Made by a program: the position numbers and the translations under genes. From the NCBI RefSeq assembly GCF_018143015.1, contig NC_054746.1, positions 26,364,464-26,428,463 on the forward strand: a stretch of DNA of 64,000 bases, read 5' to 3'. Below are positions 1 through 64,000 of the stretch, piece after piece (position 1 is the stretch's first letter; the number at the start of each line of letters is the position of its first letter). This DNA comes from Lytechinus variegatus (taxonomy: Eukaryota > Echinodermata > Echinoidea > Temnopleuroida > Toxopneustidae). The notes under the pieces were generated by a model that worked only from the letters and a program-made list of their open reading frames with translations, ran no database searches and was not told the DNA's origin.

Positions 1-591
1 TAAGTCCATATGTGTACACACAGTATTCTGAGAATAATTACATTGAAAATTACCAGGAAAAAATTGGTACCTGGATGCTCTCTGCACAGAAAAGATTAAA
101 GAAGCAGCATTATTTTGTGATAATAAAGGCTTGCCTCTGTGATTCCTCTGCACTTGGAATATTTTTGCAATAATTTTATGTGTTGCATTTGGTACCTATT
201 TGCTGTTGAAATGGTTTCATTGTTTTAATTATTTTCATTAGTATCATTAATAATGGTGATAATAGTAATCATTGATAATGGTGATAATAGTGGTTATATG
301 TAGTGCTTATATCTGTCAGATGTGGTTATGATTACCATATGATTATTACTGTTCATATTATGATAATATAACAGTAATTATCATTGATTTTATTGTGGAA
401 GTAATATTGCTGTAGTTATCAATATCATTGATGATCATACATCACCTTATAGCAAAATAAAGGTGTTTGCACTATTGAAATGAACAACATCACTCTGAGA
501 TTATATAAAATTCACCCCTTATATCTCACCTGTGAATTCGAGTTTGACATAAATTTACATTATACTTCTATTTTTTTGTTCTATTTATTAG
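1..591 (+). other. intron of the MOK-like gene (5' part outside the window)
   Basis: No exon was found here. The segment ends in a T-rich tract and an AG acceptor directly before the first visible MOK exon at 592. It is AT-rich with loose TGATAATGG-type simple repeats near 240-300. The preceding MOK exon, which should carry the HRD catalytic loop, is not visible and must lie to the left. Confidence 0.7.
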
Positions 592-3500
592 GATGATCAT
601 TTAAAGTTAGCAGATTTTGGTTCATGTAGAAGTGTCTATTCTAAGCAGCCATTCACAGAGTATATCTCAACAAGATGGTAGGTACCCAAAGTTTAAACTT
701 ATGTGGGTCTTGTTCCTACCCTACTATGTACCATTTTCAGATGCACCACATTTATTACATATGTTTGCATTAAATTATTGTCTATCAGATAATTTCCTTT
801 TTCATTGATTATTCTCCTTCATGATAATCATTTAGAATATTAATTTATTTCCTGATTGGTATATTAGGATACATTATTTTTTGTCTACTTTCAAATATAC
901 CCAGTTGTCTCTTGCATTGATAAAAAAATCTTTGACATTTGGAATAAATAATTGTATAAAGGTATCCTTTTGTGAATATCAACACAGATAATAGTAAGAA
1001 TGGTGTATTTTCATATAAGGATTAACATTTAGATTAATGATTTCTATCTTTTTGAATATTCATTTAAAAATCATAAGTATCTCAATTGATATTCATGATA
1101 CATATTCAAAGTACTCATTTCTTTTGTAAGGAATATTTATGATTGATAGCCATAACAAGTCGCTTCGTTAGTATTTAATGTTTCATAATGAATATTGATA
1201 TTCCAGGTATCGTGCTCCTGAGTGCTTACTCACCGATGGCTACTACTCATATCAAATGGACATGTGGAGTGTAGGTTGTGTCTTCTTTGAAATACTCAGG
1301 TAGGTCTCCATATCATTGATTCTCAGAGTAATTGTGCCCACAAGTAAATTGTTTTGACTTATACTTGTAGACTTTCATGTTATCTTTATTACATTCACTT
1401 TCTTATCTGTGAGCTGGATTATGATGTACAATGCTTTACCAATTGATGCAATTTATAGTATACCTGAAAAGTGCCGTAAAGTTTGTGTAATTCTTTTATT
1501 TACTGGTAGTTATATGTATCGATGTGAACAGTCACTGTTCTAATTTAAATCTGTGGTGATTACATTGTGATTTTTTACATCTTATATTGTATTCCAGGCA
1601 CAGTGTTGGTTTCTTATATGCATATATATTTTGTCTTCATTTACATTTAGCCCCATTTTTACTATCTACAGGAATCAAAACTTATATCTTTTACAGATAT
1701 AGATCTTTGTTTTGTTGAATCTTTACGGTCCTGATAATTATATTTTTTTTTAAATTTCCATTTCAGTTTACATCCGTTATTCCCTGGTGCCAATGAAGTC
1801 GACCAGATTGCCAAAATCCATGATGTAATGGGCACACCTGATGCTACTGTACTCAACAAATTTAGAAAGTAAGTACATTGATATTGAAAAATTGACATTA
1901 AAAGTACTAGTAGTCTAAGTAATCAATTACTCCTACCCTCAAATGACTATGAAAGTACTCAGCTTATTTCCCATTAATATTGATTATTGTGACATGAAAA
2001 GTTTCCCATTTCGAGTGAAAAGGGGTAGATTGAAGTGCGGCCAATCCCGGCCATAAATTCACTGTAAAAATTCATTAGGTCTGAAACAAAACTGCATGAC
2101 CTAGCTTTGTTGACTGCACTACTCAAGGTAGTGTTGGCAGTTCCTCTGGCCAGCCTATTCACAATGGAAATGCAAGCAGGGCCAAGCCATGGCTTACTGA
2201 GCAATGTATCAGCCCAATTTGCTTTAAAGAACAATTTAATCAAAAGAAACAATTCAATTTGCCCATGTGCATTTTGCTTGCAGCGTAGCTCAAGACATTC
2301 GAAAACTATTCATTTGGGATAATACATATGTCTATATTACTTTATTGATACCTGGTGATTATAGAATATATCATTTTATGATCTGGTAAAACCTTATAGT
2401 GCACTTGACTAAAGTAGATTTGATTACTGTTAATTGAGGTGTACCAAGAAAGTGTAGTTGTTTTGGGATAGTCAGATATGAGACCCTTAAATGTTCTGTT
2501 TAAAGAGCACATTTAAGAACAAATAAAGACCCTTTTGCTTATGGCTTTAAATCATATAAAAACTTTCACCTTAATAAAAATGAAATTGAGCTAAAATCCA
2601 AAGTTACAAATTATGCCACATGTATACACAACTGTGTCTTGGAATTAGAAAAAAAACCTCATAAATTCTAGGGCTAGACTAGTGTAATGTTTGGTATATG
2701 ATTAACAAATGCATGTACAAAGTCCACATCATGTGGACATGGGTGGTTCTTTGTACTTTTTCATGTTATGATAATGTATTATTAGTATATGATTCACATG
2801 ATAACCTCATTCAATGCGCTAATCTTTTTCTGGAAATCATTTTCATATTATGAAAAATATACATGTTACTTTTTAATACACATAGTATAAATACTTTCTG
2901 GAAAATATCACTTAAATTCTTTTCGAAATGTATATTGCCAGGAGGTATGTAAACTTAGTTGGTAGGTCAGTGATGCGAGCAGGGGCAGTGTGATTGTATT
3001 TTGTCGGTGGGGGGAGGGATCTGAAGGTGAAACCATTTTTATCAATGAAATAATTGGGGTATATATATTTCTTTGACCCCTCCCTGTCTTTTAATAATTC
3101 TCTTTATATTTTCTTCCTCATTCGATATATTTGTCCTCATAAATTAATTTTCACATGGAAAATATCGTGTTGACAGTGGCGCTCCCCTGCTGTCCATCCT
3201 GTCGCACCAAATCATTTCTACTATTGCCTCTTTGTTGAGGTACTTACTAGACCTCTTGGAGAAGACTTAAGGCAATAGTCATCTTGTTGCCGACTAACAT
3301 TCATGCTTTCTTTGATTTCTGGTGAAATAACCATCTCTAAATTATTTTCTTTCCTTGATTTTTACAGTAAAGCGAGAGGCATAAACTACAACTTCCCTTC
3401 CAAGAAGGGTTCGGGTATAGAGAAGTTGTTACCCAATGCCACGAAGCAGACCCTAGAAATAATCAACAAACTTTGTACCTATGATCCAGATGAAAGGATA

Positions 3501-6500
3501 ACGGCAAAGCAGGTTATCAGACATGCCTTCTTCAAAGATCTCAGGTAAGAATAATTCTTTATTCAATTTGGCTAAAACTTACAAAGGTGTGTTCAATGAT
3601 ATCATGGTTTATGAAAAAGGCTAAACTGTGGCTTATTCATTTGCCCACATTTAATTTTGTTGAAGTCAATAACCATAACAACAAGCATAAAGAAAGTGCC
3701 ATTTATCCGAAATGTGCATTCATTATCTGTCTCTTTCAGCGTAATATGTGCATATATGCCTGTTCAATCTAGTGAAAATCAAGGGTAAATTTAGCTCACC
3801 TTTTTTAATTTAGCACAAAGAAATAATCAATTGTAACATTCCACACATGGCTTGTCATCAATAATTTGACTTGAGCAAATTTATTTTTTTTTATAGGATC
3901 ACTTAGCACAAGTAAAATACATTTATGAATAATGATATTAATGAATAATTGAAAGAATGACTCTTGTCATCAAAGAGAGGAATTCTACAAGATAGAATCA
4001 AGCTTCTGTAAAAGAGAGGAATACCTGTAAATGACAGGGAAAATATATATGATTTTTGAGACGGATGTTATACTGCCATCTATGGCGATTTCTAGTCCGT
4101 TGCCAAGTAGTAATATGCAATGAAATTCTTGTCTCTGCTTAAAAAACATCACAAACACTATTGTTCACATTTACAAGTTTCTGTTACACTGTTCATATTG
4201 ACATAACAGCTGAGTCTGTGTCAATATTTACTATCTGTAGCTGTCCTCTGTGGTAGTATAGAATGGAGATGGAGAATTAGGATTGTGAAACATACTTGCA
4301 TGCCTCAAGTATTTGCAGTCTTCCAAAGGCCTTGGCGAATATGTTCAATATGTTCGCTGGTACATTTAGATCTTGTTAACCTATATTTAAGCTGAAAAAC
4401 ATACTGCTTAAGGAGATAACAATCATGAAAGAGAAGGATCAATATTCCTGTGAGAAAGATAATTCAGTGTTTTTTCTTATCTCCTTGTTGCTCTTGTATG
4501 TTACAAATAGTAGTATTGTATTCTATCCTATCATGAGTAATGTCTATCAAATATGACACTCCTGGCATTTCACAGGTATTACCTAGGCTTTAACACAAGT
4601 GTCATTGAGTCGCTTAAGAATTTTACTGAAAAAATCCTCTCAGATACCCATTTAAGTCACCTGGGTTGAGTATGGCAACTTTAAATTAGTGCTGCAGCAG
4701 GACTTGAATTGGCTGTGATACATTTATTTTCCTTTATCTCACTATCTGTACATCATCTACCCTGTCTTTTTTACCCTATCAATCTCATTCTGTCAGCAGG
4801 GTGCTACATAAGCACTTGCCCAATTGCCCGGGGCAAGTAAAAGTCGGGCATGTGTTATGAAGTAAAGACCAAAACTACTTGCCCGAATTGGGCAAGCAAA
4901 ATTCTCAAAGTAGATCAAATTAGGGTTGATATGATATATTGACCCTAATTTTGGTCATGGCAGGCAAGATAAAATCACTTTGGAAAAAGAATGCAATAAC
5001 GCAGTAGATCAGTTCATGTCAAAAGAGAGAAAAAGGTCAATGGTTTATAAAACTGCAAAACTTTTTTTGGAGAGGTAAATTTCAATGATTTTAGGGGGCA
5101 AGTGAAATAGATTTTTGGACAAGTACATTCCAACTTTTTAAAAATTTACTTGCCTGACTGGGCAAGTGCTTCTAAAAAGTTATGTAGCACCCTGTATCAG
5201 TACAATATTTTGTCCATTCTACTTTAATTCCATGTTCCTCTATAAGCAGAATGAAGGTAAAGCATTTTTCAAATATTTAAATTTATCTTGAAGAACAATT
5301 TTTTAATGAAAAGTGAAAATACCCCTGACATATCTCCTCCAATAGATTTGGAATTTCTTCATCTTTTGTGGTAAAACTAGCATGCCCCCTCAACAAAGTT
5401 ACATTGGCTTCTACTTATATTTTGAAAAGCCATCTCATGTTCCTGGATATTCTTCGATTGGGGGAAAAAAGAGAAAAAGGTTAGCCTGATTAAGGACACA
5501 AATGCATTTTTCGAGTTGGAAAAATAAGCAGTCCATTGAAGGCATTCGCCATGGAAATAGTTGTTGTTTTCACACTGTATATTCTATCTCAATTAGTTCC
5601 TGTAATGACAGCTAATTACAGACATTGTCTGACCACTGGAAGGGCTTTTATTGAGCCTCATCTGTTTCTTCTCCAAAGCACACAATTAGTTCTGTTTATG
5701 ACATGACCTTTAGCATCATGGGTGATTCCAGTATCGTCTCTGTCAGCTATCTACCAAATATTCTTTTGTTAGAAGACGGGCGTGAAGAAGCAGGGGTGTT
5801 TCGGTGTTCTATTCATGCAGATCTATTTGTGTTCTGAGATAGCTTGGCTGTTGGCAAGGAGTATTGCTCCAAGAGAGCTGTGGGGGAGCACTTGAAAAAG
5901 TCAAGAAACTGCAAGAAAAATTTATATTTCCATTACTTATTAGTTTCTACTGTTCCTGACAGTTTGTAGATTTAGTGTCATTTTCGGAGTATGGACATTT
6001 TAGAAATAGAGAAACTACAAGAGAAGTTCTAATATCATTTTGGAGTGTGGAGCTGCGGGAGAAGTAACTTGGAAGAATAATTGGATTGCATTTAGCGCTA
6101 TTAAATGGTTGAACTTCATTTCCATTTTTAAGGTTGGAACATGTTGGAAAAGTAACGAAACTATAGAAAGTCTTGAAATACTCATGCTCTTAGTGAATTT
6201 CCTTGGGATGAATAGACTGAAACTTTGATATATTTTTACATGCCTGCATTTTTTCAATACCTTCAAGATTACTGGAGACAACTGTCACTGGAAAAATTCA
6301 TCTCATCACTTTAAATTGATTTCTTTGAACATGTGACAGACATTGTACTTTGCTGAATTTTTGCTGAACGTTTGATAGTGAACTAGAGGAGAAGAATTGT
6401 ACATAAATGGAGATGTATATTAGCCTCTTGGCTAAGTAATAAGAGTATTATAGGTGCAGTATTTCTTGCAAAGTCATATTGTGTAGATGGCCCGCGATGA

Positions 6501-9500
6501 GCCTCACATTCTGACTTATTATTTAAGGTAAGAAAATTAAAAAATAATTTATTATTACATGTTGCTGAAAATCTTCTCTTGAATGTATAATTTCTTATGA
6601 TTTTAGGATTCAATGAATAGTAAGTGGTAGTATACAAAAGGTTTAATGAATTCTGAGAGCTACATCAAAGAATGATGACATTGCACTCCCTCGTAAAAAG
6701 TAGTATCTGAAGCTTTCTTTAAAAGTTAAGACCTTAAAGGACATGTCCACCCCAACAAAAAGTTGATTTGAATAAAAAGAGAAAAATCTAACAAGCACAA
6801 CTCTAAAAATTTCATCAAAATCGAATAAAAAAATAAGAAAGTTATGACACTTTAAAGTTTCACTTAATTTCACAGAATAGTTATATGCTCTCCCTGGTCA
6901 GTATGCAAATGAGGAAACTACTGACGTCATCCACTCACTATTTCTTTGGTATTTTATTACAAGAAATATGAAATATTCAATTTTTTCCTCATTATCAAGT
7001 GAAACAACGATTAATTCCTCCAGAACATGTGGAATTAGCGTTGTTGAATACTATATGGTTCAGTCAAGTTGGTCCTTATTGTCAAATCTGTAAAAAATGA
7101 ATTATTGTATAATTCAAACAATAAAAAACAAAAGAAATAGTGAGTGAGTGACATCATCGACTCTCAGTGAGTGACATCATCGACTCTCTCATTTGCGTGT
7201 CACTGGGTTGTGCATATTACTGTTTTGTGAAAAATTAAGCAAAACTTTAAAATGCCATAACTTTCTTATTTTACATCCGATTTTGATGAAATTTTCAGTA
7301 TTCTGCTAGATTGATTTTTCTCTATTTATTCAAATAAACATTTTTCTAGGGTGGACGTGACTTTTAAACAGGAATTAATGTGCAGTCAATGTTATAACTT
7401 TGTAAAAGCCAAGTTTGGTAAATGAATTCTTTAATGCACTCATAAAAATTTAAGAGCAAACTTTCTAGATGATCTATATTTTCTCGCAACGATTTATCAT
7501 ATACATGACACAGGTATATTTTTGTTAAAGTAACCTACGAATCTATATCTTGAATATGATGCAATCTTGTGAAAGTATGCTGTGGCATTTTTTTTTTTTC
7601 TATATTCAGGGGAGTACATGTTTGTAAAGACAATTTAGAAATTTTCAAATTTGACAATGTATGTACCATGATGAAATAGATGATATAAAGAAAAATCATA
7701 TTTCTATATGTAGACATTATCCAAAGAACTTTCAATTTATTAAAAGCTCTTGGCCCCCTTGTAAATTTATAACTTGAGGAATCATTTTTCATGTAATTAT
7801 CAAGAATGACAGACAGACTCTTTATTAGTATCACTGTTTTGCAATTAGACCAAAATTACATGTACATCTACTTTCTTTATTTTATCCTTTTCTACAAAAA
7901 ATCCACTACTGTCTGAACTTCCACACTCAAGTTTATGGAAAATATTTCCCTCATTCTTTACTATATTATCCTGGTAACAACATTCGGTTGGGTGCCATTG
8001 CATTTAATTTGTTTTAATAGCACAATTGCAGTAACTGCTAAAGCTACTGTAAATATTGAATTTTAATGGATTGATGGCAAATTTGTCATAAAAATCTGTA
8101 TTTGTTCTTCATAACAAATTGGAACCATGATCCCACTGCTGCCACCAATAATGCTGTAGCCAAGCAGTCTATGTCACATGAGTAAATATAGAAAGTCTAG
8201 GGATTTATTTCTGGCATAACAGTCATTTACTCTTGAGTAAAGTTGTTTTATCTACACCATTTAATGAAAATGCTATAGGCTTTATAGCACTTGTGCTTTT
8301 GTGTGAAGTTAGCCTATTTTATCTACATCCCTCTTTTATCTACATTATTTAATGAAAATGCTGTAGGCATTATAATATATAGCACTCTTGCTATTGGCAT
8401 TATCATAATATCATTTAAAGTATGCCTTCTGACAAGTTTCCTGTTCAGATAATTCTAGTTTCATGTGATATTTAAAGATTTATGTAAACCTATTTTAGTA
8501 GGGGGGTAGACATACAAATAAAACAAGAAATTAAATCATTTGATGTTTATAGGATTTCATGAAGATTATTGGTTGGGGCCAATTTTCAAATGAATAGATA
8601 AAGCATAAACTTTGAACAAAGAAAACAGCTACATCTACAGAGCCATTTAGGATTTTGTGACAATACAATCAAATTTGCATTAGGTAGGTTTGATCAAAGA
8701 TTTTCACTGAATACTTTAGAGAAACATGCTTTTATCGTAAACTTTGATAATTATCCAGGTACAATATACTTGTCATTCTAATGGTAATCAATGGAAATAA
8801 CTGTTTTTTTTATGGAATACCCAAGTTCCTTAACTATACAAGATCAAATGGCTTGTGATGTTTTTTAATATTATGCATTCTTATCTTTATAGAAATTTAT
8901 CTTGGCTCCCTTTCATTGTTCCTTGTTTTTTCTTCCTAATTCAGGATCTTTTCATGACTTTTAGTTGTACAATATACATGTGACTTGTTATCTTTCCTTT
9001 CATCGGTTAAGAGCAAGAACAGTTAATATACAACTAAAATCTTAGCGTACATGTGCCACTGATATGATTATGCAGAGGTGTGATTTAAAGATAATCAAGT
9101 GCCCCTCTTCACTATTGAGAGAAGTCAATCAATGTTCTCTTATAAGTAATGATGAAGTTCTTTTTCAGATACTACATTTACATACATTCATTATATAAGA
9201 GCAGTCAAACATTATAAATGGTTTGTAATTGAATTCTGATAATACAAGATTATATTACAAACTTCATGCTATTATCAAGGGATTATTAGATTAAATTTTG
9301 TATTGATAACCAATTTGATAATTCAAAACTTAATTGTGATAATAAAACTATTACCCTACTTATGTTTATTTGATATTAATAAGATGTTTGTTTGCCTTGC
9401 GTGCTAACGACTGTCAGATTACTTATTAAGTGGCTTAAATAGGGGAATGTAGCACTTCAACTCAACTCAGCGAATGCTAGTTTGTGATAACAGGTCCATG

Positions 9501-12500
9501 CAAGATGAGTAAATACAGTGAAGACTTGGCCAATTGAACCAAAGTTAATCATTTTTAGAAAGACTTTTTATCATTTAAGTTTATTTTCCATCCTGCACTT
9601 CTAATTTGGAAGAAGTCTGATTCTGTTGTTGTGTTAGGAGACAGACCGTATTAGGCTAAATTTTTCTTTTTTATTCTGCACAAATTTATAATTGCCTGGC
9701 ATGTGGTATAAAGAGATACAATTGATATTTACTACTGATTGTAACTTCTGTACTATATAAAGCTAGACTTTCAGTTATGCTTACAGGTAGTCGTACAGGT
9801 TGTTGTATTTTTTCATGATACAGTGCTCCGGTATGGATGGTGTTTTTTTTCTTCTAAATTTTAGAAAAATGCTTCAGTATTCTTCTCTTTGCTAACTTGC
9901 AAGCCAAAAGTTGCAATGATGAATAATCCAGTAGTTCCAGTTTTCCCCCGGTTTCATGATGTAAAATGTGCATATATGCACAATAGTAATATTTGTCTTC
10001 ACTTGGTACAGATCTTGATCTTAGTTGATTACATGGCAACAGAGAAAGGATTTTAATAATGCATTGGAATGCAAATTCATTATACATACATGTATTATAC
10101 ATCATAGTTATTGTATGGCATGTGTATTCAGATATGCATACATCAAGCTTTAATTGGTCTTGATAACAATATCTGATAAACACTGTTTCAAGAGATGAAA
10201 GAAAACTGAAACATCTAATTTCATCTGTATATTCCAACAGGGATGCAGACAAGAGAAAACAGCATGCGGAGAAGAAGAAGATGTCACTCGGTGACCAGGG
10301 GTCAGTCATATCAGAAGACACTGCTAAGGAGAGTCATGTGGAGGGCAAAGATGGTGACAATGAAAACCACAAAACACTTAGAAAAGCAAAGGTAAGGAAA
10401 ATGTCTTTTAAAATCTTGGGTTTTATGAACTGGCATTCTTCCAGAATCTAGCGCTAATGAGAAGTCACATGATGTTGATAATGATTAAGGGATCTTGTGA
10501 GACATCAATATTAGATTCATCTGGGTTTTAATGGTGTATTTTCCTAATTGTGTCATGAATTTGTTCAGAGAATCAACTTCTCACATTTATATCAATTGTC
10601 TTTTGTTAGCATTATATTGAAAGTTATCAATAATCAAGTTTCAAGTCTATTAATTGGGTTTTGATGATGTCATAAGAAATGCTACCATGTGATTGGTTGA
10701 TGGCACTTTATCATTGCCAGTCTATTTATGCATAAATGAAGATAAAGTTCCCCCTCCTTGGTATAGGCCAACACTTCAACTTGAAATCAAAAGATAATTA
10801 TCGGACTATGAGCATTGTTTCATGACACCTTTGGATTTCAAGTGACATGCACTGTATCATACAACATTTGTCTTTTGTATGGTTATAAAATCAGTGATAA
10901 GATCAACTGATATGAATAAGTTGAAAAAAATTAAATTGAACTTTGATTTGATATGTTGAAATATCGTGATACCTATGTATTCTGGGAATCAATGATTGCA
11001 ATGTGAGAGGACAAGGGCAAGTAGCGACTTGACATCTTGATTATTTTACCACTATGAAGTTGGTATTCATATATAAGACATATGACAAAAAGTGTCATTT
11101 CTGTGAAGCGAAATCATTTCTTGCAACATTCTTCTCAGAAAAAATCTGAAAAACTTGGGTCTCAAAGAGTAAAGAAGATTCACAAGGTGAGGAGTGTGTA
11201 TGTGTTTGGGGCTTGTAGTATATAGTTGGTTGTAATGAACAATTCTGATTTTCAATTATCCTTTCATGGTTCCTATTATATAAAACATTTAATGTGGTGT
11301 ACTAAATGTGGACAAAATGTGGCAATTTAGGGAGATTCTCATGAGCCCAAAATTCTGCTTTCTCTTCAAGTTTTCATGAACTGTTCATTTTAAGTTGCTC
11401 AAACCTATTTCGCTTTGATTGAGAGAAACTTAGCATATCAGTATTACGTGCTCTTAGAATGGGTCAATTTTGAATACTTGCTTGCATGAGAAGTAATTCA
11501 TTTAATGGACCACATCTGCCTATAATTATTTATCCTCTAATATACCCCTAATGACACAAAATGTGAGAAAATTTTAAGAATGACATATAATGAGGCAGTC
11601 AGTGTAACAACAAATATGAATTCATTGAGAATTGAAGAAAACAAGTTTTTGCAAGTTTGGACTTTTTTTTTCTAATAATCATATACTAAGCATATTGTAT
11701 TCATTCGCCATTTTGCTTTTTTATGGCTTTTATGTTGGGTATTGAATGTGTTTGGTGTGCTGTGTTGGGATGACATGGTGCATTCACAGTGCCTTGCTAT
11801 CACTTGCATAGAACGACTATCTGTAGATAACTCTCTTAAGAGAACAGTTTCTCTTAGTCTTTTAGTAAACATAACTTGTCCTTAATGGACATGTACAAGT
11901 CTAATTTTATGATTGGCAATTCTGGAAAAGTGACAAAAATTCTTAGGAATCTATCTTAAAGTTTTCTGCACCTGGAATTAGGGTGATGTTATTGTTTCTG
12001 TCTTTTATGGCGTTCAATTTGCTTGGGCTATCCTGAGCTTTCATCCTTAAATGCTTTGATTCTTGACTTTGATGTAGATGTACATCACATTTCAAGCATT
12101 CACATTAATGTTTAAATCTGGTTTGAAAAAAAAATAAAAAGGTCAAGGTTTCTTGATGCAATATATCCATCCCATCACATAGAGCTCACAACATTGGAGG
12201 TACATCACTCCAACTGGTTTTTCTAAAAATGCTTGAATTTTTTAATTCATAAATATAGCTTTCAGATTAACAATTTACAAGTCTACTTGTTTTTTTCAAA
12301 CAAGTACAGCATGGGAAATAATTGTTTATACCCAAAACTGCTTGTGAAGAAAGGCTTTGATCAATAGGCACCATCTTTCCTTTTTAAGTGCATACTGGTC
12401 CATTTCAATGAAATAATCATAATAACTGTCATGATTTTGTTATATCTCATCTGACAGATTTCCCTAAATTGCGTTAGCTTTTCATTATTGGTATTGCCTA

Positions 12501-13170
12501 GTATCATTGATATATTTATTGCTTGTATCCATTGCTCATTGTGAACTTTGTTTTTTTCATTCAACAGAGGAAAAGTAAGCTTCATGAAAGTGAGAACTTT
12601 ACCAGTACCTTACTGCCCAAGGTTCAAAACAGCAAGGTCAGTCACAGTATCAGTAACTACCCAACGCAGACGTTCGGAACTACCAGCTTTCCCAAGCTAC
12701 ACACCAACAACAGACACCAACAGAGTATGCTGCCTAGTATAGCCAATACACACTACAATAAACATCATCATACAACAAAGGTATGTTTCCAATTCCGTTC
12801 TCTGTCCTTCCTTGCTCTTAATCTATGAAAACCTGGATGTGATCTTGTGTCATTTACAAATTTGATTACAAAATTGCGTATATGACCAAGATTGATATTC
12901 TCTTGAAACAAATCTTACATGGAGGCAAACTTTTTGTAGAACACCTAAACCAAAACAATAATTTGCTGGGCATGTGGCGGGGATTGGGGGAGGGGGTTCT
13001 GCACTACTCATAAAGGTGATGTAATAATATTTCTGGGGAAAAAATGAATTCAAGGTAATAAGACCCCATTTCTCTTTCTTTCACAGGCATTCCAACCTGC
13101 AGCATCAAAGAATGTATATGGACACTTTCAACTGCCATCAATACAAAAGAGCAAGGAAGCTCAGTTCTGA
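592..13170 (+). CDS. MOK: MOK-like serine/threonine protein kinase, C-terminal eight exons (partial at 5' end)
   Basis: Coding exons are 592-677, 1207-1299, 1767-1868, 3368-3544, 10241-10391, 11139-11186, 12568-12780 and 13087-13170. All have GT..AG borders and compatible phases, giving 317 codons plus TGA. The protein starts shortly before the DFG motif (LADFGSC), continues through an activation loop with a MAPK-style TEY (FTEYISTRWYRAPE), then the DMWSVGC helix-F motif, and ends the kinase C-lobe with DPDERITAKQ. This closely follows human MOK (RAGE-1), a member of the RCK group with MAK and CILK1, which is linked to cilia. The last four exons give a Lys/Ser/His-rich tail without a recognised domain, as in other MOK proteins. 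The N-lobe, with glycine loop and catalytic Lys, and the HRD loop are outside the window. The intron at 3545-10240 is 6.7 kb and holds two miniature transposons. Family assignment is strong. The small exon 11139-11186 is the least certain, resting on splice sites and phase only. Confidence 0.93.
4797..5194. mobile_element. short inverted-repeat (MITE-like) element in a MOK intron
   Basis: The left end begins CAGGGTGCTACATAA and the right end is its reverse complement (TTATGTAGCACCCTG). Inside both ends is an inverted CTTGCCC..GGGCAAG motif that also recurs in the middle. Length is about 398 bp and there is no coding capacity. A clear target duplication is not visible, so the superfamily stays open. 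Confidence 0.7.
6733..7368. mobile_element. family A inverted-repeat element, copy 1 (MOK intron)
   Basis: The left arm starts TTAAAGGACATGTCCACCCC and runs through TTTCATCAAAATCG, an AAGAAAGTTATGACA block and CACTCACTATTTCTTT. The right arm repeats the same blocks in reverse complement and ends GGGTGGACGTGACTTTTAA. Arms are about 200 bp and the centre is unique. The element has no ORF of note. A 23 bp local duplication (GTGAGTGACATCATCGACTC) lies at about 7140-7187. Four further copies or fragments occur at 17483, 31472, 38722 and 54731. Confidence 0.8.
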
Positions 13171-13394
13171 TAAAGTGTAATACCCAAGAGCTACAGACTC
13201 TTCACCAAAACAAACAGAACCAAGTGCCTTTCCTTAGCAATTGTGTTGCATACAATGATTTTGATATCAAGATCATATGGAAAGGTGTGGATTTGCTGCC
13301 TATTGCGCATGGAGTTGACAGATGAGGAAGGACTAGTACATCATATCTGTGGGATTAAGTAGATGTTAATATAGTGCAACATGATGGAATGACA

Positions 13395-13860
13395 CTAGCC
13401 CATCCCACCGCTGCCACAAGGATATTCTGTCTCTGCCACCAATTTGGAAGTTGGGTGTAAGAAGTGAAAATTGGACATTAGGTGCAGTGAGGTGCTATGC
13501 TCCAACAGGGAGGTATTATCATATCCAGCTGTTGCCACCATCATATCCTACGAGGACTGCCATGATGGAAGATGCAAGTAGGAGGTGAATATTGGACCAT
13601 AGGTGCAGTGAGCTGCTTTGCTCCAGCAGGATGGATCATATCCCACTGCTGCCATACAATATCCTAGTGTTGCCACCATTTTGGAAAGTATGTATGAAAT
13701 ATTGGGCAGTAGTTGATGTGAGCTGTTTTGCTACAACAGGGAGAATGAATGATCCTACCCAACTGCTGCCACCAGATTATACTTCTGCTGCTACTATGTT
13801 GGAAGAAACATTGTATAATGGTTATATCCCAATGCTGCCACCATGTTCAAGAAAGGTAGT
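13395..13860 (+). repeat. degenerate ~110-120 bp tandem repeats in the MOK 3' UTR
   Basis: A block containing ATTGGACATTAGGTGCAGTG, then a GCTCCAACAGGG-type motif and a CTGCTGCCACCA-type motif, recurs at about 13470, 13591 and 13701. That spacing is about 120 and 110 bp. The three units share most of these motifs but have drifted. They follow the MOK stop codon at 13170, so they probably sit in the 3' UTR. The short ORF across them (13592-13873) is not considered a gene. Confidence 0.7.
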
Positions 13861-14069
13861 AGACAAGGGATAGTGTGCATCATGTTGACAAAAAATCATG
13901 CCTATGAACAAAGTCATCAATCTACCTCATGGAGATGAAGCCCCCTAGGATAGGAAGGTTCAATGTCACCCCATTTTGATTCGAAAGGACTTAAGTCATT
14001 GTTGTTGAAGACGTTTCTGTTGATAAATCCTATATTAATGGAGATATCATTTTCAATCAATGAATGTCA

Positions 14070-14075
14070 AATAAA
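14070..14075 (+). promoter_or_regulatory. candidate polyadenylation signal (AATAAA) for MOK
   Basis: This is the first canonical AATAAA on the plus strand that I noted downstream of the MOK stop, about 0.9 kb after it. Several more occur further on in AT-rich DNA, for example near 16313, so the true 3' end is uncertain. Confidence 0.35.
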
Positions 14076-14099
14076 AATGAAGGATTAAAATTGAGCCAA

Positions 14100-17000
14100 A
14101 ATGCTCTCTTATTTTTAATGGGGTGTGTTAGGATTCTTTTTTTTTAATTAACCATCCACGTGGGAACTATACATTCTGATTGCAGTATAATAGTGATAAA
14201 TCTTTCTTGAGAGAGTGAATATCCATTACTGAAAATAAGGTGCAGTTATGTTTTGCCCCAGATATCATCATGAAGAAGGTTATGATGAAACACATCATAG
14301 TGTAAAAAGACAAGAGAAAATGCCACATTTCCATTTTATTAATCTTAATTTAGTAGATACCTGACAGAGTTTACAAAGTGAGTTCAGTAGCCACTGTAGT
14401 GATAGTTGCATATTACCAGAATTCCTGGTACTAAAAGGCAAACAGGTGATGTTTGCTTCATTTGCAGTGTCATAACAATGCATAACAAAGTCATGGCATA
14501 AGGGAAAGGAAGAGCATGTTTTAAACTGGTTGAAAAATTGCCAAAATAATGCAAGCATAGTTTAAAATAAACACCTCCCCACAGCCCTTTGCCTAACCTA
14601 ATGTGAACTATAGGGCCATTTAGTGTCCTAACTGATATCAGTTTTCATACTTTATATTTCCGACTTCATGTCTGATCCACAATTTAAAAAAAAGAATCAG
14701 AAGGAATGGAATGAAACAAAAATGATGGAAGATATTTTCACAGTTTTATTTTTATTTAATATCCAATAAGAAAATTTTAAAAATACTAAAAAATTACAAT
14801 TACTGTACCAAAGCATTACATTCCGTCCATTACCTAACACCTATGAACAAGTTTATAAATTGAATTTGGGCAGAAATGACCACATGAGATTTATATTTAC
14901 ATTACATTGAATCTGTTAACCATATTGTAAATCATACTGCATGAATAATTTGTTCTTGCTGTTTTATCTTTATTTGAGGACTCATTCATACTTATACATT
15001 GAAATGAATTTTTAATGAAAACAAAAAAAATACACTGATACGAATTCTAAACCCAAAACATTGAATGAATGATAGGGTTATGTTTGAATGGGTTGGACAC
15101 ATCAGACAGGTTAAAATAATGACCTTCACATGTCCATACACCTACTCTAGTAATACTTTATACGTATGAGCATACAGAGCAGTAAATAAAAATTATACTG
15201 AATGTTAGTTAGCCCTTAAGAGAACATACACCTATCTCGCAAGTCTAGAGAACTTCTCGACTGCAACACAAATTCGCAATCAGTTTTGAAATTTGAAATG
15301 TCTGGTAATTCATTTGAACAAAAAGCACACGTAACAATGATTTCTATTGGCAATTCCAAGGTTAACGATTGATTTCTTTGAGTAATTTTGAATCATGGGA
15401 TCCAGTGCTTCACAACACAAAGCTTAGCAATTAATGGTAAGGTTGATTTTACGATTGCATTGAACTTTACATGCAATCAATTTTACAAATCAATTGTATG
15501 GTAGTGATTGTACAATAAATTGCTACAGCATTTTGTCACAGGCCTCAAATATTTTATTATATGTATATTGAACAAATTTTTTCACAAAATATTTTTAATC
15601 ATTGAAAACGAAATGAAGCAGCTGCTGATTATGTTGTCAAAGGAAGTTGGTATTTTCATATTTTTATGGGGCTTATTGATTGTTGCATGTTCCCCAATCT
15701 ATATATGTTCTTGCCTGAAATTACAAATATTTTTTTTTGTAAATAGACAGTATACATGTATATGCATTTGTGAAGGACATTTTAACCTGTAAAAAAAGAA
15801 TGATACTGAATGTGTGTGCATTATGATTACGTGAACAAGAATTTTTTTAAACCTGATTTATATTTTAGTTTTTGTCCAATTGGATCAAAGATGAATGTTG
15901 TATTTGTAAACAAATCAAATTAAATTTTGATGCTGCTATCTTTTTACCCTCTCGCAGTCAAAGTACAGTAAGAGTATTGAGCATTGCACCTGTCTATCTA
16001 TGCATCCCCAAAGTGATTTCCATGCAATATACCCAATAACTTGTAATAATTTCATGGGGTGTATAAAAGGTAGACCACATGTAAATTCTGAATAATTACT
16101 TCAAGCAAGAGCACCTATGTGCACCCATGAACACATTACATACAAAATGAATTGAATTTTCTTTTAGGATTTGACAATCAACAGTGTTAATTAATGATAA
16201 TTAGTTATTTTTGTTCGTATAGGTTTGTGTAAAAAGAAAATGTTTATTTCCTGAACGTTGGTATTGGATTGGGTCCTCTTTTATGAATGCTGAATATTAA
16301 TACATAATCCTTTAATAAAGGATTCCCAAAGGCAACCAAGTTAGACTCCTAATAATAAGAACATAAGCACCAAATTATGATAATTCATTGTTGTATAGTC
16401 TTATATACTATTGTTTTGTCCTCTTTTCCTCATATTTGAACAAAAATATGCATATTCATGAACACATGTCATAGACACATACATATACCACACCCAAAAT
16501 TTATAGGCTTATTATGGTAATAATGAATTTATTTTTGTACAAAATTAATTTTAGATAGCCTGTGTTGGGATTATGTCTTACATTGTACAATGAAGTAATG
16601 ACCTTGTTTCATAAAATGAAAAAAAAAGAAGTTAGCTGAAATTACCTCTTATTAGCAGTAAGCAAGATTGTAACAATGACAACTGTTGATATCTGTTCAA
16701 ATTATTTATGAAACAAGGACATGTCTTCTTTCTGACAGTGTGAACTTGAATAAGATGGTGCCTTCAATTAAGTTATTGAATAGCATATTATTCTAGCGAG
16801 ATTATATAGTTGCATGAATTCCAAACAAATGTTTGAAAATGACTGTTAAGTACTATTTTGAACACAAATATAAATGATTGGTGATACTCTTTGGATCAAT
16901 TGATTTTGGTGAAAATTGTCTTTACTTTATTTTGCTGAGATAACAAACATTCCATTTTAGCCTTTTTAATGATTAACTTATTGATCAATATACATTTAAT

Positions 17001-17480
17001 CTAATGTATGCATATAAATTATATATTTAAAATGCTGTAGTTATTTAAGTTTAAAAATGTATGAAATATGTTAAGTAATAATCATGAATAAACATGAACA
17101 TGTACAGTAATGTCCAATATAAGTACTTACATTTATCAATGGAACCCATTCCCCTCAAACCATCAAATTGAACTTATTTCATAACGAATAGAAACATTAC
17201 AAAAGTAATATTCGTTGAAGCCCCATATCTTTTCTCTTTTTAAAACATATGTACAATTAGTGAAACAAACCAATTTTTAGCATAGCTTTGAGGAAATAAT
17301 TGGTTAAAAGTAAGTTTTATGGACCCACTCATCATGGGCCCATATGGGCTGCCATATTAATGAAATTCTGGATCTGCCAGTGTTGTCCACATCAGTCGGT
17401 GTTCACATAATGAGATTTCATTATTCTTCTCTATGGGCAAAGGCATCCTTGACCATTCTTTTATACATTACAGTGTGTGC
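14100..17480. other. AT-rich intergenic stretch between MOK and the next repeats
   Basis: No gene, RNA or clear repeat structure was recognised. Short ORFs on both strands here resemble no family and have no splice context. Part may be an extended MOK 3' UTR. Confidence 0.5.
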
Positions 17481-17482
17481 AC

Positions 17483-18345
17483 AAAGGTCAAGTCCACCCC
17501 CCCAAAATGTAGATTTAAATCAAGAGAGAAAAATCAAACAAAGACGAAAAAATTTCATCAAAGTTGGATGTAAAATAAGGCATTTTAATGCCATTTTAAA
17601 GTTTCACTTATTCTTAACAAAACAGTTATATGCATTACTCGGTAATAGGCACATTAGAGCAACAATGTCTCTCACTGCCCATTTCTTACGTTTTTTATTG
17701 TTTGAATTATACAATATTTCAATTTTAGTAAAACTTTAAAATGTCATGACTTTTAAAAAATTTCAATTATGATGAAATTGTTTTATTGTTACGCATGTTG
17801 GATTTTTTCCCCTATTCAAATCAACTTTTTGTTGGGGGTAGACTCGTCCCGCATACATTCGTAATTCCGAAGCTTCCTTATTCCGAAGCTTCGTTATTCC
17901 GAAGGTTCGTATTTCCGAAGGTTCGTTAGTCCGAAAACGAAATGAGGTTCGTAATTACGAAGGTTCGTTAGTCTGAAAACGAAGTGAGGTTCGTAAATCC
18001 GAAGGTTCTTTAACCCGAAAAAGAAATGAGGTTCGTAATTCCGAAGGTTCGTTAGTCCGAAAACTAAATGATTAACTTACCTTATTTTGATTTCGGACTA
18101 ACGAACCTTCGGAACAACAAACTTTATTTCGTTTTCGGATTAACGAACCTTCGAAACAACGAACTTTATTTCGTTTTCGGATTATCGAACCTTCGGAATA
18201 ACGCCACAAATGTTTGGATTAACGAACCCTTTTACGTTTTCGGATTAACGAACATCGAGGTATAGGCAATTTATGTGTTTCGGAATTACGAACCTTCGGA
18301 ATAAAGAACCTTCGGAATTACGAAGTGTAACCGACTTGTCCTTCA
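17483..18345. mobile_element. family A element, copy 2, shortened and split by a fold-back element
   Basis: The family A left end (AAAGGTCAAGTCCACC) begins at 17483. Its right end (CAACTTTTTGTTGGGGGTAG) is reached at about 17840. There the final bases are interrupted by the compact fold-back element at 17850-18332, after which the family A terminus resumes (GACTTGTCCTTCAG). The centre is shorter than in the full copies, implying an internal deletion. Confidence 0.7.
17850..18332. mobile_element. compact fold-back element with subrepeat arms
   Basis: The left arm is built of TTCCGAAGGTTCGTTAGTCC-like units and the right arm of their reverse complement (AACGAACCTTCGGAATAACG-like). The outer ends are GCATACATTCGTAATTCCG and, inverted, TTACACTTCGTAATTCCG. 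It is flanked by GACTCGTCC (17841-17849) and GACTTGTCC (18333-18341), a 9 bp near-identical pair that fits a target-site duplication in the end of a family A element. The ORF through the right arm (18068-18265) only translates the repeat. The 2 kb element at 41886 has the same arms. Confidence 0.75.
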
Positions 18346-18773
18346 GGCAGGATAAGGCATGTTTGCCAATCCTAAGAACAACAATATATTTTGTTACTAA
18401 GGAAAGTTTGCTGGGTACTTGAATTTAGTAATAAGAGAGATACAGATGTTGTCAAGCATATCATATTATTTGCTCTATTCACAAATTAATGTATGTAATA
18501 TTAGGGAATTATCATGCATAATTTGTGTATATTTGTTCCAAAGAACAATAAAAAACATTGAAAAGATCAAATGTACTTTTCGTAATTCCTTGTCTGTTGG
18601 GTGTATTGACTTGTTTGTTATTATAGTATATGTTATGATAGGCAGACCTGGGTTCCATTTCCTAATAGTAACAAATGCACAAAGAATAGGCCAATCAGAT
18701 CGGTAGGTTTTATGAAAAGGAGCTCCGGCCACTATTTTCTGCACAGTAAATAAAGAAATGTTGTTAAAGCCTG

Positions 18774-18897
18774 TCACTCTAACAACGTGTTGTTTGAACT
18801 TTTTTGTAATCGTTTAAACTTTTTAAACAACTTGTTTATAAAGTTTAAACAGTAGTTGGGCTTAAACAACGTGCTTTAAACAGCGTTTTTACAGTGT
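18774..18897. mobile_element. small MITE-like element with CACTCTAACAAC / TTTTACAGTG ends
   Basis: The left end is TCACTCTAACAACGTGTTG. The right end reads AACGTG..AGCGTTTTTACAGTGTA, an imperfect inverted copy. TTTAAAC and its complement recur throughout in both orientations. It is about 124 bp and non-coding. The CACTCTAA end resembles the ends of the elements at 47059 and 52497. Confidence 0.5.
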
Positions 18898-19030
18898 AAA
18901 AGCTGTCAGTATTGACTGTCAGCTTTCACATCATTGAAGTCTGGTTTCGATTGGCTGAGAAGCACTGTTTCTATGATAACTCAAGAAGAGAATGACAAAT
19001 GGTTGATGCTAACAAGTATCGTGTAACAGT
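18898..19030. repeat. repeat sharing the GATTGGCTGAGAAGCACTG block
   Basis: It contains GCTGTCAGTATTGACTGTCAGC, then GATTGGCTGAGAAGCACTG and TATGATAACT. The same order of blocks, better preserved, is found at 34088-34255 and partly at 63084-63195. It is probably a decayed inverted-repeat element. Confidence 0.5.
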
Positions 19031-19585
19031 ACCGTGACCGTAGTGTTCCTTTAGGAGATTAGAGTGGGGTAAAGAAAGAGGAAACTTGTCAAGAATTCAA
19101 TGATCTCGAATTGTAATCAAGAAAGTGACTCGTATCACTTATATATCATGAACGTAGGAGGAAAGAGGACCACATACTCTAGCCTAGTTTGCACCATGGT
19201 TTGATATATCTTATCAGCTGTACACCCATGTGTAGTATCGCAATATGTTTAATTCCCGATCAAGGTGAAGTCCTTATGGACGGTGACGTGTCAACAAGAG
19301 CACCCAAGCAATTGTTTGACGATTTTGTAAATGACAGTCATATTCAACTTAGGGAGTGAATATATTTCTTTTCATTCGCTCCTTGTTTGATATTCCCAAA
19401 TATTAAAGCAGAGTGTTATTAGATGGGTAGGGTGCATGCCAACACTTTATCGCCGGTCTTAGGTGTAAACGTTACATGTTGATTCCTTTTTGTAGTCTCT
19501 GGTTATTTTGAAAGTGACATTTAAGAGGATGAATCTCTCATTAAACTCTTTTACCTCCGCCGTTTCAATGAGTAAAATTGTTCTT

Positions 19586-21672
19586 TCAAAAGAATTCGCT
19601 GAATATCGTGGGCAGATCTTCTTCCCGATAGTCCTTCACTATAAACGAATCACCGTCATGAGCTCCTCGAACCATCGCTGACAGAACTTGGGGGGGGGGG
19701 GAGAACATGAATGAAGACGAATTGAATAGCATTAACACCATAGAAGTGTTCTTTATGATTTTAATTACAAGTTGAAAAAGAGAAAAAAATACAGAAAGTT
19801 TAGAAGAAGAGAACGAATCTCACTTTTCCTTTTACAAAAAGTTTGACCCTCACCCTTATACTCCATAGCACAAACACACTCGCACACGCCTCATACAACA
19901 CTTGCGTCAAAACTATAGTAGGCCCAATTGTTACTCTATAAACATGATAAACTTTCTATCCAATAGATATGGACAAATGAAAAAAAAGGCCAAAACTATA
20001 AAATTGAAGACTAAGTGCATGTGTTCATAAAACTTGATCATGGTAATTGATGTATGTGTTGTTTTTTTTTATCAGATCTGACGTACAACTTTCCTTGATT
20101 TACTAGTTACTAGGTTGAATCAGAGAAAACAGGACTTGTAGGATAAAAAGTCCAACAAGTCCTCTTTCAAAACGTGCTTGCTTAACTTTCGCCCGTTTGC
20201 CCCATTTCCCAATTTTTTTTATTTCTTGAAAAATCATAACGGCCTGTCGTCCACGGGGCCGTCCCCTTCCACCCCCCCTCCCCTCTAGGCACCGCCCCCG
20301 ATAACTCCGGCTACAATATGAGGCTCGATCGTTTTAGAAAATGGGTCAAAATCATTCTTACCTTTCCCCTCTTGTGGGCGAAATAAACACAAGACTTTCT
20401 TCTTCATAAGTTGCGCTCTTCCAAGCTCGACACCAACTCCGAGGGACGGTTGGGTAACCTCGGCAACCACCACTACAGTAGAAGGGGGTTGGGGTGGGGG
20501 AGAAAGTTATCATTGATGGATGATAATCATGAAGATCGATATTTTTCAGGAATATAAATTCTCACGTGCTTGGTATAAGGATTATGGTTGGATTCTTTGG
20601 AATGTTCAAAAGTAGTATTTATTTGGCTGCTCATCCCGAACACTGCATGAATGAATGGTTTATTTCCAATTAGTCGCCAATGCGTCCAATTGCCAACTCG
20701 TCTACTATCATTTGGTCTACCATCAGTTCGTCCACTCACCACATGGTCTACATTTAGGAGTAGTCTAATGCCATTCCGTCTAATAACCAGTTGGTCCAAT
20801 AACCATTAGAAAAAAAACTACCATTTAGTCCATATACCATTTGGTCTAATTGGACTAAGTGTTCAATATTATTGGACCAAATGATTGTTAGACAAAATGT
20901 TGATGGACGTAATGGCATTAGACTAAATGAAAGTAGACCATGTGGTGAGTGGACAAACTGATTGAAGAACAAAAGATAGTAGACGAGTTGGCAATTGGAC
21001 GCATTAGCATTAGACGAATTGGAAATAAACCATTTATTCATGTTGGCAATTTACCGAACGAATTATAAGCAATCCTAAAAGTAGAGGGCGCCAGGGTATT
21101 TCGATGAGGGCATTTTGGATAGCATTTTTTCAAAGAAAAATATTGTGAATACACAAGCCTCGCTCCATTTTTTAAGATTATCCTTTCTTCCATTTATCAT
21201 TATTCTTCATTTGTTATTATACGGAAAATGATGGGGTCTTTGTTATCAAATTCGAATTCTTCTCATTCATTCACCATGAAATATGAAATTAAACTCATTC
21301 ACATATTAGCGATAAAACATGATTACACAATAAAAGGAAACGCACGAATGACGATATGGAGGGCCAGCAAAAAAGAAGTACTGAAACGATCAAACTATAG
21401 AATAGGTAATTACATAAATATTCAAAAACTTAAAAAAACAAGAAGATAAATTTGGCGTACCGTCAGAAGAATCGAGCCATGCGATGTCTTGTTGATATAT
21501 CTCTGTTTCTGTCATATCTGAACAAACAAAGTTGGTAGGAAACATTGGGTCACGAAAATGATTTTGAATTATTGCCAAAATTATTATATTCATTAATAAT
21601 TTCGAAGCCATCTAAAACCTAAAGATTTTCAAAGAATTAATGTCATAGGTGTCCCATTCTGCGCCTAACTGG

Positions 21673-21739
<67 letters not shown>

Positions 21740-22654
21740 AAAGTTATACATGTACAACAGCTTTTGGCAACTCTTTTTTATTTAAATATTGTAAGAAATG
21801 GATGAAGAGAACATTGTTCATTGTTCAAAACTCACCTTCACCCGACAAAGGAATATATAATTGGTATAGTGTCGAAAATCTGTCTATCTGACGGTCAATC
21901 GGATCGGGCTCGCCCTAGCTACTTACCGTCTCTGTGGTCTAGTGGTTAAGGCACCGGCGTTCAAAGCTGGGGGCCCGGGTTCGATTCCCGGCAGAGACAT
22001 TTTTTCGGCATCACCAATTTTTCCAAAGGGTAGATAGCTCTGGGGAACCTTGATTTAAGCTACGCCTACCATTGTTCTCTTCATACATTTCTTACAATAT
22101 ATATATATATATATATATACGCGGGATGATACGCCCAGTTATTCGATATAATCCAATTTAGTTTTACCGTTGTATCTTCTCAGGACAATTGTTTTTTTCT
22201 AGAACACTCATCTTCTACACTCTAAAACATATTGTATTAAAAAAGTTTATAATACGGAGGAGTGAGAGGACCACATCAAGCATTTTACACTAAGATAGCA
22301 CTGAAATCCGTGTATTTGGTGTTGTATATTCACAGATGGTGTCGATCGATCTTAATCATGTTAACATCGTAGCTTTTTCAGTGCAGGCCCTACCATGCAG
22401 GCTTTGAACACCCGATTTAAAAATCCTTGAAAACATCATTCATGAAAAGGAAAAATTAAACGAAACGCGAAAAAATAGAAGTGAAGATAAGACCTACCAG
22501 CTTCAATCTTCAGGACATCCTTGTTTCCAATGACTTCTGTCAAAACCTTTCCATATTGCTTGAGTTTATGGATAATCCTGGAGTAGAGTTCCGCATCTTG
22601 ACGTCCACCCTGGATGCTGCCACAAAAATAGATCTTCAAATCTTTGGTATCCAT
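19586..22654 (-). CDS. DNPH1: DNPH1-like 2'-deoxynucleoside 5'-phosphate N-hydrolase, copy 1
   Basis: Minus-strand exons are 22654-22498 (ATG at 22654), 21517-21461, 20472-20362 and 19686-19586 (TGA). Phases fit and give 141 aa, versus about 163-174 in mammals. Family members cleave the N-glycosidic bond of deoxynucleoside monophosphates, releasing base and 2-deoxyribose 5-phosphate, and sanitise hydroxymethyl-dUMP. Visible motifs are IYFCGSIQGGR (phosphate loop), YQQDIAWL (the Asp equivalent to rat Asp69), VVAEVTQPSLGVGVELGRA (Glu equivalent to rat Glu93), LCLFRP, and VLSAMVRGA (Ser equivalent to rat Ser117). The loop residue that is Arg in rat Rcl (Arg19, GSIR) is Gln here (codon CAG), which may impair catalysis. 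The last acceptor lies behind a run of 12 C on the coding strand; I chose CAAG| because it restores VLSAM. Introns hold a tRNA-like gene and a miniature transposon. The paralogue is at 29972-36211. Confidence 0.9.
19691..20361. other. last intron of DNPH1 copy 1, with a repeat fragment
   Basis: Between 20080 and 20165 a decayed copy of the repeat seen at 63084-63195 is recognisable (ACAACTTTCCTTGAT, then GGATAAAAAGTCCAACAAGTCC). The remainder is AT-rich with a poly-G/poly-C tract at the acceptor side and shows no gene. Confidence 0.4.
20647..21042. mobile_element. inverted-repeat element with iterated GTCTAAT/ATTAGAC motifs, copy 1
   Basis: The left arm contains ATGGTTTATTTCCAATTAGT, CAATTGCCAACTCGTCTACT and CCACATGGTCTAC. 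The right arm carries the reverse complements in mirror order (GTAGACGAGTTGGCAATTGG, GGAAATAAACCATTTATTC). Between them is a series of short GGTCTAAT / ATTGGACCA motifs. It is about 395 bp and non-coding. Related copies are at 33228-33545 and, much decayed, 28830-29160. It lies in the intron between exons 2 and 3 of DNPH1 copy 1. Confidence 0.7.
21676..21729. repeat. (TA)n microsatellite
   Basis: A TA dinucleotide run of about 54 bp, followed by a short TG run. A second TA run (about 22097-22120) lies on the other side of the tRNA-bearing unit. Confidence 0.95.
21786..22100. mobile_element. inverted-repeat unit carrying a tRNA-like gene, flanked by TA runs
   Basis: The left end ATATTGTAAGAAATGGATGA continues into AGAGAACATTG (to 21816). 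It is mirrored at 22100-22071, with one main mismatch over about 30 bp. The tRNA-Glu-like gene sits between the arms. Both ends abut TA-rich sequence, consistent with an insertion in, or expansion of, a TA microsatellite. No target duplication can be separated from the TA runs. Confidence 0.6.
21928..21999 (+). tRNA. tRNA-Glu (anticodon TTC)-like gene
   Basis: The cloverleaf can be drawn by eye. Acceptor arms are GTCTCTG/CAGAGAC and the D-arm GTCT..AGGC has the loop AGTGGTTA. The anticodon stem CCGGC/GCTGG (one G-U) has the loop GTTCAAA, hence anticodon TTC. The variable region is 4 nt, and the T-arm CCGGG/CCCGG has the loop TTCGATT. The A box (TGGTCTAGTGG) and B box (GGTTCGATTCC) match eukaryotic tRNA-Glu. 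A T-run at 22000 fits Pol III termination. Position 32 is G where a pyrimidine is usual. It lies in intron 1 of DNPH1 copy 1 on the opposite strand, inside a small inverted-repeat unit, so it may be a dispersed tRNA-like repeat rather than a working tRNA. Confidence 0.75.
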
Positions 22655-22783
22655 CTTATCCCGTCAGAACTCAAGACTGTCCTTGATGTGTTCCTCTATC
22701 TTCTTCAAGGCATAGCAGCGGGTGATAAAATGTGATAGGCGACGTTGGGTATACGCAGCTGTCATCCCCAAATAACAGTAATA
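22655..22783 (-). other. 5' region of DNPH1 copy 1 with a short coding-like stretch
   Basis: On the minus strand a possible AG acceptor (GATGACAG) is followed by an open frame with a charged helix-like end (YALKKIEEHIKDSLEF). It stops at a TGA three codons before, and in frame with, the DNPH1 ATG at 22654. It could be 5' UTR, the end of a lost upstream exon, or chance. I do not recognise the peptide. Confidence 0.3.
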
Positions 22784-22789
22784 TATTAA

Positions 22790-23935
22790 AAATACCTCCC
22801 CGCAATTTCAAGAACCATTTAATGTTACCATTATCAAATCGAATAATGCCTATATACTCCGAGAGAAAAAAAGTGATTCAACAAATATTGACAATTAATT
22901 TGCGAAGTAAATATGCATACCCCACGCAGACTAAAGCACCCTTTCAGGGCACTCGCAGAAAAACTCTTGAGGCCCTAACTGAAAGCAGGGACGAGAGCTG
23001 AAAGTGATAAAGGAGTGATAGAGTAGTGGTTCAGGATTTCAATACTTTAAATCATATGCACAATTTTGTCTTTTTATCTTCGATTGAAATAAATGTCAGC
23101 AAATTAATGCATGAATTATGTGTAGGACCTAGCATGAAGAAATAAAAGCATATCACTTCCCCAACTCTCCCCTCAATGAAATAATATCAGAAGGTTTCTT
23201 CTACCTTGATACCTTTGTGTAAAGAAGCCTATTTTTTGGACGCGAAAAACTGGGAATGGAATTGATATTTATTTCTGTATCTTCTTTGAATGTAAGGAGT
23301 GATCAGCTTCACAATGCCACTTCGTAAAGCAAATAAAAGTAATCTTCAAGTGTTCCAATTTTAATAGAAACGTGAGAAGATAAAATGTGATGGTGTTCAT
23401 TCATTTTTTTTTTCTCAATCGTGCATGCGTTCTAGAAAAGTGGCTGAATGCGGGTTACTGTATAATATACATTGTATATTATGAAAGAATATTTAAAATG
23501 CAAGCAAAAAATAAACAGAAATGGAAATGAACTGAAGAAAGAGAGGTTTCACCAGAGAAAGAAGCTGGATTCATCGGAACAGAATATGGGGACCTAAAGA
23601 GCAGATTCGTAGCTATGGTTTTCAGTTTGAGGGTTCGACCTTGGCTGAAAAAAGTTGACAAGCAAAAAACAAACAACAACAAATAAAAATGATCAGTCAA
23701 CACGCTTAGGTAACTCGTCTCCGAAATAATTGAAAAAAAGTGTTATCAGTCAAAAATTGGTCAGCTCGTCGCCCCCGGCCCCGCAAAAAACGGTTTTCCT
23801 TCCCATTTTTTTACTTGCTTTTTAAAATGTGAACAAGATGAAAATAAAGCAAGATGACAGAATGAATGTGATACACCCTAACCTATAACTCTCCCTATAC
23901 AAATCTGTACAATCATTTAAAAGACATCTAAACAC
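22790..23935. other. intergenic stretch upstream of DNPH1 copy 1
   Basis: No supported gene. The sequence is AT-rich with scattered short ORFs. The promoter of DNPH1 copy 1 is expected here but no TATA box or other element can be assigned with confidence. Confidence 0.4.
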
Positions 23936-23940
23936 ATATC

Positions 23941-24180
23941 AGGGGCGGATCCAGGATTTCCCGAAGGGGGGGGGGGCATTTTCCGATGAAAAATTTGACA
24001 AGCAAAAGTTTTTAACCCCAAATTAAGGATACTACGTCCCCGAAAAATTTTGATCAGCAAAAAAAAAAAGGAGGTCTTCACTTTCAAAGTGTGTTTGGGG
24101 GGCACACTTCTGTTTTATCGGCATTTTTCATTACAAATTTTAATTTTGCTTCTCAAGGGGGGGGGGGGGCGGACGGGCCG
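23941..24180. repeat. GGCGGATCCAGGATTT repeat with poly-G tracts
   Basis: It begins CAGGGGCGGATCCAGGATTT, then a poly-G tract, TTTGACAAGCAAAA, TCTTCACTTTCAAAG and a second poly-G tract before GGCGGACGGGCC. The same order of blocks is seen at 52780-52923 and 59829-59900 (split by the giant fold-back element) and in part at about 28390-28440. It is non-coding, and the superfamily cannot be told from this window. Confidence 0.6.
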
Positions 24181-26486
24181 GCTGAATATTATCAATATAC
24201 CATTTATTTTTCAATCTGAAGTGGCCTTGTTTCCGTACCCTTCCGTATCAGGTCCCTGTGTTGCTGTCAGATAGTGCTATGAATTAAATCATCAAAACTC
24301 TGTCTCAAATAAAAATATAATTTAGTGGTCATTCATAGGACTCAGTCGCTCCACGTTTTCATGAGCCGTCACACAACGCTTCATTCTTTATCATAGACCT
24401 ATTATTGGAGGAAAATACTAATGAGGTAGTGATCGCGATTTCAGAGGCACCTAGGATGGGTACATAGCTCTGTCTCCGCTCTGATCCATTTTCCGATTAT
24501 TTAGAAGGTTCAACTAAGACGATAGACCTCCGATGCCATAGTTTTTATAATTAGCCACACATACCATGAAAATACACATGCTTGATTATGTAAAAATATA
24601 ATGTGAATTTCCGCAAGTCTACAGTTTATGATACAAAACAATATTGAAATACAGCATATGGATCTTACCCACCAGTAATGTTGGAGAGCTTTTATGTAAT
24701 TTACGGGTGTGTATCCGATCTAAGGAGTTTCAACCTCTCGGTGAATTGACCGTTTAGGATTTTTTATCTCTCTGTATGAGTGGCCTCTCAAAATGGCTAA
24801 AGTTCTTTGATCTGTGATGTCTTTTCTTGGATATTATGTTGTTTGTTTTGCTTCAATAGCAAATGTCGAGAGATAACAATAGATAGACCTTCCTAAAAAA
24901 TAAGCTGGACAATGGACTGATCGATAGAATGTGGGGAACGTTCTGGGAAAGTTCTATATGAGTTAGCCGTACGGTGGGGGAAACCTTACTTTTGTAATTG
25001 CAGATAAACAGAAGAAAATGTCTATTACATCACGGAAATATTTTCCCTTTATCTTAACTGCCCTAAAAGACCTTCGTTCAATTTAAAAGTATAATGATTA
25101 AACTACTTGCATAATGAAATGAACTGTCAATTTGTTGGCCCGATAATGCAACGGATCAGTTTGCAAACAGACCAAAAACAATTTACGCATATCTTTTTTT
25201 TTTTTTTTACAAAGGTTTTCTCCATGACTTCCTCGCTAACTACAATAGGAATGCCAGACATAGCCATGAATAATTCATTGATGGAGACTGGATTCCACGA
25301 GCTGTTGTTGCAGGTTGGACGAATAGGCCTACCTCGTTAAATTTTACCGATCAATGGATCCCCCAAAAAAATAACGTTGATTAAATTGGTCTGATTTACT
25401 AAACTGATAGAATGGAATGTTTTCCGTAGAAAATAAAACAGTGCAGTTTCCTGGACGTATTTTAGTCCCATTTTAGTTTGAGACCAATACCCTTTCAAAT
25501 AAAAAGACAAAATATGTTTGATTTAACAGCTGGACAAAAGTAAAGACTTGAGCGCGCGAAGCGTGCACTCTTTAGGTGAATGACCACCACTGGTAGTCTC
25601 GGTAGAGGAAAACTTCAGAAATTCAAAGCAGTACCAATAATTATTACATATGGTCTGAAAGAGTGTTTTCTCAAATAATTTGATATCATAATTATGCGGT
25701 ATGTGTTAACGCTTCAATGACCAGGAGGTATTCTTTGCAGTGATGTAAATTTTGATTTTAATTTACGCCAAATGCATGACTGCAATAGTGAATCCGGATG
25801 TCAATTGTGTCATAATCCTACAAGGGTTACATTGAAATCCATTTCAAACACCTTTCAGCAATGTGCATTATAATTTATAATAAACACATTTAGTATCAAT
25901 TTCCAAATTAATCTAATTGAAAATGGATTAACAACTATGTTTACTAACTCATTAAGGATTTTGACATTATTGGCAACTGGATTCATTCATTGTAGTTATG
26001 TCTTACTTTGGCGAATGTCAAAATTTACATTATCGCTAAGAATACCTACTGATTATCCAAGAGTGAATACATACCATATATAAATATGGTATCAAATTAT
26101 TTGGGAGAAGATACTCTTTCCAGTCAAATGATTATGCGTCCATGCCCCCCCCCCCTTAAATTGGGGATTAGTGAGGTGTCGATTTTTTTTTTACTCGAAC
26201 GGTAGTCTGAGACAAATATTTCAGGGAATTATTTCATATAAGGATTCCATTTTACCCCAAATTTTGAATGAGCATAGCGAGCGCGCTGAAGAGTTAAGAT
26301 AATCTTAACTCCGTCACGTAGTCTATTTCGCCTGTGAGGAGTAGATGATATGGAATTTGGTAGTTGAGTAACGATGTAAAAAAAATATATGAAAAAAAAA
26401 AACATATTTAATGGGTGAAGTTTTTGGTGAAATTTTGTGATTGAGTGCGTGAAGTGAGCTGAAAACTTAAAAAAAATATTATTTAA

Positions 26487-27060
26487 TAATGATAATAATA
26501 ATAATAATAATACACAACATTTATAAAGCGCTTTATACATAATGTTTCAAAGTGCTAAGAAAGGAAGAAATGAGAAGAGTGCGAATAGTATAAGACAATT
26601 AATTAGGATTATATAGTATACAACAAATAATAATAATGAAAGTAAGAATATCATTACTACAATTAATTAGAAATACAATATAGAAATCGTCTAAACAGAT
26701 ACAACTTAAATACAAAAGATCGACATCTGAATCAATTAAAATCATGAACTACTGAAATATTAAATACAATATGACTTGTGATACAATTTAACTGAGGGGT
26801 ATAATTACATGCAAATCAGTAAGGCATGGAAGGATAGGAAATGATAACCAAACACCCAACCAATACCCAGGAGGGGATGGGAACATGCAAGATAAACTAT
26901 AATTACATTGTGAAAAGAAGAAGACGTGCCATATTAGTTATATCAGTCTGGCTCAGAATTTGCGGGTGCAGAAAGTCTGGGTACTTTTCTCCATCCCTGG
27001 CGACGTCCAGAAGATATTACCTCCCACTTTCGTCTTTTCAAATGAAAAACAACCCGAATG
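26487..27060. repeat. dispersed repeat beginning (AAT)n - TATAAAGCGCTTTATAC
   Basis: An ATA/AAT run is followed by ACATTTATAAAGCGCTTTATA and CAAAGTGCT, a motif order I associate with dispersed repeats of marine invertebrates. The far end (CCAGAAGATATTACCTCCC and the GGGTGCAGAAAGTCTGGGTA block at 26965-26985) is assigned tentatively. No ORF of note. Confidence 0.35.
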
Positions 27061-27229
27061 ATATTGGATGTTTAACCACGTGAGAAAGGACCTAAACATT
27101 TAAAACTGTAAGCCATAGTAGGGACACGGTGAACACACCAAAATAAGGTAGGAGTGCCAGGAGTTGACGCATGGAGGATATCATTGTATTTTCTCCCTCC
27201 CACGAGAAGCGCTGAAGCTTTGACATTCC

Positions 27230-27720
27230 TTGAGTTCAACACCTTCATTCTCATAGCAATCTACCTCTCTACCCACCCCTGTCTCTTCCTTTCACATTAC
27301 TTGTTTCATCATCGATTCTTATCCGATTTCTTTCTTAGTAATCACTTCCTCTTGTTACTATTTTCTTTTCCTGATCCTACACGCAAATTCTCTAACATCA
27401 CTCTCCTTTTTTATCAAACTTTGTTCCTTTCAACTCTCAAATTTCATCTTGCCCTCCGCCACTCCCTCTTTTATTCCATTCCAGTACTTTATTTTTGTAA
27501 GTCATCCAATCTTTACTGTGCTTTCTTCCTCTTCTTCTTCCCCTCTTTCTACTTTACTTTTTAACTTTTCACAATCTCTTCATCATTATCGTTCCTCTTC
27601 GTATAGCTCTCACCCTCCTTATTCCTGCTTCCACTATTCTATTATCCTTATTCTTTATCTGCTCTCCCATTTCACAGCGAGACAACTCCTTCTTTTTTTC
27701 TTCTTCTTTAACATCAAAGC
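27230..27720 (+). repeat. pyrimidine-rich tract
   Basis: About 490 bp in which the plus strand is overwhelmingly C and T, with runs of TCTTCCTTT type and few purines. The overlapping ORFs here (27154-27564, 27449-27772) are long only because the composition avoids stop codons. They give Ser/Leu/Phe-rich peptides without family resemblance. Confidence 0.75.
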
Positions 27721-28525
27721 TCTAATAATAATGTCAAGCTTTTATGCAACATTAGTCCAGATTGGACGTTGATGTATGAAAGCTCTCATGATAAGGAGGG
27801 AATTTGCACTGTGTTAGGGATTGGGAGTAAGGCCCTCCATGTTAGCTTTGGGAAAAAGAACTTCCAGATCAACGTCCAATCTTGCTGAAATGTCAACTTT
27901 CATGGGAAGAGCCAATCAGGAAGCAGAATTTTCACTGTTGTCATGGCAGTTTACATTCCAGCAAGAGTTTTTTATGAAATGGGGCCCTGGACTAATACTG
28001 CATATGCACTGTACAGAATTCAGACACAGATTCATTCGATCTCCAATATTAATCCAAGCACAGTTGACCACGTGATATTCATCATGATTCCTCTCTCTAA
28101 CTCACTTTAACAACTTTTGGACATCACCCCACCTGAACTACTCTACATATCTACTTCTACATTTGGCTCCAAAACAAAGCGAATCATTATTTTGTTGCAA
28201 ATATTTATTTTCATTAAAAAATATCACACACTTCCACTACAATGTAGAATGATTTGTTAATTGGTAGTCCGCTCTATCAAAATGTTAACTGGACCCGGGT
28301 TTTCCAAAGCAGGAGTAAACACTCCAAACTACTAACATATGAATCCAAGCAGCTGCATTTTTTCTAAATATTCGCAAAAAGGGACCCACAGCCAGTAGCA
28401 TATCCAGGATTTATGGGGGGGGGGCACTTTCTAGTCTTTTTGTTGAAAAACACCAACCCATATAATTGAACAGATTTGGTTTTTCAAACTGTTGAAACAT
28501 ATCACATACAATACGACCATGGTCC

Positions 28526-28682
28526 GTTCCATAAAGGTTACTATTATGATAACTTTGCCATAAAGTGGTAACCACCATGGTTACAAGGATCAAGGCCAAT
28601 CAAAATGAGAATTCTATGGCAGTTACCACTGGAAGACAAAGTTAACACCGTAATAGTACCTTTTATGAAATGGGCCCCAGGC
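28526..28682. mobile_element. short inverted-repeat element (CCATAAAGGTTACTATTATG ends)
   Basis: The left end GGTCCGTTCCATAAAGGTTA is mirrored by TACCTTTTATGAAATGGGCC on the right. Inner blocks (AACTTTGCCATAAAGTGGTA and its inverted counterpart) also pair. It is about 157 bp and non-coding. A half copy of the right end (TTTATGAAATGGGGCCCTGG) lies at about 27970-27990. Confidence 0.6.
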
Positions 28683-28829
28683 CTGAATATGGCACATCAC
28701 CAACAATGTATTTTCAAGTCAATGATTTTTTCCCAAATGCAATATATACAAATGAAATTGGAATGTTTATACCTTGTACACCTGCTTTGTCTTTTGTACA
28801 TGTCTGGGTTCACCCCAAAAGGTGAAATA

Positions 28830-29160
28830 CTAGATCTTCTACAACCACTTCATCTAATAATTTCCAAATTAGCCCAAATACCATTTTGTCAAATTTACCA
28901 TAAGGCTACATCCATTTCATTGAATATCAACTCGGTCTATCACCACTGAGTTTATATGGTTAGATTAACTGCTTGTGAACAAAATTTTCATTCATAAGTA
29001 AAAACAAAATGGAAGACAAAATTGAAATGAGACCAACTGGTCAAGTATTAGAGAAAATGAGGATTACACCAAGTGTAGTGCAAACCAAGTGGCAATTAGA
29101 TTGAATAGCTTTAGCCCATGTGGTATTGGACTAATTGAGAAGTAGACCAACTGTTTGCAG
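28830..29160. repeat. decayed copy of the GTCTAAT/ATTAGAC inverted-repeat family
   Basis: It contains CTTCATCTAATAATTTCC, CCATTTTGTCAAATTTACC, GAGACCAACTGGTCAAG and GGACTAATTGAGAAGTAGAC in the same style and mirror order as 20647-21042 and 33228-33545, but strongly diverged. Confidence 0.4.
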
Positions 29161-29971
29161 ACATAGTGAATATGGACCTCCAAAATTGACATTCCCTGCC
29201 AAAATTACGGAAAACATCCATTGTTTCCCCCGGGACCCCCTTCCACAGATTCCTCATACGGTAACTTTTAGGCACATAACATTGCAAGTGAATAATTATA
29301 CCCTTGCCTCATTGGGATGACCTGGGGCCCAAATCTTTTCACATGATAAAATTGAAGAATCCCTGAGTATGCTTATATCACAAACTTTTCTTGCTAGAAA
29401 ACTCATGGTAGAAAATGTGACTGTGTTTAGTTTTGAGCAAGTTCAGATCAACAATATAAATGAAATACATGTCATACAAAGACTGTAGGGAGATCTTCAT
29501 CCCGTGTCCCATGATGCTAAAGTCACAAGATCAGAATGTAATCTATGATATTCATAACACAAATCATATCTAAGGGGGTAATATTGCAAGAAACTTGAAT
29601 TCAACTGCAAGTTGATTTCAGGTCCCGTATTGATCACAAAATATTGAATCTAAATAGGTATTTGTATTGAAGTACTTCATGCAACAGAAAGTATTGATTT
29701 GAAATAATAACAACTGAAGCTACAATTTAAATTGACTGCAAACATCAAACTTTTGCAACATTCCCAATTACTGACAATTTTGTAAAATTCCTTGCCTCTA
29801 ATGTGAATAACCCAACCAAATATGGACTCCAAATCAATCTCATGATTATGTAAAACCTGGATTGAAAATTGGCTGATTTTCACCTGACTTCTAATATACC
29901 AGTAAATTAATTTAGTCCCATGCATTCCTATTCCTGTTGTGACATTCAACTCACTTCAGTCCAGCTATCAA

Positions 29972-32900
29972 TCAATAACCAAAGAATTCTTTGAGTAATC
30001 CTGGTACATCTTCTTCCTTGTAATCTTTCACTAAAAAGTTCTTTCCATCATCAGCACCACGCACCATTGCTGACAAACCTAAGGGGGAAGATGTCGAGAC
30101 AGAAAGAGAAAAAAGAATTAGTCAAGCATGCCAAACAAAGAAAACATATATATTATACTTGTGAACTAGTAACAATATTACACACACAAGGTACTTTTGA
30201 AACAGTTCAACATTCAACTTCGACATTTTCCGCGACCAAATCGCTCCCACAATTTTTTCAACCGGGCCGCTCACTGACTTTTACTTTGAAGTCTTGCGCA
30301 TTTTCTTAGAGACCAAATTTATGATGCCTAGGTATGCGATTTGAAAATGCAACATTACGTAAGAGCATGTCAGACCCAAAATTGCTCCAAAACACGATTC
30401 TGTGTACAAAGTCAATGTAAATTGAGTTTTCTCACCTATATTCATAAAGATATGACCATGACCATTCAATTGAACAATTGCATTGTATAATTCTAATTAC
30501 AATTTACATTTCCAATATAACTTTAATTAATGGAATGAACTAAAGAAGAAAACAAAGCCCTGATACAGAGAATTATCAATCATATTTGTCTGCCTTGTAG
30601 ATATACTCACGTCTGTCTTCTCCTGGTCTGAATAAGCAAAGCACCCTCTTGTTCCATGCAACAGCTCTTCCTAGCTCAAAGCCAACACCCATTGATACTT
30701 GGGTTACCTCGGCTACAACAGCTGCAAAAACAAAAAAGAAAAGGGAAAAACTTACTTTTAGTTCTCAGGGAATGTATTAGGGGAGTCAGTTTGAAAAGTA
30801 ATGAATTTATGATTAACTCATTGAGTGCTTCGTGCACGCTACGTATCCTACTATAACATGCCACACTCATGCTCGCACGCCTACTATTGATTGCTTTGTG
30901 CTTGCATTGTTTCCTACCCTCGCCTGCTTCGTGCATGACCGCGCACATTCGGAATAACAATCATTGTTACGCCGTTTTGCATTGTATTGCGCATCGCATG
31001 CACGCCGTAATTAGCACTATTGTGTGCAGTGTGAACTCTGCTTTCTGACAGATAAACTTGCTCACGCGGTTTACATTCGACTTTGTCGAGTATTTCTACA
31101 TTTTTTACAAGATATGGCTCCGCCTCTGAGAGAGAAGAGACCTAGGTTTTTGATCCATACAAAACACTCCACAAAATGGAACTACTTGATACAACTCATA
31201 TTTTAGCGGTAAAGATAATAACAAATCCATATTATGAGGACATCATTATAAGGGGTATGAAATTTCCTACAACTTTACTACACAATATTTTGTGAATAAA
31301 CTAATCGTTAGAGAGTTACAAGCAATTGTAATCATGACTATTGGAAGGAGTGAATACGACTCGCGATCCCAAAATCAATGTGGCACAGGGGGGTTTTGTG
31401 GCTGGCACAGGGGATTAGCATCGGATTAGCACTGTGGCATTGGCTTAGTAGTGTGTGTGGCATGTTAAGAGTTTAAGGACAAGTCCACTTCAACAAAAAG
31501 TTGGTTAAAATAAAAAGAGAAAAATCCAAGGAGCATAACACTGAAAATTTCATAAAATTAGGATGTACAGGGAATAATTTTGCTTTACAAATATTAATAG
31601 CATTTTTGGTTATAAGAGCAAAGCGCTCAACAAATTACATCGGTAACATCATTTTTAAACCTGTATTAAGTAGTTAAAAGCAATAGTCATTTTTATCTTG
31701 TCATTTTTATAATATTACTCAAGTATAGTTATCCCAAGTGTCTCATCGGGGTCCGCCGAACATTCGAACAGTGTAAATTTTGCTAATCGATAAGCGATCG
31801 GAGGCAAGCCATTCAAACCATTTGATCAATCGATGTTTACTCCCAGGCCTAGTATGTACAGCTCAAAGGCACGGTATCTTTGATTTGAAAATTCACCTAA
31901 GAGTCCTAAATTGCACAAAAATGATCTGGGAGTATTCACCAAAACTATAAAAATAGAAATAAAAAAAGTAATGGCGTAACAATTTGCTTTTAGTCAGGCA
32001 GCACATGCCATCTTCTTTGACAAATTGGCCATATCTGATTTTTTACTTTTATGTGATTGGTGACATCACAAGGAAAACTTTCAACTTGGTGACAAATTTC
32101 TAATGGTCATCTTCTTGAACAATGTTAAACTTGGCTAATTTGTCAAAGTAGCTGTTAAATCATGACATATGCTGCCAGACTATCAGTTTCATAACAAACC
32201 GCCAGTAGTACCTCAACGGGAGAATCGTTGACACTCACTTTTTCATAATTGATATCCTTATAATGTATGAAATTTGATATAGTTATATGATAATTTATTC
32301 ACAAAAGTTAAACCTTGAACTGTATTTGTGAAATTAGCACCACTGTGACTTATTATATAAAGATTTCATCAATAGCTTAATCAAATATGGACTTATTTTT
32401 AAAAAGTGTGAACTTACTAACTTATCTTTAAAAACAACTTTGATTTGTTTCAAATTAGAATTTGATGAAGATATCAGAGTAGAGCTTGGTCGATTTTCCT
32501 GCTTTTATTAAAATAACTTGTAGTATTGAGGCAAACTTAACCTTTAATGCATGGTGTTTGCAGTATTCATTTCAACAGACTTACCATCAGAATCTTCCAA
32601 CCATGCCATATCTTGGTCATAGATCTCCACATCAGTTTTTGCTGCAAAATATAGAAAACAAAAATAATCAAAGTGATAATCTTGATTCCTGTCTTCTTAA
32701 AAATATTTACAAAAACTAAATTTGAAAAAAAGGGGTCTTTCCATGCAACTTGGGAAACCAGGGTTCCCTTTAGTGTGGATCTTGCCACAGCTCTTTTGCA
32801 ATTGAAATTTTTTTCTAGACTTGTTTTTCATTTAAAGAAAATAGCCCCACTGGTTCATGGTACCGAATCAACTATCCGAATTAACAAAATCACTATTTGC

Positions 32901-35900
32901 TGAATAAAATAAGGATACATGATGACACAATTACATGTACAAAAATGATATGAACAACAAAAAATAATAAGCATATACATTTTTTTCAAAAGTACACATT
33001 TGATTGGAAATTTTTGGAATCCTTTATTTACTCTTGAAGCTCTGCCATGTTACATTGTATATATACTTATATAGTGACTGATCGCACATCCAACCTTATC
33101 ATAAGTTGGTAAGGTTGGTAACTAAATTTGATCATGAATGGTGATAGATCCTGAGTGACAATCAATAACCAATCACGATACAGGAGCATTCAAATAAGCC
33201 ATCCATCACCAGCAGTGATTTATAGTAGCGATGGTAAATTGCTAATTTGGTCCAATCATCACTTCGTCTAATCATCATTTTGTCTATGACCATTTTCTCG
33301 CATAACCAATTGGTCTTGTATCCATTTCATTTTCATCCATTTTGCACAATTTAGCACTTAGTCCAATTAGACCAAATGGTATATGGAGTAAAAGGCTATT
33401 GGACCAACTGGTTATTAGACGAAATGGCATTAGATGAAAGTTGACCGTGTGATGAGTGGACGAACTGATGGTAGACCATATGATAGTAGACGAGATGGCA
33501 ATTGGACAAACAGGCATTAGATAACGTCTGAAAGGGTGGATAGATGAAACTAGACTCCCAAACATTTAAAATTGTAGTTCATTTACAAAAATAATTCTTA
33601 GCATACAGTAGGTTAATATGGGCAGCATGATGTGATGACTATATCTTCCCTCATGAACCCATAAATCATTTGCAGCTTTGGCATAAATCTGTGACATCAT
33701 ACTATTCAAGGGGGGGGGGGGGATAAACAATAGTTCATCTGGCCCTGAACAACAGATTCACTGCTCAGATTTATGCCAGTGATTTCCAGACAGTGCACTT
33801 TTTAATATACTGCCATTACATTTAAAATAATTGAAACAGACAAGGTGAGTATAATCCTCTTCCTTAGACTCTGGTGAGTCGAATGGGGGTGGTGGGGACA
33901 TTACTCTGGTTTAATGATCATGTGATAAATATCATTTCAAGATACAGTTCAGATTTAACTCATAGGCAAGTTATTTCAAATCACCTTTCCTTTTATAGGA
34001 TAGCCAGATTAACCAAATATATATATATATATACATGTAATATACAAGCATGCCTGATAATAGCAGGGTACAAAAATTGCATGTCTTGGGCATTTCATGA
34101 AAGTTGTCAGCACTGACTAAATTGTCAGTGCTGACAACTTTCGGTGAAATCCTTTTTTTTTTGATTGGCTGAGAAGCACTGGCCTCTGACTGTTACTATG
34201 GTAACTGTTGGAGAAAGACAACTTGTCAGTGCTGACAACTTTCATGAAACAGTCCCTCAGTAACTACAATAGCACGCCAATGAACTCTTTGTAAAGGTGC
34301 TTGTTACTTACTTTCCAGTGGGTCTAATGACAAACACGATTCAAAGGTATGTTATCAAAACATCAAAGTGTGCATATCTCAATGAAATTAAAACCACCAT
34401 GCCGTTTGAGTTCAAATGACCTTCTTTTGATCATGTGCAGAATGAAACAATGAACTGGTCATGCTCAAATGATTGATATTCTACAAATATGATGATTGAT
34501 CATGAACCACTAAAAGTTACAATAATTGATTGTAAATACTGATTAGATATCTCTTCATGTTATAATTATAAGGCACATAAAATAGTCAAAGCACATTGCA
34601 TTCAATCTCTGTTAAGACAAAAGGACATATCATGTGAAATGAAATTCTGAAAAAATAAGAAAATCTGAGGGATAGATACTAAAAATTTCTTTACCTCCTG
34701 TTGGAACTGTCAGTGTGTTGTAGGATCAGTAAATGCAAAATAAGAAAATCCATGGAAAAATAAAACAAATGAATAAAATTTTGTCAACCATATGTATCAT
34801 AAAAATAATAATTTTAAGATTGAGAAATCATTAAAAGAAATGGAAAGCTCTTTGATATGAGGTTGGGCTCTAAAAAAGAGTAAAAACTAAGTTCTTGACT
34901 ATCTGTGTCTGCAATGGCCTCATTGGCCTGTCTCTGGGCTAACTGGGTATAATTTGCCAGATGAAGTTGTTATTCACTTTCAATAATAAAAAAATCCATT
35001 AAAAAACAGTTTATTACATAAGACCTAGGGTTTATAAAGCTGGAAAAGAATAATCTCATGAAGTATAATATTGCTGAGGGATTACGAATTTGAAGAAACT
35101 CTGATTAGTTCCTGGTCAGAATTTTGAACAAAATGCACCACTGATCTTAGTTGGTAACTTCCTTTGACCCCATTCTCATTACCTTCCTAAAACTTGTTTT
35201 AAGTGTAATGAGAACACTTGAAGTGGTCTTGGAAGCGATCTTCTAAAAGGGTTCAGAAAACCACCTCGCGATGTAGTTTTAAGGATCGTTTTGCCTTGTT
35301 AAAATGGTTTTAGCGTAAAAGACACAACCATTAGCGGGAAACGATCTTCGCACATTTTGAGAGTGCTACTCAATACACTGTGTGTAGAATATCTATGCTA
35401 CGGTTTCAAATTTTGCATGAAACATGTGACCTCATTGAGAGCAATCCTGTACCAACAAGAATGCTTTATGTGAAGTGGTTTTGAAAACCACTTTCGGTGA
35501 TCAGGTGGGGATGCTACCAAAGCAATCTGCCAAACTGGTTTCCTGAATCTGTTTCCAGTAAACTAGTTTAAGAAAGTATAATGCAACAGGGGTCTTTCAC
35601 TGGGCTTCTGGATCCTGTTACATCAAGCTTAGTGATTAATTGCAAAGCTGATTTCTAATATTGATTGCATTGAAAAGTATATAAAATCGATCATAAAAAA
35701 TCAGCATAACAATCATTAAGCTTCATGTCACAATACCCTTGTTGGTTTGAAATAATTTTGTGTTTCATTTCTAGATTTGTGTTTATGCAGGGCACTGTCA
35801 TTTGTATGACACACCTCTGGAACCCAAATGTTGCAGAAAGAGTTGAGATCAAACACAACTCCAAGAATGAAATGCAACCTGATTTTATGAATTTGGAAAT

Positions 35901-36211
35901 CACGCTTGATTTTTAGATTTGCATTCAAACGCAACTCTTTCTTCAAAAGGCCCCTGGAGGCTGGACCCATTTGAGGAAAAACGTAATATAAACAAAAAGA
36001 ATTTTAGTGGACAGGTCATATTATTTGAATGTGTTGTGATAGATATGGTGGATGTTTACTTACATGTTGTGCAATCTTTGTGGCCAACATGTTCTGTGAG
36101 GACTTTCCCATACGCTTCCAGCTGCTTGATGATCCTAGCGTAGAGCTCTGCATCCTGTCTGCCTCCACGGATACTACCACAGAAATAGATCTTCAGTTGA
36201 CGATCACCCAT
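29972..36211 (-). CDS. DNPH1: DNPH1-like 2'-deoxynucleoside 5'-phosphate N-hydrolase, copy 2
   Basis: Minus-strand exons are 36211-36064 (ATG at 36211), 32641-32585, 30721-30611 and 30078-29972 (TGA), giving 140 aa. Exons 2 and 3 are exactly as long as in copy 1 (57 and 111 nt) and intron phases agree, so the two genes arose by tandem duplication. Motifs are IYFCGSIRGGRQD (phosphate loop, with the Arg equivalent to rat Arg19 retained), YDQDMAWL (Asp), VVAEVTQVSMGVGFELGRA (catalytic Glu), LCLFRP, and RLSAMVRGADDG (Ser from the partner subunit). All the residues named as catalytic in rat Rcl are present, so this copy should be an active dimeric nucleotide-pool hydrolase. The acceptor of the last exon was chosen as CTTAG| because it restores LSAM. 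Introns of 3.4, 1.9 and 0.5 kb carry several miniature transposons. Confidence 0.92.
31472..31570. mobile_element. family A element, copy 3 (left-arm fragment)
   Basis: It starts TTAAGGACAAGTCCACTTCA and follows the family A left arm (AGAGAAAAATCC, AAAATTTCATAAAATTAGG) for about 100 bp before the similarity fades. It lies in intron 2 of DNPH1 copy 2. Confidence 0.6.
31989..32183. mobile_element. short inverted-repeat element (AGTCAGGCAGCACATGCCAT ends)
   Basis: The left TTAGTCAGGCAGCACATGCC and TTTGACAAATTGGCC are mirrored on the right by GGCTAATTTGTCAAAG and CATATGCTGCCAGACTAT. It is about 195 bp, non-coding, and lies in intron 2 of DNPH1 copy 2. Confidence 0.6.
33228..33545. mobile_element. 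GTCTAAT/ATTAGAC inverted-repeat element, copy 2
   Basis: It shares GATAGTAGACGAGATGGCAA, GTGATGAGTGGACGAACTG and ACCAACTGGTTATTAGACG with 20647-21042, with inverted motifs to the left. It is about 320 bp, non-coding, and lies in intron 1 of DNPH1 copy 2. Confidence 0.6.
34088..34255. mobile_element. short inverted-repeat element (TTTCATGAAAGTTGTCAG ends)
   Basis: The left end TTTCATGAAAGTTGTCAGCA is mirrored by TGCTGACAACTTTCATGAAA on the right, almost without change. The middle has GATTGGCTGAGAAGCACTGG and TACTATGGTAACTGT. Related, more decayed copies are at 18898, about 20080 and 63084. Confidence 0.7.
35165..35600. mobile_element. inverted-repeat element with GTGGTTTTGAAAACCAC core
   Basis: The left TTTGACCCCATTCTCATTAC and CCTAAAACTTGTTTTA are mirrored imperfectly by TAAACTAGTTTAAG and TGCAACAGGGGTCTTTCA on the right. 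A short palindrome GTGGTTTTGAAAACCAC lies inside. It is about 435 bp, non-coding, and lies in intron 1 of DNPH1 copy 2. Confidence 0.5.
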
Positions 36212-36811
36212 GTTTATTCGTAGTTATGGTCTCAAGGTTGAGTTTCTGAAAAACAGAATTTTGATGAGAATAGAAGTTGTTGATGAACAATTAATAGGCA
36301 ATATTTAGAACAAATCTTCAATGGTCACCTTGATAGTCAAGAGCTACAAAAAATTATAATTCAAAGTAACCATATAACACCAACAAATTGTTGAGGTCAG
36401 GTACGTAGCATGGTCCTGATGGGATTTTTCACAAACTGAAGGATATGTGTAGGATATAAAGTACGTTAATAGGCTTTTTAATAGCCGATTACGGACAATA
36501 CGGACGCTTGCATCGCGTAATGTGGGTGAAGAACAATAGAAAACAAGATGGCGGCGTAAACATTGGGCAAGTCTCTTGGACCGTATTTTCATGATATTTT
36601 CTCATTTTTTGATGAATTCTTGTCTAAAAATAAAATCCATAGCGTAGAAATGTCGGAAATGAAGTTGTATCCCATGTTCATGATTTAGGGCTAATCTTTT
36701 AGAAAGTAGAAATCTCGGGGGCAAGTTTCAGGTTTTTGGTGGCACACACAAATGTATAGAAAAGAAGACGTGGCTTCGTATGAGAGTAACCTTACATTAG
36801 TAAATGTTTTT

Positions 36812-37230
36812 TACTCTCTAGAAGCCTCCTGGCTAAGGAGAATGGGGTCGCAATAGCACTCCAAATAAAAGAGGGAAAAATAAATTATGCACCTACTTCG
36901 ATTATATGCATGATATGGATCAAGGTCTATCGTGACATATTAGAATCCTGACATTGAGGCACAATCTGGACCCTAAAAAAAAGTTAGACCTCTAATGTCA
37001 TGTTCGTTCTCGGTATCGATCGGCCATTTTGTTTTCAATTTTGAAAGATGCCCGAACGAAGGAGAACGAACGAGACAGAACTTTTCCTTTTTTTGAGGGT
37101 CCAGTGCCTTGTCGTCAGGATTCTGAGTCACAATAGACCTTCATCCATGTAATCGAGGTTAGTGCATAATTTATTTTTTGCCCTTTTATTTGGGGTGCTA
37201 TTGCGACCCCATTTTGGATTTTGGAGAGTA
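36812..37230. mobile_element. inverted-repeat element with GGGGTCGCAATAGCACTCC arms
   Basis: Left-arm blocks ACTCTCTAGAAG, ATGGGGTCGCAATAGCACTC, AAATAAATTATGCAC and GAATCCTGACATTGAGGCA are mirrored in reverse complement on the right, ending GGATTTTGGAGAGT at 37230. Arms are about 145 bp and the centre carries GGACCCT..AGGGTCC. No ORF. Confidence 0.7.
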
Positions 37231-37288
37231 TCCTCTGCCTAACAATATTACACGGACAAGTCCTGGGCTCTGGCCTGCTTCGCGGGTA

Positions 37289-37970
37289 GCCTGGAGGCAT
37301 CTGGGGAGTAAAGTATTCTACCTTCGTAGATTACTCCCCTAGGCCCTATACCGCCTGGCGCTTGAATATATAGGCTCCCACACACCAAGGGAAACGGCAA
37401 CTATAAAAATGCACCAAACTGCTAGTTTTTGTTTAGAATCTGAGGTTAAAGGTAAATAGTTTTTGTAACGATATAAAAATGAGTTCGTACAGAATCCAAT
37501 GAAATGACCACCAAAGCTGCTAAAATAAATGTCCCGCTTCAACCACTGAACTAAAAATATGTATTTTCAGTTCAGTGGTTGAAGCGGGACATTTGAGCAC
37601 TTTTTAATCTAGCACCGCTCATGATTTTGCCGCCCTCTATACGCGTCATGTAACTAGGTTGCATTAACAATGGATCAAAGATGGCGATGACAACAAATGT
37701 GAGTAAACTCTCTTCTACTTTTATTTTTCTATCGCATTTCTGCGATATTTTTTAACCATGTAACTATCCATTTTTTGCCAAACGTTGCCAACTGATATTT
37801 TTACCCATGTACAGAAGTGTTAACCTCAGATTCTAAACATAACTAGCAGTTTGGTGCATTTTTATAGTTGCCTTTTCCCTTGGTGTGTGGGAGCCTATAT
37901 ATTCGAGCGCCAGGCGTTAGGGGAGTGACCTACGAAGGTAGAAGACTTTACTCCCCAGACGCCTCCAGGC
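37289..37970. mobile_element. inverted-repeat element with GCCTGGAGGC / GCCTCCAGGC ends
   Basis: Arms of about 155 bp pair almost completely: GCCTGGAGGCATCTGGGGAG, ATATATAGGCTCCCACACAC and AGAATCTGAGGTTAA on the left, with their mirrored counterparts to 37970 on the right. In the centre is a separate near-perfect hairpin (37527-37594). No coding capacity. Confidence 0.75.
37527..37594. repeat. 68 bp near-perfect hairpin
   Basis: AAATGTCCCGCTTCAACCAC on the left is matched by GTGGTTGAAGCGGGACATTT on the right. The inner arms also pair with one mismatch, leaving almost no loop. It lies inside the 37289-37970 element and may be a relic of another tiny insertion. Confidence 0.85.
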
Positions 37971-38320
37971 CACCCAGAGCTATTCGCGGGCCGGAGCTCC
38001 CGCGCCCGGTTATCATTATGGCGGCATGAACTAATAACTAGGAGTTTCAGTTGAATCAATCTTTGTTGATACTCACGATTCAGAAATCAGTTTGCTTTTC
38101 CCTGAGTTGTATGTGTCGAAATGGTTGCCACTCGTTGTTTCGGGTGTTTTAATAGATTTTGAAGAGATCAATTTAAGCAGTATCCACCAGTGCAGTGCAT
38201 GTACCAAGTAGCAAATCAAAATGTAAACAAGAACTTATCCCACGTGCGCGCCCGTATCATTGGCAAGTTTCGTTTAATAGATGGCGCTCAACCAGAGAAT
38301 TCAAGGCCAAACAGAGGGAG

Positions 38321-38480
38321 GTGCCGTGGCCGAGTGGTCTAAGGCGCCTGGCTATACATGGAAAGTCAGGAGTTCGATCCCCGGCGCGGCACCTATGCCC
38401 GTGAGCAAGGCATTTAATCTACAATGCTCTTCTATCCTGTTTTCAAATAAATGGAAATGCTATATGCATTATTGGTAACT
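38321..38480 (+). mobile_element. tRNA-derived SINE-like repeat
   Basis: The head (38321-38392) has tRNA acceptor arms GTGCCGT/GCGGCAC, an A box (GTGGCCGAGTGG) and a B box (AGTTCGATCCC), like a Leu/Ser-type tRNA. The anticodon arm is disordered with an over-long loop, so it is not a functional tRNA. The body continues GTGAGCAAGGCATTTAATC, a block typical of tRNA-derived SINEs in marine animals, and fades at about 38480. Confidence 0.65.
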
Positions 38481-38721
38481 AGGTGTGCACTTGTTTAAAA
38501 AAAAAGAGACAGTGCGTCCCACAAAAAGAAAATGAACGAAACCGAGATTTAACAACAATTTTTTTTTCATAACCTAATGAACAAGAGACAAATGATTATT
38601 CCTCTTCACGCATGAGTGAGCAAAAACAGTTTGAAGACGGGATACTAAAACGTCACTAGGCGGGCTGCAGTATCTGGATTTCAAATAGAAAACCACAATT
38701 GTAAAAAGTTCAACATCTGCT

Positions 38722-39328
38722 CTTTAAAGGTCAAGTCCACCCCAGAAAAATGTTGATTTGAATAAATAGAAAAAAATCAAACTAGCATAACACTGAAAAT
38801 TTCATCAAAATCGGATGTAAATTAAGAGAGTTATGACATTTATTCGCATATTTTCCTCAAAACACTGTTTTGAGCACAACTCAGTGATATGCAAATGCGA
38901 GAGTCTATGATGTCTATCACTCACTATTTCTTTTGTATTTAATTGTTTTATACAATATTTCAATTTATACAGAATTGACAATAATGTAAAATTTGACTGA
39001 AGTACATAATGTTAAACACTATAATTCTACAAGTTCAGGGAAGAATAAAGTTCGATTTCAAATGACATGGGTGAAAAAAATCAGAATATTTCCATATTTC
39101 AGATGATAAAATACAAAAGAAATAGTGAGTGCGTGATGTCATCAGTCCCCTCATTTGCATACTGGCCAGGATGTGCATATAACTGTTGTGTGAAATTAAG
39201 CGAAACTTTAAAATGTCATAACTTTCTTATTTTACATCCGATTTTGATTAAATTTTCAGTGTTATGATTGTTGGATTTTTCTCTTTTTATTCAAATCAAC
39301 TTTTTGCTGGGGTGAACTTGTCCTTTAA
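38722..39328. mobile_element. family A element, copy 4
   Basis: It begins TTTAAAGGTCAAGTCCACCC and ends GGGTGAACTTGTCCTTTAA, with long inverted arms containing TTTCATCAAAATCGGATGTA and the mirrored TACATCCGATTTTGAT. It is about 607 bp. The ORF at 39067-39267 merely crosses the right arm. Confidence 0.8.
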
Positions 39329-39776
39329 TTTGATACCTCAATTGTAATTGGTCAAAATGGTCAAAAAATTTCTAGTTATTTGTAATAAGGCTTAAATTTC
39401 AAATTTCAATAATTTCATAAAATGAAGGTTTTACAGCTAGGATAGCTTTCAGACACACTCGACAGTGGCGTTAAAGGGATCGGTGGCAAGGGGGGGGGGG
39501 GTAAGAGCCACAAATTTCCCGGCATTAGGGCAAAGCAGCTCAATGCGTGATAAGTACAAAAAAAGAGGGTGCACAGCGGTGCACAGAATGCATGACGCGC
39601 GCGGCAAAAAGATGGTTAATATAAGTCCCGAGCTAGCGAGAAAACAAAATCACCTTTCCATGAGAATCTAACGTTGAGAATGATTTTGACGAGGTATTCA
39701 GATAATAATATCATATCTTACATCTTTCCTTTCATCTTTTTTTTCTTGGCCAGTGCTATGCGGATTGGGTCCGGGG

Positions 39777-41404
39777 CAGTGGTGGCACCAGAATCTTTAA
39801 CCTATAGGGGTATGCGAAAGAACATTTGGGAGAGGGGGGAGGTAACACTATTTTTTTGTGTGCCTATTTCATGAATTCGAACGAAAAGCGTGAGCTCATT
39901 TTTTATCAATGTATAGGGGAAGGCGGGGTAAGTTGAGCATAGGGGCAAGTTGAGCCACCAGCCGCAGGCCAATAATGAATGAGTCAGACATTGTGGTGGT
40001 GTCATGTATTGATGACCCATAGCATAACCCCTAACCCCACCACATTGTTTCCAACTTTGAAACAAAAAGTAGTTTTTTAGAGGGAAAAATGTGAATTTCA
40101 GCCAAAAAAGTAAAAAAGAGTGTGAAATAGATAAGTGCTTTATAAACACACACATCTTTAAATATAATAAAGACATGATAACAACATTATTAGTCCAGGT
40201 ATGGATCTTCATTCTTGTCATAGTCTTTTATATGATGGATGCATAATAAATGTGTGGATACAAAATTATCGCACTAAGTTCGGACTGGGGTAAGTCGAGC
40301 CAAACAGCATGGGGCAAGTTGAGCCATGGTAATTCCTATGGTAATGTATCTTAAAAAACAAACAAACCATAAAAATCGATTGAAATGCAGGCTGAAAGGA
40401 GCAAATTTACATGACTGCTCTTTTCCTTTTACAGGATGTTAGTATTTATAGAGAATTAGCAAGTGAAAAGACTTTAAACAAAAAATTGACATGCTGGTTA
40501 TCCCCCATACATTTTGTACATAGTTTTTGTGGCTCAACTTACCCCAGAAGGTGGCTCAAACTTACCCCATATATGGGGCAAGTTGAGCCATTTGACATCG
40601 GTTTTTTCAAAGGTCACGATGACTTTCAGGGTTGGGGTAGATATTTATATATAGGTGGAAAATATTTCAGAAGAATGAAATTTCGAAGCAAGGTACTTAT
40701 TTCGACAAGATTATTAATCATATCAATTCTAACATGCAAAAAGCAAAAACTGTCACAACTTACCCCGCCTTCCCCTACACTATACTGACTTGAAATGGAC
40801 CTGTAAAAGACTAGCTATTTGCATGGGATCATGCAGATTATATCTAACCAAATAAATAATGTGAGCGCGAAGCGCGAGCTGAAAATTTTATATATTCTGA
40901 GATGATAACTGGACGTTCTATGCACGTTTTGTTATGAACTGGGCGGCTATCTAACTAGACAATTGATGCGAGCGCTTAGCTGAAAATTGTGAGTACGCAG
41001 GATGTGTATCTCGCATAAAACGAGTAATGAAAACTATAATCGCGAGAAGCCTATTGACTTGAACACTGAATTTCTATGCCCCATGTAAACATACGATCTA
41101 CATATCTCATTCAACAGTTACTTCGAACGCGTAGCGCGAGCGAAATTTTGAATAATATAATGACCTAAAAGATTTATGTTGACATATAACACTAACAGTG
41201 AATGGATGAGAAAATTTCCAAAATTTAAAGAACGAAAAGCTGTTTGGGAGAACTTTGCAGATGTATTAGGATGCTTATGACAACATAAACTACACATAAT
41301 TTGTTTTATTATTTTTCAGAATTTCGGGGGGGGGGGGTGGGTGGCAAGTGGGGTCAACTCATTGGGGCAAATTCCCCCGTGCCTCCCTCTTGGTGCCATC
41401 ACTG
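39777..41404. mobile_element. composite repeat with CAGTGGTGGCACCA ends
   Basis: CAGTGGTGGCACCA at 39777-39790 is mirrored by TGGTGCCATCACTG at 41391-41404. Inside are a nested GTAAGTTGAGCC element (39913-40785) and several GCGAGCGCGAAGCGCGAGCT satellite-like units (about 40862, 40972, 41127). No recognisable protein. Confidence 0.5.
39913..40785. mobile_element. inverted-repeat element with GGGTAAGTTGAGCC motifs
   Basis: The left end ATAGGGGAAGGCGGGGTAAG is mirrored by CTTACCCCGCCTTCCCCTAC on the right. GGGGCAAGTTGAGCCA and its complement recur several times inside (about 39942, 40290, 40312, 40532, 40580). It is about 870 bp. Short ORFs on both strands resemble nothing, so it appears non-autonomous. 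Confidence 0.65.
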
Positions 41405-41885
41405 GTCTGGGGCAGAGCCCCCGGAACGGTGATATTTTTAAACATTGCAGATGGCCACCTTATTATCAAACCCCGGGTATCATAGAGATATATTAGTATA
41501 TATCTCTATGAGGTACACAACAGATAATAAACGAAATATTTTAAGGCGGCAAAACATAGCAAATATGGTAGAATTTGAAAAAAAAGTCGCCAGAGAGCGG
41601 AGCGAGCCAGAAAAATTTGGCCTTTTTAAAAAAAAAATTGAAATTAAATTCTGATGTGACGACAGCTTTGAGAATTTACCAAAGCAAACATTGTGAGGCC
41701 TCTTTTGTCCGGTAAATCTAGCAGGCGTAAAGCTCTCTACTCATGGGTTATGATCGACATAGGGGGATATATAACTAGCTCTTGGCTAAGAACTTGTTTG
41801 TCCTGATTGCGACCATTATTGCATAAAATTTATCAAGCTTATTGACGCCATCCACCTTTCTTCTCGTTCTTTATATAACCTAATC

Positions 41886-43935
41886 CGCATACATTCATAA
41901 TTCCGAAGCTTCGTAATTCCGAATGTTCGGTTATTCCGAAGGTTCGTATTTCCGAAGGTTCGTTAATCCGAAAACGAAATAAGGTTCGTTAGTCCGAAAA
42001 CAAAATGAGGTTCGTAATTCCGAAGGTTCGTTAATCCGAAAACGAAATGAGGTTCGTAATTCCGAAGGTTCGTTAATCCGAAAACGAAATGAGGTTCGTA
42101 ATTCCGAAGGTTCGTTAATCCGAAAACGAAATGAGGTTCGTAATTCCGAAGGTTCGTTAATCCGAAAACGAAATGAGGTTCGTAATTCCGAAGGTTCGTA
42201 AATCCGAAAACGAAATAAGGTTCGTTAATCCGAAAATTAAATAAGGTTCGTATTTCCGAAAATGAAATTAATTCATTTTGGTAACAAGAACGGTGCTGTT
42301 CTTGCAAGATAATAGGATATTATGCAATGATAAACTAACGAACGATGATATATGTGTGTGTTGTGGCCAAAGCATGTATCGATTTAAGAATAGGCGCCCG
42401 GATCAAACATACGCTTAATTTCGATTTTATCTGAGCAAATGCTGCCCAAGCAAATGGTTTAAAGATGCAGCTGGGGGATTAAGTGTGTTGGTCGTTTGCG
42501 AGTAACCTCCAGATAATAATATTTGTATTGGAGGGGATGTCATTTTTAATAAGAGCTTCTCCTGAAAATTAATCTAAAATGTATACTTTAATACCCTTTT
42601 TACACAGGATTTTCTGAACCCCGGACTATCGCTAACCCCGTACTATCCTTAACCCCGTACTATTTTTTTTTTCCTTTTCACACATGCCAACTTGTTATTG
42701 CTAACCCCGGATAAGGAATGCTTGCTTTTTACACACGAAACTCGCTAACCCCGGACTAGTGGTTTTTGTCGATCATTCGTAGTACAAGTGCTTCACTCCC
42801 TTTTTACACACGCTACAATTTCCTTAACCCCGTACTATAGATGGGGCCAAATTGCCATTTAGCCCCACCTATAGTACGGGGTTAAGCTTAGCCCACTTTC
42901 GTTTTACACATGCGATCTTAACCCCGTACTATTGCTCTTAGCACCGCAATTGGTGGGATAACCCTGCTTTTTTGCAGGGCCAAATAATCCCGTACTATAG
43001 GTGGGGTTAGCCCACTTTGCAAAAACGCTGTGTAAAACGAAAGTGGGCTAAGCTTAACCCCGTACTATAGGTGGAGCTAAATTGCCATTTAGCCCCACCA
43101 ATAGTACGTGGTTAAGGAAATTTTAGCCTGTCTAAAAAGGGTATAAATGAAGTATTGATTTTGAAAAAAAGGTATTTCCCATTTTGGAAAAATAGCATTT
43201 CCCTGTTATTTCTTTAGGTGTGCAAGTGCCCCCTGCTACCCCCCCCGGCGGTTCCAACTTTCGCCAATGGGGGGGGGGCGAACTTTTTTCACCCATAATT
43301 TCCCGGATTGGCAGCTTTAAAGTTGATTTTTTGTTTGTTTGTTTCTTTGAAAGGGTATTCCTAATAGCCAATAAAAATAAAGTAAATATGTAATAATATC
43401 ATAAGCCCTTGTTAAATAATGCAAGCGCGAAGCGCGAGCTATAGTTTTCGTTGAAAGTTTTGGTAAAAATGTCCGTTTGCACCAAAATGCCCTTTTTGGC
43501 ATATAAATGCACTTAAATCAATACATGCTTTGGCCACAACACATATATCGTCGTTCGTTAGTTTATCATTGCATAATATCCTGTTATCTTGCAAGAACAG
43601 CACCGTTCTTGTTACCAAAATGAATTTAATTTCATTTTCGGAAATACGAACCTTATTTAATTTTCGGATTAACGAACCTTATTTCGTTTTCGGACTAACG
43701 AACCTTCGGATTAACGAACCTTATTTCGTTTTCGGACTAACGATCGACCTTCGGAATAACGAACCCTATTTCGTTTTCGGATTAACGAACCTTCGGAACA
43801 ACGAACCTTATTTCGTTTTCGGATTAACGAACCTTCGGAACAACGAACCTTATTTCGTTTTCGGATTAACGAACATCGAGGTAAAGGCAATTTACGTGTT
43901 TCGGAATTACGAACCTTCGGAATTACGAAGTGTAT
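41886..43935. mobile_element. 2.05 kb fold-back element with ~42 bp subrepeat arms
   Basis: The left arm (41886 to about 42385) has about seven copies of a unit read as TTCGTAATTCCGAAGGTTCG plus TTAATCCGAAAACGAAATGAGG. This is followed by a unique inner part (GTAACAAGAACGGTGCTGTT to GTGGCCAAAGCATGTAT). The right arm (about 43515-43935) mirrors both parts with about 95 percent identity in the unique inner section. The outer ends match the compact copy at 17850. TAATC flanks both sides (41881-41885 and 43936-43940), a possible short target duplication. The centre holds another nested element (42591-43144). The repeated EPHFVFGLTNLRNY-type peptide on either strand is a by-product of the repeat. 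Confidence 0.8.
42591..43144. mobile_element. nested inverted-repeat element with TTAACCCCGTACTATAG motifs
   Basis: The ends ATACCCTTTTTACACAGG and CCTGTCTAAAAAGGGTAT are inverted copies. TTAACCCCGTACTATAG or its complement recurs about eight times in both orientations. The element is about 554 bp, non-coding, and inserted in the centre of the fold-back element at 41886-43935. Confidence 0.75.
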
Positions 43936-45110
43936 TAATCGGCAGCCCGGTCGTGTTATTAAGTTCTTTTCTTTCTTTTTTTCTTGTCCCTTTTCTTCAT
44001 ATTCTGATTTTCAATTTAGCTTGTGGCTTTACCTTCATTTCCCGTTTCTTTTTGCCTCTTTCTCCCATTTTCCCGCAATTCCTGCCTGTGCCATCGGAAG
44101 TCATATCTTTTGATTTTATATCCCTTTCTTGCTAATGATGCTAAAGTATTAGTACATGTATTTCAGGATATTTTGTACTTTCTCAAATGTTATGGATCAA
44201 ATCATAAATTTATTTGAATAAGTATAAATGATATTTAGTGTCTTTAAATGACTCGATTGTTTGATTTTAAAATTTGAATGACCGATATCTCCGGGAAAAC
44301 GACTTCAAATGCACATTAATAAATTCAAGTGACTCCTGTATGAACTTGGTCGGGAAAACCTATATTAAAAATAAAAATAGCCCATGGATGTTTATCTTAT
44401 ATTAGTAATATAAATAAGGACATGTGCCCCTGCCATTGCATCCGGATGGCCCCCTTCTTCTTTGATATATTTTTTCAAAAGACAATGATTTGCAAACGAT
44501 AACATTTTTATCCCCCTAAACAACAAAAACAACAAATAAACACTAAAGTGAAAGTTTTATTTAAATTAAATCTTGGCCCCTAGGCAATAAAGGCTTGGTC
44601 TCATTGCAATTAAGGATGCAGAGAAAATGTAAAACCGAAAAGAATTTTGCCATCCGTTGGAAAACGTTTAACTTTATCGCTACATATACATAGAGCAGTC
44701 GTCTAATTTCATTGTTCGCCCATTTTTCTCAATGTGTGGAGCAAATGAAAACGGATGGAGCCACCACCCCGAAAGCTTGCTTGTCCGCTGTATCCGTTAT
44801 GAATACGTTTGGGTCGGCCAGTGGAACCAGCCTAACATTTATGACATTATGTGACATTATGGCCCTTAGGAGATTTTTTACAATTAGCGTATTCAATTGT
44901 AGCAGTTTTCTTGAATCCGGATTAGTGTGTACCCAATCCTACAATATTATATCATGGACCTTTGTGATAGGTCCATGATGCAATGAACCCACCAAGGTCC
45001 AACAAAGAATCTATATAGCTGATCACAATTTAAGGTCACTCACCTTAAAATGATAAATAATTCAACTTCATTTTTTTGTCCTTCCCAGTCCTTATTTTTT
45101 GTCTCTTGTC

Positions 45111-45360
45111 ACACTGTAAGAAATATTAGGTAGAATTTTAACCAACAAGAGGGTAATTATGTGTCCAACAAATTTTGGGCAGTATTTTACCCAATGCGGG
45201 AAGCATATTGTCCAGTAAGGTTAAAAAACAAGTAGCGATTACTTTAGAATTGGCAATAATTTCATTACACTGGATAAATAAGAATGCCCCAAATTGACCT
45301 ACGTTGTTTGGTCACATAATACCCTCATGGAGCATTTTTACATTATGTTTTTGGAGTGTA
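45111..45360. mobile_element. MITE-like element (ACACTGTAAGAAATATT left end)
   Basis: The left end ACACTGTAAGAAATATTAGG and the right end TTTTTGGAGTGTA form short imperfect inverted ends. Internal TTTTACCCAATG, GGGTAATTATGTG and CACATAATACCCTC pair in mirror fashion. About 250 bp, no coding capacity. Confidence 0.5.
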
Positions 45361-45671
45361 TTTTATTTGCAAAATTGCTAACGAGAATTGTTTATGGACA
45401 TGGCTGCATATTGTAATCGAAGTCTATCATTTCCATGTTTTCTCGAGACATCAATTTGTGCATGTCCATTCGATACCTTTACAATTTACTTATTCCAGGG
45501 GCCAGTGTCTTAACAAGCTTTGCTTCTTTTTTTACTCCGTAAAATTAGGTGATGTTAGAGCAGGGGGGGGGGTATGTAATTCTGCATTGTGCTTTCAACC
45601 GGGGCGGGGGGGGGGGGGCTTAGATTCTTTAATACGGGGGTGAGCTGCTGAAGGTTCAAAACCCATACCCA

Positions 45672-48340
45672 TATTTGAAAGTTGAAAGTTGAATTGAATT
45701 ACCAAATATCACGGTACAATTACAAGGAATAGTACATCACATATAAACAAAACATTTGGCAATTCGAGCTAACATAATAGCAAGATGCTAATCGAGGTTA
45801 GCCCCAAATAACGTCATTATCATAATTTAAACAATAAAATTAACCAAATCTCAATATTGTACATCAAATTCAATACTAATTCTACTTATTACTGTTGCAG
45901 AAAGTTTCGATCATTTACAGTGAACATATTTACACTATTTACAAGAAAAAAAAATCTTAATTATTCACAAAATCTTTATATAGAATTATTTGTTTTTAGG
46001 CAATATTTTTCCATACCAAATTAATTATAATCTTCTAGTAGCATTAATTTTAACGATTTGCTAAATGTCTTACGAATGGGGGTGTTTCTAATATTACTTG
46101 GCAGATGATTCCATAAAGTAGGACCAGAAAATGAAATTGATTGTTTTCCCAAATTGGCATTATTTTTGTCAAGATTAACATTTCGCTTTTCTCTATTTCT
46201 TGTATTGTAAGGATGGTCTATAAATGAAAAATAATCAATAGAACTATGTGGCAACCGATTATTAATTAAATCGTGCATAAATACTCCTATCAAATATTGG
46301 TATTGTTTGAAAATATCGAGAATATTTAGATCATGAAATAAAGGAGCAGAGTGATAAGTATGATGGTTGAACGTCATTATTCTAGCTATTCGTTTTTGAA
46401 GTAATAATATAGGGTTCAGGGTTGTTTTGCACGTCCCACCCCATACTTCCAGACCATACGTTATATGTGGTAAAATTAATAAGTTGTATAACATAACTAA
46501 GATTGTTTTGTTACATAATTCCTCAATCTATAAAGTATTCCAATTTTTTTGCTAAGCACATTGCAGACAATGTCAACCTGTTTCTTCCATGTTAGGTTTT
46601 TGTCGATACATATACCAAGAAATAATGTTGATTCAACACACTCTAATAAGTTTCCTTTCAGTGACAATTGTTCTGATATAAAAATATTTTTTTCGTCTAT
46701 TTTTAAACAACATATATTTAGTTTTCGTAACATTGATTGTCAATTTGTTGGCATTGCACCATGCTACTATATTGTTTAAATTTAGACTAATTTCTGATAA
46801 ATCAATATGTTGTTCATCACAATTGAAAGTATGAAATAAATTTGAGTCATCCGCAAAAAGTCGGAAATTGAAATAATTTGAGGAGTTTGCCAGATCGTTT
46901 ATATACAACAAGAACAAAGTTGGACCCAAAACTGATCCTTGTGGAATACCGCATGAAATCGACCTGTATTCGGAATTTTTACCATCATAATTAACAAATT
47001 GCTTTCTGTTTCGTAAATAATCATTAAACCATTCTACTGCCTTACCACGAATGCCATACACTCTAAAAAATGAAGTGCTAATTTAGCTCTTAAAGAGCGT
47101 GTATAGTGACTGCACTTCTAAGTGCTGATTTTTCTCGTTCAAATTTGAACTAGACAAATCAGCACTCCGAAGTGCAGTCACTATACACGCTCTTTAGGAG
47201 CTAAATTAGCACTTCATTTTTTAGAGTGTGGTGTTCTAGTTTCTTAATGAGAATAGAATGATTAATCGTATCAAAAGCTTTAGCAAAATCGATGAATATT
47301 CCTACTGTCACCTTTCCTTCATCAGTATATCTTGTAATTTGATTAATCAGATTTATCAGTGAAAGTTTCGTACTGTATCCATTTCTAAAACCATATTGGT
47401 GTTTATACAATATTTCATTCTTTTCTATGAATTTCATCAATCGTGCATTCACTAGTTTTTCAAATATTTTGCTAATCGCGGGTAAAATTGATATTGGTCT
47501 ATAATCTCCAGGTATTTCTTTATCTCCCTTTTTGAAAACTGGTATAACTCTTGCAACTTTTAATCTATCTGGAAAATGCCTGTGGTAAATGATAGATTGA
47601 ATATATGCGAAAGAGGTTTGCAAATACAATTCATAGCATATATCAACAGTCGAACTGATATATCATCATAGCCACTTGCTTTAGATTGATCAAGAGTGTA
47701 TAACATTTCTTCAACTTCTGAACTTGTTATTGGCAGGAAGAAAAATGTTTGACTAATGTATGGACCCATGAACTCTCGGTAATAATATTTGGCTCCTCAA
47801 TTTTCTCAGCTAGATTTTCCCAATAGTAGAGAAATAATTGTTGAGTGAATTTGCTATATCATCAGATGAAGTAATTTCGGAAGGTTCATTTTCTTGGTTA
47901 ACAACTAATTTGTTAATTTTTTAATACAGATTCGAACCACTATTTTTATTCAAAAGTTCATTGATATGACTCCAAGTTTTCTTTGAATCTCTTTTGTCTG
48001 CTTCAAACTTATGTTCATAATGCATTTGCTTTTCTTTCCTTAAGACGTTTGTTAACTGATTTCTGTATTTTTTTTATATTTATTCAAACAATCTTTATTA
48101 TAATTTGATTTTATAACTTTAGAAAAAAGTTTGTGCTTTGTCGATATTGAACGCTTAATACATCGTGTTATCCAGGGTTTATTTTTCTTTTTCTTTTTAA
48201 CACATTTTGTCTCAATAGGAGCATGTTTATTACAAACAAATAAGAACTGTCTTTGAAAAATATTGTAAGCTTCATTTGGATCCATACATTCTAAAGCGCT
48301 TTTCCAAAAATCAGTAGTGACATATTTACGGGTCATATTG
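45672..48340 (-). mobile_element. 5'-truncated non-LTR retrotransposon (LINE; Jockey/CR1/L2-like group)
   Basis: Minus-strand fragments read in order: a linker upstream of RT (48336-48052, with KNKPWITRCIKRS), early RT motifs (47769-47201, with VARVIPVFKKGD, DYRPISILP and FIDFAKAFDTINH), the RT core (47061-46633, with GIPQGSVLGPTLFLLYINDL and the catalytic FADDSN), then thumb and C-terminal region (46733-46021, with LFLGICIDKNLTWKKQ, LPHITYGLEVWGG and GPTLWNHLPSNI). The endonuclease domain is missing, so the 5' end is truncated at about 48340. Frame changes lie near 46500, 46650-46730 and 47560-47630, and one transposon interrupts RT (47059-47228), so it is a dead copy. The 3' end is placed at about 45672 by an iterated AACTTTC tail. 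Clade placement beyond the Jockey/CR1 group is uncertain. Confidence 0.88.
47059..47228. mobile_element. 170 bp Tc1/mariner-type MITE inserted in the LINE
   Basis: It is an almost complete palindrome: CACTCTAAAAAATGAAGTGC on the left is mirrored by GCACTTCATTTTTTAGAGTG on the right, and the inner arms (AGAGCGTGTATAGTGACTGC) also pair. The left flank is TA (47057-47058) and the right flank is TG (47229-47230). Removing the element plus one flank rejoins the LINE reading frame as KLEH-YGIRGKAVEW, showing a TA target duplication with one drifted base. Confidence 0.88.
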
Positions 48341-48344
48341 GCTA

Positions 48345-50660
48345 AAAAACAAAATTGGAGGTGAATATGGACACATGTTTAAAGCCAGTATCTAAAATTG
48401 GGGCTATGCTTAGGGATTTTCCAGCATAAAACCATACCCCATGCATGTCATGTTTAGGGATTTCTTCCAAAAAAGCGACCAATGCCACGTATGCCTTATA
48501 CCCCCCCCCCGGCTTCCAACACCAACGCCAGCACTAAAACCGAACCGAATCACTCTCTTTTTGTATCTCGTTTACGTTCTTCTATTCCTTTTCTTCTCAT
48601 AGCCAATATGTACCCCCCCTCTCTCTCTCTCTCTATTTTGCCTGTCTGTATATACCCTTTACATAACCACCTCTTTTTCAATTATCTTTTTCTCCCCGAA
48701 AAAATTTACTTGCTCATTTCCTCTTTGCCGACACTAGTTGCCTCGCATAATCATTAATATTAATACGATAAAATTATACATAATACTTATAATCCGTACA
48801 AATATTTTGAGTCCTTTAATTTATAAATAAGCTTCATTTTCAAGGTGAAAATAACACGACACTTTGGTGAAAAAGAGAATACTATCAAAGATAATTACAA
48901 AGTCGAATACGGTGTTAGTGACAATACAGAAGGAATTTCGTTTTACATAAAGTGTAAATTAAAGCATAGGTAAAACAAATTTAAACATAAATCGATTCAG
49001 GCTTCTGACAAAGTATGTTCCATAGCTATATATCTCCCCACTCGATGTAACTAAAATGATAATTCAATATATTGAATATATGGAAAGCTATATATATAGC
49101 TATAGCTATATAGCATCCCACTCCATATGACTAAAATAATGATGGAATATCAAAACAAAATAAGCGCAAGGCAAGACAACAAAGGCACAATAAAACCAAC
49201 ATATCAGTTTGTCCTCGTGTATATAATATTGAAGTATTTACACATTTTACAGGGGTTGATCACACACACTGAAGTAATTAGAATACCAATTAACATAGGG
49301 TTGCGAAACAAAATTAACCAGGTGGATTCTCGACTGCGAGCATTATAAATTTATGCCTCCGCTCTCCGACATCAGTTTATCTAAGGTAATGTGTCATCAC
49401 TTAATTTCTAAAATTTTCAAAAGTGATCATAATGTAATCAGAGTGTCAGATCGAAGCTAATCAATTAAATCGCCATTACTATGCATACATGATGACCCAG
49501 ATGCTGCGGGAGCGGGGGTTGCAGGGCATTTTAGCCTCCACTAGTTTTCAGTACGTAAACAAAAATGTGACAATCGCCATCTTGTATTTTCAACCTCCTA
49601 CTTTTAAAATCGTTCTTTAGTTCAGCCCTTGATCTGAGAGACTGAGACCAAAACTTGAAGTTGATCTGCTAAACTGTTCTTTTGTAAACGCAAGAAGGAA
49701 AAGGAGATGGGCAGATGGATGGACAGCCCGGGACAACCAAAAAAACTATCATAGCTATGGTCATAAAAAATGTACAAGCTTAAATCTGTCCACGTCTCTG
49801 TCACATTTTAACAGGTTTGAATATCAAAAACAAAATAAAATAACTTCCTCTTATTTCACCTCAATATTTGGAACTTATTTTCTATTCATAATAACGCAAT
49901 ATCTTCAATTGTTTCGAAGCAGAACGACAGATTGCGTAAGGCAAAAACGGAATAAATAATGTATATGTCGTGACGTCAAGATTCAACGTTTATTCAAGTA
50001 AGGCACATTAGCATCAAACTCTCTTCTTGACAATCTCAATCAAAATGTATATATATATATATAAAAAAGTACGCTATGTTGATTTACAAGTCTTAAAAAA
50101 TACATAAAATGCAAGGTGACAGAACAAAAAGTGGGTTAAAACTGAAGTGTTCATCGCCTATTGGATGAAGAAATGGTATTCGCTTTCTAATGGACGAGGA
50201 AAGCTAGGGGGGGGGGGGTAACATCGATCCACCACTGTATTGTATTTTCGAAATGATTTCAAAAGTCATTTATATTTCATTAAAGTTTTTCGACAAATTT
50301 TAGCCGAAATTCTCAAATTAAGATGAAGCAGAGTGCTTTTATGATACAGTATAAAAAGAAGTGTAAACAAAATGAAATCAAATTCATTGATAAGATATCG
50401 TTGACAATCACCGGAAAGAAAGAAACAGAGGGAGAACATTACAGTACACATAAATGCATGATATTGATGAATCGCTTTAAGTCTTTCAATGTCTTGGCCC
50501 TCTTCTCCTGGTTGAGTCTTCGAGATTTAAGAGTGATCGTTCTGATCATAAATTAGGTTTCCTCTCGAAATTGTATCTCAAATCATTGTTCTTGAATATC
50601 AATTTGTAACTCGCATGAATCATACATTATTTTTTAGTCAAATCCCAAGGACACATTTGA
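48345..50660. other. intergenic DNA between the LINE and TMEM26
   Basis: No gene found. It contains a (CT)n run at about 48618-48640, a short AT-rich palindromic cluster (AGCTATATATATAGCTATAGC) near 49086-49110 and a poly-G tract near 50208. The 3' UTR of TMEM26 should lie in the last few hundred bases. Confidence 0.4.
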
Positions 50661-50672
50661 CTTATCGGCCTA

Positions 50673-52392
50673 TCAAGAACTCACAACTACAACAGCATCT
50701 GGTGGGGCCTCGCTGCTCTTGTTTTCATCAGGTTTACCTTCCTCATTTTCTTCTGGTTCTACCTCATTCTGTCCACAGAGAATGATCATGCGATACAACT
50801 GGAGCAGGATGACGAGGATGTTTTTACATGTGAAGAAAACCATCATAATACTGAAGATCTTGACTTCTATCATCAGGTAGAGCCGCATGGCCAGGAACGG
50901 ACCGTCTTGCATGATCAGGGTGACCATCATGGACCACATTTCATTCCGGCAGCATAAACAGCAAGAACAACACTCGGCAGAGCAGCTATTGCTGCCATCC
51001 TGCAGAACGACACGACGTCGCTTCCCGGCCACCGACGTCAACACGAGACAGAACTGCACCAAGCTCCAGCTCCAGATGCCGAGGATGAGAACGATAAGGA
51101 TGACATCGCAGAATACCTTCTCGTCTTTGAGACTTTCGAGGTTGAATTCCAAGATATCAGCAGCCATACCGATGTAGACTAGGAGGAGCTGGGAAAGTTG
51201 GTCACGGGTAAGGTCACCTTTAGGAAGGAGCCATCGGCCGAGGATAAGCAAACACAAAAGAGTCTGTTGAAGGATGAGCTCCCATTCAACCGATGAAAAT
51301 TCCACGGGAATGGTGACCTGGAAACAACATAAAGCACAAACGGATACAGTTAAAGTGTAAGAGACAAGATGTTCAGATTCTTTAAATCATAAACTACTGA
51401 ACAATGACCATGTTTTTCGGATATAAATCAAAAGACTCTGTTTGACAACAGTATAGGAAGCCTGACGTAGGTATTGCAACTGGGGATAAATTTTTACAGA
51501 GATATTCGTGAAAATATGGAACAAATCATGCGTGTAACGACAAATGGCACAAAGTTTCTGGTGGGTGTTTCATAAAGCTGTTCGTAAGTTAAGAGGTGAC
51601 TTTAAAAACGACTGGTGATCCTTTGTTGTGGTGAATGATATTCACCATTAAAGATTAATTGATGATTATTCAGCCTTAAGAAAGGTTCACCAGTCGTTCT
51701 TAAGTCACTCTTAACTTACGAACAGCTTTATGAAACATCCACCAGATCTAAGTATATCTTGGTTCAGGAAAAAAAAAACATTTTCACATTCCGATTCTAT
51801 ATACCCAATAGCTACGCAGAGTACTAACGTTTGCGCGTGGACCTTAAAATGTGGCTAAACGAGGTTTCGGTGAAAGATGGTTCTGAAAGGTCTGAACCCT
51901 ATCAGTATAAAAGGGATGGCAAATAATCTTGTCGGGTAGAGCTTGTCACAGTATGGTTGATACTCTTTGCTTTGTCGGAGAAACAGATAGAATATCAGAT
52001 GTTCACAACTAAAACATTATTTGCAAAACTCTTAGTATAAGCATTGACCTACTATAGCAAAGGCACTGAAACATACTCTTGTTCAGTGTCCATTATTATA
52101 GAGAATCTGGCCGATCCGGGTTTTTTTTTTAATATTAATAACATGTAACAATTAAGATGGATTTTTCTTTTATTTGTCCAGCGAAAAAATAGTGCAGCAT
52201 AGCTTATTCAAACAGACAAGACTTACCCCTTGTACTGCATCAAGTGATGATGAATTGTAGACTGTGTCCGCCGAACATTCCTCCCATCCCTGTTCATCTC
52301 TGTAATCTATCCTTGTGTTGTAGAGATCAAACTGGAGGAGCCAGAGGCTTGGGACCACAGATAGGAGATACAGGAGAACTGAAGGACAGAGC
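50673..52392 (-). CDS. TMEM26: TMEM26-like multipass membrane protein, last two coding exons (partial)
   Basis: Exons are 52392-52227 (phase 2 acceptor, ends phase 0 at GTAAGT) and 51317-50673 (acceptor TTTCCAG, stop TGA). Together they give about 270 residues. The upstream exon has a membrane segment PSVLLYLLSVVPSLWLLQFD, matching human TMEM26 LISIVPSLWLLE. The last exon has LILGRWLLPKGDLTRDQLSQ and AADILEF, a WSWSLVQF segment, IMQDGPFLAMRLYLM, and a final membrane helix with KNILVILLQLYRM. It ends in an acidic, unstructured tail (EVEPEENEEGKPDENK). These are signature blocks of TMEM26, whose function is poorly known. A Cys-rich insert (CSAECCSCCLCC) sits between two membrane segments. The first exon, with the N-terminal membrane segments, was not found within the 11 kb upstream and is probably beyond the window. 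The intron carries a MITE at 51558-51745. Confidence 0.9.
51558..51745. mobile_element. 188 bp palindromic MITE in the TMEM26 intron
   Basis: The left end CTGGTGGGTGTTTCATAAAG then CTGTTCGTAAGTTAAGAG is mirrored by CTCTTAACTTACGAACAG and CTTTATGAAACATCCACCAG. The middle also pairs (GAACGACTGGTG-like blocks). Non-coding. No clear target duplication. Confidence 0.75.
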
Positions 52393-52496
52393 CTGCATTG
52401 ATACAGGGGAGGGGAAACGAAACAGTCAATCAAATTAGGTATATATCTTGGTTCATGAACGTGTAAATAAATTTGAATGAATAGATAGACTACACT

Positions 52497-52731
52497 CTAA
52501 CAAGAAATGCTAACTTAAAATATGAAAGGTTGGAGTGACAACATTTTCTTAATGTTGCATTTACCACTTTAAATGGTGCTACCCAACACTTAAAATGTTG
52601 GATTCAGCTTTATACAAGGTTGGATGTAACATTTGGAAAAGGTTGTCTCTCCTCCAACCTTTCAAATGTTGATTTAACATTTCGAATATTTAGTTCGTAT
52701 TACTATTATAATAGTAATACGAACTAAATAT
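52497..52731. mobile_element. MITE-like repeat ending in a perfect 46 bp palindrome
   Basis: It starts TACACTCTAACAAGAAATGC, related to the ends at 47059 and 18774. It then iterates AACATTT/AAATGTT and GGTTGGA/TCCAACC motifs in both orientations. At 52686-52731 follows a perfect palindrome with half-site TAGTTCGTATTACTATTA. The matching right terminus was not found, so it is probably truncated or rearranged. Confidence 0.5.
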
Positions 52732-52779
52732 ATTATTAGCAAAAATAATGTTGATAATGAATTGTTATACATTACAGTT

Positions 52780-52923
52780 GCGGATCCAGGATTTTTCGAT
52801 AAAAATTTGACAAGAAAAAAAAAAGAAAAAAAAGTTTTCCCCTCAAATTTAAGGTCATTTCGTCAAGCAAAAAAAAAAAAATAAATAAAAAAAAAGGTTC
52901 TCACTTTCAAAGGGGGGGGGGGG
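52780..52923. repeat. GCGGATCCAGGATTT repeat, left part
   Basis: TTGCGGATCCAGGATTTTTC is followed by TTTGACAAG, A-rich sequence, TCTCACTTTCAAAG and a poly-G tract. It stops where the giant fold-back element begins. The other part, with a mirrored TTGGATCCGCC, is at 59829-59900. Confidence 0.55.
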
Positions 52924-53147
52924 CTGTTACACCCACAAATGTAATAATCGCCCACAAATGTAATAACGCCCACAAATGTAATAACACTTTACCCACAAAT
53001 GTAATAACGCCCACAAATGTAATAACACTTTACCCACAAATGTAATAATTTCACCCACAAATGTAATAATGCACTTTACCCACAAATGTAATAATTTTTG
53101 ATCGCCCACAAATGTAATAATGACTTTACCCACAAATGTAATAAATT
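52924..53147. repeat. terminal array, left arm: ten copies of CCCACAAATGTAATAA
   Basis: Ten copies are separated by short spacers of variable length (CG, CACTTTA, TTTCA, TGCACTTTA, TTTTTGATCG, TGACTTTA). The encoded ICGRYYICG / HLWVKCIITFVG-like peptide (52927-53133 minus) is a repeat artefact. Confidence 0.95.
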
Positions 53148-53217
53148 TGAAGGGATTTTTGGCAAATCCGTTTTGAACTAAAATCGTATAGTAATGCGTT
53201 CATATAGCACACAAGTG

Positions 53218-54735
53218 CAAAGTCTCTTTTCCTGACCCGGTTAATTAACAAATTATAACATAAATCCAAAGTCTTTATTCCAGACCCGGTTGTTTCAAAA
53301 ATTATAATATAAATCCAAAGTCTTTATTCCAGACCCGGTTGTTTCAAAATTATAATACAAGTACAAAGTCTTTATTCCAGACCCGGTTATTTAAAAAATA
53401 ATCATATGAGCCTAAAGTCTTTATTCCAGACCCGATTGTTTCAAAAATGATAATATAAGTCCAAAGTCTTTTCTCCAGACCCAGTTGTTTCAAAAATTGT
53501 AATATAAATCAAAAGTCTTTATTCCAGACCCGGTTGTTTCGAAAATAATAATATAAATCCAAAGTCTTTATTCCAGACCCGGTTGTTTCGAAAATAATAA
53601 TATGAGCCCAAAGTCTTTATTCCAGACCCGGTTGTTTCAAAAATAATAATATGAGCCCAAAGTCTTTATTCCAGACCCGGTTGTTTAGAAAATAATCATA
53701 TGATTCAAAAGTCTTTATTCCAGACCCGATTGTTTCAAAAATGATAATATAAGTCCAAAGTCTTTTTCCAGACCCTGTTGTTTCAAAAATTATAATATAA
53801 ATCAAAAGTCTTTATTCCAGACCCGATTGTTTAGAAAACAATAATATAAATCCAAAGTCTTTATTCCAGATCCGGTTGTTTAGAAAATAATCATATGATC
53901 CAAACGTCTTTATTCCAGACCCGATTGTTTCAAAAATGAAAATATAAGTCCAAAGTCTTTTCTCCAGACCCGGTTGTTTCAAAAAAATAATAATATAAAT
54001 CCAAAGTCTTTATTCCAGACCCGGTTGTTTAGAAAATAATAATATAAGTCCAAAGTCTTTATTCCAGAAGCGTTTGTTTAAAAAATAATTATATAAGCCA
54101 AAAGTCTTTATTCCAGACCCGATTGTTTCAAACATGATAATAAAAGTCCAAAGTCTTTATTCCAGACCCGGTTGTTTAAAAAATAATAATGCAAGTCCAG
54201 TCTTTTTCCAGACCCTGTTGTTTCAAACATCCTGATATGAATCCAAAATCTTTTTTTCCAGACCCGGTTGTTTAAAAAAATCATGATATAAATCCAAAAT
54301 CTTTTTTCCAGACCCGGTTATTTAAAAGATTATAATTTTAGTCCCAAATGAGATACATTAATGACATTCCAGTGGAATAAAAATGAGAATCGAGCTTAGT
54401 CTTTTCTCCAGACGCTAATTGTAAATTGAAAATCAAGCATAGTCTTTGCTCCAGACCCGGTAACTAAAAGCTGGAACTTTATAGTAATGTGTTTATATAG
54501 CACAAAAATGCGAAATCTTTTTTCCAGACCCGGTTAATTAAACAATTATAAGTCCAAAGTGTTTTTTCCAGACCCATTTATTTAAAAAATTATAATAATT
54601 ATAAAAAACAAAGACCCACGATCCCATTTATGTTGAATAACATGGAAATGTAGCGTAGTCTTTCTGTCAGACCCAGTTATAAAAGTCATTAAAACACAAC
54701 AACAACAACAAAACAAAGACCCAGCAACCATTAAA
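53218..54735. repeat. left-arm tandem array of a ~49 bp unit
   Basis: About 22 regular units with the core AAAGTCTTTATTCCAGACCC followed by GGTTGTTT and an AT-rich spacer run from 53230 to about 54340. More diverged units (CTTTGCTCCAGACCCGGTAA and similar) continue to about 54700. Confidence 0.9.
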
Positions 54736-55331
54736 GGTCAAGTCCTCTTCAGAAAAATGTTGATTTGAATCAATAGAGAAAAATCAGACAAGCACAATGC
54801 TGAAAATTTCATCAAAATCGGATGTAAAATTTATGACATTTCAAAGTTTCACTTATCTTTAACAAAATATTTATATGAACGAGCCAGCTACATCCAAATG
54901 AGAGAGTCGATGATGTCACTCACTCACTATTTCTTTTGGTTTTAATTGTTTGAATTATAGATTATTTCAATTTTTACGAATTTGACGATTAGGACCTTGC
55001 CTAAAGCACAAAATGTTAAAATAATAAATTTCCACGTGTTGCAGGGAGGAATGAAACTTCATTTCACATGACAATGACGAGAAAATAAAAATATTTCATA
55101 TTTCATTTAAGAAAATACAAAAGAAATAGTGAGTGAGTGATGTCATCAGTTCCGCATTTGCATACCGACCGAGATGTACATATAACTGTTTTGTGAAATG
55201 AAGCGAAACATTAAAATGCCATAACTTTCTTATTTTACATCCGATTTTGATGAAATTTTCAGTGTTATGCTTGTTGAACTTTTCTCTTTTTATTCAAATC
55301 AAGTTTTTGTTGGGGTGGACTTGTCCTTTAA
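54731..55331. mobile_element. family A element, copy 5, inside the giant fold-back element
   Basis: It starts TTAAAGGTCAAGTCCTCTTC and ends GTTGGGGTGGACTTGTCCTT, with the full inverted arms of the family (TTTCATCAAAATCGGATGTA and its mirror). About 600 bp. It lies at the inner edge of the left arm, so it inserted into the giant element or was captured by it. Confidence 0.8.
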
Positions 55332-55342
55332 AAAAATAATTT

Positions 55343-56620
55343 TTTGTATATTCCTTCCTTTTTTCTATGAAAAAACCTAAATAACAAAACATTTTAATAC
55401 ATATGAAAAAAACCCTGAGAAATAAGATATCAGTAAACAATAGGGGGATTACTTCCCGAAAACGATAAAGTTGTTGATTGACGATCTATGATATATTATA
55501 TAAAAGAAAAACATTCTAACAAGAGGGGATAACCATTCCATTCCATGTTTTTGTTTGGCAATAAGTCATGATTGACTATTTTTGCCACCCACTGTATGAG
55601 AAGTAGGGTAGCAATTTTTTTAAGTATTATTTTTATTACTTCTTTTTGTCTCACCTGCATAGCAGAGTGAGACTATAGGCGCCGCTTTTCTGACGGCGGC
55701 GGCGTCAACATCAAATCTTAACCTAAGGTTAAGTTTTTGAAATGACATCATAACTTAGAAAGTATATGAACCTAGTTCATGAAACTTAGCCATAAGGTTA
55801 ATCAAGTATTACTTAACATCCTATTAGAGTTTCATGTCACATGACTAAGGTCAAAGGTCATTTAGGGTCAATGAACTTAGACCATTTTGGGGGAATCAAC
55901 ATCAAAATCTTAACCTGAGGTTAAGATTTTGAAATATCATAACTTAGAAAATATATAGACCTGGTTCATTAAACTTAGGCATAAGGTTAATCAAGTATCA
56001 CTGAACATCCTCTGTGCATTTTAGGTCACATGACCAAGGTCAAAGGTCAATAAACTTTGGCCATAATGGGGGTATCTGTTGAATTACCATCATAACTTTG
56101 CAAGTTTAATGATCTGACTTTTGAAACTTGGACATAAGAGTAATAAAGTATCACTAAATATCCTGTGCAAGTTTCAGGTCACATGATCAAGGTCAAAGGT
56201 CATGTGAGGTCAATGAATTTTGGCCACATTGTTTTCTTTTGTTGAATTACCATCCTATCTCTGTAAGTGTATTGGTCTACTTCATAAAACATGGAAATAA
56301 GAGTAACCAAGTATCACTTAACATCTTGTGCGAGTTATAGCAGTTTTCAAAGTCAGCACTGCTGCTATGTTGAATCGCGTGATGCAGGTGAAATGGTCAG
56401 AGGCATTCCACTTGTTTATTATTATTATTTCTTGTATATTCATTCCTTTTTTTATGAAAAAAACACACAAAACCTTTAAATACATATAAAACAAAAAACT
56501 GAGGAATAAGATATCAGCACACAATATGGGGATTACTTCCCGTAAACGATAAGGTTGTTGATCGACGATCTATGAGATATTATATTAAGAAAATCATTCT
56601 AACAAGAGGGGATAACGTTT
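55343..56620. repeat. ~200 bp direct repeats flanking a receptor-motif satellite
   Basis: A block at about 55343-55546 recurs in the same orientation at about 56424-56618. It includes ATAAGATATCAGTAAACAAT, GGGGATTACTTCCCG and TCTAACAAGAGGGGATAAC. Between them (55650-56400) are about four diverged tandem units of roughly 150-190 bp. These carry CATAAGGTTAATCAAGTATC and TCACATGACCAAGGTCAAAG blocks. Confidence 0.7.
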
Positions 56621-56941
56621 TAACAAGTTCTTCGGTACTTTAAATTTTCAGTGTCCCAAGCACCATTTGTAATATATTCAGCATTTTTTTTATTACTTAC
56701 AATTCCAATAATCTCAGTGGCCTAAGATATATTTTCTGGGGTTATAAGTAAAGAGAGAGAGAGAGAGAGGATTTATGTGATCAAGAAGTGATAAGATAGG
56801 AAAAAAACTGATTTGAAATTACTGAGAGAGAGACAGGCAAAGAAAGAAGAGCCCCTCCCACACCCGTACTATAGTTACGGAGTTAGGCTGTCTCGTCGGT
56901 GGATTCAGGTCCATCAATATCTTGAGGTTTAATCTTTCCAG

Positions 56942-57126
56942 GGGGCAAACGTGTGTGTGTTTGAGTTTTGTCAGACGTGTCTCAATCAGATATGATTATT
57001 ACGTCTGGGACCGACCTTTAACGTCACCATCCGAAAGACGTGACCAGGGCTCGAACCTCGAACCTCTGCATCAATTTGTAACTTCCCCACATAGCTTGGA
57101 TTACAGGCGCACGCCACAACGCCCAG
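56942..57126 (-). mobile_element. SINE with a 7SL/Alu-like head
   Basis: Read on the minus strand, it starts CTGGGCGTTGTGGCGTGCGC then CTGTAATCCAAGCTA, closely like the 5' end of 7SL RNA and Alu. It continues to a Pol III B box (GGTTCGAGCCC at about 57044-57054). The body has GTCACGTCTTTCGGATGGTG, GGTCGGTCCCAGACG and a CAAACACACACACG simple-repeat tail. The ORF on the other strand (56922-57191) is not a gene. Confidence 0.6.
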
Positions 57127-59490
57127 TCTTTAAATATGGTGTAGTCTTTGCTCTAGACCCATGCAGTTATTTCAAAATAGGAAATTATTAGAAACGATAA
57201 AAACAGACAAACAATATTAACAAAGACGCCACAATATCATTGATGTAGAATAAGGTTGTTGTTGTTGTTGTTGTTATTTTGGGTTTTTAAGGCGCGTACC
57301 ATTCAGATCTGAATATTGACGCCTTTTATTAATTTGACGTTTTTGTGGTATGCCTTATTATCACAGGGTTTTATATTTTGGGAGATGCTGGTGTCTAAGT
57401 TTTTAGATTAATCTTTTGCTTAATTTGTATTTTAAGAGAACTGGATGTGGGGTAAAGACAACTCTCTAAACCCAAGCATTTTAACTGGGTTTAATTTTAA
57501 AGATTGGTCTTAGCTTTGATTTTTTTTTCAATATTTGTTTATCTTATAAATAGCTGGGTCTAGACGAAGGTCTAAGCATAATAATGATGTTATTTAACAG
57601 GAATAAGAATATGACAAAGTCTTATGTTTTTAAGATTGTTTGAATTAATTTCTAAATGACTGGGTCTGGAATAGAGACAACGCTCTAAACATGTGCTTTT
57701 GTACCTGGTCTTAATTTAGAGGATTGTTGGTTCTTAGATTCGTTGTTGGGGGTTGGGTTTTATTGTTTTTTTATTCTTGAAATAATTGTATCTGCAGGAA
57801 AGTCTACAATCGATCTCCATGTTATTCCACAGTAGTTAGATTATTGGGTATTTGTTTTAAACAATTTTATTTTTAAATAATAACCAAGTCTGGAAAATGG
57901 ACGTTTTCTTTGCAAATTGATAATTACAATGTTTTGTAGGGTCTTAGTATTTTTATACAAAATAATGTGGGTGTGGGGTACAGACATATTTTTTACTGGG
58001 TGTAACTTTTGAAAACTGGTTTTAGATTTGATTTTCTTTTTTAATTCATTTCTTAGATAACCTGGTCTGGAGGAAAGAGTACGTTTTACAACTCATGTTA
58101 TTCCAAGAGAATATGATAGGGTCTTATGTTAGAAGATTTTTTTTCGTAATTTTTGTAATGATTAGGTCTGGAATAAAGACAACATTCTAAACCTCTTTTT
58201 AAAAACATGTTCTTAGGTTCAAGGATTGCTTGGTGTTAGATTTGGAGTTATTTATATTTTTACTCTTAGCCTTATTTTGAAAAACAAATGACTGGGTCTG
58301 GCTGAATGACTACGCTATATGTCCATGTTATCCAGCATTAATAAGATTATGGGGTCTTTTGTTGTTGTTGTTGTATTGTTATTTACAATTTTTGAATAAC
58401 AGGGTTTGGAGAAAAGGCTAAGCTCGATTTTCTTTTTTTCCACTGGAATATCATTATGGTATCTTAGTTTGGACTTACATTATAATTTTTGAAACTACTG
58501 CGTCTGGAAAAAGACTTTGGTCTTTTGTGCTATATAAAGGCATTACTATAGGGTTTTAGTTTTTAGTTTTAAATAACCGGGTCTGGAGAAAAGACTATGC
58601 TTGATTCTCAATTTACTCATAGCGCGTATATTTACAATACGTTCAGTATCATTTAAAACAACAACAAAGACTTTGATTCCACCAGTTTTAATTAACTGGA
58701 TCTGGAGAGAAGACTAGGCTCGATTCTCATTTTTATTCCACCGGAACATCATTATCGTATCTTAGTTTGGACTTAAATCATAATATTTGAAACAATCGGG
58801 TCTGGAATAAAGACTTTGGACTTATATTATTATTTTTTAAACAACCGGGTCTGGAATAAAAACTTTGGATTTATATTATAATTTTTGAAACAACAGGGTC
58901 TGGAAAAAGACTTTGGATTTATATTATAATTTTTGAAACAACCGGGTCTAGTGAAAAGACTTTGGACTTATCATTTTTGAAACAATCGGGTCTGGAATAA
59001 AGACTTTAGGCTCATATAATTATTTTTTAAACAACCGGGTCTGGAATAAAGACTTTTTACTTATATCATATTTTTTTAAACAACCGGGTCTGGAATAGAG
59101 ACTTTGGGCTCATATTATTATTTTTGAAACAACCGGGTCTGGAATAAAGACTTTGGGCTCATATTATTATTTTCGAAACAACCGGGTCTGGAATAAAGAC
59201 TTTGGATTTATATTATTATTTTCGAAACAACCGGGTCTGGAATAAAGACTTTTGATTTATATTACAATTTTTGAAACAACTGGGTCTGGAGAAAAGACTT
59301 TGGACTTATATTATCATTTTTGAAACAATCGGGTCTGGAATAAAGACTTTAGGCTCATATGATTATTTTTTAAATAACCGGGTCTGGAATAAAGACTTTG
59401 TACTTGTATTATAATTTTAAACAACCGGGTCTGGAATAAAGACTTTGGATTTATGTTATAATTTGTTAATTAACCGGGTCAGGAAAAGAG
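57120..59490. repeat. right-arm tandem array of the ~49 bp unit
   Basis: This is the mirror of the left-arm array. Regular units with AACCGGGTCTGGAATAAAGA run from about 58780 to 59470, and strongly diverged units (GGGTCTGGA.. with long AT spacers) extend inward to about 57120. A (GTT)n run lies at about 57254-57276. Confidence 0.85.
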
Positions 59491-59569
59491 ACTTTGCACT
59501 TGTGTGCTATATGAACGCATTACTATACGATTTTAGTTCAAAACGGATTTGCCAAAAATCCCTTCAAAT

Positions 59570-59789
59570 TTATTACATTTGTGGGTAAAGTCATTATTAC
59601 ATTTGTGGGCGATCAAAAATTATTACATTTGTGGGTAAAGTACATTATTACATTTGTGGGTGAAATTATTACATTTGTGGGTAAAGTGTTATTACATTTG
59701 TGGGCGTTATTACATTTGTGGGTAAAGTGTTATTACATTTGTGGGCGTTATTACATTTGTGGGCGTTATTACATTTGTGGGTGCAACAG
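59570..59789. repeat. terminal array, right arm: ten copies of TTATTACATTTGTGGG
   Basis: This is the reverse complement of the left terminal array, with the same spacer order from the inside out. The ORFs over it (59581-59805, 59700-59960) are artefacts. Confidence 0.95.
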
Positions 59790-59828
59790 GGGCACACTTG
59801 GGTGAAACCGGTATTTTACATCACAAAT

Positions 59829-59900
59829 GTTGATAATGGCTCTCAAAGGGGGGGGGGGGCACGGGTCGGCTGTGCCCCCTTGGATCCGCCAAAAAAAAAC
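59829..59900. repeat. GCGGATCCAGG repeat, right part
   Basis: CTCTCAAAGG with a poly-G tract, then CACGGGTCGGCTGTGCCCCC and TTGGATCCGCC, form the expected far end of the repeat whose other part is at 52780-52923. Confidence 0.5.
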
Positions 59901-60800
59901 CGCACAGCTTTAATTGCTTTTGCAAAAATATCTTACATGCCAATGACACAGTTACCATAGTTATAACTCTTTATGGTGGGTCAATTTGAGCAATTCAATA
60001 GTGAAAAGAGGCCTCAACTGAAATTGTTGACCAATATTGTTTATTATACCTGGTATTTCTGTCTGGGGATGATGGGAAGTAGCGGAGTATTTGTTTTGCT
60101 CTTGATTTTGTTTGCTGAATCGATGATCGATACAATTCCCCCTCCTCACAGTACGTGTTTCTTATTCGTGATATTATATGGCAGGAGATGGGGATAACTG
60201 CACGATGTAGGGAAAGACGCTGGTTGGGCGCTTTGGAGTATCCAAGCAATGTTATTATTCTAGAAGACTTTATTTGGCGGGTCTCGGAACAATCAATCAG
60301 GACCCCAGCAAGGATCTGATAAATAGCGAGACAAAATCCATAAGATTCCGTGCGTATCTGAGCCAACCTATATACTTTTTTAGGCGGAATCGGCAGAATG
60401 GGCAATAACTTGGAATTAATCAATTCATTTTCTTTTCTTTATGCCATCGTGCCATTCAATAACCAACACGTGCGTGGTTAAACAATTATCTATTTTGTGT
60501 CGTTAACCCCCTGCTTGTATTAATGATAAAGAAATGATACAATGGAGTGTGGAAAGCACATGGCGACAAACAAACAAACAAATAATTAATACAATACATT
60601 GCTATATGCTATATCTAATGAACAAAAGAAAATATGGCAATTTAATCGGGCCCCTCACATAATAGTCCACAATATAATAATTTCTGTGTTTCAGTTGCTG
60701 CAATTACCTTTGTTGCTTCTGTTCTCGTAGGTGTGTGTTTTTTTCAATTGCCAGGCATATAGACCTAACAGAGACATTTTGGAACTGTGCCATTAAATGA
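59901..60800. other. intergenic or upstream intron of TMEM26, no gene recognised
   Basis: A minus-strand ORF of 142 codons (59995-60423) has no family resemblance and no splice context, and is probably chance. I looked here for the missing first exon of TMEM26 and did not find it. Confidence 0.4.
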
Positions 60801-60802
60801 TT

Positions 60803-61390
60803 AAAGGAGAATGAAACCATTGGAACAAGATAGCTTGTGTGAAAACAGAAAAATCAAAGAAACAGATCAACGAAAGTTTGAGAAAAATCGGACAAATAAT
60901 GAGAAAGTTATGAGCATTTGAATATTGCGATCACTAATGCTATGGAGATAGCAAATTGGCAATGCGACAAAGATGTGTGATGTCACTTGTGAACAACTCT
61001 CCCCATTACTTTAGTATATATTTCACTAGAATTACCTCTTTTATCACATCTATCCTTAAATTATGTGTTCTGTCTACATGAGGTCATGTAATACTTATTT
61101 TTTAACAATACATCATGTACAAAGAGTTTGTATCATCATAAGAAAAAGCAAAAAGAGACATTTTGAGGGTATTTTATAGTCCACCAAAGGGAAAGTTGTT
61201 CATCAGTGACATCACACATCCTTGTCGCATTGCCAATGTGAGGATCTCCATAGCATTAGTGATTGCAATATTCAAATGCTCATAACTTTCTCACTATTTG
61301 TCCGATTTTTCTCAAACTTTCTTTATTCTTATTCTTTGATTTTTCTGTTTCTACACAAGCCTATTTGTTCCAAAGGTTTCATTCCCCTTT
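60803..61390. mobile_element. 588 bp inverted-repeat element with 8 bp target duplication (hAT-like)
   Basis: The ends AAAGGAGAATGAAACCATTG and, mirrored, CCAAAGGTTTCATTCCCCTT head arms of about 200 bp (AGAAAGTTATGAGCATTTGA, TGATGTCACTTGTGAACAAC). The element is bounded by AAATGATT on both sides (60795-60802 and 61391-61398), a perfect 8 bp target duplication as made by hAT-type transposases. No ORF of note, so non-autonomous. Confidence 0.88.
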
Positions 61391-61409
61391 AAATGATTGT
61401 GTATCTCAC

Positions 61410-62150
61410 TGATCAACTAATGTGAGCGCGAAGCGTGAGTTGAAATTTTAGTATATTTTGACCCGAAACAGGGACAATTTAAGGACTATTTTTTTGGCAT
61501 TCATGAAGAGCATACATATCTCACCATAGTCATCAAATGCGAGTGCCAAGCGCTTGCTTATTTTGTTAGAATTACATCTAAATCAGAGCTGCCAACCTGG
61601 ACAAGAACATTTCAGTATTTTTAAAGCTGAAAATCAGTATTTTGGCGTGGAAATCAGTATTTTCAAAGAAATATCATAGGACAACACATAAAACTTAAAC
61701 TTGAAAAATCAGTATTTTGCATGAAACCATCAGTATTCTTCTCATTTTTCAGTACTAAATACTGAAAATTAGTAGGCAGCTCTGCTAAATACATGAAACA
61801 CTTTTTGTAATCGTTGTAATCATTATGATACGTATCTTACTAAGCAAATATTGCGAGCGCGAGCTGAAAATTTGTGAAATACAGACCTGAAAAGGGGCAT
61901 ATTCTCATGAAGGATTGTAGAAATTCACTAAGACCACACGTATTTCACTAACCAATTGATGCGAGCGCGAAGTGCGAGCTGATTTTTTTTTATATCAGAC
62001 TAGAAAAAGGGACATTTTAAGAACTGTTTTAGGAATTCATGATGAGCAAACGTATCTCACCAATCCACTAATGCGAATGAAAGTACGGACTGGAAATGTT
62101 ATTTATTCAGACCTTGAAGTAGTCATAAAAAGAAGCATACTATTATGTCA
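61410..62150. repeat. degenerate ~110 bp tandem repeat with GCGAGCGCGAAGCGCGAGCT motif
   Basis: The motif recurs at about 61422, 61538, 61851, 61961 and 62070. Intervals are close to 110-118 bp once the 211 bp element at 61584-61794 is discounted. Each unit also has a GGGACATTTTAAGAACT-like and a CATATCTCACCAA-like block. Related motifs occur near 25553, 40862, 41127 and 43424. Confidence 0.7.
61584..61794. mobile_element. 211 bp element with CAGAGCTGCC ends inserted in the satellite
   Basis: CAGAGCTGCC and GGCAGCTCTG form 10 bp inverted ends. CTAAAT flanks both sides (61578-61583 and 61795-61800), a 6 bp target duplication. The interior repeats AAATCAGTATTTT several times. Non-coding. Confidence 0.75.
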
Positions 62151-62158
62151 CTACATAA

Positions 62159-62190
<32 letters not shown>

Positions 62191-62869
62191 CTATATCCTG
62201 AAAACAATAGGATTAAATTCGGATGGTGATTAAAAGAATGGATATTTGGTCATGAATGATTGCTTATAACTTTGACAAAGGCAAAAGCGTGACATCTTAC
62301 TTTTCCTGTATCGTCATGGCATCTTTTATTAATTTAATATCTGTTTCAAAGATTGCTATACATATCGAAGATTAATACTGCGGTTATTCCAAACAAAATA
62401 ATAGTGCGATGTATGTATGCCCATGTATGACCTTGTTTATATATAAAGTATGCGATTTTCCATTCCAGTGTGCAAGGTCAGGTGACCTCGTGCATTAAGA
62501 AAATGTAAAACATTTAGTTGCCATGTTGTCCCATTTACAAGATTTTTTTTTTCAAATTCGGCGGGCAAAAAAATTAATAAGAAATTAGAAAAAAAAGGTT
62601 GTCACTACAGAAATGAAGGTGAACTCTGTCAAAAATGACAAGCAAAAGAAAAAAGGGGTTTTCTACAAAAAAATGAAAGTGATTTTGGTAAAATTTCTAC
62701 TTTTTGGCATACCGATTGGTTTGCAGGGGGGCTGCCGACATGTATGTATACATACGAAGCACCCCCCCCCCCATATCAACCAACCCCCAGGATGACATAA
62801 CATTTGCTCTTGCGACAATTTCTCTGGGCTTAATTTCGTCAATATGTAGGGTTATAGGGTTGCAATAGG

Positions 62870-62940
62870 GTATTACGTTAGGTTTGGGTTAGGTTTAGGG
62901 TAGGGTATAGTTAAACATAGGGTTGCAGTTGGTTATTCGA
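62870..62940. repeat. short GGGTTAGG-like simple repeat
   Basis: Loosely iterated GGTTTGGGTTAGGTTTAGGG and related words over about 70 bp. Degenerate. Confidence 0.4.
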
Positions 62941-63083
62941 TTAGTTAGAGAGGAGCAATGTCGCCGGAGGAAAATGTCATAGAACCTTTCGAAGGGCCAT
63001 GTTGACCGACCCCACCTCCCCCCCAAAAAAAGAGGCACGACAGATGTACGCAACAGGAGAACTGCAAAGGGAGCAATTCATCA

Positions 63084-63195
63084 ACGTTTTGTCTGACAAG
63101 TTGTCGGATTTGACAACTTTCCTTGATTTTGACTGGATGAGAAGCACTGTTATTATGGTTACTGTCGAATAAAACGTCCAACAAGTCCTTTCACG
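63084..63195. repeat. GACTGGATGAGAAGCACTG repeat fragment
   Basis: It has GTCTGACAAGTTGTCGG, GACTGGATGAGAAGCACTG, TTATGGTTACTGTCG and AAAACGTCCAACAAGTCC, related to 34088-34255 and about 20080-20165. Inverted ends are weak. Confidence 0.45.
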
Positions 63196-63244
63196 ATCAA
63201 TGTTCCACCGAGAACAGAATAGTATGTTATTTTGAACAACTTTT

Positions 63245-63350
63245 AAAATGAGATATGAAGAGATACAGTTACAATGGGAAAGAGAGGTTGGAGGAGGGGG
63301 AGAAAGAGGTGAGAGAAAAGAAAACGAAGAGAAGAGAAGAGGGAGAGAGG
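63245..63350 (+). repeat. purine-rich (GA) tract
   Basis: About 100 bp of AG-rich sequence ending in a poly-G run. It creates a long minus-strand Ser/Pro/Leu-rich ORF (62977-63414) that is not considered a gene. Confidence 0.7.
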
Positions 63351-63384
63351 GGGGGGGGTGGTATACAAACATAAATGTTTGAGG

Positions 63385-63620
63385 TAAAAACTGTGGTGTT
63401 AAAACTGACACCAATTGGTGTTAATAATAGAGGACCACACCCTGAGGTGTTAAAATTACACCTTAAAGATTGAACATAACACCAAAGAGTGTAAATATAA
63501 CAACCAAAGGTGTTGTAATAACACCTATACATGTAGGTGTAAAACTAACACCACCAATTTAACACCGGTGTAAAATAACTGGTGTGGTCCTCTATGTACA
63601 CCGGTTAACACCAGTTTTTT
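63385..63620. mobile_element. inverted-repeat element with GGTGTTA/TAACACC motifs
   Basis: The left AAAAACTGTGGTGTTAAAAC and AATAGAGGACCACACC are mirrored on the right by GGTGTGGTCCTCTATGTA and TTAACACCAGTTTTTT. GGTGTTA-type words recur on both strands through the middle. About 235 bp, non-coding. Confidence 0.7.
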
Positions 63621-64000
63621 CGGCAAGACCCTCCGTTTTACTTTCAAATACAAATGTCATATTAGGTTTTTTTTATTTGTTAAATTGTGTTCCTTAAGCA
63701 TAAGATTATGTGATATATATTTTATTATGTTTTGCAGTATTTTCGACCTTGTCATGTTATATTTGTCATTCTTATGTTGTGAAACGGAAATCAATAAAAT
63801 CAAAATCAAAGAAATAGAAAAACACCACAGTTCCGGGTATGTATACAGTCTATAATCATGATAGCTGATCTTAATGTTTTGTTGATGTCGTGGGAAAGTC
63901 AATCATAAAAATCTCTAATGGTTATTGATAAGTTCACGCAAGAATAACCATGTCTATGCCAAAAGTGTCGCACAAAAATAGATTTCATTTTCATTATTTC

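What the first reader, a model, noticed from the sequence alone, without database searches (positions are those of the whole stretch)
52924..59789. Giant 6.9 kb fold-back element whose arms are mirrored arrays of arrays
Both arms carry ten copies of CCCACAAATGTAATAA with the same spacer lengths in mirror order, then a stretch I read as identical, then ~49 bp units that match one for one near the ends. The left arm has one extra unit. Arrays that grew independently would not keep order and spacer identity, so the arms look recently copied or homogenised as a whole while the inner units are old and diverged. No transposase is visible. Seen directly: structure and mirror order. Inference: recent arm conversion or inversion-duplication.
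Basis: seen in the sequence. Interest (0 to 1): 0.8.

Follow-up and report, generated by a model that had tools for sequence, protein, structure and literature searches.

The report
Sea-urchin fold-back jumping gene family
The mirrored structure is one copy of an abundant, recently active sea-urchin transposon with long mirror-image arms that often inserts into runs of G or C, and in this copy one arm appears to have been recently overwritten by the other.

Summary
The element spans 52925-59788 (6,864 bp), flanked by a 5-bp target duplication GGGGC. It is no one-off inversion: the genome (870 Mb; a sea urchin by its bindin genes) holds 1,764 exact copies of the 23-bp terminus. Of 15 copies with both flanks read, 12 have exact and 3 one-mismatch 5-bp duplications; 771 of 1,764 termini abut GGGGG or CCCCC; 38 of 38 other scored places carry the window's insertion site uninterrupted. 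Mirror order is mainly inherited: 8 of 14 long copies read have ten units at both ends, while short (~2.1 kb) copies have unequal arms.

At two sites the left (A-end) arm carries letters found in 10 of 27 other G-end arms and 0 of 15 other A-end arms. The outermost 24 bp escaped.

No copy read shows a transposase, and no partner was found. Ends TGTTR...YAACA with 5-bp duplications resemble Ginger2/TDD or LTR-retrotransposon integrases rather than the Mutator type (8-10 bp) usual for fold-backs; that assignment is inference. New variant of a known kind.

The parts
52920..52924 (.). left copy of the 5-bp target-site duplication GGGGC
   Evidence: identical to 59789-59793; joined flanks rebuild an interspersed repeat found uninterrupted at 38 of 38 other scored places (8 of them aligned)
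52925..59788 (+). whole fold-back element, 6,864 bp (TGTTAC...GCAACA)
   Evidence: termini shared with 869+895 exact genome hits of TGTTRCACCCACAAATGTAATAA, reversed-pattern control 0
52925..52948 (+). A-end: outermost 24 bp (TGTTA..., extra T at 52948), not overwritten in the arm conversion
   Evidence: A at base 5 defines this end; extra T in 9 of 10 A-ends and 0 of 23 G-ends
52932..53144 (+). left array of ten 16-bp units CCCACAAATGTAATAA
52949..53665 (+). outer left arm inside the near-identical tract (inferred recipient of the conversion)
   Evidence: one substitution against the right arm plus one 50-bp unit; T at bp 249 and C at bp 288 in 0 of 15 other A-arms and 10 of 27 other G-arms
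53213..54344 (+). left array of ~49-bp units, ~23 copies
53296..53345 (+). 50-bp unit present on the left only; probably lost from the right arm later (placement within the array is ambiguous)
   Evidence: the left arm matches the G-arm of another copy, L060, over 378 bp without a gap
54731..55331 (.). nested ~600-bp inverted-repeat element, also aligned in the four other copies compared
   Evidence: copies at 6734-7371 and 38720-39328; aligned columns in L031-L034
55336..55533 (+). direct repeat 1 flanking the nested CACCTGCAT repeat (86% to repeat 2)
55652..56391 (.). nested repeat with CACCTGCAT...ATGCAGGTG ends (limits by eye)
   Evidence: read; aligned columns in L032-L034, absent from L031
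56424..56616 (+). direct repeat 2
57446..58432 (-). core shared with the four short ~2.1-kb copies read whole (74-78% identity)
   Evidence: L035-L038
58766..59501 (-). right array of ~49-bp units, ~15 copies
59099..59765 (-). outer right arm inside the near-identical tract (inferred donor)
59570..59781 (-). right array of ten 16-bp units
59766..59788 (-). G-end terminus (TGTTG... on the minus strand)
59789..59793 (.). right copy of the target-site duplication GGGGC

Best explanation
It is one copy of a high-copy, recently active, non-autonomous fold-back DNA transposon of a sea urchin. A transposase supplied in trans, most likely of the integrase type (Ginger2/TDD-like), probably recognises the ends TGTT(A/G)CACCCAC and perhaps the 16-bp arrays, and inserts the element, often into G- or C-runs, with a 5-bp staggered cut. 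The mirrored arms come from a founder of the long subfamily. In this copy or its immediate source the outer ~0.7 kb of the A-end arm was then overwritten by conversion from a G-end arm, most simply its own, sparing the last 24 bp; the right arm later probably lost one 50-bp unit. Shown: family, 5-bp duplication, G/C-run enrichment, empty site, near-identical tract with a sharp end. Inferred: direction, donor and timing of the conversion, role of the arrays, absence of coding in the whole family, type of transposase (about 0.4 on its own; the confidence below is for the rest).
For: Terminus pattern 869+895 hits, control 0. 5-bp duplication exact in 12 of 15 elements not chosen by their flanks, one mismatch in the other 3. 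GGGGG-adjacent 411 and CCCCC-adjacent 360 of 1,764. Of 32 plus/minus pairs within 15 kb among the first 100 listed termini (all on C1), 21 have at least one such flank, 15 of those have G5 on one side and C5 on the other, none G5/G5 or C5/C5. Empty site at 38 of 38 other scored places. Four long copies differ pairwise by 0.97-1.37% over ~3.2 kb of interior. 29 of 32 pairs have one A-end and one G-end. Tract: one substitution in 667 aligned bases; at 560-640 bp only the copy's own right arm matches the left arm 80/80, six other arms 74-77; letters at bp 249 and 288. TGTNR ends with 4-5 bp duplications are described for Ginger2/TDD (PMC2836005, PMC10045372; passages).
Against: No autonomous copy was found; integrase searches gave nothing tied to these ends. 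Ginger2 of animals makes 4-bp duplications in AT-rich RTATAY targets, unlike the 5-bp G/C-run targets here. Three of 32 pairs have the same letter at both ends. Without allowing for the 50-bp unit the two arms of this copy differ by 10 of 427 bases, no less than arms of different copies (1.3-1.9% mean). One other A-arm, L033, shares the window arm's letters from about bp 335 on, and L060 shares one of them, so the haplotype argument rests on bp 249 and 288. Own-arm similarity in long elements is confounded with subfamily structure.
Confidence: 0.85

Rival explanations
1. A locus-specific inverted duplication of a tandem-repeat region, with no transposon involved.
For: The structure is mirror-symmetric with no evident gene.
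Against: 1,764 exact termini genome-wide, 5-bp duplications and empty sites.
Confidence: 0.01
2. A fold-back mobilised by a Mutator-type (MULE) transposase, as suggested for most fold-back elements, including Tetris.
For: Same anatomy; most fold-backs are placed there (PMC4079207, passages).
Against: Tetris duplications are 8-10 bp; here they are 5 bp. Ends TGTTR...YAACA are not a MULE signature (recalled).
Confidence: 0.1
3. A non-autonomous element mobilised by the integrase of an LTR retrotransposon rather than by a DNA-transposon transposase.
For: TGTNR ends and short duplications are also those of Gypsy LTR elements (PMC2836005; PMC10045372 gives 3-6 bp for LTR retrotransposons); 150 of 150 scored rve candidates matched, of 1,102 in the first look, many in long open frames.
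Against: Arms are inverted, no direct LTRs seen. Primer-binding and polypurine sites were not looked for. No LTR with the same ends was looked for or identified beyond five loci.
Confidence: 0.2
4. The near-identity of the two outer arms in this copy reflects only descent from a founder with identical arms, not a later conversion.
For: 8 of 14 long copies have ten units at both ends; long arms share several subterminal letters; L033's A-arm shares the window arm's letters from about bp 335 on.
Against: One substitution in 667 aligned bases within this copy against 0.97-1.37% between interiors of four copies; bp 249 and 288 letters in 0 of 15 other A-arms and 10 of 27 other G-arms, Fisher p 0.007 (the arms are related, so p is only a guide); identity ends abruptly at 53666.
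Confidence: 0.1
5. Assembly artefact: one arm assembled twice.
For: Long inverted repeats are hard to assemble (recalled).
Against: The two ends carry different terminal letters and different inner sequence and lie in a matching target site; the same anatomy recurs on other chromosomes.
Confidence: 0.02

Closest known systems
TU fold-back elements of the sea urchin Strongylocentrotus purpuratus (recalled; original papers not held; a sea-urchin fold-back is cited in PMC4079207, passage)
   Same: Sea urchin; long inverted arms with an outer domain of short (~15 bp) tandem repeats and an inner domain (all recalled).
   Different: TU elements are remembered as making 8-bp duplications; this family makes 5-bp ones and favours G/C runs. 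Sequences could not be compared.
Galileo (P superfamily) of Drosophila
   Same: Long internally repetitive arms, many copies without transposase; conversion between arms and copies proposed (PMC3573991, passages).
   Different: 7-bp duplications and, in some copies, transposase sequence, described as defective.
Tetris and Mutator-type fold-backs
   Same: Arms contain tandem repeats; no autonomous partner found (PMC4079207, passages).
   Different: 8-10 bp duplications, 220-bp units, three complete copies.
Ginger2/TDD DNA transposons
   Same: TGTNR termini; 4-5 bp duplications, 5 bp in TDD-4 and TDD-5 (PMC2836005, passages).
   Different: Described arms are about 50-180 bp and targets AT-rich RTATAY; here arms exceed 1 kb, G/C runs are favoured, and no transposase is known.

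Membership tests
Fold-back (FB-type) transposons | Long inverted arms built of tandem subrepeats | tested here: met
Fold-back (FB-type) transposons | Dispersed copies flanked by target-site duplications | tested here: met
Mutator-type fold-backs | 8-10 bp target-site duplication | tested here: not met
   5 bp; 8-10 bp from PMC4079207
Sea-urchin TU elements | Sequence of the ~15-bp outer repeat (recalled) | not testable with these tools
   TU sequences not held; four forms of the 16-bp unit have no hit in the paper library
Sea-urchin TU elements | 8-bp target-site duplication (recalled) | tested here: not met
   5 bp
Ginger2/TDD | TGTNR termini | tested here: met
   TGTTA/TGTTG; definition from PMC2836005
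Ginger2/TDD | 4- or 5-bp target-site duplication | tested here: met
   5 bp; range quoted in PMC10045372
Ginger2/TDD | RTATAY (AT-rich) target | tested here: not met
   771 of 1,764 termini abut five Gs or five Cs; the others were not typed genome-wide
Ginger2/TDD | H2C2 plus DDE integrase-type transposase in an autonomous copy | tested here: inconclusive
   no partner found; search not exhaustive
LTR retrotransposon | Direct long terminal repeats | tested here: not met
   the ends are inverted repeats

The most novel reading that the evidence does not exclude
A fold-back family moved by an integrase-type transposase that seeks homopolymeric G:C tracts: a target preference and an enzyme class that I know from no fold-back element, with an A-end/G-end asymmetry mostly kept (29 of 32 pairs) despite arm-to-arm conversion, suggesting that the two ends play different roles in the transposition complex.
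Probability: 0.35. Interest if true: 0.65.

Novelty: new variant of a known kind. Interest (0 to 1): 0.45.

Why it matters
The family gives hundreds of natural experiments on how long inverted arms are homogenised: end-specific letters make conversion tracts readable copy by copy. Its enrichment in G or C runs is a strong target preference for a DNA transposon, and its ends point away from the enzyme class usually assumed for fold-backs. Copies about 1% apart suggest that many insertions may still be polymorphic (inference).

Tried and rejected
Autonomous partner: rva_4 (PF24764; 35 matches, two loci read, L058 and L059) and rve (PF00665; 150 scored of 1,102 first-look candidates, three short-frame loci read, L100-L102). 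None of these five loci showed a TGTT(A/G)CACCC end (one TGTTGCACAT in L102), but they are only 3.4-5.0 kb long, so ends farther out would be missed. L100-L102 look by eye like broken Gypsy-like elements. Copies checked for open frames: window, L031-L038 (longest 76-126 aa), L055 and L056 (longest 104 and 129 aa), L115-L117 (longest 139, 86, 124 aa); several of these are only parts of the copy. Extra 2.6-5.0 kb stretches in four large copies (L055, L056, L115, L117): of 28 stop-to-stop frames of 75 aa or more there, the 19 scanned against Pfam, plus one window frame, gave only matches under the curated cut-offs to unrelated families, the best E 3.9e-5 for DUF2170; 9 were not scanned.

Empty site for copy L033: the joined flanks matched essentially only their own halves, so they give no related empty site.

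Permutation test of own-arm against other-arm distance: long copies 0.0614 within, 0.0794 shuffled, 0 of 10,000 shuffles as low; short copies 0.1377 against 0.1344, p 0.69. The long result is confounded by subfamilies and I lean on the tract instead. Seven of 54 arms had no anchor and were left out of the block alignment, so the short test used 8 of 13 elements.

Rows dropped: four arms that repeat the same copies; five duplicate loci and the five most diverged long elements (L064, L066, L068, L072, L076). Arms L002-L030 were the best hits to the window's left arm, not a random sample. The pairs L060-L099 were picked from the GGGGG and CCCCC lists, so their matching flanks are by construction and are not counted.

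Paper searches; of the papers only search listings, starts of abstracts and the passages were seen.
Full report
What is there. The window lies in an 870-Mb genome of 33 contigs. Bindin, the sea-urchin sperm protein family, is found at two places on C13 (four matches) and in 0 of the tool's 14 control genomes, so the host is very probably a sea urchin; size and chromosome number remind me of Lytechinus variegatus, which I did not test. The element runs from 52925 to 59788. Each end begins TGTT(A or G)CACCCACAAATGTAATAA and continues with ten 16-bp units, a ~70-bp unique stretch and an array of ~49-bp units. The middle holds a core shared with short copies and several nested repeats that other long copies also have, in part or whole.

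It is a transposon copy. The 23-bp terminus occurs 869 times on one strand and 895 on the other, with no hit for the reversed pattern. With the 427-bp left arm end as query, 40 candidates were scored of 2,197; all 40 have a match over essentially the whole query at 98-100%, the window itself included. Fifteen elements had both flanks read without choosing them by flank: 12 have an exact 5-bp duplication, 3 have one mismatch. 411 termini abut GGGGG and 360 abut CCCCC, together 771 of 1,764; by composition alone (17.5% G, 17.5% C) about 0.03% would be expected, a hand estimate. The tool lists only the first 100 termini, all on C1. Of 32 plus/minus pairs within 15 kb among these, 21 have at least one such flank, 15 of these have G5 on one side and C5 on the other as a 5-bp duplication requires, and none has G5/G5 or C5/C5.

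Empty site. The joined flanks of the window copy, with one GGGGC removed, gave 40 places (40 scored of 1,895 candidates): two are the window's own flanks and the other 38 all run across the junction. Eight of the 38 were read and aligned; all eight are continuous through the G-run, five of them with GCACA directly after it as in the window. The element therefore inserted into a common G-run-bearing repeat. The same test for copy L033 found no relative.

Sizes and age. The 32 pairs fall into 11 of 2.06-2.56 kb and 21 of 4.06-12.5 kb. Four long copies differ pairwise by 0.97-1.37% over ~3.2 kb of interior.

Why the arms mirror each other. Each of 27 elements with both ends read has one A-end and one G-end (not a random set), as do 29 of 32 pairs in the C1 list; two are A/A and one G/G. 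In the 13 short elements the arms have different arrays, 8-12 units at the A-end and 5-10 at the G-end; 8 of 14 long elements have ten units at both ends, the other six have 6-12 (counting units with up to three mismatches). Seven subterminal sites separate short A-arms from short G-arms. At the four nearer the end, long A-arms carry the G-arm letter (13 of 13 at three sites, 10 of 13 at one), as if the A-arm had been overwritten in the founder. At the three farther in, both long arms carry mostly the short A-arm letter (12-13 of 13 A-arms, 11 of 13 G-arms), so the founder was a mosaic or the short G-arm changed there. The direction of change cannot be rooted here.

The recent event in this copy. 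Beyond the two differences in the last 24 bp, 52949-53665 and 59765-59099 differ by one substitution in 667 aligned bases and one 50-bp unit; at 53666 the identity falls abruptly. An alignment that did not open the gap gave 10 of 427 differences for the same arms, no fewer than between copies. At bp 249 and 288 the left arm carries letters seen in 10 of 27 other G-arms and 0 of 15 other A-arms. At most other variable sites the letters are less exclusive, and from about bp 335 the A-arm of L033 shares them. At 560-640 bp only the copy's own right arm matches the left arm 80/80; six other arms score 74-77. Farther in, the left arm matches A-arms and the right arm matches G-arms. A conversion tract of about 0.7 kb copied from a G-arm, most simply its own, into the A-arm is the simplest account. 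The left arm matches the G-arm of copy L060 over 378 bp without a gap, so the 'extra unit' on the left is probably a unit lost on the right. Two more of nine young long elements with both arms read (L031, L098) look converted by eye.

Mechanism and enzyme. No copy read has a frame longer than 139 aa within the parts read, and none looks like a transposase. TGTNR ends and 4-5 bp duplications are the signature of Ginger2/TDD transposons, and TGTNR also of Gypsy LTRs (PMC2836005 and PMC10045372, passages), whereas the Mutator-type fold-back Tetris has 8-10 bp (PMC4079207). I therefore favour an integrase-type transposase acting in trans, at about 0.4, with capture by an LTR-element integrase as a serious rival. 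The G/C-run preference fits neither described Ginger group exactly (CCGG/CCGT for Ginger1, RTATAY for Ginger2). That arm repeats act as extra binding sites is reported for Galileo in PMC4079207 and is only an analogy here.

What is new. Fold-backs with tandem-repeat arms are long known, also from sea urchins, and arm conversion has been proposed for Galileo (PMC3573991, passages). The combination of integrase-like ends, 5-bp duplications, G/C-run enrichment and end-specific letters that make conversion tracts readable did not appear in my searches, which cover an open-access library only and were seen as listings and passages.

Noticed in passing
window 41885-43929 and 17854-18329: Two members of another fold-back-like family with arms of 16/42-bp units (GGTTCGTAATTCCGAA); arms 42026-42388 and 43512-43874 are 93% identical in inverted order. 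Target duplication not settled.
   Followed up: partly
G000 contig C1, first 4.27 Mb: 70 of the first 100 listed termini (the list covers C1 up to 29.8 Mb) lie in the first 4.27 Mb, about 16 per Mb against 2 per Mb genome-wide: a strong local cluster near one contig end.
   Followed up: no
window 6734-7371, 38720-39328, 54731-55331: Three copies of a ~600-bp inverted-repeat element with ends near TTAAAGGACAAGTCCACCCC; the third is nested in the fold-back element.
   Followed up: partly
window 56826-57120: A stretch with CAGGGCTCGAACC, like a tRNA-gene B box on the minus strand, that may be a tRNA-derived SINE carried by long copies (by eye; no tRNA or Rfam call there).
   Followed up: no
window 46021-47662, minus strand: Reverse-transcriptase-like frames of a broken non-LTR retrotransposon (by eye).
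   Followed up: no
window 21928-21999: ARAGORN calls a tRNA with anticodon tca (labelled SeC) and Rfam calls a tRNA here.
   Followed up: no
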